A stretch of 64,000 nucleotides of DNA from positions 1 through 64,000 of the forward strand of contig NDWX01000001.1 of NCBI GenBank assembly GCA_002855745.1, given 5' to 3'. The position numbers were made by a program, and so were the translations under genes. Numbering within the stretch: the first letter of the stretch is position 1; each line of letters begins with the position of its first letter. Shown here in pieces: positions 1-64,000 of the stretch. Under the pieces are notes generated by a model, which was given only the letters and a program-made list of their open reading frames with translations, was not told where the DNA came from and searched no databases. Source of the stretch: Thermofilum sp. NZ13 (lineage in GTDB: Archaea > Thermoproteota > Thermoprotei > Thermofilales > Thermofilaceae).

Positions 1-837
1 CGTGGAGGCCAGCTCTCCTTCCAGCTGGCTTGCCTTACCTAGCTCCTGCAGCGCTGCGAGCACTGCGCTGGCCTGCGGGAGAGTGTCGTCCGTGTACTGC
101 GTGGAGTTGTAGACCGCCCTGCCCACGCTGAGGTCGAAGAGCGTTGCGTAGGCCGCGTTGGGCACGAGCTCCACCTCGTACCGGAGCTCGAAGGTTCCCT
201 GTGCACCAGTGAGCTCCTGGGCGGCGGGCCCGAGGGGGGTTAGCCTGAGGGAGTAGGGCGGCCCCCTAGATTCGAGGTCGCTTAGCGAGAGGGGCGGGGG
301 GCCTTCGATCACGTAGTGAACGGAGAAAATTTCGGAAACCTCGGAGCCGACGAGGTACGTCTGCGAGGAGATGGGCACTGAGTAGTAGACCTGCTGTAGC
401 CCGAGGGCAACGAAAGCGGCGATGCCTATCTTGTCGCCTGGCACCGCGTACCCCCTGAGGCCGCCGTAACCTGTCACGTAGAGCTTCTCGTAGCCGCAAG
501 CCCTGCAGAGGGCAGAAGGCATGTAGGACGCCGTCTGGGGTAGCGTGCACAGCAGCCTGCACACCTGCTCAAGGAGCCAGAGCAGCTTCTTCACCTCCTC
601 ACGGTTGACCTCAACGCGGAACGAGACCGTGTACTTCTTCCCCGGCTCGATTACGCTCGGCACCTCGACTCGAACCTTGCCTAAGCCCTTCACGAACCTC
701 TCCTCCACCACCCTTGGCACAGGGGTAGGCTGTATAGGTACAGGCTGCGTCACCGTGGCGTTCTGGGCCGCTACAAGCTGAAGGTAAAGGGTAGCGAGGA
801 GGCACACCACTAGGGCCGCTCTAACGAGGCCCCCCAC
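1..837 (-). CDS. Secreted protein of unknown function, 5' part only
   Basis: The leftward frame is open from a GTG at 837 to the window edge (279 codons) and continues beyond it. The first ~25 residues are a hydrophobic signal sequence ending near LVAAQN, followed by a short Pro/Thr/Gln-rich linker, so the product is exported or membrane-anchored. A segment around residues 75-105 has five cysteines (C-x3-C, then C-x2-C), possibly disulfides or a metal site. A TATA-like CTTTTATA on the minus strand about 25-30 nt upstream suits leaderless transcription from the GTG. I do not recognise the family and the C-terminus cannot be seen. Confidence 0.6.
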   Translation of the reverse strand, partial: MGGLVRAALVVCLLATLYLQLVAAQNATVTQPVPIQPTPVPRVVEERFVKGLGKVRVEVPSVIEPGKKYTVSFRVEVNREEVKKLLWLLEQVCRLLCTLPQTASYMPSALCRACGYEKLYVTGYGGLRGYAVPGDKIGIAAFVALGLQQVYYSVPISSQTYLVGSEVSEIFSVHYVIEGPPPLSLSDLESRGPPYSLRLTPLGPAAQELTGAQGTFELRYEVELVPNAAYATLFDLSVGRAVYNSTQYTDDTLPQASAVLAALQELGKASQLEGELAST

Positions 838-1114
838 ACTCTTGCAGGCGGCGGAGCTGTATAAAAGCTTAAGCTGGCTCCGGGACCTGCCTGGCGTTTT
901 CAACCCCTTCCCGCGATGGCGAAACAGGAGTGATGCAGTCGGTTGCGGCACTTCACTCGCTTTGCCCCTGCCTCAGGTGTCAAAACAATCGGGGAGACTT
1001 AGCGCAGGCACGGCACTCGAATCCGCGTAGATTTATGGGAAAACGCCGCTCCCGAGCGGGGCCTAACTCGCGGTTTCTCTTTCCATAAAGGAAGGGGGAG
1101 GAAAAACAATTGTG

Positions 1115-1567
1115 TTAAAAGAGTGATATGTGAAATAGTAGTGCAAAAAACCAGAATACCATAAAGCCTATGAATAGCCACCCTAGTGCCTTTGCTATCG
1201 CAATTACTATTCTCTCCTGCCTGTGAGTGAGCTTTCTCGGCTTAACAATTATTTTCACGAAGTCGGGAGTCCTGGGCGCTACCCTCTCCCGGTAGTAGAT
1301 GAAGCCGTATTCGGGGTGGTTGGAGAACGGTTTATAGATCAGCACAGGAGTGATGCCGGTATCACCTCTCGTTGGCGGTGTACCCAGGCCCCCAGAGCGG
1401 TGAGCGGGTTTTCTCCTAGGTCTTGTCTTTACTCTAGGCTTGGCTCTTCGTACCGCGTAGCTCTCAGGCATTTCCTTTGCTGTTTCCTCACTTTCTTTTT
1501 GCGCTACTTTTGTCTCGGGCTTTTCCTCTTTTTCCTCGCTCTCATTATGCTCTTTTTGCGCTGTCAC
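1115..1567 (-). CDS. Small charged protein with C-terminal membrane anchor, unknown function
   Basis: 150 codons from a GTG. The first ~60 residues are very rich in Glu and Lys and then Arg/Pro, probably disordered. A compact middle segment follows (about 75-120). The last ~25 residues, starting near AIAKALGWLF, form one strongly hydrophobic helix. This is the layout of a tail-anchored protein with its charged part in the cytoplasm. It stands alone, with no clear partner on either side. The family is not recognised. The sharp change from charged to hydrophobic composition and the lack of a competing frame make it likely to be real. Confidence 0.55.
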   Translation of the reverse strand: MTAQKEHNESEEKEEKPETKVAQKESEETAKEMPESYAVRRAKPRVKTRPRRKPAHRSGGLGTPPTRGDTGITPVLIYKPFSNHPEYGFIYYRERVAPRTPDFVKIIVKPRKLTHRQERIVIAIAKALGWLFIGFMVFWFFALLFHISLF

Positions 1568-2197
1568 AACACTGTTTATAGAAGCAGGCGCATGGGATTA
1601 ATGCGTTGCGCAGCGTGAGCGCGGCACCCGGGAAGCCGCACAGTTGTGGCCTGGCGCCCACACCCAAGGGACCCAACCTGGCAACACTTCTAGCGAGACC
1701 TAAACCTCGATTTCACCTTTCAGGAATTATCGGCAGTCCCGGGCCTCAGGCGTCTCCCCAGTCGCGCTTATTGAGCTGAAACGAGTGTGGGGAGTGGCTT
1801 TCTTGGTCTTTGAGGCGCCGCTTCGTCTGAACCGGTGCTCAACCCGCGTTACGATAACCGGTAATAACTCCATAAAAATAGTAATACTTTATGTTTCATG
1901 TATGCTGACTGAGGATTATGTGCCTGACTATTGTGTGGAAGGCTTGAGGGGAGCTCATCCTTGTCTTGCTTAAAGAGTAGTTGGGCCAAAGGGGGGTATT
2001 GCTGGAACCGCGGAGGACCATGCCGGGGGTGCGCTGCGCACGGAGGCGCGGTTTGACTGTCGAAACCGGAGGGTTGGGACGCACCTCACTTTTTCGGAGC
2101 GTTGACGGCGGTTTGGGAAAGCGTTGCGAAGGGCCTGTGTCTCCTCGGATACCGTTGACCGTAAAGAACTTAGAAACGCCAGGCTAGTGTAAGTGGA
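1568..2197. other. Intergenic stretch with no supported gene
   Basis: About 630 bases without a convincing coding frame. Short frames here lack codon bias, start context and recognisable composition. An A+T-rich patch near 1850-1900 may hold promoter elements. No tRNA cloverleaf, repeat or transposase fragment was seen. Confidence 0.4.
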
Positions 2198-2908
2198 ATG
2201 CTGCCCTCTCCCGTTAGAAGGATTTTGACAAAAAGGGTTCAAGAAGCCGTCGAGGGAGTGTTTAACCTCTACGCTAAGGGCATCCTCGCCGATGAGGATC
2301 ACGTGACTGGAGCCCTTGTTTACAGCCTTGCGGAAAAGCTGGACGGGTTGCAGGTCGGGGATGTGAGGGTTAGGGCCTTCACCTTTAGCCGCGGCCAGGA
2401 GGCGAGGACGGGAGCTGACCTTGGGGTTGCCTTAAGCGCAGATTTACGGGGCGTTAAGCTCACGAAGTACATGCTGATGCAGGCGAAGAGGTGCGAGTGT
2501 CTGCCGGGCAAAAACTACGAGTTGTCGGACGGCAACATTGAGGGAAAGTTGCTGGATCAGTGCCGGAAAATGCTGTCTGTAGCTCGGTCCTCCTACGTGC
2601 TGGTGTATACCCGAAGCGAGCTGTGCGGCTTCCTCGCCTACAGAGCCGCAGACGTCCTGGGTTTTGACGGAGCTTCAGACGCCCGAGGTTCAGTTGGTAG
2701 CATCAGTTGCGCGAAGCTTTCAAGTCTGTGGGCCATACCTCTCCCGGAACTCTTCGACGACTTGCTGAAGTGCAAAATGGGGGATGTAATGCTCGACAAA
2801 CCGTTCTTCAGAGAGGAGGAACTTTCGAATCTCCCGTTAATACTTGAGGAACGCGGGTACAGTGCTAGGCGCTGGGTAGCTATCTCGGTGAGAGAATCGA
2901 AGGAGTAG
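2198..2908 (+). CDS. Putative PD-(D/E)XK-fold nuclease
   Basis: 236 residues from an ATG. The first ~50 residues are helical (acidic residues 32-34, then a TGALVYSL helix). Then comes the arrangement seen in many restriction-like nucleases: Glu68, a GAD with Asp74, a hydrophobic strand, and a QAK triad at 95-97 (QAK standing for the (D/E)xK step). That ordering is directly visible; the assignment to the PD-(D/E)XK superfamily is inference from it. The C-terminal ~130 residues have several cysteines and no recognised domain. There is no methyltransferase beside it, so this is not an ordinary restriction-modification pair. It could be a stand-alone defence or repair nuclease. Confidence 0.5.
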   Translation: MLPSPVRRILTKRVQEAVEGVFNLYAKGILADEDHVTGALVYSLAEKLDGLQVGDVRVRAFTFSRGQEARTGADLGVALSADLRGVKLTKYMLMQAKRCECLPGKNYELSDGNIEGKLLDQCRKMLSVARSSYVLVYTRSELCGFLAYRAADVLGFDGASDARGSVGSISCAKLSSLWAIPLPELFDDLLKCKMGDVMLDKPFFREEELSNLPLILEERGYSARRWVAISVRESKE

Positions 2909-3067
2909 CCTTGACCTTTCTTGGTTGCTCTCCTTGAACCGCCTTGTTGAAGACTGGAATATGATAAAGACCGCTGTTTGACGGAGAGCCCTGGGGTTTG
3001 CTCATAGCGACTGTGCTCGATTAAATATAAGTGTTAGGCGCCAGTGTAACTTCAGGGGGTCTAGTGT

Positions 3068-3226
3068 ATGGACGGGGCCTGTGACGGCCAGCACGAGAAA
3101 ATTTCCCGGCACAGGCTCAGGGTGCTTAAGGAGGTTCTCCGTGTGATCGACGAGGCCCTTGAAGGCGTGGAGCCCTCGGGGGAACCTGCCTGGGTATCAG
3201 TGTGGGAGGCTCGGGAGAGCGCGTGA
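3068..3226 (+). CDS. Small helical protein (52 aa), possible first gene of a two-gene cassette
   Basis: Short frame from ATG to TGA. The product begins MDGACDGQHEKISRHRLRVL and is mostly one amphipathic helix rich in Arg and Glu, ending in WEARESA. A TATA-like AATATAAG at about 3024-3031 and a G-rich stretch just before the ATG support expression. The next frame begins 17 nt after its stop. Size and position resemble the antitoxin of a small toxin-antitoxin pair, but no family was recognised, so this is only a suggestion. Confidence 0.4.
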   Translation: MDGACDGQHEKISRHRLRVLKEVLRVIDEALEGVEPSGEPAWVSVWEARESA

Positions 3227-3242
3227 GCGTGCTCTCTAAGGG

Positions 3243-3593
3243 GTGAGCGTCGTGGTTGGGGGAGAGTCGCTGAGGGAGTTGATCCTCGACCTTTTAAGAG
3301 GGCTGGGAGCGCCGGTGCTGAGCGTGGAGGTGCGGGGCGGGGAGGGTTCGGGGTACGTGTTGGTCACCCTCGACTGAAGCGCGAGGCAGGCGGTGGAGTA
3401 CTGGTTGGAGGTGGCTGAGCATGCAAGGAGGCTGGGGGTGCCGGTGTTCGTGAAGTGGACTGGGCGCAGCGACCTGAAGCCGGAGGAGCTGGGGGCCTAC
3501 GTGGGCAGGGCGCTCGCGAGGATGGGCGTCTTCCTGAGGACCCGGGAACCTATCGACGTGGTGGCTGCTCTCAAGGAGGCGTGGGGGTGCTAG
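3243..3593 (+). pseudogene. Unknown small gene split by one in-frame TGA
   Basis: From a GTG at 3243 the frame runs 44 codons to a TGA at 3375-3377 (…YVLVTLD-stop). It then continues in the same frame without another stop to 3593, reading SARQAVEYWLEVAEHARRLG and on to EAWGC. The joined product (~116 residues) looks like one alpha/beta protein: helix, strand, the stop, then helices and strands with a VFVKWTGRSD segment. The second part could be translated alone from the GTG at 3393 (66 aa). A single CGA-to-TGA change would explain the stop. No family was recognised. Selenocysteine is unlikely in this lineage. Confidence 0.45.
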
Positions 3594-3707
3594 CCTGTCA
3601 GACCGACTGAGGTAGTCTCCTAGCGGCGCTGAGCGTTACCCGCATCCAGGAGCGCGCCACTCATTTGAGTTGCGGAAGCCCTATATCCCGGTCCCGCGCC
3701 TCTAGGG

Positions 3708-4232
3708 GTGGGGTGCGGCGTGCCTCGCTCGAAGGCGCTTAAGCTCGTCGCGGTTGCGCTGGCTCTCCTGCTCGCCTCCCTAGCCGGGCTATACGTCCTG
3801 GGGTTGTTCGCCTTGACAGGCCTGAGGATTGGAGGCGTGGAGGTGCTGAAGCCCTGCGAGGTGGAGGTCAGTGACGTCAGGGTCGTGTCGGTCGGGGTCA
3901 GGAGCGCTAAGCTAGAGGTGGTGCTCACCGTCAGGAACCCGAACCCCGTCGCCGCGAGGTCGACGTCGGTCACCTACGACGTCTACGTGGAGGGCGTGTA
4001 CGCGGCTAGCGGCTCGGCGCCGGCGTTCGAGGTGCCGCCCGGGGGCTACGCGAGCGTTTCGAGCCAGGTGGAGGTGGAGTACGCGAGGGCCGGCCAGGCC
4101 GCGCAGGCCATAATTGAGGCGAAGCTGAGGGGAGGCAGGGTGCACGTGGAGGTGAGGGGCAACACCGTCCTCGAGACGCCGCTGGGGCGCCTGAGCCTCC
4201 CGTTCTCAAGGGTGCTGCTGGCGGACCCTTAG
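3708..4232 (+). CDS. LEA14/WHy-domain protein with N-terminal membrane anchor
   Basis: 174 residues. Residues ~10-35 form a hydrophobic helix (signal anchor). The rest is a beta-sandwich of the water-stress/hypersensitive (WHy, LEA-2) type, recognised from the LTVRNPNPVAARSTSVTYDV segment (the family's 'v.NPN' core) and a following PPGG turn. These proteins are thought to stabilise membranes or proteins under stress; the archaeal role is not settled. GTG at 3708 gives the longest product, and a second GTG at 3720 is equally placed before the anchor. It is transcribed alone. Confidence 0.7.
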   Translation: MGCGVPRSKALKLVAVALALLLASLAGLYVLGLFALTGLRIGGVEVLKPCEVEVSDVRVVSVGVRSAKLEVVLTVRNPNPVAARSTSVTYDVYVEGVYAASGSAPAFEVPPGGYASVSSQVEVEYARAGQAAQAIIEAKLRGGRVHVEVRGNTVLETPLGRLSLPFSRVLLADP

Positions 4233-4290
4233 GTGCGAGCCTGAATCTTGGTGGTGTCCAGCAGGCGGGGCCGAAGCCCGGAGGGGGTTT

Positions 4291-5433
4291 TTAACCCGAG
4301 GTGGGCGTTTCGAGGGCGTATGCGGCTAGCTTGTCGCTGATCTCGAGCATGGCCCGGAGGTCTACCAGCTCGCTGAGCGCCTCCAGGCTAATGCCGTTTG
4401 CTACCGCCCAGTCGATCAGCTTCTCGAGCTCAACCCGCGCCTCCTCCAGCTTCTCTCTGAAAGCCTTCAGGTCGGCTGGCGTGACGGGCTCGCGGGTGCG
4501 CCCCAGGATGGCGTCGAGCTCCGCCATGATGGGGTCGAGCGTAAGCGAGGCTCTCTCGTGGAGCTCGGGCGGGACGGGCGCTGATCTCTGGCATCTTTTA
4601 ATGTAGCCCTCGACCACCCCGCGCATCCCGAGGACGGCCTCCACAGCCCTCGTGAGCATGACCTCTGCTACAAGCCTAGCCCTGAGCTCCTCCTCTCTGA
4701 TGGGTTTGAGGCCCAGCTTTTGCAGGAGCCCCCTGGCCTCGTGGGCCCAGATCCACCTCGCGAGGACGGGGCTCGCCGCGACGACCTTTCCCCACTCGTC
4801 CACGAATCTCTTCTCGTAGGACAGGGCCCTCCCATCGTCAGTCACCTTCGAGAGGTCAACCCTCTTCTTGAAGGCGTCCGGCATCAGACTCGGGAGCTCT
4901 GAGAGGACGAGGAGCGTAAGCGCGAGGCCCGGCCGCGAGGGAGCGTTTTCCACGAGGAAACGGGACGCACCCCTCTTCCCTAGCTCCTCCCTAAGGGCGC
5001 CACCGAGGCTCGTTAGCGCTGAGGTCAGCGCGGGCTCCGCGTAGGCAATCACGTGGAACAGGTCCTCGGGGATCCCGTCGGCGAGGCTTTTCGCGAGCAT
5101 CACAGTAGCCTGCTCCATCTCCCCCCTCCTGGCGTGTATAGCCGCTCTCATGAGCGAGAACTCGAGCTTAGTCACCAGCAGGTCCGCGGCCCTCTCGTCC
5201 AGCTGCCTCAGAGCCGCGAGCAGCCCCTCGCGCTCGAGGAAGAGCCACCCGGCTCGAGCCACGGTGCCTTTCTCAGCCCTAGAGAGCGCGAACAGCGCCA
5301 GCGCGCCGTGCACGCCGCCACCGATCCACAGGTAAAACCAGATTTTGAAAAGTGTCTTGAGTACCTTCCACGAGTACCCGGCGAGCTTGGTGAGAAGCCT
5401 CAGGTAGCTTTTGAGCCGCTCGCCTTCCTCCAT
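4291..5433 (-). CDS. All-helical membrane-associated protein of unknown function
   Basis: 380 residues from the ATG at 5433; a TTG at 5454 would add seven. The ATG is preferred because a minus-strand TATA element (TTTTTATT, ~5461-5470) lies about 30 nt upstream. A hydrophobic segment at about residues 30-55 (KIWFYLWIGGGVHGALALFA) is followed by a long helical region with alternating Leu/Ala and charged residues, like helical-repeat (TPR-type) proteins. No catalytic motif is visible. The next gene on this strand starts more than 700 nt away, so no operon partner suggests a role. Confidence 0.6.
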   Translation of the reverse strand: MEEGERLKSYLRLLTKLAGYSWKVLKTLFKIWFYLWIGGGVHGALALFALSRAEKGTVARAGWLFLEREGLLAALRQLDERAADLLVTKLEFSLMRAAIHARRGEMEQATVMLAKSLADGIPEDLFHVIAYAEPALTSALTSLGGALREELGKRGASRFLVENAPSRPGLALTLLVLSELPSLMPDAFKKRVDLSKVTDDGRALSYEKRFVDEWGKVVAASPVLARWIWAHEARGLLQKLGLKPIREEELRARLVAEVMLTRAVEAVLGMRGVVEGYIKRCQRSAPVPPELHERASLTLDPIMAELDAILGRTREPVTPADLKAFREKLEEARVELEKLIDWAVANGISLEALSELVDLRAMLEISDKLAAYALETPTSG

Positions 5434-5712
5434 TCGAGAACCACTAGTTTCCAAACCTTAATAAAAATTTTACTAGCCTGCGCGCGCAACTTATTCAATT
5501 TAAACCAGCATCCCTTAACCGCTACAAAGTCGGGGTCGCAACTCAGTGTGTAGCGATCTCTCCGCCCCCGCTCGGCGCCCACCCCCGGAGGCCGCAGCCA
5601 CCGTTAAGCGGGGAGCTCAGCTACGGCCGCTCTCCGCACCCGTAGGTATCGGGATTGCTCATCACCGCATGCGTTAAACCTGCCCGAGGGGAAAAGGGTT
5701 TCGCTTGGCGTG

Positions 5713-6255
5713 CTAGGCGCTCTTCCTGGCGAGCCTGAACTTCCCGACGCCGTAGAAGCCCGCGCCCCAGTTGTGCAGCGGTATGTCGACCTCGCCGATG
5801 CGCCAGCCGGTCTTCTCGCTGAAGAGCCTCTCGTCAGCCCTGGCGGCGAGCACCTCGCCTACGAAGAACTTCACGTCCCTCGCCTCGACCTCGTCCACCA
5901 CCCTGCACTCCAGGACGCCGACTGCGTCCCTGGCGACGGGGGCTGAGACCTTCTCGCCCTTCACCGAGCCTATCGCGGAGGCCTTGTCGAGCTCCCTCCC
6001 GCTCCTGGTCCCGGCGAGGTACAGCTTGTCGAGGAGGCTCATCGGGAGGACGTTCACCGTGAACTCCCTGTACCTCTCGATCAGCTCGAACGTGTAGCTC
6101 TCCACGTCCACCGCCACGCCGACCAGCGGGGGCTCCTCTGCTATGGGCGTCACCCAGCTCGCGGCCATGTAGTTCACCGCCTCCCCCCAGCGCCCGCTCC
6201 CGATCAGGTACGCGGGCCTCGGGTGCAGCAGGAGGTAGAACCTGCCGACGTCCAT
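5713..6255 (-). CDS. Flavin reductase-like FMN-binding split-barrel protein
   Basis: 180 residues from an ATG. It matches the flavoredoxin / flavin reductase domain: an N-terminal LLHPRPAYLIGSG strand, an AASWVTPIAEEPPLVGVAV segment that packs against FMN, a YTFELIERYREFTVNVLP block, and a C-terminal GWRIGEVDIPLHNWGAGFYG segment. Family members bind FMN and reduce it or pass electrons with NAD(P)H or ferredoxin in the cytoplasm. The length is normal for the single-domain form. It is monocistronic, with no neighbour to name a partner oxygenase or electron donor. Confidence 0.8.
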   Translation of the reverse strand: MDVGRFYLLLHPRPAYLIGSGRWGEAVNYMAASWVTPIAEEPPLVGVAVDVESYTFELIERYREFTVNVLPMSLLDKLYLAGTRSGRELDKASAIGSVKGEKVSAPVARDAVGVLECRVVDEVEARDVKFFVGEVLAARADERLFSEKTGWRIGEVDIPLHNWGAGFYGVGKFRLARKSA

Positions 6256-6383
6256 AAGCCATGACTCGTGGGGGTGGTAAATAAATCCCTCTCATGCAGA
6301 GAACCGGGTAGCCTCTTTCTTTCCGCCCGAGGATTACAGTTTTTTCACCCGCCTTAGTGGTTGGACGTATTACGTGCAAATTA

Positions 6384-6407
6384 TTTTTATATAGTTCGCG
6401 TGAACTA
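6384..6407 (+). promoter_or_regulatory. TATA box with palindrome ahead of the AT-rich membrane-protein pair
   Basis: TTTTATATA (6384-6392) is followed by TAGTTC-GCGT-GAACTA (6392-6407), a perfect 6-bp inverted repeat. The ATG at 6415 lies about 27 nt after the TATA centre, so the palindrome covers the space between TATA box and transcription start, a usual place for an archaeal repressor operator. Confidence 0.5.
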
Positions 6408-6414
6408 GAAGGCA

Positions 6415-7593
6415 ATGTTAGTCGGAATAGAAACCAGGAAACTAGCCTCAGGTGAAGATGGGAAGAAACACTACCCCGGGTCACAGCTAATTTCCAAAAT
6501 TTTTAACATGTTAAAAGGCTTTTGTCCTACCTGGAAATATTTAATTTATTTGATTATTTTACTCGGGTTTATTTTTGGTTTTATATCTTTAGCCATAAAT
6601 ATATCCTTTTCGACAATTTCTTTGAATGCTTTCGTTCCAATATTTAAGCTCTTAATGTTATATATACCTGTATTCGTGTTGCTTCTTTTTGGAATCATTT
6701 ATCCATTTCTTATTTATCACCATATCAACAGTATTATTAAGTTAAGTGAAATAAGATGGTTAATGCTTTCCATATTAGTCATATTAGTCATATTATTGCT
6801 GATTTGTGTAATAATTTATCCGAGATTTTTACAGCCACCTCTCGACTCAATCAGTATTGAAACTCTTATCTTTGCACTCATTTGGGTCATTGCAATAATA
6901 TCGCCTTGCATACCACTCATAATTTTAACATGGAATACTCAAGGTATTTCTTGTTTAATAAAGGGGTTGCAACTTACGGATGCTCGTGCACTATTCCTAG
7001 AATTTTCCTATAAACTCTCTTTAGCATCAAACGGCGTGCTAATTTTAATCGGTTTCTTCATTGTGATTATAAACAATTTAAAGTATTTTGAATCACTCAG
7101 TAGTAAAATATCCGTCGATCCGAGCAATTTAGTAATCGCAATTTTTACAGTTGTTCAATATTTTGTTTTACGGGAAACAAGAAGAATTTCGAGAGCTTAC
7201 CCCACCATTACAATTCTCCGTGCCGTGTATTCCTTAAGTGGCATCGCCCTGGAGGCATTCTTGACTAACCCCTCAAATCATACGTATATTGTTGATGGAG
7301 GGCCGTATATAGCATCGTGTGAAGAAAGAGGTAATGTATTTGTGAGTACTTCGGGAAAAAATCTCCCTGTAATTATCACTCCTGGTAAAAATCTTAAAGT
7401 GTTACTTGTGCTGGAAAACATCAACCCAAGCAAACATAGTGAGAGATTTCCTGTGGCTATAACGCTTCACTATAAGCGTCAGAGTGAGGAAGGAGAACGT
7501 AGTAAGTCTACGACTATCCTTTGCCAAGTGGATGCGAAGAGTGGCGAAGTAAAGGTAACTCATCATTTACCTTATTCTCTTCAAAGCCTTTAA
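6415..7593 (+). CDS. AT-rich multi-pass membrane protein with C-terminal soluble domain, unknown
   Basis: 392 residues from an ATG with its own TATA box. About seven hydrophobic helices lie between residues 40 and 260, followed by a soluble domain of roughly 110 residues with beta character (VDGGPYIASCEERGNVFVST and onward). No enzyme motif was seen. Base composition and codon choice are clearly richer in A and T than in flanking genes (many ATA, TTA, AAT), which suggests acquisition from another source. The rhomboid gene follows after 43 nt in the same direction, so the two are probably co-transcribed. The soluble domain may be extracellular or cytoplasmic; topology is not settled here. Confidence 0.65.
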   Translation: MLVGIETRKLASGEDGKKHYPGSQLISKIFNMLKGFCPTWKYLIYLIILLGFIFGFISLAINISFSTISLNAFVPIFKLLMLYIPVFVLLLFGIIYPFLIYHHINSIIKLSEIRWLMLSILVILVILLLICVIIYPRFLQPPLDSISIETLIFALIWVIAIISPCIPLIILTWNTQGISCLIKGLQLTDARALFLEFSYKLSLASNGVLILIGFFIVIINNLKYFESLSSKISVDPSNLVIAIFTVVQYFVLRETRRISRAYPTITILRAVYSLSGIALEAFLTNPSNHTYIVDGGPYIASCEERGNVFVSTSGKNLPVIITPGKNLKVLLVLENINPSKHSERFPVAITLHYKRQSEEGERSKSTTILCQVDAKSGEVKVTHHLPYSLQSL

Positions 7594-7636
7594 ACACAAA
7601 TTTTATTTTCCGAACAATAGGAAAAATAGGATAAAT

Positions 7637-8620
7637 TTGAGTAATCGGCTCTACTGGATGCTGGCTACTGTCTTCGCCGCCCTTATTCTACCCTTGACGC
7701 TGGTATTGGTTGCATATTTCGTAGGTGTGGGAGAATCTGTGGGACGGTGGTCTCTTTGCCCGGCTAATCTCTCGTTTTTCACGGCTTACACGTTAATCAC
7801 AAACCATTACGTCCACGCGTCGTGGAGTCACCTCCTGAGTAATCTTGGTGGTTACTTTGGAGCAATCGTAACTTGGATTTTACCTCTAGGGCTTTGGCTG
7901 TTTAGTCAAGAGAAAGCTTGTTTTAAATCTGCTCAACTAAGCCCTAATGCGAAATGCATTCCCGCAGGATTGATGTGTGAGGAGTGGTCTAAGCGCGTTG
8001 TGCTAAGTTTGATCTTGAATTCCTCCGTGTCACCGCTTTTAATATCAGTAGTTTGGATGCTGTTTAAGCCTCAGGGGTGTATGCTGGGTTTTTCGTCAGT
8101 GGTGGCGTCGCTTTGCGGTTTCTCAACTTATTACTGGTTCTTTATCTTTAAGGTTCTTAATCAATGGCTTAACTCCGATCCTCTTATTGCAAAGTTCTCC
8201 TGCTCTGGGTTTTTATGTGTCGAGCTTCTGTGTTGTATGTACCCTCTTCTCGAACTGCTTGATCACCAGACGGGGAATCTGTATAGGGCTTTGCTGTTTA
8301 TCATGGTAGTACTTATGTTGCTTGTCTATTTGATATTCTCCTTGAGCAAGGCTTGGAAGGCTGGTAGCCTCCTCGATAAAATTCTCGCTTGGTTAGGAAT
8401 CTCGGCAATTTTCTACCTTTCCTTCTCTATGTATTTCTACTTTGGTAATTCTCTCTTCATGTCTCCTGAAACGTGGCGGGAGATTATCCTGCGTGAGGGG
8501 ATAGTCATCGGAATTCCTGGACATTTCATCGGTTTCGTGATAGGCCTTCTCCTTTCGGTCATCGCCTTTTCCCTAGAATATTTACACGGTTTTCTTGGGA
8601 GACGTTATAGGGAAACTTAA
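7637..8620 (+). CDS. Rhomboid-family intramembrane serine protease
   Basis: 327 residues from a TTG. The rhomboid signature is complete in order: H60-A-S-W-S-H65-L-L-S-N69 in TM2, a GFSS with candidate nucleophile Ser153 in TM4, and H296 within GHFIGFVIG in the last core helix (the H..G...G pattern). Rhomboids cut transmembrane helices inside the bilayer using the Ser/His dyad. The motif has Ser instead of the more common second Gly in GxSG, which some members tolerate. A cysteine-containing loop (residues ~90-118) after TM2 is longer than usual. It forms a two-gene, AT-rich unit with the upstream membrane protein, which is a natural candidate substrate or partner; that link is inference. Confidence 0.75.
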   Translation: MSNRLYWMLATVFAALILPLTLVLVAYFVGVGESVGRWSLCPANLSFFTAYTLITNHYVHASWSHLLSNLGGYFGAIVTWILPLGLWLFSQEKACFKSAQLSPNAKCIPAGLMCEEWSKRVVLSLILNSSVSPLLISVVWMLFKPQGCMLGFSSVVASLCGFSTYYWFFIFKVLNQWLNSDPLIAKFSCSGFLCVELLCCMYPLLELLDHQTGNLYRALLFIMVVLMLLVYLIFSLSKAWKAGSLLDKILAWLGISAIFYLSFSMYFYFGNSLFMSPETWREIILREGIVIGIPGHFIGFVIGLLLSVIAFSLEYLHGFLGRRYRET

Positions 8621-8785
8621 TTAGGGTCGAGCGAATACCCCCTGAAATCCTCAATTAAACGAGCATGGGCTCCGGGTAAGCTGTATTGGTGCCTGATTAA
8701 GGTTTTAAGAAGGGGGACGTTTGCGCATTATTCCTACGATCTTTATTATCGTGATCTTAATGATCATGATACTAAAAAATGATCT

Positions 8786-9358
8786 CTACTTTTCGGGCTT
8801 GATGGCTAGAAAGAGGCCGGGGTCTGTGTTGACGGTTGTGGCGGCCCAGCCCGCTTCCTTTGCGAGTTGGAGTACTCTCCTGGCTGGGGGCGTGCGGGCG
8901 TTGTGGTAGAGTGCTATGCCGCCTGGCCTGAGCTTGGGGCTGGCTAGCTCCCAGGTGCGGGTGTAGAGGTGCTTGTCGACGTCGACGAAGAGGATGTCGA
9001 CGGGCTCCTGGAGCCCCTCGAGGAACGAGAGGGCGTCACCGCAGACGGCCTCGAGCCGCAGGGGCGCGTTCAGGGTGGTGAGGGCTTGGCTTAGCCTGGC
9101 GCACCGGGAGGGGTTTGACTTGACCGCATAGACCCTCCCGTCCCTGACGGCGGCATCGGCGAGTGCTTTGGCGATCCAGAGGGTGGAGTAGCCTACGCCC
9201 GCCCCGGCGTCGACAGCGAGGACGCTGCTCCTGCGGGTGGAGTACGCGTAGGCTAGCGCGTAGAGAACTAGGCCGTCACAGCGGGTGATCCTGGGGATGC
9301 CGAGGGAGTCGGAGAGGGCCTCGAGCCGCTCCAGCGCCTCGTCGAGGCTGTAAGCCAT
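8786..9358 (-). CDS. SAM-dependent O-methyltransferase-like protein
   Basis: 190 residues from an ATG. The Rossmann-fold core is clear: motif I at AVDAGAGVGYSTLWIAKAL, an acidic strand end at VYAVKSNP where an acidic residue usually binds the SAM ribose, GDALSFLEGL, then VDILFVDVDKHLY, typical of the COMT/catechol O-methyltransferase-like (COG4122) group. Family members methylate small molecules. It lies 48 nt downstream of the S9 peptidase gene on the same strand and probably belongs to the peptide-uptake operon, but substrate is unknown. The usual motif II acid appears replaced by Ser/Asn (KSNP), so SAM affinity could be altered. Confidence 0.7.
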   Translation of the reverse strand: MAYSLDEALERLEALSDSLGIPRITRCDGLVLYALAYAYSTRRSSVLAVDAGAGVGYSTLWIAKALADAAVRDGRVYAVKSNPSRCARLSQALTTLNAPLRLEAVCGDALSFLEGLQEPVDILFVDVDKHLYTRTWELASPKLRPGGIALYHNARTPPARRVLQLAKEAGWAATTVNTDPGLFLAIKPEK

Positions 9359-9406
9359 GCTTCTAGTTCGCGTCTGGCCGGAAAAAGTTAACTTGGGTGG
9401 GGTTGG

Positions 9407-11215
9407 CTACTGGAAGTACTTTTTCAGGAAGTGGATGGCGGGGGCTATGACCCGTACTCTCTCCTCGGTGCCCGCGACGTAGTGGCCCATGTCTGGGAGT
9501 ATGTGCGCCTCGAAGACGGCGCCGCGCTCGGAGAGGCGCTGGATGTACCTTAGGACGGGCTTGAGGGGTGTGCGCGTGTCGTTGGCTGGGTGTATTATGC
9601 AGAGGGGTGCTGTGACTTTGTCGACGTAGGTTATCGGGGACCTCTCGCGGAGGAGCTCGGTCTTGCCGTCGAAGAGGGTGTCGATGAAGCTCCTGAAGTA
9701 GGCGTCGCTCAGCGCCTTCATATCCTCCCAGTCCGCCACGCTTGCGCCCGCGACGCCGGCTTTCCAAAGGTCGGGTTGCCTGCCGAGGGCTAGTAGCGTC
9801 GAGTACCCGCCGTAGCTGTAGCCCATGATTGCCAGGCGGCTGGCCAGCCTCCTTGAGAGCGCCCACTTGCCCGCGTGGGCGATGTCGTTTAGGTCCCCGC
9901 CTCCGGGGTCTCCGATGTCGAGCCTCCTGAAGTCCTCGCCGTAGCCCGTCGAGCCCCTGTAGTTGGGGGCGACGACGTGGAAGCCTGAAGCGACGAGGGA
10001 GGCTATGAACGGGTCCCAGGAGTCCATGACCTCGCTCCAGGGCCCCCCGTGGACATACACGACGGTGGGTCCGGGCCTGGGGGCTCGGGCGTTCTCGACG
10101 ACGAACGCGGGTATGCGCCTGCCGTCGAAGGAGGGGTAGCGCGTGAAGTAGCTTCTGCCGAACTCCCTGGTGATGCTCCTCGGGAGCCTGCTCGCGACCG
10201 CCACGCGGGAGGCCCCGCTCTGCGGGTCGAGCTCGTAGACCTGCGGGGGGCTTGTGAGCGAGGAGGCGGTGAAGTAGAACTTGCCGTCGAGCTCCGCGAA
10301 CGTGGATACGACCCCCCTGGGCGTCCTCACCCTTTTGCCGTCGATGAAGAGCTGCGTCCTCCCGTCGCGCTTGGCGATCACCCAGACTCTGCCGTCGTCA
10401 AGCCAGCCGAAGTCGAGGTGCTCGACGGGGTTGAAGGCGTCGTAGTCCCTGTGGGTGAAGCTCACCCTCTGGAGGTCCCCGCTCTCGGCGTCGTAGGTGT
10501 AGAGCCTCTTCCTGCCCTCGAAGTCGCTCTCGAAGAGCAGCTTGCTGCCCCTGAGGGTGGGGTTCGTGTTCGACGAGCCGGGCTTCGGCGTGTAGACGCG
10601 CAGCTCGCGGCTCCGCGTATCCAGGATGAAGAGCTCGAAGGTGCCCGGCCTCCCCGCCAGGGTCCCGTAGCCCACGGCGTAGTCGCCGTTGAAGTCGGTC
10701 AGGAATGCCATCGTCTCGAACTTCGCAAGCTTCTCCCAGCTGCCGTCCAGGCCCACCTGGAACAGGGCGACCTCCTCCGCGGTAGCGCCGATGTAGGCCA
10801 CCCTCCCACCTTGGAACGAGATGCCCAGTACCCTGGCTGGCGGGACGTCGGCTATCTGCCTCTCCTCGGCCTCGTCTACGGCGGTGACGAAGGGGACTTG
10901 GAGCTCCTTTCCCTTGGAGACGTCGCGGGTGAAGACGACCTCCCTGCTCTCCTTCCTGGCCTGCGCGAAGCTGTGGACGGGGCCCTTGGTCAGCTTCCTC
11001 CGCTCGCCCAGCTTCGGGTCGAGGGCCCAGATGCCTGGGGTTGCGTCGAGGTTGCTGAAGAAGACGATCTTGCCGCGGGCGGCTCCGAGCAGGTAGAAGT
11101 AGGGGGCCGAGGCGATCAGCTCCACGAGCCTGGTGATTTGCGACTGGGTTTGAGGCACGGCTTTCCTGCCCGCTGCCCGGCTATTAACGTTTTCCCTGAT
11201 TTCTCCCTCACCCAT
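9407..11215 (-). CDS. S9 family peptidase (acylaminoacyl-peptidase / prolyl oligopeptidase type)
   Basis: 602 residues. The N-terminal ~350 residues form a beta-propeller with repeating strand pairs (FELFILDTRSRELRV, RLYTYDAESGDLQRVSF and others). The C-terminal alpha/beta-hydrolase domain has the oxyanion segment VVYVHGGPWSEV, nucleophile Ser in MGYSYGGYSTL, Asp in PANDTRTP and His in DMGHYVAG. Members remove acylated or short peptide units from oligopeptides. No signal peptide is seen, so it works in the cytoplasm. Its ATG overlaps the end of the upstream ABC ATPase gene by 8 nt, placing it in the peptide-import operon, where it would process imported peptides. Confidence 0.9.
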   Translation of the reverse strand: MGEGEIRENVNSRAAGRKAVPQTQSQITRLVELIASAPYFYLLGAARGKIVFFSNLDATPGIWALDPKLGERRKLTKGPVHSFAQARKESREVVFTRDVSKGKELQVPFVTAVDEAEERQIADVPPARVLGISFQGGRVAYIGATAEEVALFQVGLDGSWEKLAKFETMAFLTDFNGDYAVGYGTLAGRPGTFELFILDTRSRELRVYTPKPGSSNTNPTLRGSKLLFESDFEGRKRLYTYDAESGDLQRVSFTHRDYDAFNPVEHLDFGWLDDGRVWVIAKRDGRTQLFIDGKRVRTPRGVVSTFAELDGKFYFTASSLTSPPQVYELDPQSGASRVAVASRLPRSITREFGRSYFTRYPSFDGRRIPAFVVENARAPRPGPTVVYVHGGPWSEVMDSWDPFIASLVASGFHVVAPNYRGSTGYGEDFRRLDIGDPGGGDLNDIAHAGKWALSRRLASRLAIMGYSYGGYSTLLALGRQPDLWKAGVAGASVADWEDMKALSDAYFRSFIDTLFDGKTELLRERSPITYVDKVTAPLCIIHPANDTRTPLKPVLRYIQRLSERGAVFEAHILPDMGHYVAGTEERVRVIAPAIHFLKKYFQ

Positions 11216-12206
11216 GGAGCCAGCACCTCACGAAGTGACCTGGCTCTACCTCCACCGCGGGGGGCTCCTCGGCGCGGCACTTGTCGGTGGCGAAGGGGCA
11301 CCTCGGGTGGAAGCGGCAGCCCGACGGGATGTTGACGGGGGACGGCACCTCGCCCTTTATGGGTATCTCGCCTATCTTGTGGCGGGGGTCTGGTAGCGGG
11401 ACCGCGGATATGAGGGCCCTGGTGTAGGGGTGCATGGGGTTCGTGATGACCTGCTCCGCGGGGCCCTCCTCGACGATCTTGCCGAGGTACATTATGGCTA
11501 CTCTGTCGCAAATTATCCTGGCCACCGCGAGGTCGTGGGTGATGAAGAGGTAGCTGATGTTGAACTTCTCCCGTATCCCGAGCATCAGCTGGAGTATCTC
11601 GGCCCTGATCGACATGTCGAGCATCGAGACGGGCTCGTCGGCCACGATGAACTCAGGCCTGAGGGAGAGCGCCCTCGCAATGGCAACCCTCTGCCTCTGC
11701 CCCCCGCTTAGCTCGTGGGGGTAGCGGTACACGAATTCCTCGGGTGGGACGAGGGAGACCTCGGTGAGGAGCTTCGAGGCCGCGTCGATCCTCTCCTCCC
11801 GGGTGGTGAGCTCGCCGTGGATGTACAGGGGCTCCGTCACGATGTCGTAGATCCTCATGTGGGGGTTCAGGCTCTCGTAGGGGTCCTGGAAGATGATCTG
11901 TGCCTTCCTCCTGAACCACCCGAGCTCCTCGTCGCCGGCGCTCGTTATGTCCTCGCCCCTGAACAGTACTTTACCGCTTGTCGGCTCGATGAGCCTCAGC
12001 ACGAGCCTCCCGGTGGTCGTCTTGCCGCAGCCCGACTCCCCCACGAGGCAGAAGACCTCGCCTTTTTCGATGTGGAAGGACACGCCGTCGACGGCCCTGA
12101 GGTAGCGGGCGCCATGTCCTCTGATCACGTCCAGCAGGCCCCTGCGCAGCGGGTAGTACTTCTTCAGGTCGTAGGCCTCCAGGAGCTTATCACCCATGCG
12201 GATCAC
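11208..12206 (-). CDS. Opp/Dpp-type peptide ABC transporter ATPase (second subunit, F type)
   Basis: 332 residues. Walker [10 protein letters not shown], signature [15 protein letters not shown] and Walker [13 protein letters not shown] are present. The C-terminal oligopeptide/dipeptide extension has the Cys-rich motif [19 protein letters not shown], which in this family binds an iron-sulfur cluster or metal. The GTG start overlaps the stop of the upstream ATPase gene (GTGA type), so the pair is translationally coupled and probably forms the heterodimeric motor for the permeases encoded divergently at 15.5-17.9 kb. An in-frame ATG lies at 12197. Confidence 0.92.
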
Positions 12207-13159
12207 CCGTAGAGGTGGCAGGCCACAAAATGGCCTGGAGAGACTTCCCGGAGTTGAGGCTCCTCACTCCTGCACTTGTCGGTGGCGAAGGGGCACCTCG
12301 GGTGGAAGCGGCAGCCCCGAGGGGGGTTGAGGAGGTTGGGGGGTGAGCCGGGGATGGGCTTCAGCTGGCGTCTCTCCCCCTTTACGCTGGGGACCGACTG
12401 GAGCAGTGCGCTGGTGTATGGGTGCAGTGGCTCAAGGAGGACTTTCTCCGCCGGCCCTATCTCGACGATCTTCCCGGCGTACATGACGGCGACCTTGTCG
12501 CTAACCTGCGCGACTGCCGAGACGTCGTGCGAGATGAAAATCATCATGGACTTGGAGCTCTCGCGCAGCTCCCCGAGTAGCTTGAGTATCTGGGCTTGCA
12601 CGATGACGTCGAGGGCGGTTGTCGGCTCGTCCGCAATCACCACCTTGGGGTTTAGTGCGAGGGCCATCGCTATCAGCGCCCTCTGCCTCTGCCCCCCGCT
12701 GAGCTCGAAGGGGTAGCGGTTCGCCACCGAGGGGTCGAGGCCGACCAGGCCTAAAAGCTTCCTGATGCGCGCCATCGCCTGGTCCTTGCTCACATCCTCG
12801 TGGAGCAGTATGGCCTCTGCTATCTGGTCCCCGACCTTAAGCACCGGATTGAGGGCGTTCATCGAGCCCTGGAAGACTACCGATATCTTCTTCCACCTGA
12901 TTTCTCGCCTCAGCCTCTCCTCTGGCAGGCTGAGGATGTTCACGCCGTCGAGGACGACTTCTCCCGCCTTGATCTTGGCGTTGGAGGGTAGCACGCGCAC
13001 AAGAGTCGTGGCGAGGCTGGACTTCCCGCAGCCCGACTCCCCTACGATGCCCAGGGACTCCCCTTCGCTGAGGCTGAAGCTCACGCCGTCGACTGCCTTG
13101 ACATAGCCGCCCCCGTCGACCTCGTAGTGCATCGTGAGGTTTTTTACCTCTAAGGGCAT
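12203..13159 (-). CDS. Opp/Dpp-type peptide ABC transporter ATPase (first subunit, D type)
   Basis: 318 residues from an ATG. It has Walker A GESGCGKSS, signature [15 protein letters not shown] and Walker B VVIADEPTTALD, and the same C-terminal motif [14 protein letters not shown] as its partner. A minus-strand TATA element (CTTTAATA, ~13190-13197) lies about 30 nt upstream. It is the first gene of the leftward operon (ATPase, ATPase, S9 peptidase, methyltransferase) and is divergent from the binding-protein gene, with only ~145 nt between the starts; both transcripts may share regulation. Confidence 0.92.
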   Translation of the reverse strand: MPLEVKNLTMHYEVDGGGYVKAVDGVSFSLSEGESLGIVGESGCGKSSLATTLVRVLPSNAKIKAGEVVLDGVNILSLPEERLRREIRWKKISVVFQGSMNALNPVLKVGDQIAEAILLHEDVSKDQAMARIRKLLGLVGLDPSVANRYPFELSGGQRQRALIAMALALNPKVVIADEPTTALDVIVQAQILKLLGELRESSKSMMIFISHDVSAVAQVSDKVAVMYAGKIVEIGPAEKVLLEPLHPYTSALLQSVPSVKGERRQLKPIPGSPPNLLNPPRGCRFHPRCPFATDKCRSEEPQLREVSPGHFVACHLYG

Positions 13160-13304
13160 TACTCTCTCGAGCGGCTCCCACTATCACTATTAAAGCCTTT
13201 CTGCCCGAGCGCTGTAGAAAATCTGTACTCTTCTGCTATAGGGAAGAATGATTTTCAGCAAAAACGGAAAAACCTTTTTTAAAGATGGGTTAAGCAAGTC
13301 TCCG

Positions 13305-15455
13305 ATGCGAGGAAAACAGCTCTTAGCCTTACTGCTCCCCCTGCTCATCGCAGCGGCGTTCCTCGCACAGACCCTCACAGCGGCGCCGCCTCCTGCTGAG
13401 CAGCAGAACTGGAAGTGGGAGGCAAACGGCCCTAGAGTCGACTACCACCTCTACTCCATAATCCTCGACTACGACGCGCGGCTCACGGCGTTCAAGAAGG
13501 GGGACATCGAGACCTCCTACATACAACCCACCCGCGTCAGCGAGGTCAAGGACGACCCCAACATCTACCTTCTCTCCTACAGGACCTTCAACCTGCAGTT
13601 CCTCGGCATAAACATGAGGCAGTACCCGTGGAACTACACTGCCATCAGGAAGGCGATTGCGCACCTGATCGACAAGGACTGGATCATCACGAACGTCTTC
13701 AATGGCTTCGGCGTACCCGTGGACTCTCCTATCCCGCCAGCCTTCGGCGACTGGTCTAACCCCAACGTGCCCTCCTACACGTACAGCAAGGAGATGGCCA
13801 AGAAGGTCCTGCTCGACGCGGGGTTCAAGTACGACGCCGCGAGCAACAAGTGGTACGAGCCTAACGGCAACCCGCTCGGGGACATCGTGATCCAGATGCC
13901 GCCGCAGGATCAGGCTCCCTGGCTGTGGCAGGAGGCCTAGCACATCGCCCAGGACGCGCAGAGCATAGGCCTGCCGGTGAAGATAGAGGCGATAGAGTTC
14001 CAGGCCCTCGTCTCGCAGATATACTCGAAGACCTTTAAGTCCTTCATCCTCTACCTCGGCTGGAACAGGATACCAACGCTCGCGTACGAGCTCTTCCGCA
14101 CAGGCGGCAGCTGGAACTTCTGGGGGCTCAGCGACCCCCAGATCGACGAGCTGTTGAAGCAGTTCTACTTCACGACAGACATTCAGGCGGCTAAGGCGGC
14201 CCTCTGGAAGGCCCAGGAGAAGGTGGCGGACATCCTCCCCTACATACCGATCTACATGGGGATCGCCAACGTCGGCTTCAGGACGAACGTGGCTGGAATA
14301 GTTCTGAACAAGCCCCTCGGGGGCCAGTCATACCTGACGCTCCTCAACGTGCACCACGTCGGAGAACCCTTCGGCGGCACATACAAGGAGCCGCTCGGCT
14401 CCGACCCGCGCACGCTCAACCCCTTCACGGCAATATCCGGCGACGAGGTCGCGGTTATTGACAACGTGTACGAGTACCTCTTCATAGCCAACCCCGACCA
14501 GGTCTCCAGCGACTTGCCGTGGCTCGCGCGGAGCTGGACGATCGAGAAGGTTACGATCGGCAAATCCAACGTCACGAAGATCACGTTCCACCTGGCTGAC
14601 AACGTTACTTGGCAGGACGGCGTCAAGTTCACCGCGCGGGATGTGAACTTCACCTGGTTCTTCATCAAAACCAACAGGCCGACGCAGATGTACAGCAAGG
14701 CGTTCGAGAACCTGATAAAGACTGAGCTCCCGGACGACTACACGATTGTGGCGTACATCAACGGCACGAGCTGGGCCTACCTCTACGACCTCAACGTGCG
14801 GATCGTGCCCATGCACATCTGGGGCAACAGCTCCCTCCTCCAGTCGGCTGGAGGCTGGGAGAAGTTCGACCCGAGCAAGGTCCCACACCCCAGCGTGAAG
14901 GGCCTCACCGCGATGGTCGGCACAGGGCCCTTCATATTCGCCGACAGGAAGCTCGGCGAGTACATCCTGCTCAGGTGGAACCCCAACTACTGGAGAAGGC
15001 ACCCTGAGAAGACGATCGTGACCCAGGCTTCCATACCAAGCGCCGTGCAGGCTGGCAACCCGCTTTCAATCGCGGTAACGGTTAAGGATTACCAGGGCCA
15101 GCCTGTACCAAACGCTACTGTAACTGTCAGGCTCCTCTCAGGCGGGAGCGCAATAAAGGAGATCCAGGCTGTCCACGTCGGAGGGGGCGTTTACAACGCG
15201 ACCATCGACACAGCCGGTCTCAGCGGATCTTACAACGTCTCCGTCATGGTCAAGGCAGGCTTAGCGGGAACGGTGTTCGCTAGAAGCCTCACGGGCACTG
15301 TGACTGTCCGCTCTGCGTGGGAACAGTACCTCCCGATAATCATCCTCGCCGCAGTCATAGCTGTAGTTATCGTTGCAATCATTGCGGTCAGGAAGAGGGC
15401 CAGGAAGCCTGAGGCTCAGCAACCTTCGGAGAGCGGGGCGCAGCAGTCCTCGTAG
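13305..15455 (+). pseudogene. Family 5 peptide-binding protein, lobe order swapped and interrupted by an in-frame TAG
   Basis: ATG at 13305 is chosen because a TATA-like TTTTTTAAAG lies ~26 nt upstream and a signal peptide starts there (MRGKQLLALLLPLLIAAAFL). A TAG at 13938-13940 stops the frame after WLWQEA; the same frame continues with HIAQDAQSIGLPV to 15455. The product starts with what is normally the second half of a family 5 binding protein (LTAFKKGDIETSYI, then AIRKAIAHLIDKDWII, then GSWNFWGLSDPQIDELL). The normal first half follows (DPRTLNPF, DGVKFTARDVNFTW, GTGPFIF, WNPNYW). A ~90-residue Ig-like domain, one membrane helix and a charged tail end it. Without readthrough only ~211 residues are made. 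A frame restart could begin near 13977, but that would lack a signal peptide. Confidence 0.75.
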
Positions 15456-15483
15456 GTTTAGCTAAAATAAAGTTATTTCTCTG

Positions 15484-16479
15484 GTGGTTTCTGTGTCCGG
15501 ATTCAGCAGGTATATATTGCGTCGCGCTGCCGACAGGATAGCCGTGCTCTTCGTCGCGCTCGTCCTCCAGTTCCTTCTCCTAAGAGTCCTCCCCTACTAC
15601 GTCATGGGGATAGACCCGTCCTTCTTCTTCCTGAACCCCAACCTGACGAACGAGCAGAAGGAGCTGATTAGGAAAAGCTTCGGCCTCGACGAGCCTCTTC
15701 CCAACCAGTTTGTGAAGTACGTCCTAGCGCTCTTCACCGGTAATCTCGGCTACTCGTTCTACACCAAGAGGCCCGTCATCGAGGAGCTCATGGAAAGGCT
15801 CCCTAACACTGTGATACTGCTCGGGTCCTCGACCGTGCTGGTGATCCTGATAGGGATAGCGCTGGGGCTATACGTTGCCATGAAGAGGGGCACGAAGGTC
15901 GACACTGGAGTGATCGCTGCAGGGATACTCCTGAACTCCTTCCCCGCCTTCTTCCTGGGCTTGCTGCTGCTCCTCTTCCTCGGGTACTACATCCCCATCT
16001 TCCCGACGGCCGGGTCAGTGTCCCGCCCACCACCGAGCGACCCGCTTCTGTACGTAGCGGACTACCTGTGGCACCTCGCCCTGCCGCTGCTCACGCTCGT
16101 CACCGTGGGGGTTGGCGGGTACGCCCTCTTCATCCGGAGCTTGCTCATAACGGAGCTGGGGGAGGACTACATCGTGACCGCTAGGGCGAAGGGCGTGGAC
16201 GACAGAACGATAATGTCGAAGCACGTCATGAGGAACGTTTTGCCCCCGATAATAACCACGATTGCTCTCCAGCTCCCGGGCATAGTCTCCGGGGCTGTGA
16301 TCACGGAGACGATTTTCTCGTGGTACGGGGTCGGGAGGTGGCTCTTCGAGGCGTCGATGCAGTTCGACTACCCGGTTGTTCAGGGAGTGCTCTTCATATC
16401 CGTGGCCCTCACCGTCGTGTCGCTCTTCATAGCCGACGTGGTGATAGGCATCTTAGACCCCAGGATACGCTTGAGGTGA
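15484..16479 (+). CDS. Opp/Dpp-type peptide ABC transporter permease (B subunit)
   Basis: 331 residues from a GTG. It has about six membrane helices and the BPD_transp_1 fold: an N-terminal RYILRRAADRIAVLFVALVL helix, the YSFYTKRPVIEELMERLPNT segment typical of DppB, and the EAA loop at ELGEDYIVTARAKGVDDRTI which contacts the ATPase. It begins 28 nt after the binding-protein gene and ends overlapping the C-subunit gene, so binding protein and permeases form one transcript. Confidence 0.92.
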   Translation: MVSVSGFSRYILRRAADRIAVLFVALVLQFLLLRVLPYYVMGIDPSFFFLNPNLTNEQKELIRKSFGLDEPLPNQFVKYVLALFTGNLGYSFYTKRPVIEELMERLPNTVILLGSSTVLVILIGIALGLYVAMKRGTKVDTGVIAAGILLNSFPAFFLGLLLLLFLGYYIPIFPTAGSVSRPPPSDPLLYVADYLWHLALPLLTLVTVGVGGYALFIRSLLITELGEDYIVTARAKGVDDRTIMSKHVMRNVLPPIITTIALQLPGIVSGAVITETIFSWYGVGRWLFEASMQFDYPVVQGVLFISVALTVVSLFIADVVIGILDPRIRLR

Positions 16480-17906
16480 TCCTGTTGAAGCGGGTTAACC
16501 GATTACCCTACCTTGACACCTTTCTAGTCCTGCTCAGGAAGAGGAAGGGGCTCGTGGGCTTCTCGCTCCTGCTCTTCTTCGTGACTATAGCACTCCTAGC
16601 CGACGTGATAGCCCCTAACCCTCCGAGCGCCGTGGGCTTGGCCGACGGGTTCGCGTACCCCGCGTGGTTCAAGCTGTTCCCGCAGTACCGTGACCTGCCT
16701 GAGAACCTCCAGGTAACGCTCGGCCCGCACAGCGGCGCGCTCAGCGTCAATGGAAAAGTCAGTACCGAGTCGCCGTTGCCGAACAGCCTTCTCCTCACAC
16801 TCGGAGGCTCTGAAAGGGCCAGTGGGCTCGTCGAGCTGAAGTACACCTTCTACTACCCCTACGCGCCCCCCAAGAGGTTCGAGGCCACGATACCGTACAA
16901 CATAACTGTCTATAGCTCGAGCGGGGCCAGGGCCAGGGTGGTCCTGTCGCTGACGACGCAAGACGGGAGTACCTACACGCTCTATGACACGGGCTACCTC
17001 TCAAAGAACGTTTCCCGCGTCGATACGCCCGCGAGGTTCGACTCCAGGGACATAATGTTCAAGATCAACAACGGCTTCTCCGAGTACGAGGACGTCGGCG
17101 AGAAGGTGTTCGACCGCAAGGGGAACTACACTCTGACTCTATCGGTGTTCATGGTGAATCCCGGCAACTCCACGGTGAGGGTGCTCCTCTACCCCGTCGT
17201 CTTCAGGGTACCGGGCCTCGCGTACGGCGTGCTGGGTACTGACGCCCTCGGCTCCGACATCTTCTCAAACCTCATCCACGGGACGCGGGTATCCCTTCTG
17301 GTCGGCGTCTTAGCCTCAGTTATCTCTGTGTCGATTGGGCTTCTGGTTGGGATCGTGGCTGGCTACAAGGGAGGGTTCGTGGACCAAGCCCTCATCTTCC
17401 TCACGGATACCTTGCTCTTCATCCCCATAATCCCCCTGCTGATAGCCGTGAGCGTCTACATTGGGAAGAGCCTCTACCTCATGATCGTCCTTATCGCGCT
17501 GTTCAGCTGGATGGGTTTCGCTCGCAACACTAGGGCTCTCGTCATGTCGCTCCGCGAGAGGCTGTTCGTCGAAGCCGCCAGAGCTGCAGGCGCCGGAAAC
17601 CTGTACATAATCTTCAGGCACATCCTCCCACTGCTGACCCCAGTCGTGTACATCACGCTGGTGCTCAACATCCCCGGGGCTGTGCTCACGGAGGCAGCGC
17701 TCAGCTTCCTGAATCTCGGTGACCCGAGCGTACCGTCTTGGGGGAGGATGCTGTACAACGCCAGGTACAGTGGGGCATTCTTCAAGCTCATGTGGTGGTG
17801 GATCCTCCCACCGGGGATCATGCTCATGCTCTTATCGATGAGCTTCGTCCTCATAGGGCAGGCTCTCGATGAGGTCTTCAACCCCAAGCTGAGGGCTAGG
17901 CGATGA
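16476..17906 (+). CDS. Opp/Dpp-type permease (C subunit) with a large extracytoplasmic insert
   Basis: About 476 residues from the GTG at 16476, which overlaps the previous stop (GTGA); a TTG at 16485 is the alternative. TM1 (residues ~25-50) is followed by a ~190-residue soluble insert rich in beta strands (LSVNGKVSTESPLPNSLLLT to FRVPGLAYG), then GTDALGSDIFSNLIHGTRVS, which opens the usual DppC core with about five more helices and the EAA loop RLFVEAARAAGAGNLYIIFR. Ordinary DppC proteins are ~280-300 residues; the insert accounts for the extra length and must face outside the cell, beside the binding protein. Confidence 0.88.
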   Translation: MILLKRVNRLPYLDTFLVLLRKRKGLVGFSLLLFFVTIALLADVIAPNPPSAVGLADGFAYPAWFKLFPQYRDLPENLQVTLGPHSGALSVNGKVSTESPLPNSLLLTLGGSERASGLVELKYTFYYPYAPPKRFEATIPYNITVYSSSGARARVVLSLTTQDGSTYTLYDTGYLSKNVSRVDTPARFDSRDIMFKINNGFSEYEDVGEKVFDRKGNYTLTLSVFMVNPGNSTVRVLLYPVVFRVPGLAYGVLGTDALGSDIFSNLIHGTRVSLLVGVLASVISVSIGLLVGIVAGYKGGFVDQALIFLTDTLLFIPIIPLLIAVSVYIGKSLYLMIVLIALFSWMGFARNTRALVMSLRERLFVEAARAAGAGNLYIIFRHILPLLTPVVYITLVLNIPGAVLTEAALSFLNLGDPSVPSWGRMLYNARYSGAFFKLMWWWILPPGIMLMLLSMSFVLIGQALDEVFNPKLRARR

Positions 17907-18301
17907 AAACCCGGGAAGCTTTAACCCTCGCGCTGGTGCTCTTCTCCTCAGCCTCTCTCTTCCTGCCCTTCCTCCTGAAGGTCGGGTTCGGGGAGCAGGG
18001 CTTTGCCCCTGAATTCCTTTTAGTCCTGTTCGCCTCCTACGCCATCGGCTTCACGACGGCCCGAATCTCAAAGGCCATGGCAGTATTCCTGGCAGCGTAC
18101 GGGCTGGCGGTCATCCTGACGGTTCAGCTGATTAGGGCGCCTTTAGACGCGCTGATGGGCACGCTGAACGGGGACCTGGCTGCAATCGTTGTTGAGCGCA
18201 ACGTGCTTTTCACGAGCCTTGTTGTCGTGGCTCCTCTGAGCTTCGTCTTCCTCGTCTTTGGGGCGTACAGGGGTGAGTCTGCACGGAGGAAAGAACGCTA
18301 G
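17903..18301 (+). CDS. Small four-helix membrane protein of the peptide-transporter operon
   Basis: 132 residues from an ATG that overlaps the permease stop by 4 nt (ATGA). Four hydrophobic segments (approx. 8-25, 33-52, 55-75, 95-115) are visible with a short basic tail. No family was recognised. The tight coupling suggests it is produced with the transporter; a structural or regulatory role is inference. Confidence 0.6.
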   Translation: MKTREALTLALVLFSSASLFLPFLLKVGFGEQGFAPEFLLVLFASYAIGFTTARISKAMAVFLAAYGLAVILTVQLIRAPLDALMGTLNGDLAAIVVERNVLFTSLVVVAPLSFVFLVFGAYRGESARRKER

Positions 18302-18339
18302 TAGTCGCGCTTGAGGCGCTGGTCGCGGTTGCATCGCTA

Positions 18340-18729
18340 ATGTACGTGTACTTCGCCTACAGTAGGTGGTACCTCGAGGTTTTCTCGATTAAAACCCTGA
18401 ACGTTACTCTGGAAAACTGGACCCTTGGAACCAACCAAAGACCCTTTGTAGAGGTGCGGCTGAGAATCGAGTCTTCAAATCGCGAACCACTCCGAGTAAA
18501 CTACATCACGGTCTCCGTCCAGCAGGGATCCGAGACGCTGCGGGAAGTGACGCTAAGCTACCCCCAGGGCCTGCCGCTGGCCGGCTCGCGGGCTTTCACA
18601 GCGCGCTTGGAGCTACCGTCCTACGCTGACCCCCACTGCTTAAGCCGAGGGGGTTGCTTTTTCCGCGTTGAAGTAGGCGTTGTGAGCAGGTTTGGAATAG
18701 TGCCGCTCCAGTTCACCCTGTCGCCCTAG
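18340..18729 (+). CDS. Membrane-anchored beta-rich small protein of the peptide-transporter operon
   Basis: 129 residues from the ATG at 18340. The frame is open upstream to 18277 and encodes further hydrophobic residues (LVVALEALVAVASL), so the true start may lie earlier on a rarer codon; no ATG, GTG or TTG is available there. An N-terminal helix is followed by an extracellular-type beta domain (FVEVRLRIESSNREPLRVNY and on) resembling small WHy/immunoglobulin-like folds. It has two cysteines in HCLSRGGCFF. Function unknown; it is probably co-transcribed with the permease genes. Confidence 0.5.
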   Translation: MYVYFAYSRWYLEVFSIKTLNVTLENWTLGTNQRPFVEVRLRIESSNREPLRVNYITVSVQQGSETLREVTLSYPQGLPLAGSRAFTARLELPSYADPHCLSRGGCFFRVEVGVVSRFGIVPLQFTLSP

Positions 18730-18770
18730 GGGAAAACCCTTTATAGCGCTAGCAACGTTTTTACTCGCCT

Positions 18771-19289
18771 ATGGTCTCCCTCCTCTCAGAGTACCCTTTA
18801 ACCCGCAGGACCGCCACGCTAGAGGCAGTCTTCTCGTCGGGCCTTGCAGCAACAGCCGCAGCCCTGATGGCCTCGTCAGGCGAGCGACTGCCCTTCGCGC
18901 TGAGCTACCTCCTTTCCTTCATGGCGCCGTTCCTCGCTCTCGTCGTCCACCGAGTCCGGAAGACGGACAGGATGCTTAGAGCCGTCATGGCAGGCGGCTC
19001 TTACGAGGAGTTGCGCCGCGGCGGGGTACGAGAGCTGGTTCGAGGAGTCGCGCTGGTGTACTTGAGCTTTACCCTTCTTCTCGTCCTCCCACCGGTTATC
19101 GCGCTCGGGGCTCTGATGGGGGCTCTAACATCGAAGGGCTTTGCAGACCTCACCCACTACGTGTACGTTCGAAAGCTTGAAAGGAGCTTGGGCGTAAGGC
19201 TCGTGGTCTACGTTGAGAACGCGGGGCGTGAAGGTTGGTACAGGTGGCGGCTCACGGCAATGACGCCCCAGCCTGCTTTTCACACCTAG
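18771..19289 (+). CDS. Membrane protein of unknown function downstream of the peptide transporter
   Basis: 172 residues from an ATG. Four hydrophobic segments occur: two near residues 20-60 and two near 88-120. A charged cytoplasmic loop lies between them (HRVRKTDRMLRAVMAGGSYE), and a short soluble tail follows (VRLVVYVENAGREGW). It starts 41 nt after the previous gene. A TATA-like TTTATAGC at 18739-18746 sits ~28 nt before the ATG, so it may also have its own promoter. Family not recognised. Confidence 0.55.
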   Translation: MVSLLSEYPLTRRTATLEAVFSSGLAATAAALMASSGERLPFALSYLLSFMAPFLALVVHRVRKTDRMLRAVMAGGSYEELRRGGVRELVRGVALVYLSFTLLLVLPPVIALGALMGALTSKGFADLTHYVYVRKLERSLGVRLVVYVENAGREGWYRWRLTAMTPQPAFHT

Positions 19290-19480
19290 GCCTGTATAGA
19301 AGTAGCTAAGCATTTATGGAGGCTCAGCGCGAGATCTAGCTGGCTGTACAGAGGATCTTAAAGAAGTAATCGCGTGTTTTTACGCCGGTTGAAACCTGGT
19401 CACGAAGTTTAGCTATTGACATTTCTGACGCTGGATGCAGGTGGCTTTAGTGATTAGCGAAGTGAGAAAAAAGCTTTATT

Positions 19481-19927
19481 TTATATGATGCACACTTCGC
19501 CTTTAGAAGTTACTTTCACGCAGTTGCCTGTCTTCACGTGCTGAAAGATCTCGTCACTAACTTTGTCTATGAGCGCTATTTTCTTCCCGAACCACTCGTG
19601 GGCCAGGGCTACTCCTGATGTCGTCAAGGTGTCGGCTTCGCGGGTGCAGACGATAGCCTTAGGTGCCACGCCTAGAAGGGCGATTTCGGCGATTATTATG
19701 CCGCCGGTTGTGGATCCGATTCCGGAAGGTATTATCAGTATCTTGCCTGTGAGGTCTACACCGTATACGTGGGGGTTGTTCTTGTCACCGCCTATTGCGT
19801 GCTTTCTACGCCTGATCACTGTCTCCTGGTACGTTGCGAGTATGTTGAAGCCTTGAGGGGAGACGACGGCCTCTCCTTCCACGTCTCCTGGGAGGATTGC
19901 CCGGCCTTTGAAGCACGTCTCAGGCAT
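19481..19927 (-). CDS. Aconitase X small (swivel) subunit; probable phosphomevalonate dehydratase small subunit
   Basis: 148 residues from an ATG. It matches the DUF126 swivel domain: FKGRAILPGDVEGEAVVS at the start, a central LTGKILIIPSGIGSTTGG motif, and PKAIVCTREADT further on. In archaea the two-subunit enzyme dehydrates 5-phosphomevalonate to trans-anhydromevalonate 5-phosphate in the modified mevalonate pathway for isoprenoid lipids. The large-subunit gene ends 2 nt upstream, so the two are coupled. A cis-3-hydroxyproline dehydratase role is the alternative for the superfamily, less likely for this subunit layout. Confidence 0.85.
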   Translation of the reverse strand: MPETCFKGRAILPGDVEGEAVVSPQGFNILATYQETVIRRRKHAIGGDKNNPHVYGVDLTGKILIIPSGIGSTTGGIIIAEIALLGVAPKAIVCTREADTLTTSGVALAHEWFGKKIALIDKVSDEIFQHVKTGNCVKVTSKGEVCII

Positions 19928-19929
19928 AT

Positions 19930-21129
19930 CTACTCACCTCTGAGGTAGGAGAGGAGTTGCGGCGTGTCCATGAAGGCGGCGTGGCTGTAGTAACTGAGCT
20001 TCCCGGAGTTTGTGAGTATTTTTAGCCGCTTCGAGGTGGGTATGTTTGTCAGCATGAGGGGGCAGAAGCTATCCACGTCCCCGCCCGCGTTTCTGAGCTT
20101 GGAGTACAGCTTCGTGGACTTGAACTCTCGGGCTATCTTCGGTGCAGCTAGGAGTAGCGTGCGGGTCTTGAGCTCCGCTTCGGAAAGCTCTCTAGCGAAG
20201 AAGTCGAGCTGCTCTCGGGACAGGTGTGGGCAACCGATTATCGCCAGGTCGGGCTTCCCGGGGGTGGCTCTCGCCTCCATTTCTTTCCTCATCTTGGAAA
20301 GCTCCTCATCCCCCACTCTCAGCACCTTGTGATCGCCTCTCAAGATCTTTCTCCCGTTTTCCACAGCCTCGGGAGTGAGGTCCTCGGCGTGAAATAGCCC
20401 GACGGCACCCCACACTGCCATAGCGGCTCCCATGTCCTTCAGCTCGTACTCCTCAAACTCCCACTTGTCCAGACCCACTATGTAGGGGACCCCGTCCAGG
20501 ACGCTCTTCCCGATTAAGCCCCCGAGAATGAAGGGGCTTGGCTTAGACGATGCTTTCACCTCGACTAGCCAGTCAGCTTTCCTGTTCTCGTCTAAAAGAA
20601 GCCCGAAAAGCGGGGTTTCTCCGGTGACGCCCGAGAGCAACTCGACTATTGAGGAGTTCCTGTTTGTTCTGGCGCCCAGCACGGAGTTGGCGTATATCAC
20701 TGCGGAGGACTCGGCCCAGGCTAGGATGTCACCGTATGAGGGCTTGTTGCCTATGTAGTAGGGCGTGCAGGTGAAAGCGTCTGGGTCGATGAGCCCTAGC
20801 CTCAGAAGCAGGGACTCCAGCCTCCCCTGCTTGCTGTAGAGGTACCTCCCGACGAGCTTCTCGACGAAGGGTATGGACCTCTGAGGGGGCCGTGGGTTAG
20901 CGGTTAAAGGCACCCTGGACTTTAAGTCATTTCTGGCCAGTTCTTCAAGAACCATGAACATCGACTTCACGAACCTGAGGCCGCACGAGGTAACCCAGTG
21001 GCAGCTCTTGCACTCAACAAACCTCTCAGCGCCGTAGACCTTCCCGTACGCCTCCAATACCCTGTAGCACTTTCTCAGGGTTTCTTCGCGGCCTTCTACG
21101 AGGCGCCTCTCATCAACGGGACCTGTCAC
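19930..21129 (-). CDS. Aconitase X catalytic (large) subunit; probable phosphomevalonate dehydratase
   Basis: 399 residues, DUF521/AcnX type. Visible features are an N-terminal helical region with YGAERFVECKSCHWVTSCG, the substrate-site block PLTANPRPPQRSI, a TCTPYYIGNKPSYGDILAWA segment holding a probable Fe-S cysteine, ESSAVIYANSVLGARTNRNS, and DLAIIGCPHLS near the C-terminus. The conserved cysteines fit the [4Fe-4S] cluster described for archaeal phosphomevalonate dehydratase. It sits between SCP2 and the small-subunit gene in one leftward operon. Confidence 0.85.
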   Translation of the reverse strand: MTGPVDERRLVEGREETLRKCYRVLEAYGKVYGAERFVECKSCHWVTSCGLRFVKSMFMVLEELARNDLKSRVPLTANPRPPQRSIPFVEKLVGRYLYSKQGRLESLLLRLGLIDPDAFTCTPYYIGNKPSYGDILAWAESSAVIYANSVLGARTNRNSSIVELLSGVTGETPLFGLLLDENRKADWLVEVKASSKPSPFILGGLIGKSVLDGVPYIVGLDKWEFEEYELKDMGAAMAVWGAVGLFHAEDLTPEAVENGRKILRGDHKVLRVGDEELSKMRKEMEARATPGKPDLAIIGCPHLSREQLDFFARELSEAELKTRTLLLAAPKIAREFKSTKLYSKLRNAGGDVDSFCPLMLTNIPTSKRLKILTNSGKLSYYSHAAFMDTPQLLSYLRGE

Positions 21130-21146
21130 GCTCCCACCCGGGTTCC

Positions 21147-21611
21147 CTAGAAGGTGAACTCCCTCTTTAGGTAGGGAAGCATCGCGGGTATAGCCTTACC
21201 CCCGAATATCATCTCGCGCATGGCTCTATTCACTTCCTCGAGGATGGCGCTCCTCTTGAGCAGCTCGAACACCTTTCCCTTAATCTTCACGCGCCCCCTG
21301 AGAACCATCGCGGCGCTCGAGGCCTCTCCCCTCAAGAGCACGTCGAATGTGGAGACGCTCATCTCGACAGTTATGTCGGCCTTCTCCTCTTCTTCCGGCT
21401 CGAGAGCCCGTATCTCGGCGCAGCGGCCGTCCCTTATCGTTATGAAGGTCTTGTAGACGTAGGGTAGACCCGGTAGAGTGGGCGTAAGCTTAACCAGTAT
21501 TGTCCCCGTCCACCCCCGCGCGGCGCTCTTAAACTTCTCGCTGGTATTCAGCCTCCGCTTAATGGCATCGAGGAGGATACACGTAGTCATGTCAACCGGC
21601 ATGCCCACCAC
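21147..21611 (-). CDS. SCP2 sterol-carrier-like domain protein
   Basis: 154 residues. The SCP2 fold is suggested by TFITIRDGRCAEIRALEPEE (strand and turn), then the ADITVEMSVSTFDVLLRGE block and VLRGRVKIKGKVFELLKRSA helix, as in lipid-binding SCP2 proteins. Such proteins bind acyl chains or isoprenoids. Its neighbour in the operon makes an isoprenoid precursor, so a lipid-related role is plausible but inferred. The stop is 17 nt before the AcnX start and the start abuts the flavoprotein stop. Confidence 0.65.
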   Translation of the reverse strand: MVGMPVDMTTCILLDAIKRRLNTSEKFKSAARGWTGTILVKLTPTLPGLPYVYKTFITIRDGRCAEIRALEPEEEEKADITVEMSVSTFDVLLRGEASSAAMVLRGRVKIKGKVFELLKRSAILEEVNRAMREMIFGGKAIPAMLPYLKREFTF

Positions 21612-22712
21612 CTACACCGAGATCGCCAGGTAATAAGCATCCCAAACAGCATCCCTTATCTTCCTGTGGCTTAACGCGTCCCCGATTATATGAACGTTCG
21701 GGTGCTCGGCTGCGAGAGCGTCGTAAAGCTCCCTGTTGGGGACCATCCCCGTGGCTAGAACAACGCTATCGCAAGGTATCTCTCGCGCGCCGTGAGGTGT
21801 TTCCACGACGACGCGACCGTCGAGAGCCTCTTTAACCTTGGTATTCAGCATCAGGGGGATCTTTAGGTATTTGAGCATGGTCATCAGGTACAGCTTGTTA
21901 GCGTGGCTTACACTGATGTTGGGGGCAGGTAGCATTTCGACGATTGTGACCTTCTTCCCGGATTGCGCGAGCCAGATCGCTGTCTCAACGCCCACGAGGC
22001 CCGCGCCTACGATCACGACATCGTCTTTAACGGCTTTAAGGCCTCGAAGCAGGTCAACGGCTTGAACCACGTTTGGCTTGTCTACCCCTGGAATAGGCGG
22101 AACAGCAGGCCTAGACCCCGTTGCGACGACGACAACATCGGGGTTTTCCCCCAGAACCCTGTCAACAGTGGCCTCAGTCCTGAGGTTTACGTCGACTTCC
22201 AGCTTCTCGAGTTGCCGTTCATACCAGCGCTTAAGCCTGCGGATATCGTACTTGAAGTCGGGAACACCCCCCTCGATCAGGTGGCCGCCTAGCTCTGAGT
22301 CCTTCTCGAACAGTATTACCTCGTGCCTACGGATCGCGGCCACTCGGGCAAACTCCATTCCAGCAACGCCTCCGCCGCAAACTACGATCCTCCTCTTATG
22401 AGCTGCCGGCTTCAGCTCCAGCTCCCTCTCACGCCCTGTTGCAGGGTTTACGGCGCAGGAGAGGGGACGGGCCAGCTCGATGATCCTGTACAAGCACTCG
22501 TGGCAACCTATACACGGCCTTATCTCCTCGTACCTACCTGCTTTCACCTTCGCCGGCCAGTAGGGGTCAGCTAGTAGCCCCCTCCCTATTGCCACCATGT
22601 CAGCCTTCCCCTCCTCAAGGACCTTCTCGGCGACGACAGGGTCGTCCAGCCTACCAACCGCTATAACAGGTATCTTGACCTCTCTCTTCACCATCCCGGC
22701 GAAGTCGGCCAA
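21612..22712 (-). CDS. FadH-like NADH:flavin oxidoreductase, 5'-truncated
   Basis: 366 residues remain of a family normally ~640-670 long. The start holds only the end of the FMN-binding TIM barrel (VKREVKIPVIAVGRLDDP, then DMVAIGRGLLADPYWPAKV), the 4Fe-4S site C-IGC-HEC…SC, and a full FAD/NAD domain (VVCGGGVAGMEFA, VVIVGAGLVGVETA). The frame stays open upstream of the TTG at 22712 with more barrel-like sequence (PPEYLPHGCLADF) until it meets the end of the DtxR gene, so ~270 residues were lost there. The remnant could still bind FAD, but the 2,4-dienoyl-CoA or enoate reductase site on the FMN barrel is gone. Confidence 0.7.
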   Translation of the reverse strand: MADFAGMVKREVKIPVIAVGRLDDPVVAEKVLEEGKADMVAIGRGLLADPYWPAKVKAGRYEEIRPCIGCHECLYRIIELARPLSCAVNPATGRERELELKPAAHKRRIVVCGGGVAGMEFARVAAIRRHEVILFEKDSELGGHLIEGGVPDFKYDIRRLKRWYERQLEKLEVDVNLRTEATVDRVLGENPDVVVVATGSRPAVPPIPGVDKPNVVQAVDLLRGLKAVKDDVVIVGAGLVGVETAIWLAQSGKKVTIVEMLPAPNISVSHANKLYLMTMLKYLKIPLMLNTKVKEALDGRVVVETPHGAREIPCDSVVLATGMVPNRELYDALAAEHPNVHIIGDALSHRKIRDAVWDAYYLAISV

Positions 22713-22791
22713 ACATCCGTGTGGGAGGTACTCGGGAGGGTGAGGCGCGGAGGGGCCTTGCAGCGCTGTACTGAGTCGTTGGCCTTTTCGC

Positions 22792-23247
22792 CTACTGCTC
22801 TTTTTTCTCGAGTTCTTTACAGTATCTCTCGAATTTTCTGAGCCAGGCTGTTATCGAGCGGGGGTGATCTCGGTGCTTGTCGATGAAGTCCACGAACCTT
22901 ATTATCTGCAGAATGGTTTTGGGGTGCAGGCCGTGCTCGAGGATGTGCGCGTCCCTGCGGGCGGCGTCCTCGGGGACCAGGAGCATTTCGAGAAACCTCC
23001 TTATGTAGTTGTACCTTTTCTCGACAACCTCGGCCAGCTCTCTGCCGCGCTCCGTCAGCCTCACAGCACCGTACTTCTCGTGAATCACCAAGCCCCTTTC
23101 CTCGAGCTTCCTCAGTATCTCAACGGCGCTTGAAGGCTTGACGTTGAGCTTACAGCTGATATCCTTCACGCGCGCGTACCCCTTGCTCTTCTCGAGCTCG
23201 TATATCGCTCGCAGGTAGTCCTCCATCCTCTCCGTGATGAACTCCAT
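22792..23247 (-). CDS. DtxR/MntR-family metal-dependent transcriptional regulator
   Basis: 151 residues from an ATG. The N-terminal winged helix reads MEDYLRAIYELEKSKGYARV with recognition helix near VKPSSAVEILRKLEERGLVI. The dimerisation and metal domain follows (HILEHGLHPKT region, with His and Glu ligands, shorter than in IdeR and without an SH3 domain). Such regulators repress metal uptake genes when Fe(II) or Mn(II) is bound. Its neighbours across a divergent promoter are the NifX-like and feo genes, whose promoter carries TTAGG/CCTAA inverted repeats. Confidence 0.85.
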   Translation of the reverse strand: MEFITERMEDYLRAIYELEKSKGYARVKDISCKLNVKPSSAVEILRKLEERGLVIHEKYGAVRLTERGRELAEVVEKRYNYIRRFLEMLLVPEDAARRDAHILEHGLHPKTILQIIRFVDFIDKHRDHPRSITAWLRKFERYCKELEKKEQ

Positions 23248-23350
23248 ACAAGTGTAGAGTGTTTGGCCAGCCTAAAAATTGTTCCCCCAGTTGGCGGCGT
23301 TCGGATGCAGTGGCTCCTGCTGTCAGGGGGCTACCCGCGAATGCCATCGA

Positions 23351-23362
23351 TACCTTAAGGTA
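23351..23362. promoter_or_regulatory. Perfect 12-bp palindrome in the DtxR / NifX-like divergent promoter
   Basis: TACCTTAAGGTA is its own reverse complement. It lies just upstream of a TATA-like ATTTTAAG (23365-23372) that serves the rightward NifX-like gene, and ~100 nt from the divergent regulator start. A plausible operator; the protein that binds it is unknown. Confidence 0.4.
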
Positions 23363-23419
23363 AAATTTTAAGCTATAGCACATTATTCTGTAAGTGGGGG
23401 TCGAAGTAGTGTGGGGACG

Positions 23420-23758
23420 ATGAGAGTCGCCGTAGCCACAGTCGGTTACGAGGGCCTCCGCGATAGGGTTGCGAGCGAGCTGGCTAGGTGCCCTACACTC
23501 ACGATACTCGAGGTGGACGAGGAAGGGAGGAGCTACCGCTTACTCGAGGTGATCGAGAACAAAGCGGCTAAGTTCAGTCAGGGCGCGGGCCCGGTATTCG
23601 TGTATACTTTGGCTGAGAGGGGCGTTGAAGTCGTATTGGGGCCGGTCGCAGGGATGGGGGTCGCAGACCTGCTCGCTGAGGCTAAAATAAAGTTTGTCAA
23701 GTGTGAGCCGGGTACAAGGGTGGAGGATGCCCTGAACTCGGTTTTGCGAAAGCCCTGA
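23420..23758 (+). CDS. NifX/NifB-type dinitrogenase iron-molybdenum cofactor domain protein
   Basis: 112 residues from the ATG at 23420; GTG at 23411 would add three. The RNase H-like NifX fold is recognised from MRVAVATVGYEGLRDRVASE, EVIENKAAKFSQGAGPVFVY and VVLGPVAGMGVADLLAEAKIKF. Stand-alone archaeal members are thought to carry Fe or Fe-Mo clusters rather than to serve nitrogenase; no nif genes are present here. Its place between a DtxR-like regulator and feoA suggests a part in iron handling. Confidence 0.75.
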   Translation: MRVAVATVGYEGLRDRVASELARCPTLTILEVDEEGRSYRLLEVIENKAAKFSQGAGPVFVYTLAERGVEVVLGPVAGMGVADLLAEAKIKFVKCEPGTRVEDALNSVLRKP

Positions 23759-23844
23759 GTCAGCACGCGGCAAACTCGCAGATATGCTCGGTGCCTAGCT
23801 CTCTTCCCTTTTAATAGGCTTCAGGCAAATGATATCGTAAAATT

Positions 23845-23881
23845 TTAGGCTACCCTAACATTTACCCTAACTCCATTAGGG
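23845..23881. promoter_or_regulatory. Two TTAGG/CCTAA inverted repeats upstream of feoA (probable metal-regulator operator)
   Basis: The first is TTAGG-CTAC-CCTAA (23845-23858). The second is CCCTAA-CTCCA-TTAGGG (23865-23881), a perfect 6-bp inverted repeat. Both use the TTAGG half site typical of DtxR/IdeR-type operators. A TATA-like CTATATC (23886-23892) follows directly, so bound protein could block TBP/TFB access. The nearby DtxR-like protein is the obvious candidate. Confidence 0.6.
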
Positions 23882-23918
23882 ATACCTATATCGCTACCAA
23901 AAGGAATGAAAAAATTCG

Positions 23919-24224
23919 GTGAGCCTAAACATGGCTGCGGTTAGGAAAAGGCTCAGTGAGCTGAGGCCTGGAGAAGTGGGGACTGTTGTAGGCTACGCGG
24001 ATGCGCCGTCCTGGCTTAAGAGAAGACTGGTGGAGATGGGCCTTTCTAAAGGCACGACGGTCAAGATGGTGAGGAACGCGCCCCTGAAGGACCCTATCGA
24101 GTTCGAAGTGAGGGGCTACAACGTCTCCATTCAAAGGGAGAGGGCGGAGGTTGTGCTCGTAGAGGTCGTTGGGTATGATTCCCCTGACTCTGGCGCCGGA
24201 GGGGAGCGAGGTGCGAGTGATTGA
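23919..24224 (+). CDS. feoA: FeoA-domain protein (first copy)
   Basis: 101 residues from GTG at 23919; an ATG at 23931 is the alternative. The SH3-like FeoA core is visible: LRPGEVGTVVGYADAPSWLK, RRLVEMGLSKGTTVKMVRNA, PIEFEVRGYNVSIQRERAE. FeoA aids FeoB-mediated Fe(II) uptake at the membrane's inner face. A second FeoA gene overlaps its end by ~50 nt and feoB follows, so three genes are coupled. Confidence 0.88.
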   Translation: MSLNMAAVRKRLSELRPGEVGTVVGYADAPSWLKRRLVEMGLSKGTTVKMVRNAPLKDPIEFEVRGYNVSIQRERAEVVLVEVVGYDSPDSGAGGERGASD

Positions 24225-24402
24225 TATAAGGGCTGGGAGGGGGCTCGTTGCGAGGCTCCTAGAGCTCGGCATCACGCCTGGCTCTACACTCAGGGTGCTT
24301 AAGACCTTCGGGTCAGGACCCATTCTTCTGGACGTTAAGGGGTCTAGGATAGCTCTCGGCAGAGGAGTCGCCATGAAGATACTCGTGGGGGTGGTGCAGT
24401 AG
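24175..24402 (+). CDS. feoA: FeoA-domain protein (second copy)
   Basis: 75 residues from the ATG at 24175; a TTG at 24169 adds two. Single SH3-like domain: LTLAPEGSEVRVIDIRAGRG, ARLLELGITPGSTLRVLKTF, PILLDVKGSRIALGRGVAMK. It overlaps the first feoA by 50 nt in another frame and its stop abuts the feoB start. Two FeoA domains ahead of FeoB suggest a hetero-oligomeric regulator of the GTPase. Confidence 0.85.
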   Translation: MIPLTLAPEGSEVRVIDIRAGRGLVARLLELGITPGSTLRVLKTFGSGPILLDVKGSRIALGRGVAMKILVGVVQ

Positions 24403-26400
24403 GTGACCGAGCGCCAGAGGATTCGGGTAGCGCTGGCAGGGAACCCCAATGTGGGGAAGTCTGTGGTGTTCAACAACCTTACTGGCTCGCACCAGCACGT
24501 GGGTAACTGGCCGGGTAAAACCGTCGAGAAGGCTGAGGGGTTCTGCTACTTCGACGGCACTGAGATCTACATCGTAGACCTCCCGGGGACGTACAGCCTC
24601 ACGGCGTACTCGATCGAGGAGAGGATCGCAAGGGACTACCTAATCTACGAGAAACCCGACGTGGTCGTCAACATCGTCGACGCGTCGAACCTCGAGAGGA
24701 ACCTGTACCTAACGCTACAGTTGCTAGAGCTGGGGGCTAACGTCGTCGTCGCGCTGAACAAGGTGGACCTGCTAGAGGCTTCAGGCGCGAGAATCGACAT
24801 CAGGTTGTTGAGCGAGAGGTTAGGAGTTCCCATAGTCCCTACGGTTGCTCCGAAGAAGAAGGGGATGAGAGAGCTGTGTGAGGCGGTGTTGGCTGCTTCC
24901 AAGCAGCCCACACGCAAGATCGTGGAGTACAGCCCGAGCGTGGAGAAGTACATAGGCAGGGTCTCGGAGCTCTTGCGCGGCAGTCTCCCGAGCGAGCTGA
25001 ACCTCAGGTGGGTTGCTGTCAAACTACTGGAGGGTGACGAAGAGGTAGCCAGCCGAGTGAAAGCCCTCGTGGGGGATGAAGCTATGAGGAGAATAGATGC
25101 GATAAGAGGTGATTTTGCGAGGGAGCTGGGGGACCCCGAGACTGTTTTCGCGGAGGAGCGCTACAAGGCTATCGAGAGCATCCTTGAAGGAGTTGTCGTA
25201 AGGGCTAGAGCGGTGACAGTCTCCGATATACTGGATCAGGCGTTCCTAGACACCGCGTTCGGAATCCCCATATTCTTTGCCATAATGTGGATTATGTTCC
25301 AGTTCGCCTTCAACGTCTCAGCGCCCTTCAACAGCCTCCTCGGAGACGCCTTCGCTTGGGCGGCCCAGATGCTCTCCGGCGCTACTGGGGTTCCGTGGCT
25401 CGACTACCTGCTCTTCGGCGACTATGGGGTCTTAAACGGAGTGGGGACCGTGCTCAGCTTCGTCCCGCTCATAATGGCTCTATTCTTCGCCCTCTCGATG
25501 CTTGAAGACTTCGGGTACATGGCCAGGGCGGCCTTCCTGACTGATAAGATACTGGGTAAATTCGGCCTCCCCGGCCGGGCTATAATATCCATGATCCTGG
25601 GGTTCGGGTGCAACGTACCGGCGGTGTACTCCACGAGGACGATACCGGACGAGAAGGATAGGATAGCTGCGATCGTCATAAACCCCCTGATGCTGTGCGG
25701 GGCGAGGCTTGTATTCTTCGCAGCCATCGCCTCAGCCCTTTGGGGGCGCGCGGCGGGTGACGTCCTTCTATCCCTTTACGCGCTCGGCATCCTCCTATCC
25801 CTACTCGTGGCGGTTGTGCTCAGGAAGACTCTGCTAAGGGGGGAGTCGACATCCTTCATCATAGAACTACCCCAGTACCTGATGCCTGTGCCGCGCGTAG
25901 CCCTGTCCAAGGCGTGGGGCAGGGCTAAGCTCTTCTTCACAAAGGCGGGCAAGGTGATATTCCCCGGTATACTGGTTCTCGGTTTGCTCGCGGTCTTCAC
26001 GCCCAACCTGACTTTCACGGAGAATGTCGAGGACAGCATCGTCGCCTATCTGGGGAGAGGCGCGCAGCCTATCTTCGCTCCACTCGGCTGGGACTGGAGG
26101 TTCGTCGTAGCCGCAGTCTTCGGCTTCGTGGCAAAGGAGATCGTGCTCGGCGCGCTAGCCCTACTCTACGGCGCCGGTGAAGACGAAATCGCAACGGTCA
26201 TAGCCTCGACACACGACCCGCTGACAGTCTACGCCTACATGGTCTTCATACTCATCTACGTCCCGTGCTTAGCAACGATCGCGGCGATAAAACAGGAAGC
26301 CGGTACGAAGTGGGCGCTGTTCACGGTCGCCTACGAGATCCTGCTGGCCTACGGCATGGCCTGGCTCGTGCTTACCGTGGGCCGTCTTTTAGGGGTGTAG
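24403..26400 (+). CDS. feoB: Ferrous iron transporter FeoB
   Basis: 665 residues from a GTG. The cytoplasmic G domain has G1 GNPNVGKSVVFNNLTG, G3 DLPGTYSL and G4 NKVD. Helical linker residues ~170-275 follow. The membrane part has about eight to ten helices with two Gate motifs, including GFGCNVPAVYSTRTI with its conserved Cys. Imports Fe(II) across the cytoplasmic membrane, probably GTP-dependent. Length fits archaeal FeoB. It is in an operon with two feoA genes and a downstream membrane gene. Confidence 0.95.
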   Translation: MTERQRIRVALAGNPNVGKSVVFNNLTGSHQHVGNWPGKTVEKAEGFCYFDGTEIYIVDLPGTYSLTAYSIEERIARDYLIYEKPDVVVNIVDASNLERNLYLTLQLLELGANVVVALNKVDLLEASGARIDIRLLSERLGVPIVPTVAPKKKGMRELCEAVLAASKQPTRKIVEYSPSVEKYIGRVSELLRGSLPSELNLRWVAVKLLEGDEEVASRVKALVGDEAMRRIDAIRGDFARELGDPETVFAEERYKAIESILEGVVVRARAVTVSDILDQAFLDTAFGIPIFFAIMWIMFQFAFNVSAPFNSLLGDAFAWAAQMLSGATGVPWLDYLLFGDYGVLNGVGTVLSFVPLIMALFFALSMLEDFGYMARAAFLTDKILGKFGLPGRAIISMILGFGCNVPAVYSTRTIPDEKDRIAAIVINPLMLCGARLVFFAAIASALWGRAAGDVLLSLYALGILLSLLVAVVLRKTLLRGESTSFIIELPQYLMPVPRVALSKAWGRAKLFFTKAGKVIFPGILVLGLLAVFTPNLTFTENVEDSIVAYLGRGAQPIFAPLGWDWRFVVAAVFGFVAKEIVLGALALLYGAGEDEIATVIASTHDPLTVYAYMVFILIYVPCLATIAAIKQEAGTKWALFTVAYEILLAYGMAWLVLTVGRLLGV

Positions 26401-26404
26401 TGCT

Positions 26405-26938
26405 ATGGCCGGGGTTCTTAGAGAGGGGGCGGTGAAGCTAAGCGTGTGGAGCCGGGCATACACCCTAGCTGTGGCGGCGCTGTACCTCCTCTACGGGTTG
26501 CTACAGCTCTACAACGGGGTGGTGGCGTGGTGGCTTCCGTGGCTGGGGGAACCGGTTGAGCTGTGCGCCAGCGTCCTGGATGCGTGCGTGCCCAACGCTT
26601 TCCCCGACCCCTTCTCCGGTTTGGTGCTCATGCTGGTGGGATTAATGCTCGCGAGAGCAGTCTACCTCTACAGCAAGGAGAACTACGTGAAAGCAACAGG
26701 CTTTCTCTTCGCCAGCTGGGCTCTCGGAGTGTTGCTAATGATCCTTAACGCCCTAATACTGCTTGCAGACATCCTCGGTGCCTACTATCCTATGCTCCTC
26801 GGTGGCGAGTCCACGGGCTGGAGCTTAGCCAGCGACCCATGGGGGATAGCACCCCACATGGTCCTCGGCGCACTGCTGCTGCCGCTCTACTTCTCTGCCG
26901 AGAGCATCAGGGAAATCCTCAAGGGTCTAAGCCACTGA
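26405..26938 (+). CDS. Four-helix membrane protein of the feo operon, unknown function
   Basis: 177 residues from an ATG 4 nt after feoB. Four hydrophobic helices are seen (near residues 15-40, 68-88, 98-120, 145-165). The loop after the first carries a CASVLDACVPNAFPDPFSG segment with two cysteines, probably outside the cell. No known Feo partner (FeoC or similar) is recognised. Coupling to feoB suggests an accessory role in iron transport. Confidence 0.6.
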   Translation: MAGVLREGAVKLSVWSRAYTLAVAALYLLYGLLQLYNGVVAWWLPWLGEPVELCASVLDACVPNAFPDPFSGLVLMLVGLMLARAVYLYSKENYVKATGFLFASWALGVLLMILNALILLADILGAYYPMLLGGESTGWSLASDPWGIAPHMVLGALLLPLYFSAESIREILKGLSH

Positions 26939-27005
26939 AAGCAGACAATCGTAGCGCTATTTCCCTTGGTTCCTGAAACCCCTCCAGCCGTTCTCTGCAC
27001 AGAAA

Positions 27006-27821
27006 TCAGACCCAGTGGGGGTAGTCCCACAGCGCAAGTTTTGTCTCGAATCCCCCCTTTACGGCATCCTGGTATAACCTGTAGGCTACAGCCAAATCCT
27101 CACAGGCCAACCCGAAGGAGTCGAAGAGTATCCTCTCACCTTGCCCCTCTCGTCCGGGTGATTGGCCGGCAACAATTTGCGGGAGTTCAAAGGGTGGGGG
27201 TATAAGCCCGGACTTATATAACTTCGTGACCAGCGCTCTGTCGTAGTTCCTGTACTGCTCCCAGTTGTCAACAACTATCTTGTTCATGGAAACTATGGCT
27301 TTCTCCTTAATCTCTCGCTTACCCATCTGTATGCAGAGAACGCTGCTCTTCAGCCATACTGCCTCGACAAAGGGTTCCTCCGAGGTTGTGGCAGTCACAA
27401 CCACATCACTCTCTGACACGGCTTCCTGAACACTGGAGACAGGCTTCGCCTCTGGTCCTAGCTCGCGTGCGAGTGCTTCCGCCTTGTCACGTTTTATATC
27501 GTAGATTTTAAGCTCCGACAGCTCTAGTACTGCCTGAAGACCCCAGGCAGTCGTCCTCCCTATAACCCCAGCCCCGACTATTCCTGCGATTTCGGAATCC
27601 TTCCGCGCAAGGTACTTGGCAGCCACAGCATTGACCGCTCCGGTTCTAACCGCGGTGAAAAGAGTCCCACTCATAATCGCTAGGCGCCCCTGTTGAGCCC
27701 GAAACTTTGCAGCGTGTAAGCGGTTGTTTTTCGCCGCTGCGGCTAGAGCGTGGTAGCCTTTATCACAATGTCCGACAGCATGAGGTTTCGAAGTCAGCTG
27801 GTGCGAGGTAGCTGGGCTCAA
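27006..27821 (-). pseudogene. Ornithine cyclodeaminase / mu-crystallin family protein, N-terminus lost
   Basis: From AIMSGTLFTAVRTGAVNAVA onward the sequence is a good member of the family, with dinucleotide fold GIVGAGVIGRTTAWGLQAVL, VVVTATTSEEPFVE and the C-terminal FDSFGLACEDLAVAYRLYQD. Family members are ~320-330 residues with ~110 before the TAVRTGA motif. Here only ~55 precede it and most do not resemble the family; the frame opens at a TTG that overlaps the vapC remnant. The substrate-binding N-terminal part, with its conserved Lys and Arg, is missing, so activity (NAD-linked cyclodeaminase or imine reductase) is unlikely. Confidence 0.6.
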
Positions 27822-27907
27822 CGAGCTGGATAGGTGTCTGACGTGATTACCTCGAGCTCCTCAGCCTTGACGTAGATGTTTGTGTCTATGTATGCGGCAG
27901 TCCCCAT
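27818..27907 (-). pseudogene. vapC (PIN-domain toxin) remnant with internal deletion
   Basis: An ATG at 27907 overlaps the antitoxin's 3' end and reads MGTAAYIDTNIYVKAEELEV then ITSDTYPAR and a stop. AYIDTNIYV is the typical first strand of a PIN domain with the first catalytic Asp; EVITSD resembles the end of the domain with its last Asp. About 100 residues between are gone. Found by reading the frame that overlaps the antitoxin gene, as expected for vapBC. Confidence 0.55.
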
Positions 27908-28133
27908 CCCATGACTCCTCAACGAGCTTGACGGCGTCGATGTCGCTGGGCTCCGGCCGGAGGGAGGAGAGGTACTCCACGGGGTCGCCGAGTGCAGGCC
28001 TCAAGGGCTCGAGCACGATCTTACCGCCCTCAACTCTCACTCTCAGCACATCGCCGACCCTGATGCCTAGGAGCTCCCGCACCTCCCTCGGTATCGTCAC
28101 CTGAAACTTCCTCGTCACTTTAACGTTTTTCAC
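27861..28133 (-). CDS. AbrB/SpoVT-type antitoxin (VapB-like)
   Basis: 90 residues from a GTG. The swapped-hairpin domain is clear: VTRKFQVTIPREVRELLGIR, VGDVLRVRVEGGKIVLEPL. The C-terminal part (DPVEYLSSLRPEPSDIDAVK) would bind the cognate PIN toxin. A TATA element (GTATTAAG on the minus strand, 28156-28163) is ~26 nt upstream, suiting leaderless expression. The partner toxin gene is deleted, so the last residues (CRIHRHKHLRQG) run over its remnant. An orphan antitoxin and DNA-binding protein. Confidence 0.8.
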   Translation of the reverse strand: MKNVKVTRKFQVTIPREVRELLGIRVGDVLRVRVEGGKIVLEPLRPALGDPVEYLSSLRPEPSDIDAVKLVEESWDGDCRIHRHKHLRQG

Positions 28134-28142
28134 AATTCGTAC

Positions 28143-28163
28143 GTACTACAGTACTACTTAATA
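28143..28163 (-). promoter_or_regulatory. Antitoxin promoter with palindrome
   Basis: GTACT-AC-AGTAC (28143-28154) lies between the TATA element (28156-28163) and the start codon at 28133, where an AbrB antitoxin would bind to repress its own gene. Confidence 0.45.
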
Positions 28164-28429
28164 CCTCTTGCTGGCCTCAAAGCTCAGTAGGCCTACAGGC
28201 GCGACGACCGAGTGCCGTGAAAGGACGAGGCATCAACCACCAGCTCAACTTACCCTTACTCACACCGCCGGTATTTAACGCGGTAGGGCTCCTCGCGGGT
28301 ACTATCTTCGGATGCTGTTCCTTTCCTGGTTTTTAACAAATCTGTTCCTTTCTCTATCGAAATTTATAGTTTTAATAATTTAAGCATTCAAGAAAGGCAT
28401 ATATACAGGGCGTAAGATTGGCTAACTCG

Positions 28430-29839
28430 ATGAAAACCAGTAAAACAACCTGGCTCACAGCCTTAGCGCTCGTCGCCCTGCTAGCCCTTACCCCCGTGCT
28501 TGCCGTAGAGCAACCCCCCGTGACGAAAACGGAGGCCGCGTACGAGAACACGCTCGTCCTGATCACGCCCAGCAACACCCTCCTCTTACAGGCTATAACC
28601 TCCGCGTTTAAGCAGTACGCGAAGTCGAAGCTCGGCGTGGACGTTGACGTGAAGCTCATACAGGCCGGGTCCCCTGAGTGCATGAACAGGGTCATCGCGT
28701 GGGGAGGCAAGCCCGAGGCGGACATCTTCTTCGGCGGGGACCTGATATACCACTGGAAGCTCAAGCAGGCCGGCCTCCTCGAGCCCTACAAGCCCAACTC
28801 CCCCTACTACGACAAGCTCCCCGCTACGTTCATGGGCTTCCCGCTGAAGGACCCGGACGAGATGTGGCACCCGAAGCTCTGGTGGGGCCACGGCTTCATG
28901 TACAACACGCAGGTCATCCAGAAGCTCGGCCTCACGCCTCCGAAGTCCTGGGACGAGCTCCTTGACCCGAAGTGGAAGGACCTAATAGTGATGTGCACGC
29001 CTTCCAGGTCCTCATCAACCTACATCAACGTAGGGATAATCCTGCAGAACAGGGGCTGGGACGAGGGCTGGGCTTTCTGGAGGCAGCTCGCCGCGAACGT
29101 TGGGACATTCGTCCAGAGGAGCGCCGACGTAGTGGACCTAGTGTCTAAGGGAGAGTACGCTGTCGGCTTCGCCTACAGCCAGGGAGCCGTGATCAACCGT
29201 GCTAAAGGGTTCCCTGTCTCCATGTACATGGACCCGACGGGCTTCATCGTGAGCGGCGTGTCGCTCCTCAAGGGGGCGCCGCACCCGAACATAGCTAAGG
29301 CTTTCCTCGACTGGTGGTACACGCCTGAGGCCCAGCAGGCTGCCCTCAGCGCCGGCGGGATCCCGGTGCTCCCCGACGTGAAGATCGACGGGCCTCCTAA
29401 CTCGACCGCCGCGATCCTCCGGGAGTACCTCGGCGGGAAGGACAACATCTACGACTACCTGCGGACATTCACGAACGTGAAGTTCTACAACTTCACCTAC
29501 GCAGAGGCCGTCTACGCCAACGTCAGCAAGATCTTCGACGACACGATCGTGGCGAAGCACAGCGAGCTGAAGGACGCCTGGAGCACAATCCTCGCCGTCA
29601 AGCCCAAGGTGGCGGGCATACCGGAGGCGGAGGCGAAGCTCAACGAGGCGATTAAGAGCTTCAACCGCGGAGACTACGCGACCGCTAAAAGCCTGGCCCT
29701 GGAGGCCCAGAACATAGCTGCTACTGCCCCGAAGGGCCCGAGCACCACGGATATAGCGCTCTACGCCCTGATCGCGGTCGTCATCATAGCTGTAGCCTTC
29801 TACCTCCTCAGGGCCAGGAAGCCGAAAAAGAAGGAATAA
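28430..29839 (+). CDS. ABC transporter binding protein, Fbp/thiamine-type (SBP family 8-like)
   Basis: 469 residues from the ATG at 28430, chosen because TATA-like CATATATAC (28398-28406) is ~27 nt upstream and a signal peptide begins there (TWLTALALVALLALTPVLA). Core motifs: LVLITPSNTLLLQAITSAFK, GGKPEADIFFGGDLIYHWKL, LWWGHGFMYNTQVIQKLGL and the hinge EYAVGFAYSQGAVINRAKGF. The C-terminus has a linker, a helix (LYALIAVVIIAVAFYLL) and a basic tail, anchoring the lobe outside the cell. It probably binds ferric iron or another small anion; the ligand is not visible. Confidence 0.85.
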   Translation: MKTSKTTWLTALALVALLALTPVLAVEQPPVTKTEAAYENTLVLITPSNTLLLQAITSAFKQYAKSKLGVDVDVKLIQAGSPECMNRVIAWGGKPEADIFFGGDLIYHWKLKQAGLLEPYKPNSPYYDKLPATFMGFPLKDPDEMWHPKLWWGHGFMYNTQVIQKLGLTPPKSWDELLDPKWKDLIVMCTPSRSSSTYINVGIILQNRGWDEGWAFWRQLAANVGTFVQRSADVVDLVSKGEYAVGFAYSQGAVINRAKGFPVSMYMDPTGFIVSGVSLLKGAPHPNIAKAFLDWWYTPEAQQAALSAGGIPVLPDVKIDGPPNSTAAILREYLGGKDNIYDYLRTFTNVKFYNFTYAEAVYANVSKIFDDTIVAKHSELKDAWSTILAVKPKVAGIPEAEAKLNEAIKSFNRGDYATAKSLALEAQNIAATAPKGPSTTDIALYALIAVVIIAVAFYLLRARKPKKKE

Positions 29840-29861
29840 AGATAAAGATGTGTTTCTCTCA

Positions 29862-29868
29862 TTTTTTT
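29862..29868 (+). terminator. T-tract between binding-protein and ATPase genes
   Basis: A run of seven T after a pyrimidine-rich stretch, 20 nt past the binding-protein stop. In archaea such T-tracts cause partial termination, which would lower expression of the ATPase and permease genes relative to the binding protein. Confidence 0.35.
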
Positions 29869-29902
29869 CTTGTACGCTTATGCGCTTGTCGGGTGAACAG
29901 CT

Positions 29903-30979
29903 TTGGTCCGGGTCACCGTTGAAGACGTCTGGATGGTGTTCGGGAAGGTCACTGCCCTGAGTGGCGTGAGCCTCGAGATCGAGGAGGGCGAGCTCGTCAC
30001 GCTCCTAGGCCCCAGCGGGTGCGGTAAAACCACACTCCTCAGGATAATTGCGGGTCTCTACAGGCCCACGAAGGGGAGAGTCTACTTCGACGGCGCCGAC
30101 ATCACTGACAGGCCCCCCTGGGAGAGGAATGTCGGCTTAGTGTTCCAGGACTACGCTCTCTGGCCCCACATGACCGTCTTCGACAACATCGCCTACGGGC
30201 TTAGGCTGAGAAAGGTCCCAAAGGAGGAGATAGCCGAGCGCGTCAACCGCGTTGCGGAGTTGCTAAGGATCCAGGATCTCCTCGACAGGTACCCCCACCA
30301 GCTGAGCGGCGGGCAGCAGCAGAGGGTGGCCCTCGCGAGGGCGATAGTGATAAACCCGAGCGTCCTGCTCCTCGACGAGCCTTTGAGCAACCTCGACGCT
30401 AAGATCAGAGTCAACGTCAGGTCCGAGATCAGGAAGCTCCAGAAGCGGCTTGGCATCACCTCCATCTACGTCACGCACGACCAGGAGGAGGCGCTGTCGA
30501 TCTCGGATAGGATCGCAGTCATGAACATGGGCCGGATAGAGCAGGTCGGCAAGCCCATTGAAATATACCGAGACCCCGCCAGCTTGTTCGTGGCCGACTT
30601 CATAGGCCAGGTGAACATCCTCCCCGGCCAGGTGAAAGGCAGGGAGGAGGGCGATAAGCTGGTTGTGGAGACGGATATAGGTACTTTTAAGGTTTCCGGC
30701 GTGTCTAATACCACTGGAGGGCAGGTCTACGTGGTCTTCAGGCCTGAGCACGTTGAGGTGTCGAGGAAGCCCTTCCCCGCCGACCCCGACCACCTCACAG
30801 CCGAGGGAGTTGTGGACACTATCCAGTTCCTGGGCAACCTGGTGAGGCTGGAGGTTAAAGTCGGCGACAGGGTGGTTAAGTCCGAGTTCCACAACCCCTC
30901 CAAGCTCGGAGTCCTGGGGGTAGGGGAGAGGGTGTACCTGCGGGTCGCGCACGAGGACGTGAGGCTTCTCAGGAGCTAG
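29903..30979 (+). CDS. ABC transporter ATPase, Fbp/Pot type
   Basis: 358 residues from a TTG. Walker A GPSGCGKTT, Q-loop VFQDYALWPHM, signature LSGGQQQRVALARAI, Walker B VLLLDEPLSNLDAKIR and H-loop VTHDQEEAL are present. The C-terminal TOBE-type domain (VYVVFRPEHVEVS) follows. The stop abuts the permease start. With the upstream binding protein and downstream double permease this makes a complete importer. Confidence 0.93.
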   Translation: MVRVTVEDVWMVFGKVTALSGVSLEIEEGELVTLLGPSGCGKTTLLRIIAGLYRPTKGRVYFDGADITDRPPWERNVGLVFQDYALWPHMTVFDNIAYGLRLRKVPKEEIAERVNRVAELLRIQDLLDRYPHQLSGGQQQRVALARAIVINPSVLLLDEPLSNLDAKIRVNVRSEIRKLQKRLGITSIYVTHDQEEALSISDRIAVMNMGRIEQVGKPIEIYRDPASLFVADFIGQVNILPGQVKGREEGDKLVVETDIGTFKVSGVSNTTGGQVYVVFRPEHVEVSRKPFPADPDHLTAEGVVDTIQFLGNLVRLEVKVGDRVVKSEFHNPSKLGVLGVGERVYLRVAHEDVRLLRS

Positions 30980-32632
30980 GTGGTGAGAGTGCCGAGAATC
31001 AACCTCTCGTTCACGGGGATAGCTAGAGTACTCATACTCATCTACGTGGTCCTCTTCATACTCTACCCTCTAGCGTACCTGCTGGTTTTCGTCCTCCAAC
31101 CGAGGAACATCGGCGAGGTATTCTCCTTCGCTACCAGCAGCCTGTTCCTGTCGTCCCTCAGAAACACGCTGTACGTGTCCATCATCACAACGCTCACAAC
31201 CCTCCTGATCGGGATCCCGTACGCATACGCGCTCCACCGCTACAGGATCCCAGGTAAAAGGTACCTGCTTTCAGCCACCTTCATGCCCACGATGGTCCCC
31301 CCATTCGTTGGTGCGCTCGCATTCATATTCCTACTTGGGAGGTTCGGCACCGTAAACCTGCTGCTCCTGGATGCGAAGCTGATCGAGAGGCCGATCAACT
31401 TCATATACGGTCTGCATGGCGTCATCCTCGTCCAGACGATAACCCTCTTCCCGTGGGTTGCGATCAACGTCTACAACAGCCTCCTTAAGCTGGACCACAC
31501 GCTGGAGGAGGCCGCCGAGTCGCTCGGGGCATCCCCCCTGAGGCGGTTCTTCGATGTGACTCTTCCCGTGATCACGCCGGGCATCGTTACCGGGGTATTC
31601 CTGGTGTTCTCCTTCTCGTTCACCGACTATGCCACGCCTATCGTGCTCGGGCAGTACGAGCTCCTCGCACCCCAGGCGTTCGTGAACATCCAGCAGGCCA
31701 TCGACGAAACCCGGGTGCGCACAGGTACGTACATGGTGTTCTTCATGCTGCTGATCGTGGTGGCGGTCTTCCTCCTCTCCAAAAGGTACGTGTCCCTCAA
31801 GGAGTACGCGAGCCTGAGGCTGCCGAAGCCGGTTGAAGAAATACAGCTGAGGGGGCTCAAGAAGCTAGCCGTGTACGCTTTCGTCTTCACGGCGATAGCC
31901 ATCGGCCTGCTCCCGCACGCCTTCGTGGTGATCATAAGCCTGTCAAAGGCCTGGAGCTTCACGCCCCTCCCGACCCAGTACACGCTCGAGAACTTCGCGC
32001 ACATACTGGACGCGCCCACCCCGATCGCGAACACGGCCCTCTACGCCCTGGTCGCGACGCTCCTGTGCTTCGCCATCGGGTCGATCGGCGCGTACGTGGT
32101 CATACGCACCAAGCACCCGCTGAACAACGTCATCGACACGCTCCTCTCGATGATGTTCGTCGTCCCGGGTATCGTGGTTGGAACAAGCTTCCTGTTCGCC
32201 TTCTCCTGGCGCGTACCCGTTCTGGGCTGGCTGGGCTCTACCTGGCTGATCATGCCCCTGATGCTCGCGACGAGGAGGATAACCTACACGGTCCGCTACG
32301 CGTACGCAACCTACCTGACGATAAGGCCGAGCATGGAGGAAGCCGCCTACGTGCTGGGGCAGAAGCCCCTAGCGGTATTCCTGAGGATAGTTCTACCCGT
32401 AGCTATCACGGGCGTCGTCGCCGGCACGCTGTTCTCCTTCATCGAGGTGATCAACGAGCTGACAGCCTCCCTGTTCCTGTACAAGCCGGGCTGGGAGACC
32501 ATCACCATCCAGATGTTCGTGCATATAACCGCAGGCCAGTTCCCCGTCTCAGCGGCCTACGCTGTGCTCCTCTTCGTGACCTCCTTCATCGTCGCAACAA
32601 TAGCCATGAACCTCGCAGGAGGTAGGAGGTAA
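30980..32632 (+). CDS. ABC transporter double-domain permease, FbpB type
   Basis: 550 residues from a GTG directly after the ATPase stop. About twelve membrane helices in two homologous halves, each with an EAA loop: EEAAESLGASPLRRFFDVTL and EEAAYVLGQKPLAVFLRIVL. A fused two-unit permease is normal for the ferric iron/spermidine/thiamine group and fits a single-gene pore. It completes the 28.4-32.6 kb importer. Confidence 0.93.
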   Translation: MVRVPRINLSFTGIARVLILIYVVLFILYPLAYLLVFVLQPRNIGEVFSFATSSLFLSSLRNTLYVSIITTLTTLLIGIPYAYALHRYRIPGKRYLLSATFMPTMVPPFVGALAFIFLLGRFGTVNLLLLDAKLIERPINFIYGLHGVILVQTITLFPWVAINVYNSLLKLDHTLEEAAESLGASPLRRFFDVTLPVITPGIVTGVFLVFSFSFTDYATPIVLGQYELLAPQAFVNIQQAIDETRVRTGTYMVFFMLLIVVAVFLLSKRYVSLKEYASLRLPKPVEEIQLRGLKKLAVYAFVFTAIAIGLLPHAFVVIISLSKAWSFTPLPTQYTLENFAHILDAPTPIANTALYALVATLLCFAIGSIGAYVVIRTKHPLNNVIDTLLSMMFVVPGIVVGTSFLFAFSWRVPVLGWLGSTWLIMPLMLATRRITYTVRYAYATYLTIRPSMEEAAYVLGQKPLAVFLRIVLPVAITGVVAGTLFSFIEVINELTASLFLYKPGWETITIQMFVHITAGQFPVSAAYAVLLFVTSFIVATIAMNLAGGRR

Positions 32633-32742
32633 CTACAACCACTTTCTTCTCTTCCAAAACCTTGCACGCGTGGCTTGAATCTTGCCATCGGGGCTTGCAC
32701 TGAGTAAAAGGTTTAACTGCGGGCCTTGCGTGTTTACGTTGT

Positions 32743-33690
32743 ATGACTTCAAACGGAGCCGAGATCGTCTTCGGCCCTGTCCCCTCGAGGCGGCTTGGAA
32801 GGAGCCTCGGGGTCAACAACATCCCAGCCAAGACGTGCACCTACTCGTGCGTGTACTGCCAGCTTGGACGCACAGTCAAACTCGAGGTCTCGCGGAGGGC
32901 CTTCTACGACCCCGTCCGCATCATCGAGACCGTACGCGACAAGCTGAGGGAAGCTGAGGTGGACTACGTTACCTTCGTGCCGGACGGTGAGCCAACCCTC
33001 GACGCTCGCCTCGGCGCAGAGGTCAAGGGCATACGAGAGCTCGGGGCCAGGGTGGCCGTCCTAACCAACGCCTCCTTGCTGTGGATGGAGGACGTGCGCC
33101 GCGACCTAGAAGAAGTGGACCTCGTGTCCGTTAAGGTTGATGCCGCGAGGGCTGTGACCTGGAGGAGAGTTAACAGGCCTCACCCCAGTTTAAGGTTCGA
33201 CGAGGTCGTCGAGGGCATGGAGACCTTCGCAAAGGGCTTCAGGGGGACGCTTATCTCCGAGACTATGCTGGTGAGAGGGTTGGGCCAGATGGATGAGATC
33301 GAGGAGATAGCGTCCACTGTAAGGAGGCTAGGCGTGTCGAGAGCCTACATAGCGGTCCCGACGAGGCCCCCCGCTGAAAGCTGGGTGGAGCCTCCACCCG
33401 AGCAGGACGTCCTCCGAGCGTACAGGGTCTTCTCCGAGAAGCTTGGCGAGGAGAGGGTTGGGCTTCTCCTGGGCTTTGCCGAGGGCGAGTTCGGGTCTGG
33501 GGCGAACCCGCGGGAGGAGCTTCTCGGGATACTTGCTGTGCATCCCATGAAGAGATCTGAGGTGGAGAGGTATCTTAATCGGGCAGGTGTCGGCATGGAG
33601 CTCGTGGAGCAGCTCATCGCCTCGGGGGAGGTTGTGAGGCTGAGCTACATGGGCGAGGAGTTTTACATGAGGAAGCTTCCAGGTAGGTGA
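32743..33690 (+). CDS. Radical SAM protein (COG0731 type)
   Basis: 315 residues from an ATG. The cluster motif is C-TYS-C-VY-C (CxxxCxxC) in AKTCTYSCVYCQLG, preceded by the family's GPVPSRRLGRSLGVNN. A TFVPDGEPTLD strand (GEPTL) helps bind SAM. The C-terminal ~70 residues hold a small helical winged-helix-like domain (HPMKRSEVERYLNRAGVGME). Related proteins include wybutosine synthase TYW1, but that one is longer with different flanks; the substrate here is unknown. It stands alone with a TATA-like element at ~32710. Confidence 0.85.
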   Translation: MTSNGAEIVFGPVPSRRLGRSLGVNNIPAKTCTYSCVYCQLGRTVKLEVSRRAFYDPVRIIETVRDKLREAEVDYVTFVPDGEPTLDARLGAEVKGIRELGARVAVLTNASLLWMEDVRRDLEEVDLVSVKVDAARAVTWRRVNRPHPSLRFDEVVEGMETFAKGFRGTLISETMLVRGLGQMDEIEEIASTVRRLGVSRAYIAVPTRPPAESWVEPPPEQDVLRAYRVFSEKLGEERVGLLLGFAEGEFGSGANPREELLGILAVHPMKRSEVERYLNRAGVGMELVEQLIASGEVVRLSYMGEEFYMRKLPGR

Positions 33691-33722
33691 AAAATAAAAA
33701 CAAAGAATAAGAAAAATGCTTT

Positions 33723-34067
33723 TTATTTCTGCGCCTGGAGCTCCTTTATTCGCGCCTCGATTCTAGCGATCTCCTCCTCGATGTACCTCTTGTAGTCCTC
33801 GGCTATCCTCTTTGCGTAGTCCTCAAGAGCCCTCTTGTAGCTCTCAAGTAGCCTAAGCTCATCCTCCCTGCTCAGAGGGTACCATGGGGGCGCCCAGTAG
33901 TACGGGACGTATCCGCTCCGCCAGTAGGGCCAGAGCCACCAGCACCAGCCTCTGCCAAACCACCAGCCGGGCCTCTCCCAAGGTGGAAGCCAGGACCAAG
34001 GCCCTCTTCCAGGCCAGGGACCCCACCAGCCAGGCACTGCCACCACCAATTTCGTGATATAGCTCAC
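33723..34067 (-). CDS. Trp/Pro/Gly-rich protein with C-terminal coiled coil (DUF5320-like)
   Basis: 114 residues. Residues 12-65 are extraordinarily rich in Trp, Pro and Gly (PGWWGPWPGRGPWSWLPPWE and on, ~15 Trp). Then comes a ~45-residue helical coiled coil (REDELRLLESYKRALEDYAK). This two-part layout matches DUF5320, small archaeal and bacterial proteins often found beside NifX-type genes. Function unknown. An A+T-rich stretch separates it from the convergent radical SAM gene. Confidence 0.65.
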   Translation of the reverse strand: MSYITKLVVAVPGWWGPWPGRGPWSWLPPWERPGWWFGRGWCWWLWPYWRSGYVPYYWAPPWYPLSREDELRLLESYKRALEDYAKRIAEDYKRYIEEEIARIEARIKELQAQK

Positions 34068-34074
34068 AAGTATA

Positions 34075-34917
34075 TTAATTTTTCGCTGAAGAGCCAGCGG
34101 ATGACCCTACCTCTTCGACCCCCACACCGTTAGGGGAAACTGTAATCCTGCTGCCGACGTGGGCGTCGAGAAGCATGCCTCTCTCGGATAAAACCTCCCG
34201 CATAACCTCCCCGCTGCAGTGGAGCGCGCAGACCTCCTCGACGCCCAGCCTGCTGAGCTCAGTCGCCACGGACTCGCACTGCCCTCGAGTAGCACCCAAC
34301 ATGTGGAGGCCTCCGACCACCAGCCTGACCCTCGCTACGCGGGAAGCCTCCCGGACTAGGTTCACCACCCCCGGGTGGCTGCACCCGACGAGCAGGACTC
34401 CGCCGTAGCCCTCGACGTTCACGAGGAGCGCTGTCTCCCACGGCGGGCCGTACAGCGGCCTCAGCGCGTAGACGCCTTCCGCCAGCTCCAAGGTGTCGTT
34501 TACTGTGATGCTCGCGGGCGTGCCGGGCGGCCCGTAGACCTTGTTGCAGCCCAGCGCCTCGAGGCCCCCTGTGTGGTCGCCGTGGCAGTGGCTGAGGACC
34601 ACGCAGTCCACGCGCGAGAGGTCAACGCCGAGAACTTCGGCATTGCGCCTCAGGGCGTCCGGAGAGGGGCCCGTGTCGAAGAGCAGGGTTGCGCTGGGGG
34701 TTGCCACGTAGAGGCTCAGCCCCCAGGGGTTGAGGAGGCGTGGGTTCGAGGAGTTCGGCGTGTTATCCACAAGTACGATGATCTCGGCACTGCCGACCCC
34801 TCGGGCTCTCCCGTGCTCGCGCCTCAGGGCCGTGAACGCGAGAAGCGCGAGCACAGCGAGGAGAGAGCAGAGCACCGCTACCCTGATCGCGTCCACGTGT
34901 AGCTTGGTGAGCGCCAC
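34075..34917 (-). CDS. MBL-fold metallo-hydrolase (COG1237 type), membrane-anchored
   Basis: 280 residues. An N-terminal helix (VAVLCSLLAVLALLAFTA, ~13-30) anchors or exports the protein. The beta-lactamase fold follows: EIIVLVDNTPNS at the start, metal motif LSHCHGDHTGG, a later His in LVGCSHPGVVN and GGLHMLGA, and the C-terminal ALHCSG. This matches the group related to dihydropterin/methanopterin aminobenzoate synthase, though a membrane anchor is unusual for that enzyme. Substrate unknown. It lies 7 nt upstream of the DUF5320-like gene in the same direction. Confidence 0.8.
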   Translation of the reverse strand: MALTKLHVDAIRVAVLCSLLAVLALLAFTALRREHGRARGVGSAEIIVLVDNTPNSSNPRLLNPWGLSLYVATPSATLLFDTGPSPDALRRNAEVLGVDLSRVDCVVLSHCHGDHTGGLEALGCNKVYGPPGTPASITVNDTLELAEGVYALRPLYGPPWETALLVNVEGYGGVLLVGCSHPGVVNLVREASRVARVRLVVGGLHMLGATRGQCESVATELSRLGVEEVCALHCSGEVMREVLSERGMLLDAHVGSRITVSPNGVGVEEVGSSAGSSAKN

Positions 34918-35008
34918 CTATAAACGCTTTACCTGGAAGCGCCCCGGGGCTCGGCGAAGCGCGGCCCTGCAGTAAGGGTTAATATCGATGGAGCCGTCTT
35001 GGCTTTGA

Positions 35009-35212
35009 ATGGCTAAGGAGTTCAGGAGCTATCTGGCCAGGCGCGACCCGGAGGGCTACTACGTGATCACGGCTAAGGCCGAGGCGCTAAAGGTTCTTCC
35101 ACCCGGCGTGGAGCTCGTCGTAGCAGGGGAGCACGTCATGATAAGGACGAAGTCAAGATCCCAGGCCCTCAAAATCCTGAAGCTACTAGCCGCGAGGAAC
35201 CTCCTCGCGTAG
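35009..35212 (+). CDS. Small conserved-looking protein (67 aa), unknown
   Basis: From an ATG with a TATA-like TTAATATC (34979-34986) ~26 nt upstream. The product is a compact alpha/beta protein: YYVITAKAEALKVLPPGVEL, AGEHVMIRTKSRSQALKILK, with a basic C-terminal helix. It could bind nucleic acid, but no family was recognised. Confidence 0.5.
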   Translation: MAKEFRSYLARRDPEGYYVITAKAEALKVLPPGVELVVAGEHVMIRTKSRSQALKILKLLAARNLLA

Positions 35213-35346
35213 CCGTGCTGGGCTAGCTTCGATAACCTAAAGCTTCGGGAAGTCGTCTCTGCCTCCAGGTCGTATCCAAACCTACGCTGGCCTATCATCT
35301 GAGTGGAGGTTTTCCCGCTCGCCTTTCGGTGAAAACGTTAAATCCA

Positions 35347-35364
35347 GGTAACAGAATTGTTACC
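35347..35364. promoter_or_regulatory. Perfect palindrome in the AbiE promoter (probable autoregulatory operator)
   Basis: GGTAACA-GAAT-TGTTACC, 7-bp arms. It sits just downstream of TATA-like GTTAAAT (35337-35343) and before the AbiEi frame, where the antitoxin would repress transcription. The first ten bases GGTAACAGAA also occur in a similar palindrome at 62434-62453. Confidence 0.55.
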
Positions 35365-35369
35365 AAGAA

Positions 35370-35960
35370 TTAACGTCGAAGCTGTACGAGATTAGGGACA
35401 GGCTGCTGTCTTCCGGGAGGCTGGTCTACAGCCTAGACCAGCTGGCGGTGCTCCTAGGAGTGCCCGAGAGCCACGCCAAGGTTTACGCCTCCCGCCTCGT
35501 GGCCAAGGGGTGGGCGTGGAGGCCGAGAAGGGGTTTCATCAGCCTGACTAGGGACGACTTCGTGCTCGCCACGCAGCTATTGGAGCCCTCGTACGTTTCG
35601 ATGCACGCCGCTCTGCACCTGCGGGGCCTCCTCGACCAGGTCCCATCAACCATTGAGTGCGTGACCACGAGGTACAGCCTCCGGCTGAGGGACCTAGGGA
35701 TCGTCTACAGGAGGGTGAAGCCCAGCCTGTTCTTCGGGTACGAGAGGGTGGAGAGGGCTGGGAGCTACGTGTTCGTCGCCACGCCGGAGAAGGCCCTGCT
35801 GGATGCCGTGTACTTCGGCTACTCGTTGCCGGACTGCGGCTTCGCCGACCTCGAGACCCTGAAGAGGCTCGCAAGGGTGTACGCCAGCCAGCCTGGCCCG
35901 TGGGCCAGGAGGGTTGCCGCATGGGTGAGGCTCGTTGCTAGGAAGGGAGGATGTGCTTAG
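35370..35960 (+). CDS. AbiEi-type antitoxin / transcriptional regulator
   Basis: The frame is open from 35352. The winged helix reads SSGRLVYSLDQLAVLLGVPE with SHAKVYASRLVAKGWAWRPR after it, then the AbiEi C-terminal domain (YVSMHAALHLRGLLDQVPST, VATPEKALLDAVYFG). No ATG, GTG or TTG precedes the helix. The expected leaderless start falls at a TTA (35370) or ACG (35373), and the first usable codon is GTG 35448, which would cut off helix 1. So the start is uncertain or lost. Antitoxin of a type IV pair; the toxin gene overlaps its end. Confidence 0.65.
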   Translation, partial: LTSKLYEIRDRLLSSGRLVYSLDQLAVLLGVPESHAKVYASRLVAKGWAWRPRRGFISLTRDDFVLATQLLEPSYVSMHAALHLRGLLDQVPSTIECVTTRYSLRLRDLGIVYRRVKPSLFFGYERVERAGSYVFVATPEKALLDAVYFGYSLPDCGFADLETLKRLARVYASQPGPWARRVAAWVRLVARKGGCA

Positions 35961-36681
35961 ACTCGCTAGGGCTAGGGGTCTCAGAGCGTGGCAGGAGGAG
36001 AAGAGGTACGTCCAAGCGTTGCTCTTCTACTCGCTGAGGAGGCTCCCGCTCGTGGCGAAGGGCGGGACCTACCTTTGGCTCTTCCACGGCTTGAACAGGT
36101 TTTCCGAGGATCTCGACTTCACGCAGGTTGGCGAAATTGAGCCGGGTGACCTAGAGGAGGTGAGGCTGAGCCTCGAGCTCTTCGGAGTGAGGAGCACTCT
36201 GAAGGTCCTCGAGGACGATCGGTTCACCTTAACCTTCCGGGTCGACGCGCGGGGTCCGCTGGCTACTTCAGATAAAGATCTCTGCCGAGTGCGCGTGGAC
36301 ATAAGCAGGCGCGAGCCCTTAAGGCTCCCGCCGATCCAGGTGGTGCTCGACGAGCCCTTTTACGGGATCCCAATCATTTTCCTGAAGGGCATGGACCTCC
36401 GGGAGGTTCTCGCGGAGAAAATACGGGCGGCGCTCGTCAGGGGGGAAGCCAGGGACGTCTACGACGCGTGGTTCCTCATCAGGAAGGGCGTAGAGCTGGA
36501 TGCCTCCATCCTTTCCGAGAAGCTGGCTTTCTACGGCCTCGAGTGGTCGCCCTCCCTTTGCGGCAGGCTCACGGGAATCGGCGGCAATTGGGCTAAAGTG
36601 CTGAAGCCGATAGTCTTCGGCTCCGTGCCTGAATTCAGCTCGGTCCTCGAAACAGTTTTCGAGGCGTTGGGCTGTACGTGA
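35935..36681 (+). CDS. AbiEii-type nucleotidyltransferase toxin
   Basis: 248 residues from a TTG overlapping the antitoxin gene by 26 nt. Motifs: KGGTYLWLFHGLNRFSEDLDF (nucleotidyltransferase motif with the D-x-D pair), CRVRVDIS, EKIRAALVRGEARDVYDAWF (family RDxYD). AbiEii enzymes transfer nucleotides to tRNA or other targets and stop growth when the antitoxin is limiting, as in phage infection. Appears intact. Confidence 0.82.
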   Translation: MLGREDVLRLARARGLRAWQEEKRYVQALLFYSLRRLPLVAKGGTYLWLFHGLNRFSEDLDFTQVGEIEPGDLEEVRLSLELFGVRSTLKVLEDDRFTLTFRVDARGPLATSDKDLCRVRVDISRREPLRLPPIQVVLDEPFYGIPIIFLKGMDLREVLAEKIRAALVRGEARDVYDAWFLIRKGVELDASILSEKLAFYGLEWSPSLCGRLTGIGGNWAKVLKPIVFGSVPEFSSVLETVFEALGCT

Positions 36682-36768
36682 CGGCTCCCAAACTAATATT
36701 AACCGTGGGGGGGGGTGATCAAAAACAGGTGACTGCCGCTGACCAGCTCCGGCAGCGGCTTTCCGGTT

Positions 36769-38562
36769 GTGGTGATGGGAGAAGCTAGCTGGCGGGACGT
36801 GCTAGGGTGGCTCGAGGAGGGCTACATGAGGTTTTACGGTGAAAAGGCCCCGAACGACCTTTACTTCAGCTGGAGGGCAAGTGTCCCCGACGTGCTGGAG
36901 GCAGCTAGGGGTTACCCTGTGCTGGTTGAGTACCCTGTGCTCGGGGGGCTCGACAGAGTAGACTTCGTGGTTGTCGGCTCTAGAAGGGCGCTGGTGGTTG
37001 AGTCGAAGTGCTGGGTGTGCAGGCTGAGGAGGAGGGGCTACATCGTTGAGCCAGAGGTGAGCGAGCGCGTGGATCCATGCTACCAGCTCGAGAACTACCT
37101 GGCCAAGTTCAAGTACATCCACAGCGCCTCGAGTCGCTTTGAGTTCAGAGGTGTCGTGTACGCTAAGGGCTTCAACTACAGGAACGGTTGCAACGTCGCG
37201 TTTACGGTTGAAGAGCTGAGAGAGGTTGTGGACGAGCTGGGCCCACCTGGGGGTGAGGAGGAGGTCAGAGCCATACTTGAGGGGCGCTTCGTGATCTCCA
37301 AGACTCTGATCGACTTCATCAGGGAGAGGAGGGATGAGCTCCTCAAGTCCGCGTTCGACACTCTTCTCGGCGGTGGCTATGGTCTCACAGCCCAGCAGAT
37401 CGCGATAGCCGAGGAGATACTCGAAGCCGTGGAAAGAGGCGAGGACAGGGCTTTCCTAGTACGCGGGGTAAGCGGCTCCGGTAAGACCCTCGTAGCGGTC
37501 ACGGTTTTCCTGGAGGCTTTGGCGAAAGGTAAGAAGGCGCTACTCGCGTACAAGAACAACAGGCTCATCAACACCCTGAGGAAGGTATTCCCACCTCCCG
37601 TAGCCGGCCTGCTGAAGTACTACGCAACCGGCCCACAGGGGAGGTTCAGGGGAGTGGCCGAGAAGAACTTCCCCGTGGAGAAGTACGGGGTGCTCGACCT
37701 GATCGTCTACGATGAAGCGCAGCGCATGAGCAGCGCGAACATCGAGTTGAGCCTCACTCGTAGTAGGGTTAAAGGGTACTTCTTCGACGACGAGCAGATT
37801 CTCGTGGGGGACGAGGAGGGCACGCTCGAGGTCTTCCAGAGCAGGGTAGCCGGTGCCGGGGTCAGCGCGGCTTTCTACGAGCTGAATAGACCTGCCCGAA
37901 TCCCCCTTTCCTACCTCAAGTCTGTAAGAGACCTGCTCAACGGTGAGGGCTTCCGACCGGAGGGGTTGCAGTTCAAGCTCTACGAGGATATCCGGGAGAT
38001 GTTCAGGGAGTTGAAGAGGCTCCACCTCAGCGGGCAACGCGTTGCTCTCGTGTGCGCCTTCACAGAGACCCCAGGTAGGCGAGGGGGCGGCAGGACGGAC
38101 GACAACAGGAGGATCGGCTACCCCCTCTGCAGGAAGGCTGACCCTGCCGGCAAGTGCGTGGAGTGGTCCGACCTCGACATCTACAAAGGATCGGGCCTAG
38201 ACGTCTACTGGTTAATGGACGAGGAGACGGAGTACCCAAGGTACTGGTCCGGCGAGCTAGAACCCCTAAGCTTCTGCGCCTCGGTGTACGGCTCGTAGGG
38301 CTTCGAGGCAGAGCATGTTGGTGTAATTTGGGGCAGAGACCTGGTATGGAGGAACGGGTGGACCCTGAACCCGGAACCAATAACTGATGATGTGGGCGGC
38401 GAACGGTTGCTGAAGGCCCTTGCCCGATCCGACCCCGCAAAGGCCTTAAGGTTGCTCAAGAACAGGTACCTTGTACTGCTCACGCGAGCCACCAAGTCCG
38501 TCCACCTCTTTGTCGAGGACGCTGGGACGAGAAGGTACCTCGCCTCCCAGCTTGGCAACTGA
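36769..38562 (+). pseudogene. DUF2075/Schlafen-like helicase with nuclease-like N-terminus, interrupted by TAG
   Basis: From GTG 36769 (or ATG 36775). N-terminal ~130 residues resemble a NERD/REase domain (VDFVVVGSRRALVVESKCW; Asp65, Glu78, Lys80). The helicase core has Walker A GVSGSGKT (233-240), AYKNNRLINTL and Walker B IVYDEAQRM. At 38296-38298 a TAG stops the frame inside the family's QGxE motif: SVYGS-stop-GFEAEHVGVIWGRDL, where CAG would restore Gln. The frame then continues with the last motif KNRYLVLLTRATKSVHLFVE to 38562. As written, the 509-residue product lacks both final helicase motifs. A 7-bp stem (36735-36741/36753-36759) lies in the leader. Confidence 0.7.
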
Positions 38563-38613
38563 ACGGGGCAGACGGGTTGCAGGAGGTCTCGATGAGACGG
38601 AGGGGCTTTGCGG

Positions 38614-38775
38614 CTACAGCTTCCCGTGATCTCGGAGAGCCTTCACGACCGCTCTGAGGAGTCTTTCATCGTGGAAGGTCACCTCAGCCGCGAGCCTGCC
38701 GCCGACGTAGACCTGTAGCCTGCCGTCCTCGAGCCTGAAGGACGCCTTCTGGAAAAGCGATATGAGCTCGAGCAT
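38614..38775 (-). CDS. Small protein (53 aa), unknown function
   Basis: From ATG 38775 to TAG. The product reads MLELISLFQKASFRLEDGRL, then VYVGGRLAAEVTFHDERLLR, then a basic helix. A minus-strand TATA element (ACTTATAG, ~38801-38808) is ~28 nt upstream. Codon use fits the neighbours. It lies between the broken helicase and the DUF4143 ATPase gene; possibly a small regulatory protein. Confidence 0.4.
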   Translation of the reverse strand: MLELISLFQKASFRLEDGRLQVYVGGRLAAEVTFHDERLLRAVVKALRDHGKL

Positions 38776-38813
38776 GTGCACGTGGTAGAGTTTGAGTGCA
38801 CGCTATAAGTGCG

Positions 38814-40043
38814 CTACGCCTCGATGAGGAACTCCTGGAGGGGGACAACTCTGACCAGCCTGGAGGTGGCGGCCTGCTCAGGAGTCTCGAGCGCCACGAC
38901 CGTCGCCTGTGCGCACCTCAGCTCCCTGCAGGCGCGCTCGGCTTTTTCGACGTGCCTTTTGTCGGCGCGCAGGGTGCACTGGTACACGTAGGTCGGTCCC
39001 CGGGGTTCCCGCAGGACCAGGTCGACCTCCTCTCCCGTCCTAGCCGTGTAGTAGGAGATCCTCTCGGGGTCACGGGCTCTCCTGAGGAGGTGGAGGTAGA
39101 CTATGTTCTCCAGCCTCCTCCCCAGATCCATGGGTTGCTCGAACAGCGTGGCGAGGGAGTGGTCCACGAGGTAGGTCTTCTTGGGAGAGATGGCTCTCTC
39201 CCGCTCCGAGAACGAGAACTTCTTGACGGTGAAGATCAGGAAGGCTTGCTGCATCGCGTGAACGTACTTTATGAGGGTCTTTGTGTCGAGCCTTAAGCCC
39301 TCGCCCTCCAGGAGCCTCCTCAAAGAGCGCCACGTGACCTGGTTGGCGTACTGGGACAGCACGTAGTAGAAAACCTCCTTGAACTCCGGTATGTTCCTAA
39401 CCCCTTGCCTCTCGACGATGTCCCGGTAGAAGACGGTCTCGACTATCGAGACGAGTTTTTCCCGGCTTCTCGTGAGCCAGACCTCGGGGAAGCCGCCCCA
39501 CCTAAGGTACTCCTCCAGCACGCCCCTGAGAGCACCCCTGCTCCTGAAGCCCTCCCCACCCAGCCCCCCAGCGACCTCCTTGAAGGAGAAGGGGAACACC
39601 ACGGTGGAGACGTATCTTCCCCTCAGCCGGCTGGGTATCTCGGACGACTGGAGCGTGGATGAGGAGCCAGATACGTAGATGTAGAAGTCTCTCATGTCGT
39701 GCATCCACCTTAGGTTGAAGTCCCAGTTCCTCCACTCCTGGACCTCGTCGATGAAGAGGTAGACCTTCCCTTCCCGGTACTCGGCCCTCACCAGCTCGGC
39801 GAACTTCCTGGCCTCGAGCCTCCTGAAGTAGGGCTCGTCCATGGACACGTAGACAACCTTCTCCCCTCGCTCGAGCAGCTCCTTGGCCCTCTGAAGCATG
39901 AGGACCGTCTTCCCAACCCTCCTGGCCCCCACAACGGCCACTACGTCCGTTGGCTCCGAGGGGAGCCTTACCTCACGCTCCACTAAGCTCAGGTTGCGGA
40001 GAGACTGCACGTACTCCTGCGTCGTCTCGAGAAGAATTCCCAT
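38814..40043 (-). CDS. AAA ATPase with DUF4143 domain
   Basis: 409 residues from ATG 40043, chosen because the minus-strand TATA box (40071-40079) lies ~30 nt upstream; a GTG at 40067 falls inside an operator. Walker A GARRVGKTV, Walker B YLFIDEVQ, sensor VSGSSS, then an archaeal DUF4143 region (YLRWGGFPEVWLTRSREKLV) and a C-terminal nuclease-like strand pattern (GEEVDLVLREPRGPTYVYQC). The group is widespread and poorly understood, often linked with toxins or mobile DNA. Its promoter carries two palindromes, so autoregulation is likely. Confidence 0.82.
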   Translation of the reverse strand: MGILLETTQEYVQSLRNLSLVEREVRLPSEPTDVVAVVGARRVGKTVLMLQRAKELLERGEKVVYVSMDEPYFRRLEARKFAELVRAEYREGKVYLFIDEVQEWRNWDFNLRWMHDMRDFYIYVSGSSSTLQSSEIPSRLRGRYVSTVVFPFSFKEVAGGLGGEGFRSRGALRGVLEEYLRWGGFPEVWLTRSREKLVSIVETVFYRDIVERQGVRNIPEFKEVFYYVLSQYANQVTWRSLRRLLEGEGLRLDTKTLIKYVHAMQQAFLIFTVKKFSFSERERAISPKKTYLVDHSLATLFEQPMDLGRRLENIVYLHLLRRARDPERISYYTARTGEEVDLVLREPRGPTYVYQCTLRADKRHVEKAERACRELRCAQATVVALETPEQAATSRLVRVVPLQEFLIEA

Positions 40044-40050
40044 AACCCCT

Positions 40051-40103
40051 GTGGACTTACAATCCACGGATCTTTATAAGCCTTGTGGATTTTCAGTCCA
40101 CAA
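40051..40103 (-). promoter_or_regulatory. Two GTGGA…TCCAC palindromes flanking the DUF4143 TATA box
   Basis: GTGGA-CTTACAA-TCCAC (40051-40067) and TTGTGGA-TTTTCAG-TCCACAA (40083-40103) have centres 34 bp apart, about three helical turns, and flank the TATA box (40071-40079) on either side. A dimer or tetramer bound at both sites would close the promoter. Confidence 0.6.
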
Positions 40104-40131
40104 CAAAAACTGGTTTTCAAAGAGCTTGGCG

Positions 40132-40860
40132 CTAGCCAAGGATCCTCAGGATCTCGCTCACAGTCCCCGTCAGGGCTTGTGAGAAGAGCTCCGCGAGGAG
40201 GTCCCTGTCCCCCTCCGAGCGCTGCAACTGCTCGAAGCGCTGGACGCAGTCGAGGGGCTTCACGCCGATGGCTTCGAGCTCCGAGCAGTCGTCACACATG
40301 TTGGCGACGACCCCGAGGCTGGGCACGCCCTCCTGCCTCAGGAACTCCAGCACACGCCTCGTGGAGACCAGGCTGAGCCTGTCGCACGCCGAGACCACGA
40401 GGACCCTCGAGCCCCTCGCGAGCCTCAGCATCTCGAGCAGGGCGTCCGAGAGGCCCGGCGGCGAGTCGACCACGAGCACTTGAGAAGACCACCTCGTCAC
40501 CGCCAGCACCTCGCGGAGAGCGTCGACGACCGAGCGCCCCCTAAGCGGGAGGGGCTTGTCCCTCGTGTAGAAGGCAACCCCCATGAGCTCGAGGTTCTCC
40601 TCCACCCTGACCGGCAGGACCCCCTTCTCCTCCTCGGGCATCACGGCCGCGGCGTCGACCCCGAGCATTATGTGGGTCGTAGGGTTCGTGAAGTCGAGGT
40701 CCAGCACGCCTGTCCTGACCCCCCTCCTGGCGAGCAGAACCGAGAGCGCGGAGGCGATCGTCGTCTTGCCCACGCCGCCCTTGGGGCTCGCGACCGGGAC
40801 GACGAGCCTCAACCCCGAGAGCCTCTCGCGTATGAGCGGCACCCTGAAGTCGAGCTCCAC
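40132..40860 (-). CDS. hypB: Mrp/MinD-type ATPase, probable hydrogenase-maturation HypB analogue
   Basis: 242 residues from a GTG, directly after hypA. Deviant Walker A SPKGGVGKTT (residues 25-34), switch DLDFTNPTTHIML, VLVVDSPPGLSD and an NMCDDC pair of cysteines. In Thermococcus the Mrp/MinD-family ATPase called HypB partners HypA and controls nickel insertion; the coupling here matches that. A general Mrp Fe-S carrier is the alternative. No hydrogenase structural gene is in the window. Confidence 0.75.
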   Translation of the reverse strand: MELDFRVPLIRERLSGLRLVVPVASPKGGVGKTTIASALSVLLARRGVRTGVLDLDFTNPTTHIMLGVDAAAVMPEEEKGVLPVRVEENLELMGVAFYTRDKPLPLRGRSVVDALREVLAVTRWSSQVLVVDSPPGLSDALLEMLRLARGSRVLVVSACDRLSLVSTRRVLEFLRQEGVPSLGVVANMCDDCSELEAIGVKPLDCVQRFEQLQRSEGDRDLLAELFSQALTGTVSEILRILG

Positions 40861-41256
40861 CTACCTCACCCGGACCTGAACACCTCGGCCCTTAACGATC
40901 TCGAAGTCCCTGCTGCCGCACCGGGGGCAGGAGTAGTACGAGTGCACGACCTCGGGGACGAAGTGTATCGCCTCCCTGAACTCCTCCCCCACGCTCCACT
41001 CGTCCAGCGTCCAGGTGTTTCCGCACACGTTGCACCTGAACAGAGCCTTCTCCCTGGTGATCGTGAAGCTCTCAACGCTGATCCCCTTCTCAGCCCTGAG
41101 GGAGCTCAGGAGCTCCTCCAGCGCTGTCCTGAACACCTCCTCGTCCACGGCCTGCAGCTCCCCGAGGACGACCTCCACGCTCTTCACGTCCCGCCCGCTC
41201 AGGACGAGCTCCTCGACGGTCCTGGTCACAGCCTCAGCCAAAGCCCACTCGTGCAC
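40861..41256 (-). CDS. hypA: Hydrogenase nickel-insertion protein HypA
   Basis: 131 residues from the GTG at 41256, chosen because HypA must start Met-His-Glu (VHEWALAEAV) and a minus-strand TATA (CTTTTATC, centre ~41281) is 25 nt upstream. Longer starts (to 41298) would bury that His2 nickel ligand. Zn site: CNVCGNTW and CPRCGSRD. The central block is longer than in E. coli HypA, as in archaea. Delivers Ni(II) to [NiFe] hydrogenase large subunits with the downstream ATPase. Confidence 0.85.
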   Translation of the reverse strand: MHEWALAEAVTRTVEELVLSGRDVKSVEVVLGELQAVDEEVFRTALEELLSSLRAEKGISVESFTITREKALFRCNVCGNTWTLDEWSVGEEFREAIHFVPEVVHSYYSCPRCGSRDFEIVKGRGVQVRVR

Positions 41257-41329
41257 AAGCGTTACTCGAGCCGGGGGATAAAAGCTTTGCCGAGGCAAAG
41301 AATATGAGCATCCTCGGCGTACACGGTTT

Positions 41330-42316
41330 GTGAAGGCTGCTAGGCTCTATGGGCCGCGCGACCTTCGAGTCGAGGAGGTGGAGGACCCGAGACCCCCTAA
41401 AGGCTGGGCCCTAGTCAAGACAAAAGCCGTAGGCATATGCGGCACCGACAAGGCCTTCTACGCCGGCACCTACCCCCTGTTCAAGAGGCCCCTCACTATC
41501 GGGCACGAGGTCGCAGGCGTCGTGGTTGAGGGCCCCGAGGAGCTCGCGGGAAAGCTCGTCGTCAGCGAGATCAACTTCCCGTGCTGGGAGTGCGAGCTCT
41601 GCAGGAGCGGGCTCTACACGCACTGCCCCCGCAAGAAAACACTGGGAATCGACTTCGACGGCGGGATGGCCGACTACTTCACAGCACCCATCACAGCCCT
41701 GCACGACGCGTCGGGCCTCGCTCCAGAGGCCGCCACACTCGCTGAGCCGCTAGCGGCCGTGCTGAACGCGCTGTCCCAGTTCCCGCCCAGGCCGGGGGAC
41801 AGGGTGCTGATTCTGGGAAGCGGTAACCTCGCCTACCTGCTCGCCCAGGTGCTTGCCTCGCGCGGGCTCTGGGACGCAGTTGTCGCAGTCAGGGAGGGAA
41901 GCCCGAAGGCGAGGCACTTCGAGGCGCTGGGGCTCGAGGTGGTCACGACCGCGGAGCTCGGGAGCTTCGCCAGGGAGAGAGCGGCTGGGGGCTTCGACGT
42001 AGTGTTCGAGGTCACTGGTAGCCCCGATGCGCTAGACCTAGCCATCGAGGCCGCTAAGCCGCGAGGGATTGTCCACCTGAAGTCAACCCCCGGAGGCGTG
42101 TTCAGAGCCGACCTGACGAAGGCCGTGGTGAAGGAGCTGAGGATCGTCGGCACGAGGTGCGGCACGTTCCGCGAGTTCAGGCAGGCGATCGAGCTGCTCA
42201 GGACGGGCAAGGTGAAGCCCCTAGTGACGGCGACCTTCAGCGGCGTCGACAGCGCCCCCAAGGCCATGGAGAAGTCGTTCGAGCGCGACCAGGTCAAGGT
42301 AGTTGTCAAGATCTAA
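41330..42316 (+). CDS. Zinc-dependent alcohol/polyol dehydrogenase (MDR family)
   Basis: 328 residues from a GTG with a TATA-like element ~27 nt upstream. Catalytic zinc ligands: GICGTDKAF (Cys), GHEVAG (His-Glu), CWECELCRSGLYTHC (structural zinc site). The dinucleotide-binding motif VLILGSGNLAYLLAQV has Ser in GxGxxA. FEVTGSPDALDLAI follows. It resembles archaeal glucose/threonine dehydrogenases, shorter at the C-terminus. Substrate is not determinable from the sequence. Confidence 0.85.
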   Translation: MKAARLYGPRDLRVEEVEDPRPPKGWALVKTKAVGICGTDKAFYAGTYPLFKRPLTIGHEVAGVVVEGPEELAGKLVVSEINFPCWECELCRSGLYTHCPRKKTLGIDFDGGMADYFTAPITALHDASGLAPEAATLAEPLAAVLNALSQFPPRPGDRVLILGSGNLAYLLAQVLASRGLWDAVVAVREGSPKARHFEALGLEVVTTAELGSFARERAAGGFDVVFEVTGSPDALDLAIEAAKPRGIVHLKSTPGGVFRADLTKAVVKELRIVGTRCGTFREFRQAIELLRTGKVKPLVTATFSGVDSAPKAMEKSFERDQVKVVVKI

Positions 42317-42380
42317 GCATATACGAGGTACCCCAAGCCGCAGATGCAACTAATTTATTCGCCACTGCGCTCCAGCCTAC

Positions 42381-42614
42381 GTGCACCTCGTCAAGATATC
42401 GCTCGAGCTCCCCGGGGACCTGTACTGCGAGCTAAGAAGGAGGGCCGCAGAAGAGGGGAAGCCCGTCGGTGAGGTGATCCTCGAGGCTATCCTGAGCTAC
42501 CTCGCCTCACCGCGCTCGCGAAGCAACGCTTACCTGGACATTCTCCTCACGCCAGTGGAGGGCGCCGGCCCCGAGGACTACTGCGTGGAATACGGGGGCG
42601 AAGACGTGGACTAA
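42381..42614 (+). CDS. Small ribbon-helix-helix-like protein
   Basis: 77 residues from a GTG. The first ~45 residues (VKISLELPGDLYCELRRRAA then EEGKPVGEVILEAILSYLAS) fit a ribbon-helix-helix DNA-binding fold. The acidic tail is typical of RHH antitoxins, but no toxin gene is adjacent. Confidence 0.55.
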   Translation: MHLVKISLELPGDLYCELRRRAAEEGKPVGEVILEAILSYLASPRSRSNAYLDILLTPVEGAGPEDYCVEYGGEDVD

Positions 42615-42662
42615 AGGCGTAGTGGTTGGTCTCGCGCGGATCCCATCGGCTCGGACATACCC

Positions 42663-43871
42663 GTGGACACCCGTGAAGGCTTCGGCTTAAACGATTTATA
42701 CGCTGGGAGGATAAGTCCCCCTGTGCTTGAAAGGCTCCGCAACAGCCTGAGGGCTAAGCTGCTCGTCTACAGCTTCACGTCCAGCCTCGCTGGGAACATA
42801 GTCTCCCCCTTCCTCTCGGTGTTCATATTCGAGCTCGCCGGGAGGAGCTTCCTCGCCACGAGCATCGGGAGCCAGCTGCCCGCGGCCATCTCCGCCTTTA
42901 TGTCCCTCGTGTGGGCGAGGATCTCCGACTCCACGGGTAAGAGGAAGGCATTCGTCGTGCTCTCCGCAAGCACAGGCATAGCCGCCAGCATCGCTCTAAG
43001 CTACGCCACGAGCATCGAGCAGGTTGTAGCCGTACAGTCGCTTGGGGCGATCACCGGGAGCGCAGGCGGCTCCGCCTTCTCAGCGCTCCTCGCGGAGAAG
43101 TTCCGGGACGGAAGGGGGGAGTTCCTGGGCAGGTACAACGCCGCGGGGGTCCTCGGCGGCTTCCTGGGCAGCCTCGCCTCTGGGCCGCTGTACTCCGCTA
43201 TCGGCTTCAGGAACCTCCTGAGGCTCAACGCCGCCCTCAACTTGATCCCGCTCGCCCTCATCCTCACCGTGCCGGAGGAGAACAGCGCGTCGAGGCCCAC
43301 GACCAGGGATATCCTCAGGATCCCCAGGGTGCCGAGGAGGTTCTGGAGGCTGTACGCGGCCAGGCTTCTCATGACGCTTCCGGGGGCGATAGGCGGCGGC
43401 GTCCTAGGCATATACTTCCTGAAGTACCTGAAGGGCTCGCCCGAGCTGTGGTCCGCGGTCGTTTCGCTCACAGTCCTCGCCGGGCTCTCCTCCATACCCT
43501 ACGGCAGGCTGGCTGACAGGCTATCGACGAGGCAGATGTTCACCCTAGCGGGGCTGGGCTGGGCGGCGCTCTACGCAGGCTACTACGCCTCCACAAACCC
43601 CCTGGTCTTCGCGGCGTTCTTCATATTCCCGGTCTGGCCTCTCTTCTGGGTGGCGTACTCCAAGGCCCTCATGGACATCAGCGACGAGACAGAGAGGGCA
43701 ACGTTCTACGCCTTCGAGGGTGTCCTCTCAACGGTGTACGGCTCAGCGATAGGGATGGCGTCGGGCTACTTGGCGGACATCACGAGCCCCAGGCTACTCT
43801 TCCTGATCTCCAGCGTAGCCGCACTGTCCGCGGCCCTCAGCGTGCGCTACCTGCTCCCCGAAACCGGTTAG
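42663..43871 (+). CDS. Major facilitator superfamily transporter
   Basis: 402 residues, about twelve hydrophobic helices in two halves. The loop after TM2 reads VWARISDSTGKRKAFVV, matching the MFS motif A (G-x-x-x-D-x-x-G-R-R/K), and its repeat PYGRLADRLSTRQMFTLAGL lies in the second half. The cargo is unknown; the phosphorylase/ABC sugar locus begins just downstream on the other strand. Confidence 0.85.
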   Translation: MDTREGFGLNDLYAGRISPPVLERLRNSLRAKLLVYSFTSSLAGNIVSPFLSVFIFELAGRSFLATSIGSQLPAAISAFMSLVWARISDSTGKRKAFVVLSASTGIAASIALSYATSIEQVVAVQSLGAITGSAGGSAFSALLAEKFRDGRGEFLGRYNAAGVLGGFLGSLASGPLYSAIGFRNLLRLNAALNLIPLALILTVPEENSASRPTTRDILRIPRVPRRFWRLYAARLLMTLPGAIGGGVLGIYFLKYLKGSPELWSAVVSLTVLAGLSSIPYGRLADRLSTRQMFTLAGLGWAALYAGYYASTNPLVFAAFFIFPVWPLFWVAYSKALMDISDETERATFYAFEGVLSTVYGSAIGMASGYLADITSPRLLFLISSVAALSAALSVRYLLPETG

Positions 43872-43943
43872 GACGCCGAGAGGCACGCGTGAAAAAGGAA
43901 AAGAGGTTGTCTTCGAAGCCGTTAAGGCTTGGGAGCGGGGTCT

Positions 43944-45017
43944 TCACCCCCTTAGGTATTTCACGTGCTCCAATACCTTCTCTGTTTCCGCTATCCACAC
44001 GCCAATGGCGTAATCCGCGACGCCCCCGACCCACAGCAAGTACTCTTGAAGCCCGACAAGCCCGCAGCCGAAAATCACGCCCGGTCTGTCGCCGTAGAAC
44101 TCGTCGATCGAGGGTTTAGGGGACAGAAGGTAGTCGCTCACACCTAGGAGGTTTCCCTCACCGTCAACGAGCGCCAAGCCGTTCCTGTAGATGTAGTCCA
44201 CGCCCACGCCGTGCCACCCGACGAGGTACTCGTTTGACGACAACCTCACTGCGTTGGTAGACCAGCCCACCTTCACTTCGAAGTCCTCGCTCACCAGTGA
44301 AGGCTCCATGGATTCAACGCCAACTGCCCACTCCTCGGCATCCAGGGGACCTGACCAGCCCACCTCTAGGAACCCGCCCCCCGGGAGCGGTATCGAGGGC
44401 CGTGTGAGTAGCCACGCCCCCTGCAGGTATTCGCCTATGAGTGCGCTATCCTTCCAGAACGTGACATAGTACTTGTCCCCGTATCTCATCTTGAGGTGCC
44501 CCAGCCTCCTCATCCCCTCGTCCGCGACCTCGGCTACCGACTGGCGAGGCTCAACGCCGCTTTCACTAGGGGAAACCGAAGTGTAAAGCATGAGATTTCT
44601 ACCGCCGATACGCTGCACTCTCGGGTCCTCGCATCCTCTGAGATCCTCGGGGCCTGAGGGGTACAGGATCACTTTCACGGGGACCTCCCCGAGCTCCTCC
44701 TGCCTCAGGAGCGATTCGGGCTTTAGCTCGAGCAACCCGATGGATGAGGCGTACCAATAGTACTCGAAGATAAGCCTTGGGTATATGAGAAGCCTGTTGC
44801 CGTTAAGCAAGGCTCCGGGGTTAAAGGCCGCCAGAGGTCTCTTGCGACCATAGTTAACTACATGTAGTTGATCAGGGTGCAGCAGTGCTAGCCTCCTGAA
44901 AACGTCCTCGGAGGCAGGCTTCCTGAGCCCGCGCATCTGCGCGCGTGCGCGTTGAAACTTTTTAAGGAGCTCTCTAGTCGGCTCACTCTCGGGTTTAAGC
45001 TTCTCAGCTCCCACCAC
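43944..45017 (-). CDS. Glycoside hydrolase family 130 (beta-mannoside/mannan phosphorylase type)
   Basis: 357 residues from GTG 45017. Family motifs: FNPGALLNGNRLLIYPRL, GCEDPRVQRIGGRNLMLYTS, a WSTNAVRLSSNEYLVGWHGV segment and an acidic GCGLVGLQEYLL block near the end. GH130 enzymes phosphorolyse beta-mannosides without a classical catalytic base, using phosphate. The N-terminal ~50 residues form a basic helical extension common in archaeal members. It is divergent from the sugar importer and shares its promoter region. Confidence 0.82.
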   Translation of the reverse strand: MVGAEKLKPESEPTRELLKKFQRARAQMRGLRKPASEDVFRRLALLHPDQLHVVNYGRKRPLAAFNPGALLNGNRLLIYPRLIFEYYWYASSIGLLELKPESLLRQEELGEVPVKVILYPSGPEDLRGCEDPRVQRIGGRNLMLYTSVSPSESGVEPRQSVAEVADEGMRRLGHLKMRYGDKYYVTFWKDSALIGEYLQGAWLLTRPSIPLPGGGFLEVGWSGPLDAEEWAVGVESMEPSLVSEDFEVKVGWSTNAVRLSSNEYLVGWHGVGVDYIYRNGLALVDGEGNLLGVSDYLLSPKPSIDEFYGDRPGVIFGCGLVGLQEYLLWVGGVADYAIGVWIAETEKVLEHVKYLRG

Positions 45018-45069
45018 GCTACTTGGAATATAAAGTCTTTGTGATAAGCCTTTTTGAGTAATCTTTATA

Positions 45070-45086
45070 TACTACTTCGAGTAGTA
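45070..45086 (+). promoter_or_regulatory. Probable TrmB-type operator at the sugar-importer promoter
   Basis: TACTACT-TCG-AGTAGTA, perfect 7-bp arms. It lies between the TATA box (TTTATATA, 45064-45071) and the importer start codon at 45095. A near-copy is at 53194-53210. The TrmB homologue encoded at 49.3-50.4 kb is the likely ligand-controlled repressor. Confidence 0.65.
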
Positions 45087-45094
45087 AACTATCG

Positions 45095-46423
45095 GTGAAG
45101 GGGGTGTCGCAAAAAGAGACCCCCAAGAAAGGCGTAAGAACAACAACCATCGCACTTGTAGCCGTTCTCATCATACTGGTCGCAGCCCTGGGCTTCTACT
45201 TCCTGCTACTCAAACCTGCCCCCGCGCCGACTCAAACCGTTGTCATCAGGTTCGCCGGGTGGAGCGCCGGAGAAACTGAGATGAAGAACTACCAGAAGAT
45301 GATATCGCTCTTCCAGCAGCAAAACCCGAATGTTATAGTTAAGTACGAGGTAATCACCCAGATGTTCTCCGAGAACATCCTGGCCAGCTACGCTGCTGGC
45401 GCAGCCCCCGACATCTTCTACCTTGACTCAGCCTGGGCTCCAACCTTCATAAGCAAGGGCGCCGTCTACCCGGTAGGGGACAAGCTACCTCAAGACTTCA
45501 TAAACCAGTTCTACCCGTTCCTTCTAGACCCGTTCAAGGGACCGGACGGGAAGCTCTACGGCGTTCCCAAGGACTGGTCGGTACTCTCCCTGTTCTACAA
45601 CAAGAAGCTGTTCGCACAAGCGGGAGTGCCAGAGCCCACTGAAAGCTGGACCTGGAACGACCTCTTCAACGCCGCGAGGACGATATACCAGAAGACGGGG
45701 AAGCCTGGGCTCGTCATCCACGCCGAGTTTAACCGGTGGCTACCCTACCTCATGTCGAACGGCGCGCCACCACCCGTATTTAACAGCGCGGCCGATGCCG
45801 CGTACTTCGACAATCCATCTGTCAAGAACGCTCTAACGACGTTCATACAGACTTTCCAGCAGGGCAGGAAAGAGGGCTGGATCGTAACGCCGGCTGACCT
45901 GAACACTGGGTGGTCCGGTGAGGCTTTCGGGAAGCAGCTGGCTGCCATGACCATAGAGGGAAGCTGGATGATACCTTACCTGGCTGACCAGTTCCCGGAC
46001 TTCAAGTACGGTAGCGACTGGGACCTAGCGCTCATACCGCAAGGAACGGCTGGAAGAGCGACGATGGCTTACACGGTGGCGCTAGGCGTCAACTCCAAGA
46101 CTGAGAACCTCGATGCAGTCCTCAAGTTCCTGATGTTCATAGAGGGTCCCGATGGCCAGCGCGAGCTGGTCGTCAAGATGGGCCACACTTTGCCCTCGAT
46201 TAAGGCTCTTGCCAATGACCCGAACCTCTGGCCCTCACACGCCAAGGAGCTCAACATTATCGGAAAGTACAGCACGGTTAAAGTGTTCTTCTACGGTCCG
46301 AAGACGGGGGATCTAGAGGGTCAGTTCAACCAGGTCCTCGGTGCTGCCGTCAGAGGCGAGCTGACTCCCGCGGACGCGATCGCGATGCTGAAGGAGAAGG
46401 TATCGCAAAGCTTTAAGTCGTAG
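45095..46423 (+). CDS. Sugar ABC transporter binding protein (family 1)
   Basis: 442 residues from a GTG. An N-terminal helix (TTTIALVAVLIILVAALGFYF) anchors it outside the cell. Core motifs: MKNYQKMISLFQQQNPNVIV, AGAAPDIFYLDSAWAP, LYGVPKDWSVLSLFYNKKLF, SWTWNDLFNAARTIYQKTG. Family 1 proteins bind oligosaccharides such as maltose or cellobiose. First gene of a four-gene importer (binding protein, MalF, MalG, MalK types). Confidence 0.92.
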   Translation: MKGVSQKETPKKGVRTTTIALVAVLIILVAALGFYFLLLKPAPAPTQTVVIRFAGWSAGETEMKNYQKMISLFQQQNPNVIVKYEVITQMFSENILASYAAGAAPDIFYLDSAWAPTFISKGAVYPVGDKLPQDFINQFYPFLLDPFKGPDGKLYGVPKDWSVLSLFYNKKLFAQAGVPEPTESWTWNDLFNAARTIYQKTGKPGLVIHAEFNRWLPYLMSNGAPPPVFNSAADAAYFDNPSVKNALTTFIQTFQQGRKEGWIVTPADLNTGWSGEAFGKQLAAMTIEGSWMIPYLADQFPDFKYGSDWDLALIPQGTAGRATMAYTVALGVNSKTENLDAVLKFLMFIEGPDGQRELVVKMGHTLPSIKALANDPNLWPSHAKELNIIGKYSTVKVFFYGPKTGDLEGQFNQVLGAAVRGELTPADAIAMLKEKVSQSFKS

Positions 46424-46455
46424 AGGAAGTGTTAAGGACGGGGGACGCTTAAAAT

Positions 46456-47400
46456 ATGTCTTTTTTTGAAAGATCAGACAGGCTAGAGGCGCTGGTATTC
46501 ATCCTGTTCACATTATACCCTCTCACGCTGAACTTCTTCTTCGGCTACTTTTCCATGTTCTTTGCCTTCGCGCTGAGCTTCTTTGAGTGGGACATTCTCA
46601 CCCCAATGAAGTTCGTCGGGCTGAAGAACTTTGCGGACATGTTCAGCGAGCTTTTGAGAGGCGTCCAAGAGTTAATGGTTTCTCCCCAGTACGTGTACCT
46701 GCGCACGCCTTTCTTCAACGGCCTCAAGAACATTCTGCTCTACACGGCCCTAGTAGTCCCAACCCAGACGCTCCTCGCGCTCGTTCCAGCGGTTATAGCC
46801 AACCAGAAGGTGAGGGGCGCCCACTTCTTCAGGGTTGCATACTTCCTCCCAGCAACGACGTGCCCGGTTATAGTATCGCTGATATTCATCTGGCTGTTCA
46901 TGCGCGACGGGTTCATCAACTACTTCGTCTCCCAGCTTACAGGGGGCTTTAGACCGGACTGGCTCAACGACCCGCTATTCCTCCTGCCGGCTATTGCTAT
47001 CGTAGCTATCTGGGGAACGAGCGCGCACTTCTCGGTGACGTTCCTCGCGGGCCTACAGGCGGTTCCGAAGGAGGTCTACGAGGCTGCCCGTATCGACGGC
47101 ACGAACTCCCTCGCAAGGTTCTTCTACATCACAATTCCCATGCTGAAGCCCCTGATCACTTACGTCGTCGTGCTCGGAACCATAGGGGCTCTGCAAATGT
47201 TCGACCTAGCGTGGGTTATGGCTGGAGCGGGGGGTGGCGCAGGGGGCGCCGGGTACACCGTCGCGCTGGACATCTACAACACAGCCTTCGTCCAGCTCCG
47301 GTACGGGTATGCGTGCGCCAAGGCTGTCCTGCTCTTCGCGATAGTGTTCACTCTCAACTACTACATCCAGGAGAGGCTGAAGTTCGGGAGGGTGACCTAA
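46456..47400 (+). CDS. Sugar ABC transporter permease (MalF/UgpA type)
   Basis: 314 residues, six membrane helices. The EAA loop VPKEVYEAARIDGTNSLARF contacts the ATPase; ITIPMLKPLITY follows. It is followed by the second permease with 2 nt between, so they are coupled. Confidence 0.92.
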   Translation: MSFFERSDRLEALVFILFTLYPLTLNFFFGYFSMFFAFALSFFEWDILTPMKFVGLKNFADMFSELLRGVQELMVSPQYVYLRTPFFNGLKNILLYTALVVPTQTLLALVPAVIANQKVRGAHFFRVAYFLPATTCPVIVSLIFIWLFMRDGFINYFVSQLTGGFRPDWLNDPLFLLPAIAIVAIWGTSAHFSVTFLAGLQAVPKEVYEAARIDGTNSLARFFYITIPMLKPLITYVVVLGTIGALQMFDLAWVMAGAGGGAGGAGYTVALDIYNTAFVQLRYGYACAKAVLLFAIVFTLNYYIQERLKFGRVT

Positions 47401-47402
47401 AA

Positions 47403-48245
47403 ATGGTTGAAGGGAAAAACGTTTACCGGATCCTGTACCTTGCCGTAGCTTACACTCTCATGATCGCTCTGGCGTTGATTTACCTCATGCCTTTCATCCG
47501 GTCGATCGTCGCCTCGTTCATGACGTGGGCTCAGGCGTCGAGGTTCCCACCGGAGTGGATCCCGAACCCGTTCACGCTGGATAATTACGCGAAGCTCTTC
47601 AACCTTTCCCTATTCCCAAGGTGGGTCCTGAACACAGCGCTGGTTAGCGGGCTGGTTGTAGCCTTTAACATCGTGACCTGCTCGATGGCCGGTTACGCGT
47701 TCGCACTGTTGAAGTTCCCAAAGCGGGATCTGCTTTTCAGCGCACTGCTCACACTTCTGATGGTCCCGCCCTTCGTGACGATAATCCCCAACTTCATCCT
47801 CATCGTAAGGCTCGGGCTCATAGACAACCTGGTAGGCTTGGCCTTCCTCAGCTCTGCCAGTGTCTCGGGCATTTACCTCATGAGGCAGTACTACCTCTCT
47901 CTTGGAAAAGAGCTCTTCGAGGCGGCGAGGATAGATGGGGCGGATCCCTTGAAGTCGTTCTTCTACATAGCCCTCCCACTCTCGAAGCCAGCCCTAGGCG
48001 CTCTGGCAATCTACCAGTTCCTGGGCTCTTGGAACGCTTTCCTAGGCCCGCTCGTATTCCTAAGGAGCGTCGAGAACTTCACTCTGCCCGTGGGGCTGAA
48101 CTTCGCATTCAGCAGGAACATGTGGACGGAGTACACACCCATAATTGCTGGGAGCCTCATCGCTTCCCTGCCCACGATAGTCCTGTACGTTCTCCTGAAC
48201 AAGTACATGATCAGGGGGATTGTTGTGTCCGCAAAGAAGGGGTGA
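47403..48245 (+). CDS. Sugar ABC transporter permease (MalG/UgpE type)
   Basis: 280 residues from ATG 47403; upstream in-frame codons belong to the previous gene. Six helices. EAA loop LGKELFEAARIDGADPLKSF, then FYIALPLSKPALGALA. The stop is 4 nt before the ATPase start. Confidence 0.92.
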   Translation: MVEGKNVYRILYLAVAYTLMIALALIYLMPFIRSIVASFMTWAQASRFPPEWIPNPFTLDNYAKLFNLSLFPRWVLNTALVSGLVVAFNIVTCSMAGYAFALLKFPKRDLLFSALLTLLMVPPFVTIIPNFILIVRLGLIDNLVGLAFLSSASVSGIYLMRQYYLSLGKELFEAARIDGADPLKSFFYIALPLSKPALGALAIYQFLGSWNAFLGPLVFLRSVENFTLPVGLNFAFSRNMWTEYTPIIAGSLIASLPTIVLYVLLNKYMIRGIVVSAKKG

Positions 48246-48249
48246 TCTT

Positions 48250-49341
48250 ATGAGTGTGTCTCTGAGGGGGGTCACGAAGCGGTTTGGCGAGGTTACAGCA
48301 GTCAACAGGGTGAGCCTCGACATCCAGCGAGGGGAATTCTTCGTGTTCCTTGGGCCATCCGGGTCCGGTAAGTCTACACTGCTGAGGATCATCGCGGGGC
48401 TCGAGGAGCCTGACGAGGGGGAGGTTATTATAGACGGCACCGTCGTGAACGGCGTTGACCCGAGTAAGCGCGACATCGCGTTCGTTTTCCAGAACTACGC
48501 GCTCTACCCGCACATGAAGGTATACGACAACATCGCTTTCCCGCTGAGGATGAGGAAGTACCCCAAGGAGCAGATAAGGAGCAAAGTTATTGAAGTGGCG
48601 GAGATGCTTAACATCACTCACCTCCTGGAAAAGTACCCTTACCAGCTGTCGGGAGGAGAGCAGCAGCGCGTCGCTCTTGCCCGCGCGATCGTCAGGCGCC
48701 CCAAGGTATTCCTGCTCGACGAGCCTTTGAGCAACCTCGACGCCAAGCTGAGGGTCAGGCTGAGGTTCGAGCTACGTAGGCTCCTCCACGATGAGCTGAA
48801 GACGACTACGATCTACGTGACACACGACCAGGCTGAGGCGATGACGATGGCGGACAGAATTGCTGTCATCAACCGAGGTGAGGTTGTCCAAGTGGATACG
48901 CCTTCACGCCTCTACGACTACCCGATGAACACGTTCGTTGCGGGATTTGTAGGAACGCCGCCCATGAATTTGCTTAGAGCTAGAGTTGAGGACAACAGGA
49001 TAGTCGTCGGTAATGTCTCGATAAGCTCCCCTGATCTACCGCCCGAGCTAAGAGGTAAGGAGGTGTTCCTAGGCGTGCGGCCCCAGGACGTCTCCGTCGA
49101 GGCGGGGGCGGGCGTCGAGGCTAGGCTTATCGGAGTCGAGAAGCTCGGAGGAGGGGTGATCGCCCACGCACTTCTCGGGGGACAGGAGGTCACGTCTTAC
49201 AGCGAGCGCAGGGGTCTTGAAGCTCAGCTCGAGGGCTCTGCGACAGTGTTCCTCGCGTTCAGCGGCCCGGTTTACCTGTTCGACGGACAGACGGAGCAAC
49301 TGGTCAAGGTTCTCACGGTCTACAGGCTCGAGCAACTATAA
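48250..49341 (+). CDS. Sugar ABC transporter ATPase (MalK/MsmK type)
   Basis: 363 residues from ATG 48250, the start nearest the ABC domain. Walker A GPSGSGKST, signature LSGGEQQRVALARAI, Walker B VFLLDEPLSNLDAKLR, H-loop VTHDQAEAM. The C-terminal regulatory MalK-type OB/TOBE domain (FLGVRPQDVSVEAG) is present. Ends 6 nt inside the convergent TrmB gene. Confidence 0.93.
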   Translation: MSVSLRGVTKRFGEVTAVNRVSLDIQRGEFFVFLGPSGSGKSTLLRIIAGLEEPDEGEVIIDGTVVNGVDPSKRDIAFVFQNYALYPHMKVYDNIAFPLRMRKYPKEQIRSKVIEVAEMLNITHLLEKYPYQLSGGEQQRVALARAIVRRPKVFLLDEPLSNLDAKLRVRLRFELRRLLHDELKTTTIYVTHDQAEAMTMADRIAVINRGEVVQVDTPSRLYDYPMNTFVAGFVGTPPMNLLRARVEDNRIVVGNVSISSPDLPPELRGKEVFLGVRPQDVSVEAGAGVEARLIGVEKLGGGVIAHALLGGQEVTSYSERRGLEAQLEGSATVFLAFSGPVYLFDGQTEQLVKVLTVYRLEQL

Positions 49342-50355
49342 AGCAAAAATTTCTATTTCTCTGGCTTCGATGTCCTCAAGGTAGGCGCCAATACCCCCCA
49401 CTGTGAGCTCTCTGCCGTCCCCGGTTCTGAGCCTTATGTAGCCGATGCTCCTGTAAGAGTTCTCGAACTGCTCCACAACCTCTCCTGTTACCTTCGCGTG
49501 GGACCCGTCCTTGACCCACCTTCCAGTGACCGTTACCCTTATCCTCCTGCCGGCTGAGCTCAAGGCCCGGACGTGGTCAAGGGCGCGTGAGAGGTGCACG
49601 TACCTTCTATGGTCGATAGAGCTGAGCCTGTCGAAAACCGGCTTCGAGCCGGCTCTTATGTAGTTCAGGTAGTACACCGCGAATATTCGAATGAGGTTTT
49701 CATCCGTGACCTTGTAGGCTACAGGTCTCCCTCCCTCGAAGTCTACGATGATCAGCGCGTACTGGAAGTCTGGTATTGCCATGACAGGTGCCTTAGTGGG
49801 TTTAACTCGAACCTCATCGAGCTGCCGGAACTCCTCCGGAAGGTCTACCGGCGCGTCGTACAGCACAACGCACGTGGCAAGCTCGTGCTTCAATGCGGGT
49901 AACAGGAAGCTCTTCACCACGTCGGTGTACCCCGAGAAGAGGAGCTCGTCTCTGGCCGAGGCAACAGCCTCCCCCAGCAGGTTTACGGCGGAGGCATAGC
50001 CTGTGGTTGTCCACACGCCCGGCTCGGCTGTCTGGGGAGTGATCGAGCCGATCTCCCTAAGAACTTCCCGGAGGATTTTCTCCTCCTCCGCCCGCCTTCT
50101 CTCAACGTAGTTCCTCAGGGCGATTAGCGGGTCCACTGCGGCAAATTTCCGGGGTCTGCCCTCAGAAACTAGGATCAAACCCTTCTCGGAGAGGGACTGC
50201 ACGACATCGTACACTCTAGGCTGAGGTATCTCGCTCCTCGAGGCTAGCTCTGTTGCGGTGAGCGGGCCGTTAACGACCAAGGTGACGTAGGCTTTTGCCT
50301 CGTAGGAAGTGAAGCCCAGTTTCTGTAGCAGTTCGCGTAGCTCCTCGCTAGCCAC
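49336..50355 (-). CDS. TrmB-family sugar-responsive transcriptional regulator
   Basis: 339 residues. N-terminal winged helix: LGFTSYEAKAYVTLVVNGPL, ATELASRSEIPQPRVYDVVQ, SLSEKGLILVSEGRPRKFAA. A coiled helix (RNYVERRRAEEEKILREVLR) leads into the ligand domain that in TrmB binds sugars. In Thermococcus, TrmB homologues repress sugar transporters until sugar is bound. It sits between the importer and the GH65/beta-PGM operon, whose promoters share its probable operator. Confidence 0.87.
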   Translation of the reverse strand: MASEELRELLQKLGFTSYEAKAYVTLVVNGPLTATELASRSEIPQPRVYDVVQSLSEKGLILVSEGRPRKFAAVDPLIALRNYVERRRAEEEKILREVLREIGSITPQTAEPGVWTTTGYASAVNLLGEAVASARDELLFSGYTDVVKSFLLPALKHELATCVVLYDAPVDLPEEFRQLDEVRVKPTKAPVMAIPDFQYALIIVDFEGGRPVAYKVTDENLIRIFAVYYLNYIRAGSKPVFDRLSSIDHRRYVHLSRALDHVRALSSAGRRIRVTVTGRWVKDGSHAKVTGEVVEQFENSYRSIGYIRLRTGDGRELTVGGIGAYLEDIEAREIEIFAL

Positions 50356-50401
50356 TTTCTCTCCTCGACAAAGACAAGTCTACAGCAAAATAAAGAAATC
50401 G

Positions 50402-52507
50402 CTAAGCAATGGAGACACTGTACCTCTTACCCCTGATGCTGATGCTGAAGAAAAGCCTGACGCGCCCAAACGCTCTCGAAGAGCCTTGCATCCAAGAGCC
50501 CAAATCATCGATGCGAAGCAAGCCGAACAGGATCGCCATCCAAACGCCACCAGCCGAGCCGACGTGGAATCCGTCCTGAGCGTTCCCGTACACGTTTCTC
50601 AAGTCCGCTAGCGCGGCTTTTTTCAGCATCTCGTAGCCCTCGTCGAACTCTCCCAAGTAGAAGGCCTCAGCGGCGTACATCGGGAGTGAGAGGGAGCTAG
50701 CGTGCGTAGTTCTGGGCAGGTAGTACTCGTAGTTTGCCCTGTGCACGCTCACCGGGAACTTCTCCCGCAGTAGGAACAGCCCCGCGACGACGTCAGCCTG
50801 CTTAACCAGCTGTGTGCTCTGGATTTCCTGAAGTATCTCACGAGGAAGCCCTTTCTCACCTACGTTCCCCGCGGGTAGCTTGTAGTCTTTAAGCCTGAAG
50901 TAACCATCAAACTGCTCGCATAAGCCGTCCCTGCTACAAGGAATTAACAGCTTAGATGCGATCTCATACCACATGCCCACCTCGCTTTCGCCGACTTCGA
51001 GCTCTGAGAGGACCTTACCGAGCTCGGGGTCCAGCTGAGCCTCCCTGCAGTACCTGACCGCGAGCTCCAGGTTGTGCTTAGCCATCACGTTCGTGTAGAA
51101 GTTGTTGTCGACTCCAACGTGGTACTCGTCAGGGCCTATGACGTTCCTTATCACGTACGCACGCCTATCCTCGTCCCACTCTGCCCTAGACGCCCAGAAC
51201 CTAGCTGTCTCCACAAGCATGCGCAACCCACACCGCGAGAAGAAATCCTTATCGCCGGTGTAACGGTAGTAGAGGTCTACAGCGTACGCCACGTCAGCGG
51301 TTATGTGGTGCTCAAGGTCGCCAGTGAAAATCCTAACCCCCTCCCTGCCTGCCGGGTCTAGTGGTACGAAGCGGGGCGTCGCCTCGAACCCGTCGTCGGC
51401 GCTCTCCCAAGGGTACTGCGCCCCACGGTAGCCATTCCTCCTGGCGTTCTCCAGCACCGCCTGGAGGGTGCAGCACCTGAACTCAAGTATCTTCCTAGCG
51501 GCATCCGGCTTGAAGAAGAGGTAGAAGGGGAATGCGTATATCTCGGTGTCCCAGAAGACGTGCCCCCGGTAGCCGTAGCCGTGTAACCCCCTAGCCGGTA
51601 GCATGAAGACCTCACTGTTAGGGTTGTAGACTTGGAGGAGGTGGAACGTATTGAAGAAGAGTGCGTCAGATAGCTCTTCATCACCCTCTACCTTTAGGCT
51701 CATTGACTCCCACTCCCTACCCCACTCCTCCCTGTGCTGGGTCAGCAGAGCGTCGAATCCCGTGCTCTTAGCCACGTCCAGCAGCTTTTCGGTCTCCTCG
51801 CGCGTGAAAGCCACCGAGGCGAACCTTTCGATGTCTAGGGTATCCCCCGGCCCGATATCGGTGCAGAACACCTGACCCGCTTGCGAACGCGTCGTGTAAT
51901 CTCTCAGCTCTAGGCCTGGAGGCGCGGAGACCGTTGAAGCTATACTAAGCCTGTACTTACCGTCGTTGCTCTCCACCTCGACGCTCGATGTACCACGGCT
52001 CTCCGCCCTCAATACCCGGTAAAGCTTAACCCTCACTCCATCTGGGACAGATGGATTCGAGAACTCCAGCTCTATAGGCGCCTTCACGCACAGCTTCCCG
52101 CTAGCCGTTAGGCTCCGCAGGCGGATCTTCAGGCCCAAGAGCCCCTGTAGGCGTCTGTGCACAAACCTCTTGCTCGAGTACTCCACGAGGCCGAGAGGGG
52201 AATCAAGAAGGGCGTCTATTTCCAGGCTCCCCTCCCGGGTGTCGAGAGTGTACGTCACGTCGCTAGGGGCGAGCGGCACCCCCTCGATTTCCAGGTAGAG
52301 CGCGTGAGCCCTAGGAATGTTCACGAGCTCCCTGTAGAACACAGGCGTGTAGCCGTACACCCCTGCGACGAACATTCCCTGCTGCGTCTCGAGGAACTCG
52401 GGGTCACCTCTCACGCTGATGAAGCCGTTGGAGAGCGTGGTGAGACTTGCGATAGTCTCCCTGTCGACCTCCTTCTCGCGGAACACGTACTTCTTCAAGC
52501 CTCGCAC
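50402..52507 (-). CDS. Glycoside hydrolase family 65 disaccharide phosphorylase (kojibiose/trehalose type)
   Basis: About 701 residues. GTG 52507 or TTG 52498 (the latter overlaps the previous stop as TTGA); longer frames to 52672 only add antisense-like sequence of the HAD gene. N-terminal super-sandwich domain (LTTLSNGFISVRGDPEF), then the alpha/alpha-barrel. GARG-type substrate region GHVFWDTEIYAFPFYLF; general acid Glu in NVIGPDEYHVGVDNNFYTN; phosphate site TQLVKQADVV. Yields beta-glucose 1-phosphate and a sugar, which the coupled beta-phosphoglucomutase converts. Disaccharide specificity cannot be read. Confidence 0.87.
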   Translation of the reverse strand: MRGLKKYVFREKEVDRETIASLTTLSNGFISVRGDPEFLETQQGMFVAGVYGYTPVFYRELVNIPRAHALYLEIEGVPLAPSDVTYTLDTREGSLEIDALLDSPLGLVEYSSKRFVHRRLQGLLGLKIRLRSLTASGKLCVKAPIELEFSNPSVPDGVRVKLYRVLRAESRGTSSVEVESNDGKYRLSIASTVSAPPGLELRDYTTRSQAGQVFCTDIGPGDTLDIERFASVAFTREETEKLLDVAKSTGFDALLTQHREEWGREWESMSLKVEGDEELSDALFFNTFHLLQVYNPNSEVFMLPARGLHGYGYRGHVFWDTEIYAFPFYLFFKPDAARKILEFRCCTLQAVLENARRNGYRGAQYPWESADDGFEATPRFVPLDPAGREGVRIFTGDLEHHITADVAYAVDLYYRYTGDKDFFSRCGLRMLVETARFWASRAEWDEDRRAYVIRNVIGPDEYHVGVDNNFYTNVMAKHNLELAVRYCREAQLDPELGKVLSELEVGESEVGMWYEIASKLLIPCSRDGLCEQFDGYFRLKDYKLPAGNVGEKGLPREILQEIQSTQLVKQADVVAGLFLLREKFPVSVHRANYEYYLPRTTHASSLSLPMYAAEAFYLGEFDEGYEMLKKAALADLRNVYGNAQDGFHVGSAGGVWMAILFGLLRIDDLGSWMQGSSRAFGRVRLFFSISIRGKRYSVSIA

Positions 52508-53190
52508 CCCAGTTCTTTCAGCAAAACTAAGGGAGTTATCAAGGAGAAGTCCTCGACAACAGCATCCGCACCGTACTCTTTCAGCTCCCTGTGGAAGCAG
52601 CCCACAGCTTTCCCACCCTGCTCCTTCGCAGCCTTCACACCGGCAGGGGCATCGTCGAAGAAGACCAGGCACCCTAGCCTACCTCCCGACAACTCCTCTG
52701 CGACACTCTTCGCGCGCGCGAAGACCTCCACCTTAGACTTTCCGGTGCCGCTAACGTCCGCGTCGAATAGGTCTATTATTCTCTTTTCCCCAGCGTACTC
52801 CCGCTCGGCGATCAGCAGAACGTTCCTAGAGGCCGACGCGAGAACCTGTATCACTCCAAGCGTGCGCGAGGCCTTGATGAACTCCAATACACTCGTGTTG
52901 AGAGCGTACATGCCCCTATTCACGAGATCTACATAGATTGACGTCTTTTCCTCCGCGAAATCCTCTACGATCCTCTCGCCGCCCCTATGGAGAAGCTCCG
53001 GGGCGAGCCTCTTGAGGATGTTCCTCGCGCCCTCCAGCCGCGGCTTTCCAGAAACATACAGGTCATAGAATTCATCGGTGAATCCTTTCACCCCCCACTT
53101 TTCGCAGGCGAGGCCCCACGCTTCCTTGTGCGGGGTCTGCGCGATCACTCCGTCGAAGTCCCACACAAAGGCAGACCGCGCCTTCATCAT
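52495..53190 (-). CDS. HAD-superfamily beta-phosphoglucomutase-like phosphatase
   Basis: 231 residues from an ATG. Motif I FVWDFDGVIAQTPHKEAWG has the nucleophile and general-acid Asp pair; a helical cap domain follows; motif II VLASASRNVLL; motif IV CLVFFDDAPAGVKAAKEQG. Beta-phosphoglucomutase converts beta-glucose 1-phosphate to glucose 6-phosphate. Promoter holds a TATA box (~53210-53218) and the shared operator. First gene of the GH65 operon. Confidence 0.82.
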   Translation of the reverse strand: MMKARSAFVWDFDGVIAQTPHKEAWGLACEKWGVKGFTDEFYDLYVSGKPRLEGARNILKRLAPELLHRGGERIVEDFAEEKTSIYVDLVNRGMYALNTSVLEFIKASRTLGVIQVLASASRNVLLIAEREYAGEKRIIDLFDADVSGTGKSKVEVFARAKSVAEELSGGRLGCLVFFDDAPAGVKAAKEQGGKAVGCFHRELKEYGADAVVEDFSLITPLVLLKELGCEA

Positions 53191-53193
53191 GTT

Positions 53194-53210
53194 TACTACT
53201 CAAAGTGGTA
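53194..53210 (-). promoter_or_regulatory. Second probable TrmB-type operator (pgm/GH65 promoter)
   Basis: TACTACT-CAA-AGTGGTA matches the 45070-45086 site at both arms except one base. On the minus strand it lies directly between the TATA box and the ATG at 53190. Confidence 0.62.
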
Positions 53211-53349
53211 TATAAATAAATTAACCGTGTTTAGGGTCCTCCGTTAAAAGCGCGTCGCGTTCGTCTAGGCGATTGGAGCTTTATATAACCCTGTGCGCAT
53301 AGCTTTCGAGCCTGCCTGGCTCCGGACAAAGGGGCCTTTTCCCTAGGGC

Positions 53350-54744
53350 TCAAACGCTCCCGATGATGTCGTAAAAGTCGAATACTAGGACGCCTTCGGG
53401 AGCCTCGCTCTTGCTCAGTTCCCTCGCGATTATGCACTTCTGCACCTCAGCGTTCAGATTGAGGAGCCTCACCTTCTCCTCAAGCTCCCAGGCCAGCCGC
53501 CTCAGGTCTTTGGCCCCGAGTTTGCCCCATTTCACCTCGCAGGCCAGGAACCTCTCTTTAGCGCTGTCGTGCGCGAGGATGTCTATTTCCACCACTTTAC
53601 CCTGGGGGGTGGTGAACCAGTGCCTTCCGGCTTTGGCGACGGGGAAAGCCGGGCTGGCCTTGTAGATGAACTTCCTCGCCACACGCTCGAATACGGGTCC
53701 CATGTAGCTGTCGTAGTCTCTCGAGACGAGCTCCAGAACCTCCTCGACGCGGTCGGACTCAATGAGGTCCCGGTTGGGCTGGACGTAGCGGAACCAGAAG
53801 TTGAAGTAGTTGTCCTTGATGAAGTAGAACCTCTTCCTCGTCTTGGGGGCCGCGAGGACAGGGGTCTCGTAGCCGACGACATCAAGGAGCTCCAGCGTGT
53901 CGAGGTACTTGCTCATAGCGGTCTTGTCTAGCCCAGTGGCGGAGCTGATCTCGGTGACCCTCCTTCTCCCCTCGGCGAGCGCCTGCAGTATTAGCTTGTA
54001 GCTCCTGGGATCGCGCAGCTCCTGCCTGAGCAGGTTCTCAGCCTCTTCGTACAGCACTGCACCCCTCCTGAAGAAGAGCCTCTCCAGGTTCTCCATGAAG
54101 CCCACGGAGGGGTCCAGCAGCTTAAGGTAGGCTGGCACGCCCCCCCACGCACCGTAGACTTTCACGGCTTCCTCCGGGCTGTAACCCGGCGCGAATGAGA
54201 GGATGTGCCGTACTCCCAGCTCCTGCACCTTCCACTGCCCCGTCCTCCTGCCGTAAAGGGGGCTCCTGTAGGAGAGCACCTCGGTCTCCATCATCCCCAC
54301 GCTAGAGCCGCAAAGGACGAGCACCACATCGGGTCTCCATGAGAGGTACTCGTCCCACACCCTCTGAAAGAGCGAAAGGACCCCGGGGTCGAGCTCCACG
54401 AGGTACGGAAACTCGTCAATTATCACTACCACCCTCTCGTCCCTAGGCTTCCACTCGAGGAACTCCGCGAAGAGCTCCTCGAAGTCCGCGAAGCTTATCC
54501 TGGCGAAGCTCTCTCGGCCAAGGTACTCGGCCATCCGCCTGACCAGCTTGGCGATGTTAGCGGGAATAGAGGTTCTCTCCGCGAGGTAGTAGACGTGCTT
54601 CCTCCCCCTAACAGACCTGAGCAGGAGCTCCGTTTTCCCGATGCGCCTCCTGCCGTAGATCACGAGAAGCTGGGCCCCGGGGGACGTATACTTCTCCTCC
54701 AGGAACCTCAGCTCCTCCTCCCTATTCACGAAGAGTTGAATCAC
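53350..54744 (-). CDS. Archaeal AAA ATPase with DUF234 domain
   Basis: 464 residues. Walker A YGRRRIGKTELL, Walker B VVVIIDEFPYLV, sensor LVLCGSSVGMMETEVLSYRS. A winged helix (RRRVTEISSATGLDKTAMSK) and the DUF234 nuclease-like domain (VVEIDILAHDSAKERFLACE with an ExK-like VKWGKL) follow. The group is common in hyperthermophilic archaea; its function is not established. Not linked to neighbours by operon structure. Confidence 0.85.
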   Translation of the reverse strand: MIQLFVNREEELRFLEEKYTSPGAQLLVIYGRRRIGKTELLLRSVRGRKHVYYLAERTSIPANIAKLVRRMAEYLGRESFARISFADFEELFAEFLEWKPRDERVVVIIDEFPYLVELDPGVLSLFQRVWDEYLSWRPDVVLVLCGSSVGMMETEVLSYRSPLYGRRTGQWKVQELGVRHILSFAPGYSPEEAVKVYGAWGGVPAYLKLLDPSVGFMENLERLFFRRGAVLYEEAENLLRQELRDPRSYKLILQALAEGRRRVTEISSATGLDKTAMSKYLDTLELLDVVGYETPVLAAPKTRKRFYFIKDNYFNFWFRYVQPNRDLIESDRVEEVLELVSRDYDSYMGPVFERVARKFIYKASPAFPVAKAGRHWFTTPQGKVVEIDILAHDSAKERFLACEVKWGKLGAKDLRRLAWELEEKVRLLNLNAEVQKCIIARELSKSEAPEGVLVFDFYDIIGSV

Positions 54745-54797
54745 AAGTATAATACTTTAAATCCAACTATAAGTTGATTTCTGCTTCAACAAATGGG

Positions 54798-56288
54798 CTA
54801 AAAATCCCCCAGCTCCCTCTCGTAGACTCTGGCCAGCTCCTCGCCCCACCCCTCCTCGTCGGTGAAGGTCCCCTCGAAGAACCTTATGACCGGTGGCTCG
54901 TTTGTCCACACGAGCCCCTTTACAACGTCGCGATGCTCGTAAAGCCAGGAAACCCTGTCCACGATGTACTCGAGGTGGCCCCGCAGGTATGTCTTCCTGG
55001 GCACCCCAAACCTGACGAGGTCCAGCTTCACGGGAACCTCTTGGCGCGTCTCAGGGTCCCTGTCCATCGAGACCTGCCCCCTCTCCATCGTCCTGACCCC
55101 GCTGACAAGGTACACCGCCGCGGACAGAGCCCCCGCGGGGTAGCCGCCGGAGCCCGGGGACGGCGGGATAAGCGGCACATGGGGGAGGAAGCGCCTAGCG
55201 TCGACGTGCAGCCCTAGACCGCCTGGCGGCTTCACGACGGGAACCCCCAGCCTGTCGAGCTCCCTGACCAGGTACTCGACCTGCTTGATCTCGTATAGCG
55301 GGAGGTTGTCGTCCAGCGCCATGCAGACGCCGTCGATCAGCATCGCTACCTCCTTTAGCGACATGCCCCCGTACGTCGAGTGGCCCTCGAACACCGGCTG
55401 CCACACCCTCATCTTCTCGTAGAGCTCGCTGTTCCCCGTTGTGATGAAGCCGCCGCGGACGTAGAAGCCCTTCCTCGCGCTCGCGTAAGCCACGTCCGTC
55501 AGCTCCAGAAGCCTCCAGGCGATCTCGCGCGCGTGCATGCCCCCGCACTTAGGGTCACGGAGCCTCATGAGAGCGACCTGCCAGTCCAGCATGCTCACGT
55601 CGGACACCAGGGGTATGCCGTACCAGTCGCACACCTCCCGCACCTCCTCGAAGTTATCCATCGAGAAGGGCTGCCCTCCGAGCAGGTTGCCGCAGAACTC
55701 CATCCTCACAGCCGCGACCCTCTCGGGCCCAAGCTCCCGTATCGCGTTCTCGAGCGAGGCCACGTCCATGTTCGCCTTGAACGGGTATTCGCTTTCGACG
55801 TTGAAGGCCTCCGGGTGCGGGAACTCGAGAACCCTTCCCCCGTAGACCGCCTCCACTATCGCGCGGGTAGTCGTGAAGTGCACGTTCGTCAGCACGTAGG
55901 GCTTCCTGCCGTCCTCCGTCAGGACCTTGAAGACTATGTTCTCGGCCGCGCGGCCCTGGTGGGTGAGGATCAGGTGCTTGTGGGGGAAGAGCTCCTTCAT
56001 GGTTTCCTTGAGCCTGTAGAAAGCCCTGTTGCCCGCGTAAGAGTCCTCGAGCCCGATGCCCATCATGTCCGAGAGCTGCCTGGTGCTCGCGGCGCTGACA
56101 CCGCTGTCTGTGAGGAAGTCCAGGAACACGTCGTCGAGAGGTATGCGGAAGGTGTTCCACCCCTCCCTCCACAGCACCTTGAGCCTCTCGCGCACCGGCA
56201 GGAGCCTGAGCTTCTCGAAAATCCTCACCCGGAAGTCCTCGACGTACAGCTCTCCTCCCCTGCTAGACCTCAGGATCACCGACACCAC
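54798..56288 (-). CDS. Tryptophanase / tyrosine phenol-lyase family beta-eliminating lyase
   Basis: 496 residues. PLP fold type I: THQGRAAENIVFKVLTEDGR for phosphate contact, RMEFCGNLLGGQPFSM, VSDVSMLDWQV with the Asp that binds PLP, and YASARKGFYVRGGFI with the PLP lysine. The family cleaves tryptophan or tyrosine to indole or phenol, pyruvate and ammonia; which substrate applies cannot be read. It overlaps the small HTH gene by 26 nt, which may control it. Length is normal. Confidence 0.82.
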   Translation of the reverse strand: MVSVILRSSRGGELYVEDFRVRIFEKLRLLPVRERLKVLWREGWNTFRIPLDDVFLDFLTDSGVSAASTRQLSDMMGIGLEDSYAGNRAFYRLKETMKELFPHKHLILTHQGRAAENIVFKVLTEDGRKPYVLTNVHFTTTRAIVEAVYGGRVLEFPHPEAFNVESEYPFKANMDVASLENAIRELGPERVAAVRMEFCGNLLGGQPFSMDNFEEVREVCDWYGIPLVSDVSMLDWQVALMRLRDPKCGGMHAREIAWRLLELTDVAYASARKGFYVRGGFITTGNSELYEKMRVWQPVFEGHSTYGGMSLKEVAMLIDGVCMALDDNLPLYEIKQVEYLVRELDRLGVPVVKPPGGLGLHVDARRFLPHVPLIPPSPGSGGYPAGALSAAVYLVSGVRTMERGQVSMDRDPETRQEVPVKLDLVRFGVPRKTYLRGHLEYIVDRVSWLYEHRDVVKGLVWTNEPPVIRFFEGTFTDEEGWGEELARVYERELGDF

Positions 56289-56571
56289 CCCTCAGACCAA
56301 GTATCTCCATGACGAGCCACCCGGCAGGCGTGAGCCTTATGGGGCGCCTCGGGGCGTACACCACCAGGCCCAAGTCGCGGAGCGCCCACACGTGCCCTTT
56401 TAGCGTCGAAATAGGGAGGTTGTGCTTCGCCGAAACCTCCGCCAGGAGCCGTGTCACGTTCACCGGAGGGTGCTCAGAGATCTCCCTAAGCAGGAGAACC
56501 TGCTTCTCGTTCAGCGAGCGTCTCAGAAGCTGCCTCAGAGCAACGAGCTCGCTAACCCCCAAGGTTCTCAA
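56263..56571 (-). CDS. Small winged-helix regulator upstream of the lyase gene
   Basis: 102 residues. A helix-turn-helix with a wing: SLNEKQVLLLREISEHPPVN, LLAEVSAKHNLPISTLKGHV, LRDLGLVVYAPRRPIRLTPA. A TATA-like GAATATATG on the minus strand (56612-56620) is ~45 nt upstream. Probably autoregulatory and acting on the tryptophanase-family gene that overlaps it. Confidence 0.65.
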   Translation of the reverse strand: MRTLGVSELVALRQLLRRSLNEKQVLLLREISEHPPVNVTRLLAEVSAKHNLPISTLKGHVWALRDLGLVVYAPRRPIRLTPAGWLVMEILGLRGGVGDPEV

Positions 56572-56852
56572 TATTGGCGGGTCATCGCCCTCACGACCTC
56601 TGCGAAGCAGATCCAGGCATATATTCCTTTTGGACGGAAAATCCCGCCCAGCGTGAACGAGCCAGTATTTCTACTTTTTGAGGCTTTTAAGCTTGAAGCC
56701 TGATAAACCCCTGGCCCTCTGCGAGCCGGGAAGGCCCAGATGGGCTCGGTGGGGCACGTTGCCGTGAAAACATGGAAAATTGAAATGAGAGCCTGTTGAC
56801 TAGACTAAGCCTTGAAAGTTAAGGAAGAAAAAAATAGTATTGTTTGGGGGCG

Positions 56853-57773
56853 CTACTTTGCCTCGTGTGTTCTAGTGAACAGGATGTAGGCTAGTACGAG
56901 GGGGATTACAAAGAGCGAGATGAGCACGGCGAAGTCTATCCAGTGCTGGGCGAAGAGGGCCCCGACGTCGAGCGGGTTGGACTGCTGCCCCCTTACGGCC
57001 TGGAATATCGCGCTGGTGAGCGAGCTGTAGCGGCTGTTCGGCGAGATAAGTTGAACAGTGCTGGAGATCTGGTTGTACTGCCTGAGGTACGCCTGGAACT
57101 GCGGGTTCTGCCTGATAGCGGTTGCGTTAGCGCCCTGGGGCACTGCAGGCGGCGGGCCCAGAACTGTGGAAGCCACGAAGGCGGCGATCATGGGGAGTAT
57201 GAAGGCGAAGAAGAACCACACCCCGACGCTTGCGACCAGCGAGTAGCCTGACCTGTTAGTAAGAACGGAGATCAGCAGCGCGAAAGTGTAGTAAGCGAGG
57301 GCGAGGAGGAACGCCGCAACCCCGAGCATCGCGAACCTGAGGTAGTCGTCAGCCGTCAGGTTCGCCCTCTGGAGCACGGCTGTGACGGGGATGCCTATAG
57401 CGGTGGATGTGAGCACCGCCACAGCCAGTAGAATGACCCCCGCGAGCACCTTGCCGTTTATCAGCGTGTCCCTGAAAATAGGCCTCGCAAGCACCATCCT
57501 GATTGTGCCCTTTTCACGCTCACCCGCTATTGCACCGAAGCCCAGCGCGATGCCCAGTATCGGGGCCATTAAACCCAGGCTCTGCGCGACGGCGTTCCCC
57601 ACGCCGAAGAAGAACCTCTCTCCAGCAGGGCCCCCGGCGAACCTGATAGCAAACTCTCTCTGGTAAGAGGTGACAATGTACAGCACTAGCACGAGGCCCA
57701 CGAGCGCCCAGTACCTGAGGCTCGTCAAGTTCTCCTTAATCTCCTTACGAGCTATAACCCAAACCTTGTTCAC
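56853..57773 (-). CDS. ABC-2 type transporter permease
   Basis: About 306 residues from the GTG at 57773, which overlaps the ATPase stop (GTGA). Six membrane helices, first cytoplasmic segment VWVIARKEIKENLTSLRYWA and a FGAIAGEREKGTIRMVLARP region typical of ABC-2 permeases. With the ATPase it would export a drug, lipid or polymer; the operon's large outer protein may be cargo or partner. Confidence 0.85.
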   Translation of the reverse strand: MNKVWVIARKEIKENLTSLRYWALVGLVLVLYIVTSYQREFAIRFAGGPAGERFFFGVGNAVAQSLGLMAPILGIALGFGAIAGEREKGTIRMVLARPIFRDTLINGKVLAGVILLAVAVLTSTAIGIPVTAVLQRANLTADDYLRFAMLGVAAFLLALAYYTFALLISVLTNRSGYSLVASVGVWFFFAFILPMIAAFVASTVLGPPPAVPQGANATAIRQNPQFQAYLRQYNQISSTVQLISPNSRYSSLTSAIFQAVRGQQSNPLDVGALFAQHWIDFAVLISLFVIPLVLAYILFTRTHEAK

Positions 57774-58720
57774 TCCCAACCACCCCCTTCGAAAAACCTG
57801 TAGAGCTCCTCCCACGTCGGCGTGAGAGGAGTTATCGACTCGAGCTTGTAGCCCCCGGCCAGCTGGAGGATCTCCTCTTTCACGTCCCTCGAGGCTGAGA
57901 CGACGACCCTGTTGTTTGAGAGAGTGACCTCGGTGACTCCCGGGAGGCTTTTAACAGCCCTGAAGAAGTCTTCAGGCCTGTCGGACACCATGACCTCCCA
58001 CCTGTACCCCTTCTCCTTGCTGTATATCTCCGACAGCTGCTCGATGCTGCCCTGCGCCGTGACCTTGCCAAGCTTTATCAGCGCCGCGTGGGTGCAGAGG
58101 TAGCCTATCTCGCGGAGCAGGTGCGTCGATATTATTATCGTCTTACCCTGCTTGAGCAGGTCTCCTATGAGTTCGCGGAACATCTGGACGCCCTGAGGGT
58201 CAAGGCCGAGGGTTGGCTCGTCGAGGATCAGGAGCTCGGGGTCCTTGAGCAGTGCCTGAGCTAGGGCGAGCCTCTGCATCATGCCCCTGGAGAAGCCTCC
58301 GACCTTCCGGTTGGCGGCCTCCTTTAGGCCCATTAGCTCGAACACGCTCATTATCCGCTCCTTCAGCTGGCTCTCAGGTATGCCGTCCAAGAGGCCCAGG
58401 TACTCGAGGTTCTCGTAGGCCGTCATCCTCTCGTAGAAACCGTAGTTTTCGGGCATCAGCCCCACGCGTTTCCTGATCTCAACGGACTCCCTTATCGCGT
58501 CGAAGCCGAGCACCCTGGCTGAGCCGCTGTCGGGTAGCTGCAGTCCCACGAGGATCGAGATGAGGGTCGACTTGCCGCTCCCGTTGGGGCCGAAGAGGCC
58601 GAACAAAACCCCCAGCGGCACCCTCACGCTAACGCCGTCCAGCGCCTTCACGACGCCGCTCCTATCCCTGTACGTCTTCACCAAATTCTCAGTCTCCACA
58701 ACCCATTCCACACCGATCAC
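57770..58720 (-). CDS. ABC-2 type transporter ATPase
   Basis: 316 residues from a GTG overlapping the upstream stop. Walker A GPNGSGKST, signature FSRGMMQRLALAQAL, Walker B LLILDEPTLGLDPQGVQ, H-loop ISTHLL. The C-terminal ~80 residues resemble the regulatory extension of exporters such as NodI/DrrA. Confidence 0.92.
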   Translation of the reverse strand: MIGVEWVVETENLVKTYRDRSGVVKALDGVSVRVPLGVLFGLFGPNGSGKSTLISILVGLQLPDSGSARVLGFDAIRESVEIRKRVGLMPENYGFYERMTAYENLEYLGLLDGIPESQLKERIMSVFELMGLKEAANRKVGGFSRGMMQRLALAQALLKDPELLILDEPTLGLDPQGVQMFRELIGDLLKQGKTIIISTHLLREIGYLCTHAALIKLGKVTAQGSIEQLSEIYSKEKGYRWEVMVSDRPEDFFRAVKSLPGVTEVTLSNNRVVVSASRDVKEEILQLAGGYKLESITPLTPTWEELYRFFEGGGWE

Positions 58721-60375
58721 CTCCTACCGAACCTCCTATACGCTAAAATCAGGCCGACCACCAGCACTAGCACGAAGGCACCGATGAGGTAGGCCGGCGT
58801 CCCGGAGGGCTTCACGTAGACGTGCAGATCCCTCTGCATCGCGTCGACCTGGTCTGCGGTAGCCGTGAAGGTGACGTAGTAGTCGCCGGTGTTGATCGTG
58901 GAGTCGGTCGAGATCGAGAGGGTGAACGTCGCCGTGTCGCCCGGCTTGAGCTGAGCGACGCTCGTGGGGGTGACCGAGACAGTGAAGCCGCTAGGGGCGT
59001 TCAGCACCTTTAGAGCTACGTTCGTCACGGTGCTCATGCCCGAGTTCTGGACCTGCACCTGGAAGGAGGTGTCTGCCCCTGGAACGGTCTCGAGGTAGAA
59101 GCTCTGGGTCACGAACGCCAGCTTGTACTGACCTAGGACGCCGAGGCTGAGGTTGACACTGTCTGAGGATTGGGCGGTGGATGCCACAAGCGTGAACTGC
59201 ACGTTTGTCGGCTCGGCGACGACCGGAGCGCCGACGACTAGTGCGAGTTGGATGCTGGAGCCCGCCTTGAGGTAGACCTGGCTCACCGTGTTGCCCTGCG
59301 AGTCCTGCATGCTCCAGGAGTAGCCGGACGGCAAGCTCTCCACGGTGAAGTTGACGAGTGCGTCGCTGTCCCCGAGGTTGTAGAGAGTTATCGGGAACTT
59401 GCCTGACTTGCCGGCGTAGGTGTCGACGTGCGGGCTCTGCGCCTCGATCCTCAGCTTAGGAGCACCCGCAGACACCGCTATCGTGAGGGGTAGCGCGTAC
59501 TCGAAGTAGGGGCTCTTACCGGTTAAGCGAACGGTCACCGCGTAGCTCCCCGCCGTTGCGCTCTTCGGGACTTCCGGCGTCAGCGTGAGGGAGGCCGAGG
59601 AGCCTTGGGTGAGCGTCAAGGCTTGGAACTCGACGCCCTGGCTGTTGAGCACCTTCCCGCTCCACCCCTGCGGCAGGTCGACGCTAATCTCTGCTGTGAA
59701 GTCTGTGGAGAGCTTGTTCACCACTTGGAGCGGTATCGAGACGACGGAGCCGGGGCTTACCTTTATCGAGGACGCCTGGGTGGTGACGAGGCCGAGGTCA
59801 ACAGGGTAGATCGTGACGGTTAAGGTTCGGGTGATGTTGTAGTAGGGAGTCTGGAAGGTTAGAGTAGCGTTGCACACGGCCCCCGAGGTGTAGTAGGATG
59901 TCACAGCCAGGTTCAGCGTTATCGTCTGCGACGGGTCAAGCGTGAGGGACTGCACCTCCGACGACCCGCTCGTAAGCTTGAGGTCCAGCGGGCAGCTGAT
60001 GGCTTTAAGTATAGCTACGCTGACGGGCTGCGAGCCCTGGTTCGAGACCTGAACCTGGTAGCTGGCCGAGGACAGTACCGGTAGCTTGATGGACTGAAGG
60101 GGTATTGAGACGACAACCGCTCTGCTCATGGTGATGGTCCCGAGGTACACGTAGCCCGGGCTCGTCGAGCTCGTCGAAATGGTGAAGGTTTGTGACTTGT
60201 CGACGTAGCCGGGCTTCAAGAGCTTGAGAGTGTAGGTTCCAGGCATTAAAGCTATGCTGAAGAAGCCCGAGCTGGAGGTTGTGGTAGTCCCTTCAACTCC
60301 GCCGTTGGAGTTGTAGACCGTGACCGCGACTCCGGGTAGCGGATTTCCCTCGCTGTCGTAGACGTAGCCTGACAC
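58717..60375 (-). CDS. Exported beta-sandwich repeat protein (NEW3-like, with CarboxypepD_reg start)
   Basis: 552 residues from a GTG. It starts with a carboxypeptidase-regulatory-like domain (VSGYVYDSEGNPLPGVAVTV) and continues with four to five Ig-like/NEW3 domains (LTLTPEVPKSATAGSYAVTV and similar). A C-terminal helix (YLIGAFVLVLVVGLILAYRR) anchors it. There is no signal peptide, and the frame runs back without a stop to ~60465 through a Pro/Gln-rich linker in a different frame from the membrane gene upstream, suggesting a frameshift. Member of the ABC-2 operon; adhesin- or S-layer-like role is inferred. Confidence 0.7.
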   Translation of the reverse strand: MSGYVYDSEGNPLPGVAVTVYNSNGGVEGTTTTSSSGFFSIALMPGTYTLKLLKPGYVDKSQTFTISTSSTSPGYVYLGTITMSRAVVVSIPLQSIKLPVLSSASYQVQVSNQGSQPVSVAILKAISCPLDLKLTSGSSEVQSLTLDPSQTITLNLAVTSYYTSGAVCNATLTFQTPYYNITRTLTVTIYPVDLGLVTTQASSIKVSPGSVVSIPLQVVNKLSTDFTAEISVDLPQGWSGKVLNSQGVEFQALTLTQGSSASLTLTPEVPKSATAGSYAVTVRLTGKSPYFEYALPLTIAVSAGAPKLRIEAQSPHVDTYAGKSGKFPITLYNLGDSDALVNFTVESLPSGYSWSMQDSQGNTVSQVYLKAGSSIQLALVVGAPVVAEPTNVQFTLVASTAQSSDSVNLSLGVLGQYKLAFVTQSFYLETVPGADTSFQVQVQNSGMSTVTNVALKVLNAPSGFTVSVTPTSVAQLKPGDTATFTLSISTDSTINTGDYYVTFTATADQVDAMQRDLHVYVKPSGTPAYLIGAFVLVLVVGLILAYRRFGRR

Positions 60376-60776
60376 GCCCGTGCTAACCTCTGGCCGCGGA
60401 GCCGGTCCCTGCGGATTGTAGGGGGCTTTGGCTGGGGGCCAGCGGCCCTGTTGTTGCCTGGCCCGTGCCCCTCAAGGAGGTACCCGAGAGCGATCAGGCT
60501 CCAGGACGCCGTCTCCAGGACCTGCCCGAGAGAGCCCACGAGGTGCCTGAGGAAGAAGCGCAGGAAGAAGGGGCTCGGCAGTAGGAGCGTGAGTAGCATG
60601 AGCACAGCCCGCGCCAGCTCGCTCAGCGCTAGTAGCGTGAAGCCCGCGAGGAAGAAGAGGAAGAGCCTTGACTCCGTGATCCTGTAAGCCTTGTAGACGT
60701 AGTAGCACGTCAAGATAAGGGCCGTTATCCCAGCCCCGTCCAGCAGGGCTATCGCTAAAGGGAGGGGGTGGGGCAA
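60252..60776 (-). CDS. Three- to four-helix membrane protein, probably the N-terminal part of the exported repeat protein
   Basis: Frame from a TTG. The first ~105 residues form hydrophobic helices (LPLAIALLDGAGITALILTC and on to LIALGYLLEGHGP). After residue ~105 the frame becomes Arg/Pro-rich and unlike a protein and overlaps the next gene's start by ~120 nt. A one-base slip near 60430-60470 would join the helices to the linker and repeat domains. As written, the tail is probably not meaningful. Confidence 0.5.
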   Translation of the reverse strand: MPHPLPLAIALLDGAGITALILTCYYVYKAYRITESRLFLFFLAGFTLLALSELARAVLMLLTLLLPSPFFLRFFLRHLVGSLGQVLETASWSLIALGYLLEGHGPGNNRAAGPQPKPPTIRRDRLRGQRLARACQATSTTAREIRYPESRSRSTTPTAELKGLPQPPARASSA

Positions 60777-60786
60777 GCGGAGCCAC

Positions 60787-61455
60787 CTAACTGGCTTCAG
60801 CGCGGCCCGGGTATAAGCGTCTACCGCTCCCTGCTTCGGGCAAGGGGGCGCGCCTCACCCTGAGGAAGTAGTACGCCGCGAGAGCCACCAGGAGACCCGC
60901 GCCCAGGGCGTCGAGCAGGGGTGCGTAGCTTTCAACGAGCCACCAGTTTTCCCCGAGGTAGTAGCCCGCCGCGACAAGGAGAAGGTTCCAGGGTATGCTC
61001 CCGAGGAACGTCAGGACGGTGAAGTCGCGCATGCTCATCCTCGCCACACCGGCCGGGAAGCTTATGACCGTGCGGACAGCGGGGAGCATCCTGCCGACGA
61101 AGACCGCGAGCCTTCCACTCCTCTGGAAGAACCTCTCCGCGGCGAGCAGGTGGTGCTCGCTTACGAGAAGGTACCTGCCGTACCTGAGGAGGAAGCTCCT
61201 ACCGGCGCTGAGGCCAAGGTAGTAGGCAAGCAGCGAGCCCACAAGGTTGCCGAGGCTCCCCGCCGCCACGGACTCGATGAGGCCGAACCGCCCCCTATAG
61301 ACGAGGAAGCCCGCGAAAACCATCACGACCTCGCTCGGAATAGGGACCAGTGCGCTCTCGAGAACCATGAGGAGGAAGACACCTGGAAGGCCGAGCTCCG
61401 ACAGCACTCTCACCGCGAGCTCGCTGACGGCTACGGTGATCGACACGACTCCCAC
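60787..61455 (-). CDS. DedA-family membrane protein
   Basis: 222 residues. Five to six membrane helices; GLPGVFLLMVLESALVPIPS (the conserved E in helix 1 region), GNLVGSLLAYYLGLSAGR, and FVGRMLPAVRTVISFPAGVA (the R-x-x-P-x-x-R motif). DedA proteins are linked to lipid scrambling and membrane potential. It precedes the small membrane gene by 11 nt. Confidence 0.85.
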   Translation of the reverse strand: MGVVSITVAVSELAVRVLSELGLPGVFLLMVLESALVPIPSEVVMVFAGFLVYRGRFGLIESVAAGSLGNLVGSLLAYYLGLSAGRSFLLRYGRYLLVSEHHLLAAERFFQRSGRLAVFVGRMLPAVRTVISFPAGVARMSMRDFTVLTFLGSIPWNLLLVAAGYYLGENWWLVESYAPLLDALGAGLLVALAAYYFLRVRRAPLPEAGSGRRLYPGRAEAS

Positions 61456-61489
61456 AGAACGTTAGCAGTAATAACAGTTTCGCTTGGGT

Positions 61490-62308
61490 TTAGGGGGTGT
61501 GTAGGCTTAGGGGCTTCTCGGGTAGAGGGGGTGCTGGCGGTGGCTTCGCTACGCCAAGCCTGACCCGGGCTTCAGCTATGGCTGTGCCCAGCTCGGTGAG
61601 CTTCACCGTCCTGTTCCGCCCCTCCCGGATCCTCTTCAGCAGCCCCTTCTCCTCCATCGACGCCACGATCCTGCTGTACGTCGCCTTGACGACGGGGTTC
61701 CTAGGGTCCTCGCCCATCCACTCTATCAGCTGGGCGATGCTGCCGGCGGAGCCGTTCTTGGTGTATAGCGTTACGAGGATGTCGACCTCCCTCTCGTCCT
61801 CGATCAGCTCCAGCGGCCTGGAGGGGACCTCGACCTCGAAGAGAGCGCCGAGCTGGAGGTTGTCCTTCCTCGCGATGAAGTTCGCGAACTCCGGGGTATC
61901 GGGGTCGGGTATGAACTCGCCGTGCTGCTGGGGCTGGACCGCGTACACCCTGGCGTTGCCGAACATCATAGCGACGACGGTCACCGCTGAGGCCATGTAG
62001 GGGGGCATGTCGGTTATGTCTATGAGGACCTGCTTGCCCTTCTCGACGCTGAGTATGGCGTAGAAGACGCTGGCGACGCTCGAGTAGCTGAGCGGGTTCA
62101 CCTTCACGGTCACGGGCTTGAAGAATGAGAGCGCCTCTTGGAGGCGCTTGAGGTTGTAGCGGGAGACGGCGCCGTAGCGGTCGGGCTTCGCGTCGTAGAC
62201 TAGGTAGACCTTCTCGATGGGGTAGCGTAGCCTGATCTGCTCGAACCCCTGGAACACGAGGTTCGGGTGGAAGCCGACGTAGTGCACTGTAACGACCATT
62301 ACGCTCAC
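61490..62308 (-). CDS. CARF-like Rossmann domain with C-terminal winged helix (DUF6293-type regulator)
   Basis: 272 residues from GTG 62308; an in-frame ATG lies at 62299. Residues 1-150 form an alpha/beta domain (VYLVYDAKPDRYGAVSRYNL, VLIDITDMPPYMASAVTVVA, ARVYAVQPQQHGEFIPD), the CARF-like fold that in some families binds nucleotides. Then a winged helix (ATYSRIVASMEEKGLLKRIR). It is divergent from nurA with a ~250-nt region full of GTAAC/GTTAC repeats. It resembles Csa3 in layout but lies with no CRISPR genes, so a control role for nurA-herA is inferred. Confidence 0.7.
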   Translation of the reverse strand: MSVMVVTVHYVGFHPNLVFQGFEQIRLRYPIEKVYLVYDAKPDRYGAVSRYNLKRLQEALSFFKPVTVKVNPLSYSSVASVFYAILSVEKGKQVLIDITDMPPYMASAVTVVAMMFGNARVYAVQPQQHGEFIPDPDTPEFANFIARKDNLQLGALFEVEVPSRPLELIEDEREVDILVTLYTKNGSAGSIAQLIEWMGEDPRNPVVKATYSRIVASMEEKGLLKRIREGRNRTVKLTELGTAIAEARVRLGVAKPPPAPPLPEKPLSLHTP

Positions 62309-62433
62309 TGTAACTGCTCTCTGCTACGGTAACACTAGCGCGCTACCAGTATATATACCTGTTGCAACTGTTGCAGAGAAGATTAACAGTAACATTTTCA
62401 TGCAACCATCCTCCCTAATGCAAGCCGGGTCAA

Positions 62434-62453
62434 GGTAACAGAAAATAGTTACC
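62434..62453. promoter_or_regulatory. GGTAAC palindrome in the regulator / nurA divergent promoter region
   Basis: GGTAAC-AGAAAATA-GTTACC. More GTAAC copies lie at 62289, 62310, 62329 and 62389, and GTTACC at 62505-62510. TATA elements flank the area: 62349-62357 for the regulator and ~62521-62529 for nurA. Likely binding sites of the adjacent regulator. Confidence 0.55.
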
Positions 62454-62557
62454 GTTGTACAGTTTAAATACCGTTGCCATCCACGTTTTTTGTAGTATAA
62501 CGGGGTTACCTTCGAAACTTATTATAAAAAGTAAAAAGCTAGTACGTTTGAGGCAGT

Positions 62558-63559
62558 ATGGCGCTGCTGCAAAGGTCAGGCTACCTGGATCCCGACGTGA
62601 AGATCCTCGTGGAGAAGCTCTCCGAAATGTACAGGCGCGGGGCAGGGGGCGTGCAGCTAACCCTCGAGGGCACGCCGGCCAAGCCCTACCCCGTCGCGAA
62701 GATCCACGGTGCTAGGATCAGGGGCCCGCCGATCTCCGAGAGCCGGTTTAGAGTAGTAGACGAGCTGCCCCACGACTTCCACGTGGTCTCGGTCGACGCA
62801 GCGGCGAGAATACTGTTCGACGCTGGCTCATACAAGATCCTCTCCGCGAAGGTCGTCGCCGGCGTATGGAGGGGGGTTGAGAGGGTGAAGCTGGTGGGGC
62901 CCTACAAGAGGATACAGCTCTTCGAGAGCCTCGAGGAGGCCGGTAGCTGGCTGGCGGAGGTGGAGCTCGAGGCCGCGCTCAGGCTCGTCCGCGAGTACCC
63001 CTCTGCCTTCATCCTTTTCGACAGGCCCCTCGTCTTCACCCCCGAGTCGAGGTCCTCTAGGGCCTACTCGATGCTCCTCAAGCGCACCTGGAGGGTGATC
63101 GGGGTCCCGAAGTCCACGTCGCTCCGCGTGTCAACGGGGGAGAGCCTCCTCGGCTACCTGTTCCGCCTGGCTGAGAAGTACTTCAAGGGCCTCCCCTGGG
63201 TCTACTTCCCCGTCCTCGAGAACCCGCGCGTCCAGCCCGGGGGGCTGGCTGTGTCGGTTGCGAGACTCTCGCCGGGCGCGCCGCCGTTCAGGGTCGACGC
63301 GCCGTACGCTCTGGCCGAGAGGCTGGACGCCGAGGAAGTGGCGGGCATGCTGGCGTACCTGCAGGACTTCTCCTCGCCTGGCTACCCACTGCCCCTGAAG
63401 ATAGTGCACGAGCTGTCGCGCATATCGCAGGACGAGCTCGACCTGGACAGGTCCCTGCTCCTCGAGGACCTCTCGCTGAGCGGCGTCTCGACGCGCATGC
63501 TCGAGGACGCGGCTGGCTCCGAGTTCAAGAGCCGCTTCATATGGGGTGTGGGAGACTAG
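62558..63559 (+). CDS. nurA: NurA 5'-3' nuclease
   Basis: 333 residues from an ATG ~33 nt after a TATA-like element. The RNase H-like fold is indicated by VVSVDAAARILFDAGSYKIL (catalytic Asp), AEVELEAALRLVREYPSAFI with LFDRPL, and VDAPYALAERLDAEEVAGML. NurA resects DNA ends with HerA in archaeal double-strand break repair. Its stop lies 1 nt before the herA start. Confidence 0.88.
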   Translation: MALLQRSGYLDPDVKILVEKLSEMYRRGAGGVQLTLEGTPAKPYPVAKIHGARIRGPPISESRFRVVDELPHDFHVVSVDAAARILFDAGSYKILSAKVVAGVWRGVERVKLVGPYKRIQLFESLEEAGSWLAEVELEAALRLVREYPSAFILFDRPLVFTPESRSSRAYSMLLKRTWRVIGVPKSTSLRVSTGESLLGYLFRLAEKYFKGLPWVYFPVLENPRVQPGGLAVSVARLSPGAPPFRVDAPYALAERLDAEEVAGMLAYLQDFSSPGYPLPLKIVHELSRISQDELDLDRSLLLEDLSLSGVSTRMLEDAAGSEFKSRFIWGVGD

Positions 63560-63560
63560 G

Positions 63561-64000
63561 GTGGTTGAGTTGAAGCTGGGTGTTGTCACGTGGGTAGAGG
63601 GCACGACTGTTAGGTTCAGGATCGCCGAGGGAGCGAGGGCCGAGAGGGGGATGCTGGTCAAGATCGAGGACGCCGGCAGGACGTTCATCGTGAAGGTGGT
63701 TGACTTCAAGCCTGAGAGCCTGCTGAGCGCCGCCGAGGTGGCTGTGATCACGAGCAAGGCCGACAAGGGGGAGCGCGTCCAGCTGAGGGACAGGGACCTC
63801 AGGCTCTACGACACCGCTATAGGCACTATAGTGGCCCAGATCGACCCGGACGGGGAGGCTCACGGCCCCACGAGCGTGCCCGCGATCTTCTCAACCGTCG
63901 AGTCGCTTGACAGAGGCGTCCTCGAGAAGCTGGGCCTCCACACTGGGGACCTCCCGATAGGCTACGTGAGGTTCGGGCACGAGCCCGTGGACGTCGTCGT
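63561..64000 (+). CDS. herA: HerA hexameric DNA translocase, 5' part only
   Basis: About 146 residues from the GTG at 63561 reach the window edge. The visible part is the HAS-barrel domain and first link: LGVVTWVEGTTVRFRIAEGA, GMLVKIEDAGRTFIVKVVD, and later FSTVESLDRGVLEKLGL with PIGYVRFGHEPVDVVV, which precedes the ATPase core in HerA. Direct coupling to nurA supports the identity. Confidence 0.82.
   Translation, partial: MVELKLGVVTWVEGTTVRFRIAEGARAERGMLVKIEDAGRTFIVKVVDFKPESLLSAAEVAVITSKADKGERVQLRDRDLRLYDTAIGTIVAQIDPDGEAHGPTSVPAIFSTVESLDRGVLEKLGLHTGDLPIGYVRFGHEPVDVV

Follow-up and report, generated by a model that had tools for sequence, protein, structure and literature searches.

The locus at positions 13305-15455 of the window, the whole stretch of 64,000 nucleotides of Thermofilum sp. 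NZ13 DNA that was analysed, in all likelihood codes for a family-5 (cluster C) binding protein (SBP) of an Opp/Dpp-type ABC importer that is a natural circular permutant. Its reading frame (13248-15455, forward strand) comprises a signal peptide, a rotated family-5 body, an Ig-like domain and a membrane helix. The features of the gene are the following:

13305-13385, +: signal peptide MRGKQLLALLLPLLIAAAFLAQTLTAA, recognized by inspection from a hydrophobic N-terminus with small residues at its end; orthologs have equivalent N-termini
13431-14309, +: canonical second part of SBP_bac_5, placed first (archaeal profile 226-513; Pfam profile 141-349)
13938-13940, +: in-frame TAG stop that splits the gene, in a column where intact homologs have a sense codon
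14310-14402, +: joint of about 31 residues from the old C-terminus to the old N-terminus, delimited by the alignment and the archaeal profile
14403-15008, +: canonical first part of SBP_bac_5, placed second (archaeal profile 51-227), with DPRTLNPF ... GTGPF ... WNPNYW
15036-15257, +: Ig-like beta-sandwich between the SBP and the anchor (weak matches to MG4, Invasin_D3 and Big_1)
15327-15392, +: C-terminal transmembrane anchor with a basic tail after it, seen as a hydrophobic stretch and as helix 644-680 of the ortholog model

The Pfam profile SBP_bac_5 (PF00496) matches the window protein in two stretches, which sum to 185 bits against a cut-off of 32.4, and profile positions 141-349 (residues 57-273) come before positions 4-181. 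The archaeal profile, which has 526 positions and was built from nine archaeal SBPs of canonical order, also matches first at 226-513 and then at 51-227. Homology above the PF00496 cut-off extends over both parts and places the protein in family 5. The usual linear order from N-lobe to C-lobe, which is typical of the family and stands outside the Pfam definition, is not found here, and for this reason the protein is, by its domain order, to be filed as a permuted variant of the family-5 SBPs and not as an ordinary member. No NCBIfam model reaches its curated cut-off for the window-type permuted SBP. The order given in the initial annotation (signal peptide, second half, first half, Ig-like domain, anchor) is borne out by both profiles, and the search against Pfam that it had proposed indeed finds the later profile part ahead of the earlier one in the chain. 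It had also described the two lobes as swapped. The halves are rotated, as it said, but the boundary is not that of the lobes, as the cut sits inside the N-lobe and the part placed first consists of the end of the N-lobe, the whole C-lobe and the last strands.

In the doubling test, the SBP part is joined head to tail and its single profile match is compared with that of the part alone. The window SBP part rises from 113.8 bits alone to 156.0 bits when doubled, in one continuous match (51-513). The outcome is bimodal among the 158 non-identical SBP_5 proteins in the fetched loci: 42 improve by 19-94 bits, and the other 116 never by more than 2.2. The gain of the window protein is not attributable to chance, because these 116 SBPs without permutation gained so little. 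Rotation of its chain restores one continuous family match, the rotated sequences of the window-type family mostly turn into one continuous full-length match, and the order is kept in intact homologs; as far as can be judged from sequence, the window protein is a true circular permutation. This option of the initial annotation is supported by the doubling test, by same-order orthologs, by a well-supported clade (100/98) and by a confident ortholog model. Neither of the outcomes that would have spoken against it, normal-order orthologs with intact genes or an alignment in canonical order, was encountered.

It is improbable that parts of two different SBP genes with differing ancestries were fused, instead of one protein being rotated. 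A similar possibility was raised for part of TpMglB-2 (Brautigam et al., PMC4990184), and tandem duplication followed by trimming formally passes through a two-copy fusion. However, the two parts are complementary, and hardly anything is lacking or present twice (ends at 221-238 and starts at 210-243 in 36 proteins), and the rotated sequences score as single full-length family members. No intermediate of tandem duplication, with more than one full copy per chain, was seen among the scanned proteins.

The alignment to OppA/DppA, which had been suggested as a check, places the cut inside the N-lobe, right after the NPNYW strand; the new ends lie between this strand and the next one, which corresponds to the interval from residue 225 to residue 229 in chain A of 5u4o, and the alignment of the new N-terminal part starts near residue 208 in DppA and 210 in OppA. 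According to the published domain boundaries of OppA, the cut falls within domain I of the N-lobe, so that the C-lobe stays contiguous and the number of hinge crossings unchanged. The joint of about 31 residues is composed largely of the two canonical ends. In the OppA/DppA fold both old termini are located in the same domain, and a joint as short as this one therefore fits. The sequence thus shows that the old C-terminal strand continues via this joint into the old N-terminal strand and that the new ends have been opened in the N-lobe after the NPNYW strand.

Structure modelling was also among the checks proposed, and an intact ortholog (L037) is predicted to fold with high confidence. The AlphaFold2 model, obtained from a 30-row alignment, has a mean pLDDT of 93.1 and a pTM of 0.85 with the Ig domain and the helix included, and it shows a beta domain after the SBP, as at the Ig-like region of the window protein. 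The prediction is thus of a rotated chain that folds well into a binding protein carrying an Ig-like stalk and a membrane helix. Family-5 proteins are the top matches of the model in a Foldseek search against the PDB (E about 1e-19 to 1e-16). The alignments cover only about 280-350 of 684 residues with a target TM of about 0.5, a limit to be expected of a sequential aligner applied to a rotated chain; unlike the window protein, the solved family-5 relatives aligned with it have the canonical order. In view of the confident model and these matches, the family's bilobed three-domain fold may be retained. An AlphaFold model of a member cut at 445 (the protein of genome G192, 5-row alignment) was discarded because of its low scores (pLDDT 57, pTM 0.46), and as a result the cut sites at 362 and 445 described below are placed from sequence only.

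The gene of the permuted SBP lies together with those of its cognate Opp/Dpp-type permeases and ATPases, as is characteristic of family 5, and has the following neighbours:

9407-11215, -: S9 peptidase of the acylaminoacyl-peptidase type adjoining the transporter (APH-like_N + Peptidase_S9)
11208-12206, -: OppF-type ATPase, divergent (ABC_tran + oligo_HPY)
12203-13159, -: OppD-type ATPase, divergent (ABC_tran + oligo_HPY)
15484-16479, +: OppB-type permease (BPD_transp_1 + BPD_transp_1_N), 79% identical to the protein beside the ortholog of locus L207
16320-17906, +: OppC-type permease with a large extracytoplasmic insert (BPD_transp_1), 61% identical to the L207 partner
17903-18729, +: gene for the operon's small membrane protein, with a frameshift near 18280 (tblastn of three orthologs)

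The true start of OppC is probably near the end of oppB rather than at the listed ORF start, 16320. Orthologous operons of several archaeal lineages preserve the set oppD-oppF-SBP-oppB-oppC together with the small membrane protein. In most operons of the window clade OppC has 478-505 amino acids, and its first helix is followed by a long extracytoplasmic insert. No link between the permutation and this insert is claimed, as one permuted operon (L047) lacks it and an operon of canonical order (L075) has it. A further small membrane ORF of the window (18771-19289) has the direction of the operon, and its homologs lie on the opposite strand in the orthologous loci L207, L116 and L040.

In this setting the permuted SBP would act as an ordinary Venus flytrap, which captures a solute extracellularly and passes it on to OppBC. 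The putative ligand would be peptide-like, and a sugar is possible; the hints from gene context are contradictory, with peptidases in the window, L042 and G192 and sugar genes flanking the operon of G018. It has been reported that the docking of DppA to DppB involves both lobes (PMC12136057), and accordingly docking could still be possible for a rotated chain whose fold is unchanged. It is very unlikely that the protein is instead a membrane-anchored sensor or adhesin within an ABC operon. The Ig-like spacer, the membrane helix and the want of a known ligand for the putative SBP would suit such a role, but the pairing with oppB, oppC, oppD and oppF is conserved across distant genomes and archaeal SBPs are generally attached to the membrane.

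The copy of the window is not one open frame, and the initial annotation made no mention of the stop. The TAG at 13938-13940 yields two ORFs, 13248-13940 and 13941-15455, and all five intact relatives aligned have a sense codon at this position. Readthrough of the TAG in this organism, with a functional product, is only a slight possibility: a single stop in an otherwise well-conserved frame would be in keeping with it, but a genome search for pyrrolysyl-tRNA synthetase gave nothing above the cut-off (best 21 bits against 178 needed), for which reason decoding as pyrrolysine was dropped, and a second lesion is present downstream, where the small membrane protein, a single ORF of about 280 amino acids in orthologous operons, is frameshifted. 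From the TAG, the lack of a synthetase above the cut-off and this frameshift it follows that the operon of the strain is probably decaying or mis-sequenced, and the SBP gene is probably an inactivated or mis-sequenced member of a family that is intact elsewhere.

Intact orthologs of the same rotated order are found in four further genomes (about 700-740 amino acids, 64-68% pairwise identity); the initial annotation had proposed looking for them in other Thermofilum genomes. Over all comparisons the identity of intact orthologs spans 64-75%. The same-order orthologs in the aligned set are 65-74% identical to the first alignment row, and the further orthologs include a truncated one (67% identical) and a more distant one (49%). 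The other option of the initial annotation, a rearranged or fused gene in the sense that two adjacent SBP genes were joined by local rearrangement or by the assembly in this one strain, is next to impossible even in a locus that is not clean, with its in-frame stop and frameshifted neighbour, and was set aside because orthologs from independent assemblies lack the stop but have precisely this order and the identity to the three closest orthologs (0.75-0.78) is alike before and after it.

Permuted family members are distributed over Thermofilales, other Thermoprotei, Bathyarchaeota, Methanomethylicota and Culexarchaeota, with distant members in the Asgard archaea (Hodarchaeota and Hermodarchaeota). 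An even draw of 398 genomes from the phylum of the window gave a match at E <= 1e-30 in 33, and most, not all, of the loci retrieved are permuted. That the permuted proteins are confined to archaea is judged from a pattern-limited scan covering 84,980 species. Two permuted SBP genes lie directly in tandem in a Hermodarchaeota locus (L051, 3-1781 and 1788-3896), and a permuted SBP of about 900 amino acids lies near a window-type permuted SBP operon (L116 / L039 and L040). The set of proteins of about 900 amino acids shares the order of the window clade, because the two align collinearly along 592 columns, to which the Ig domain belongs (hhalign E 1e-44).

The 42 permuted proteins among the 158 tested have three cut sites. 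The cut is near 225 in 36 of them, near 362 in two (L018 of G009 and L014 of G029) and near 445 in four (L121, L152, L157 and L160), with one more of the last type in G192 (L202). In a tree of the rotated sequences (65 rows) the window clade is supported as a clade (100/98). A second group with the cut at 225, which includes a paralog from contig C24 of the same genome, nests with the proteins cut at 445 (100/100), and the two cut at 362 stand apart. A tree in which all rows with the cut at 225 are forced together is rejected (AU p = 0.00014, a value to be read loosely since the group was named after the tree had been seen). This topology implies, at the level of the sequence tree, several independent permutation events and argues against a single origin of the shared cut near 225. 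The C24 paralog (C24:6232-8421, locus L006) is a second permuted family-5 SBP of the genome in an opp operon of its own; it has the same cut as the window protein, an N-terminal helix, no Ig domain and an intact frame. The same locus contains an ORF (L006 282-1745) with a C-terminal zinc-ribbon motif that by eye resembles a TnpB-type protein of IS200/IS605.

The anchors of the permuted proteins, which were located by a hydropathy scan with no dedicated predictor, sit at a new terminus. Most proteins of the window clade start with a targeting sequence and end in a hydrophobic C-terminal helix, and the tether would accordingly leave the fold at about 225; two members (L184 and L187) have no clear C-terminal helix in the scan. 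The C24-type clade has a helix at the N-terminus and none at the C-terminus, and its tether would therefore enter at about 225 too. In the cut-445 clade an N-terminal helix comes with a linker that would enter at about 450, and in L014 and L018 a hydrophobic stretch occurs at the C-terminus after about 362. The opposite anchors of two clades with the same cut suggest that permutation re-sites the membrane tether. The effect of the permutation in the window protein would be a tether that emerges at canonical position 225 or so, and not at the usual ends; perhaps the permutation moved the point at which the protein is tied to the membrane. Independent permutations would then have put tethers at new points, one of them used twice. 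We consider it possible, though short of probable, that archaeal family-5 SBPs were permuted independently at about 225 (twice), 362 and 445 with the exit point of the tether as the selected trait. In this equally tentative scheme, the tether at about 225 would be the C-terminal Ig/helix anchor in the window clade and the N-terminal helix in the C24 paralog clade, as products of unrelated events. An explanation by anchoring has been proposed for the permuted Treponema MglB-2 (Brautigam et al., PMC4990184).

Permuted SBP operons also vary at this site within the species. The complete genome G192 of the same species lacks the window operon here (window about 9362-19304) and has instead an M42 peptidase and an operon of a cut-445 permuted SBP (G192:C1:108632-117052, L202). 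A 33-bp stretch of the window (19305-19337) is identical to the left side of the G192 cassette and is directly followed by sequence matching the end of the cassette's oppF. By these matches, window 19305-19361 looks like the deletion scar of a G192-type cassette. The window operon may have been either gained in this strain or lost in G192.

The family-5 SBPs OppA, DppA, AppA and NikA (PF00496) are homologous to the window protein over the whole SBP part, with scores far exceeding the Pfam cut-off, have the same kinds of partner permeases and ATPases, and provide the top Foldseek matches. They differ in that the window protein is rotated, has its new ends in the N-lobe and is tethered at about 225 via an Ig-like domain. 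Canonical-order archaeal family-5 SBPs with a C-terminal membrane helix, among them L058, L060, L083 and L120, likewise have a targeting sequence at the N-terminus, a family-5 body and the C-terminal helix, but their anchor follows the old C-terminus (about 525) and not position 225 or so. Treponema pallidum Tp0684/MglB-2 is a circularly permuted glucose-binding protein of "Type Ic / Cluster Bc" and likewise a natural permutation of an SBP within a group of tethered proteins (PMC4990184). It has the cluster B sugar-binding fold and belongs to spirochaetes and Gram-positives, whereas the archaeal permuted SBPs are of cluster C, were cut at other sites and arose more than once; both the sequence and the Foldseek matches listed place the window protein in family 5 (cluster C) and not in cluster Bc. 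In open-access full texts no description of a naturally permuted family-5 (cluster C) SBP was found, and Treponema MglB-2 (cluster B) was the one natural SBP permutation found described there, a result that leaves room for descriptions elsewhere.

Few natural circular permutations are on record for transport binding proteins. Here the permuted order characterizes an entire archaeal clade with its Asgard members, and other cut sites arose separately. In practical terms, linear profiles match permuted SBPs piecewise, and no curated NCBIfam cut-off is passed. These proteins form a natural series of one binding protein with the tether attached at varying points of the fold, which makes the idea of permutation as an adaptation of anchoring directly testable.
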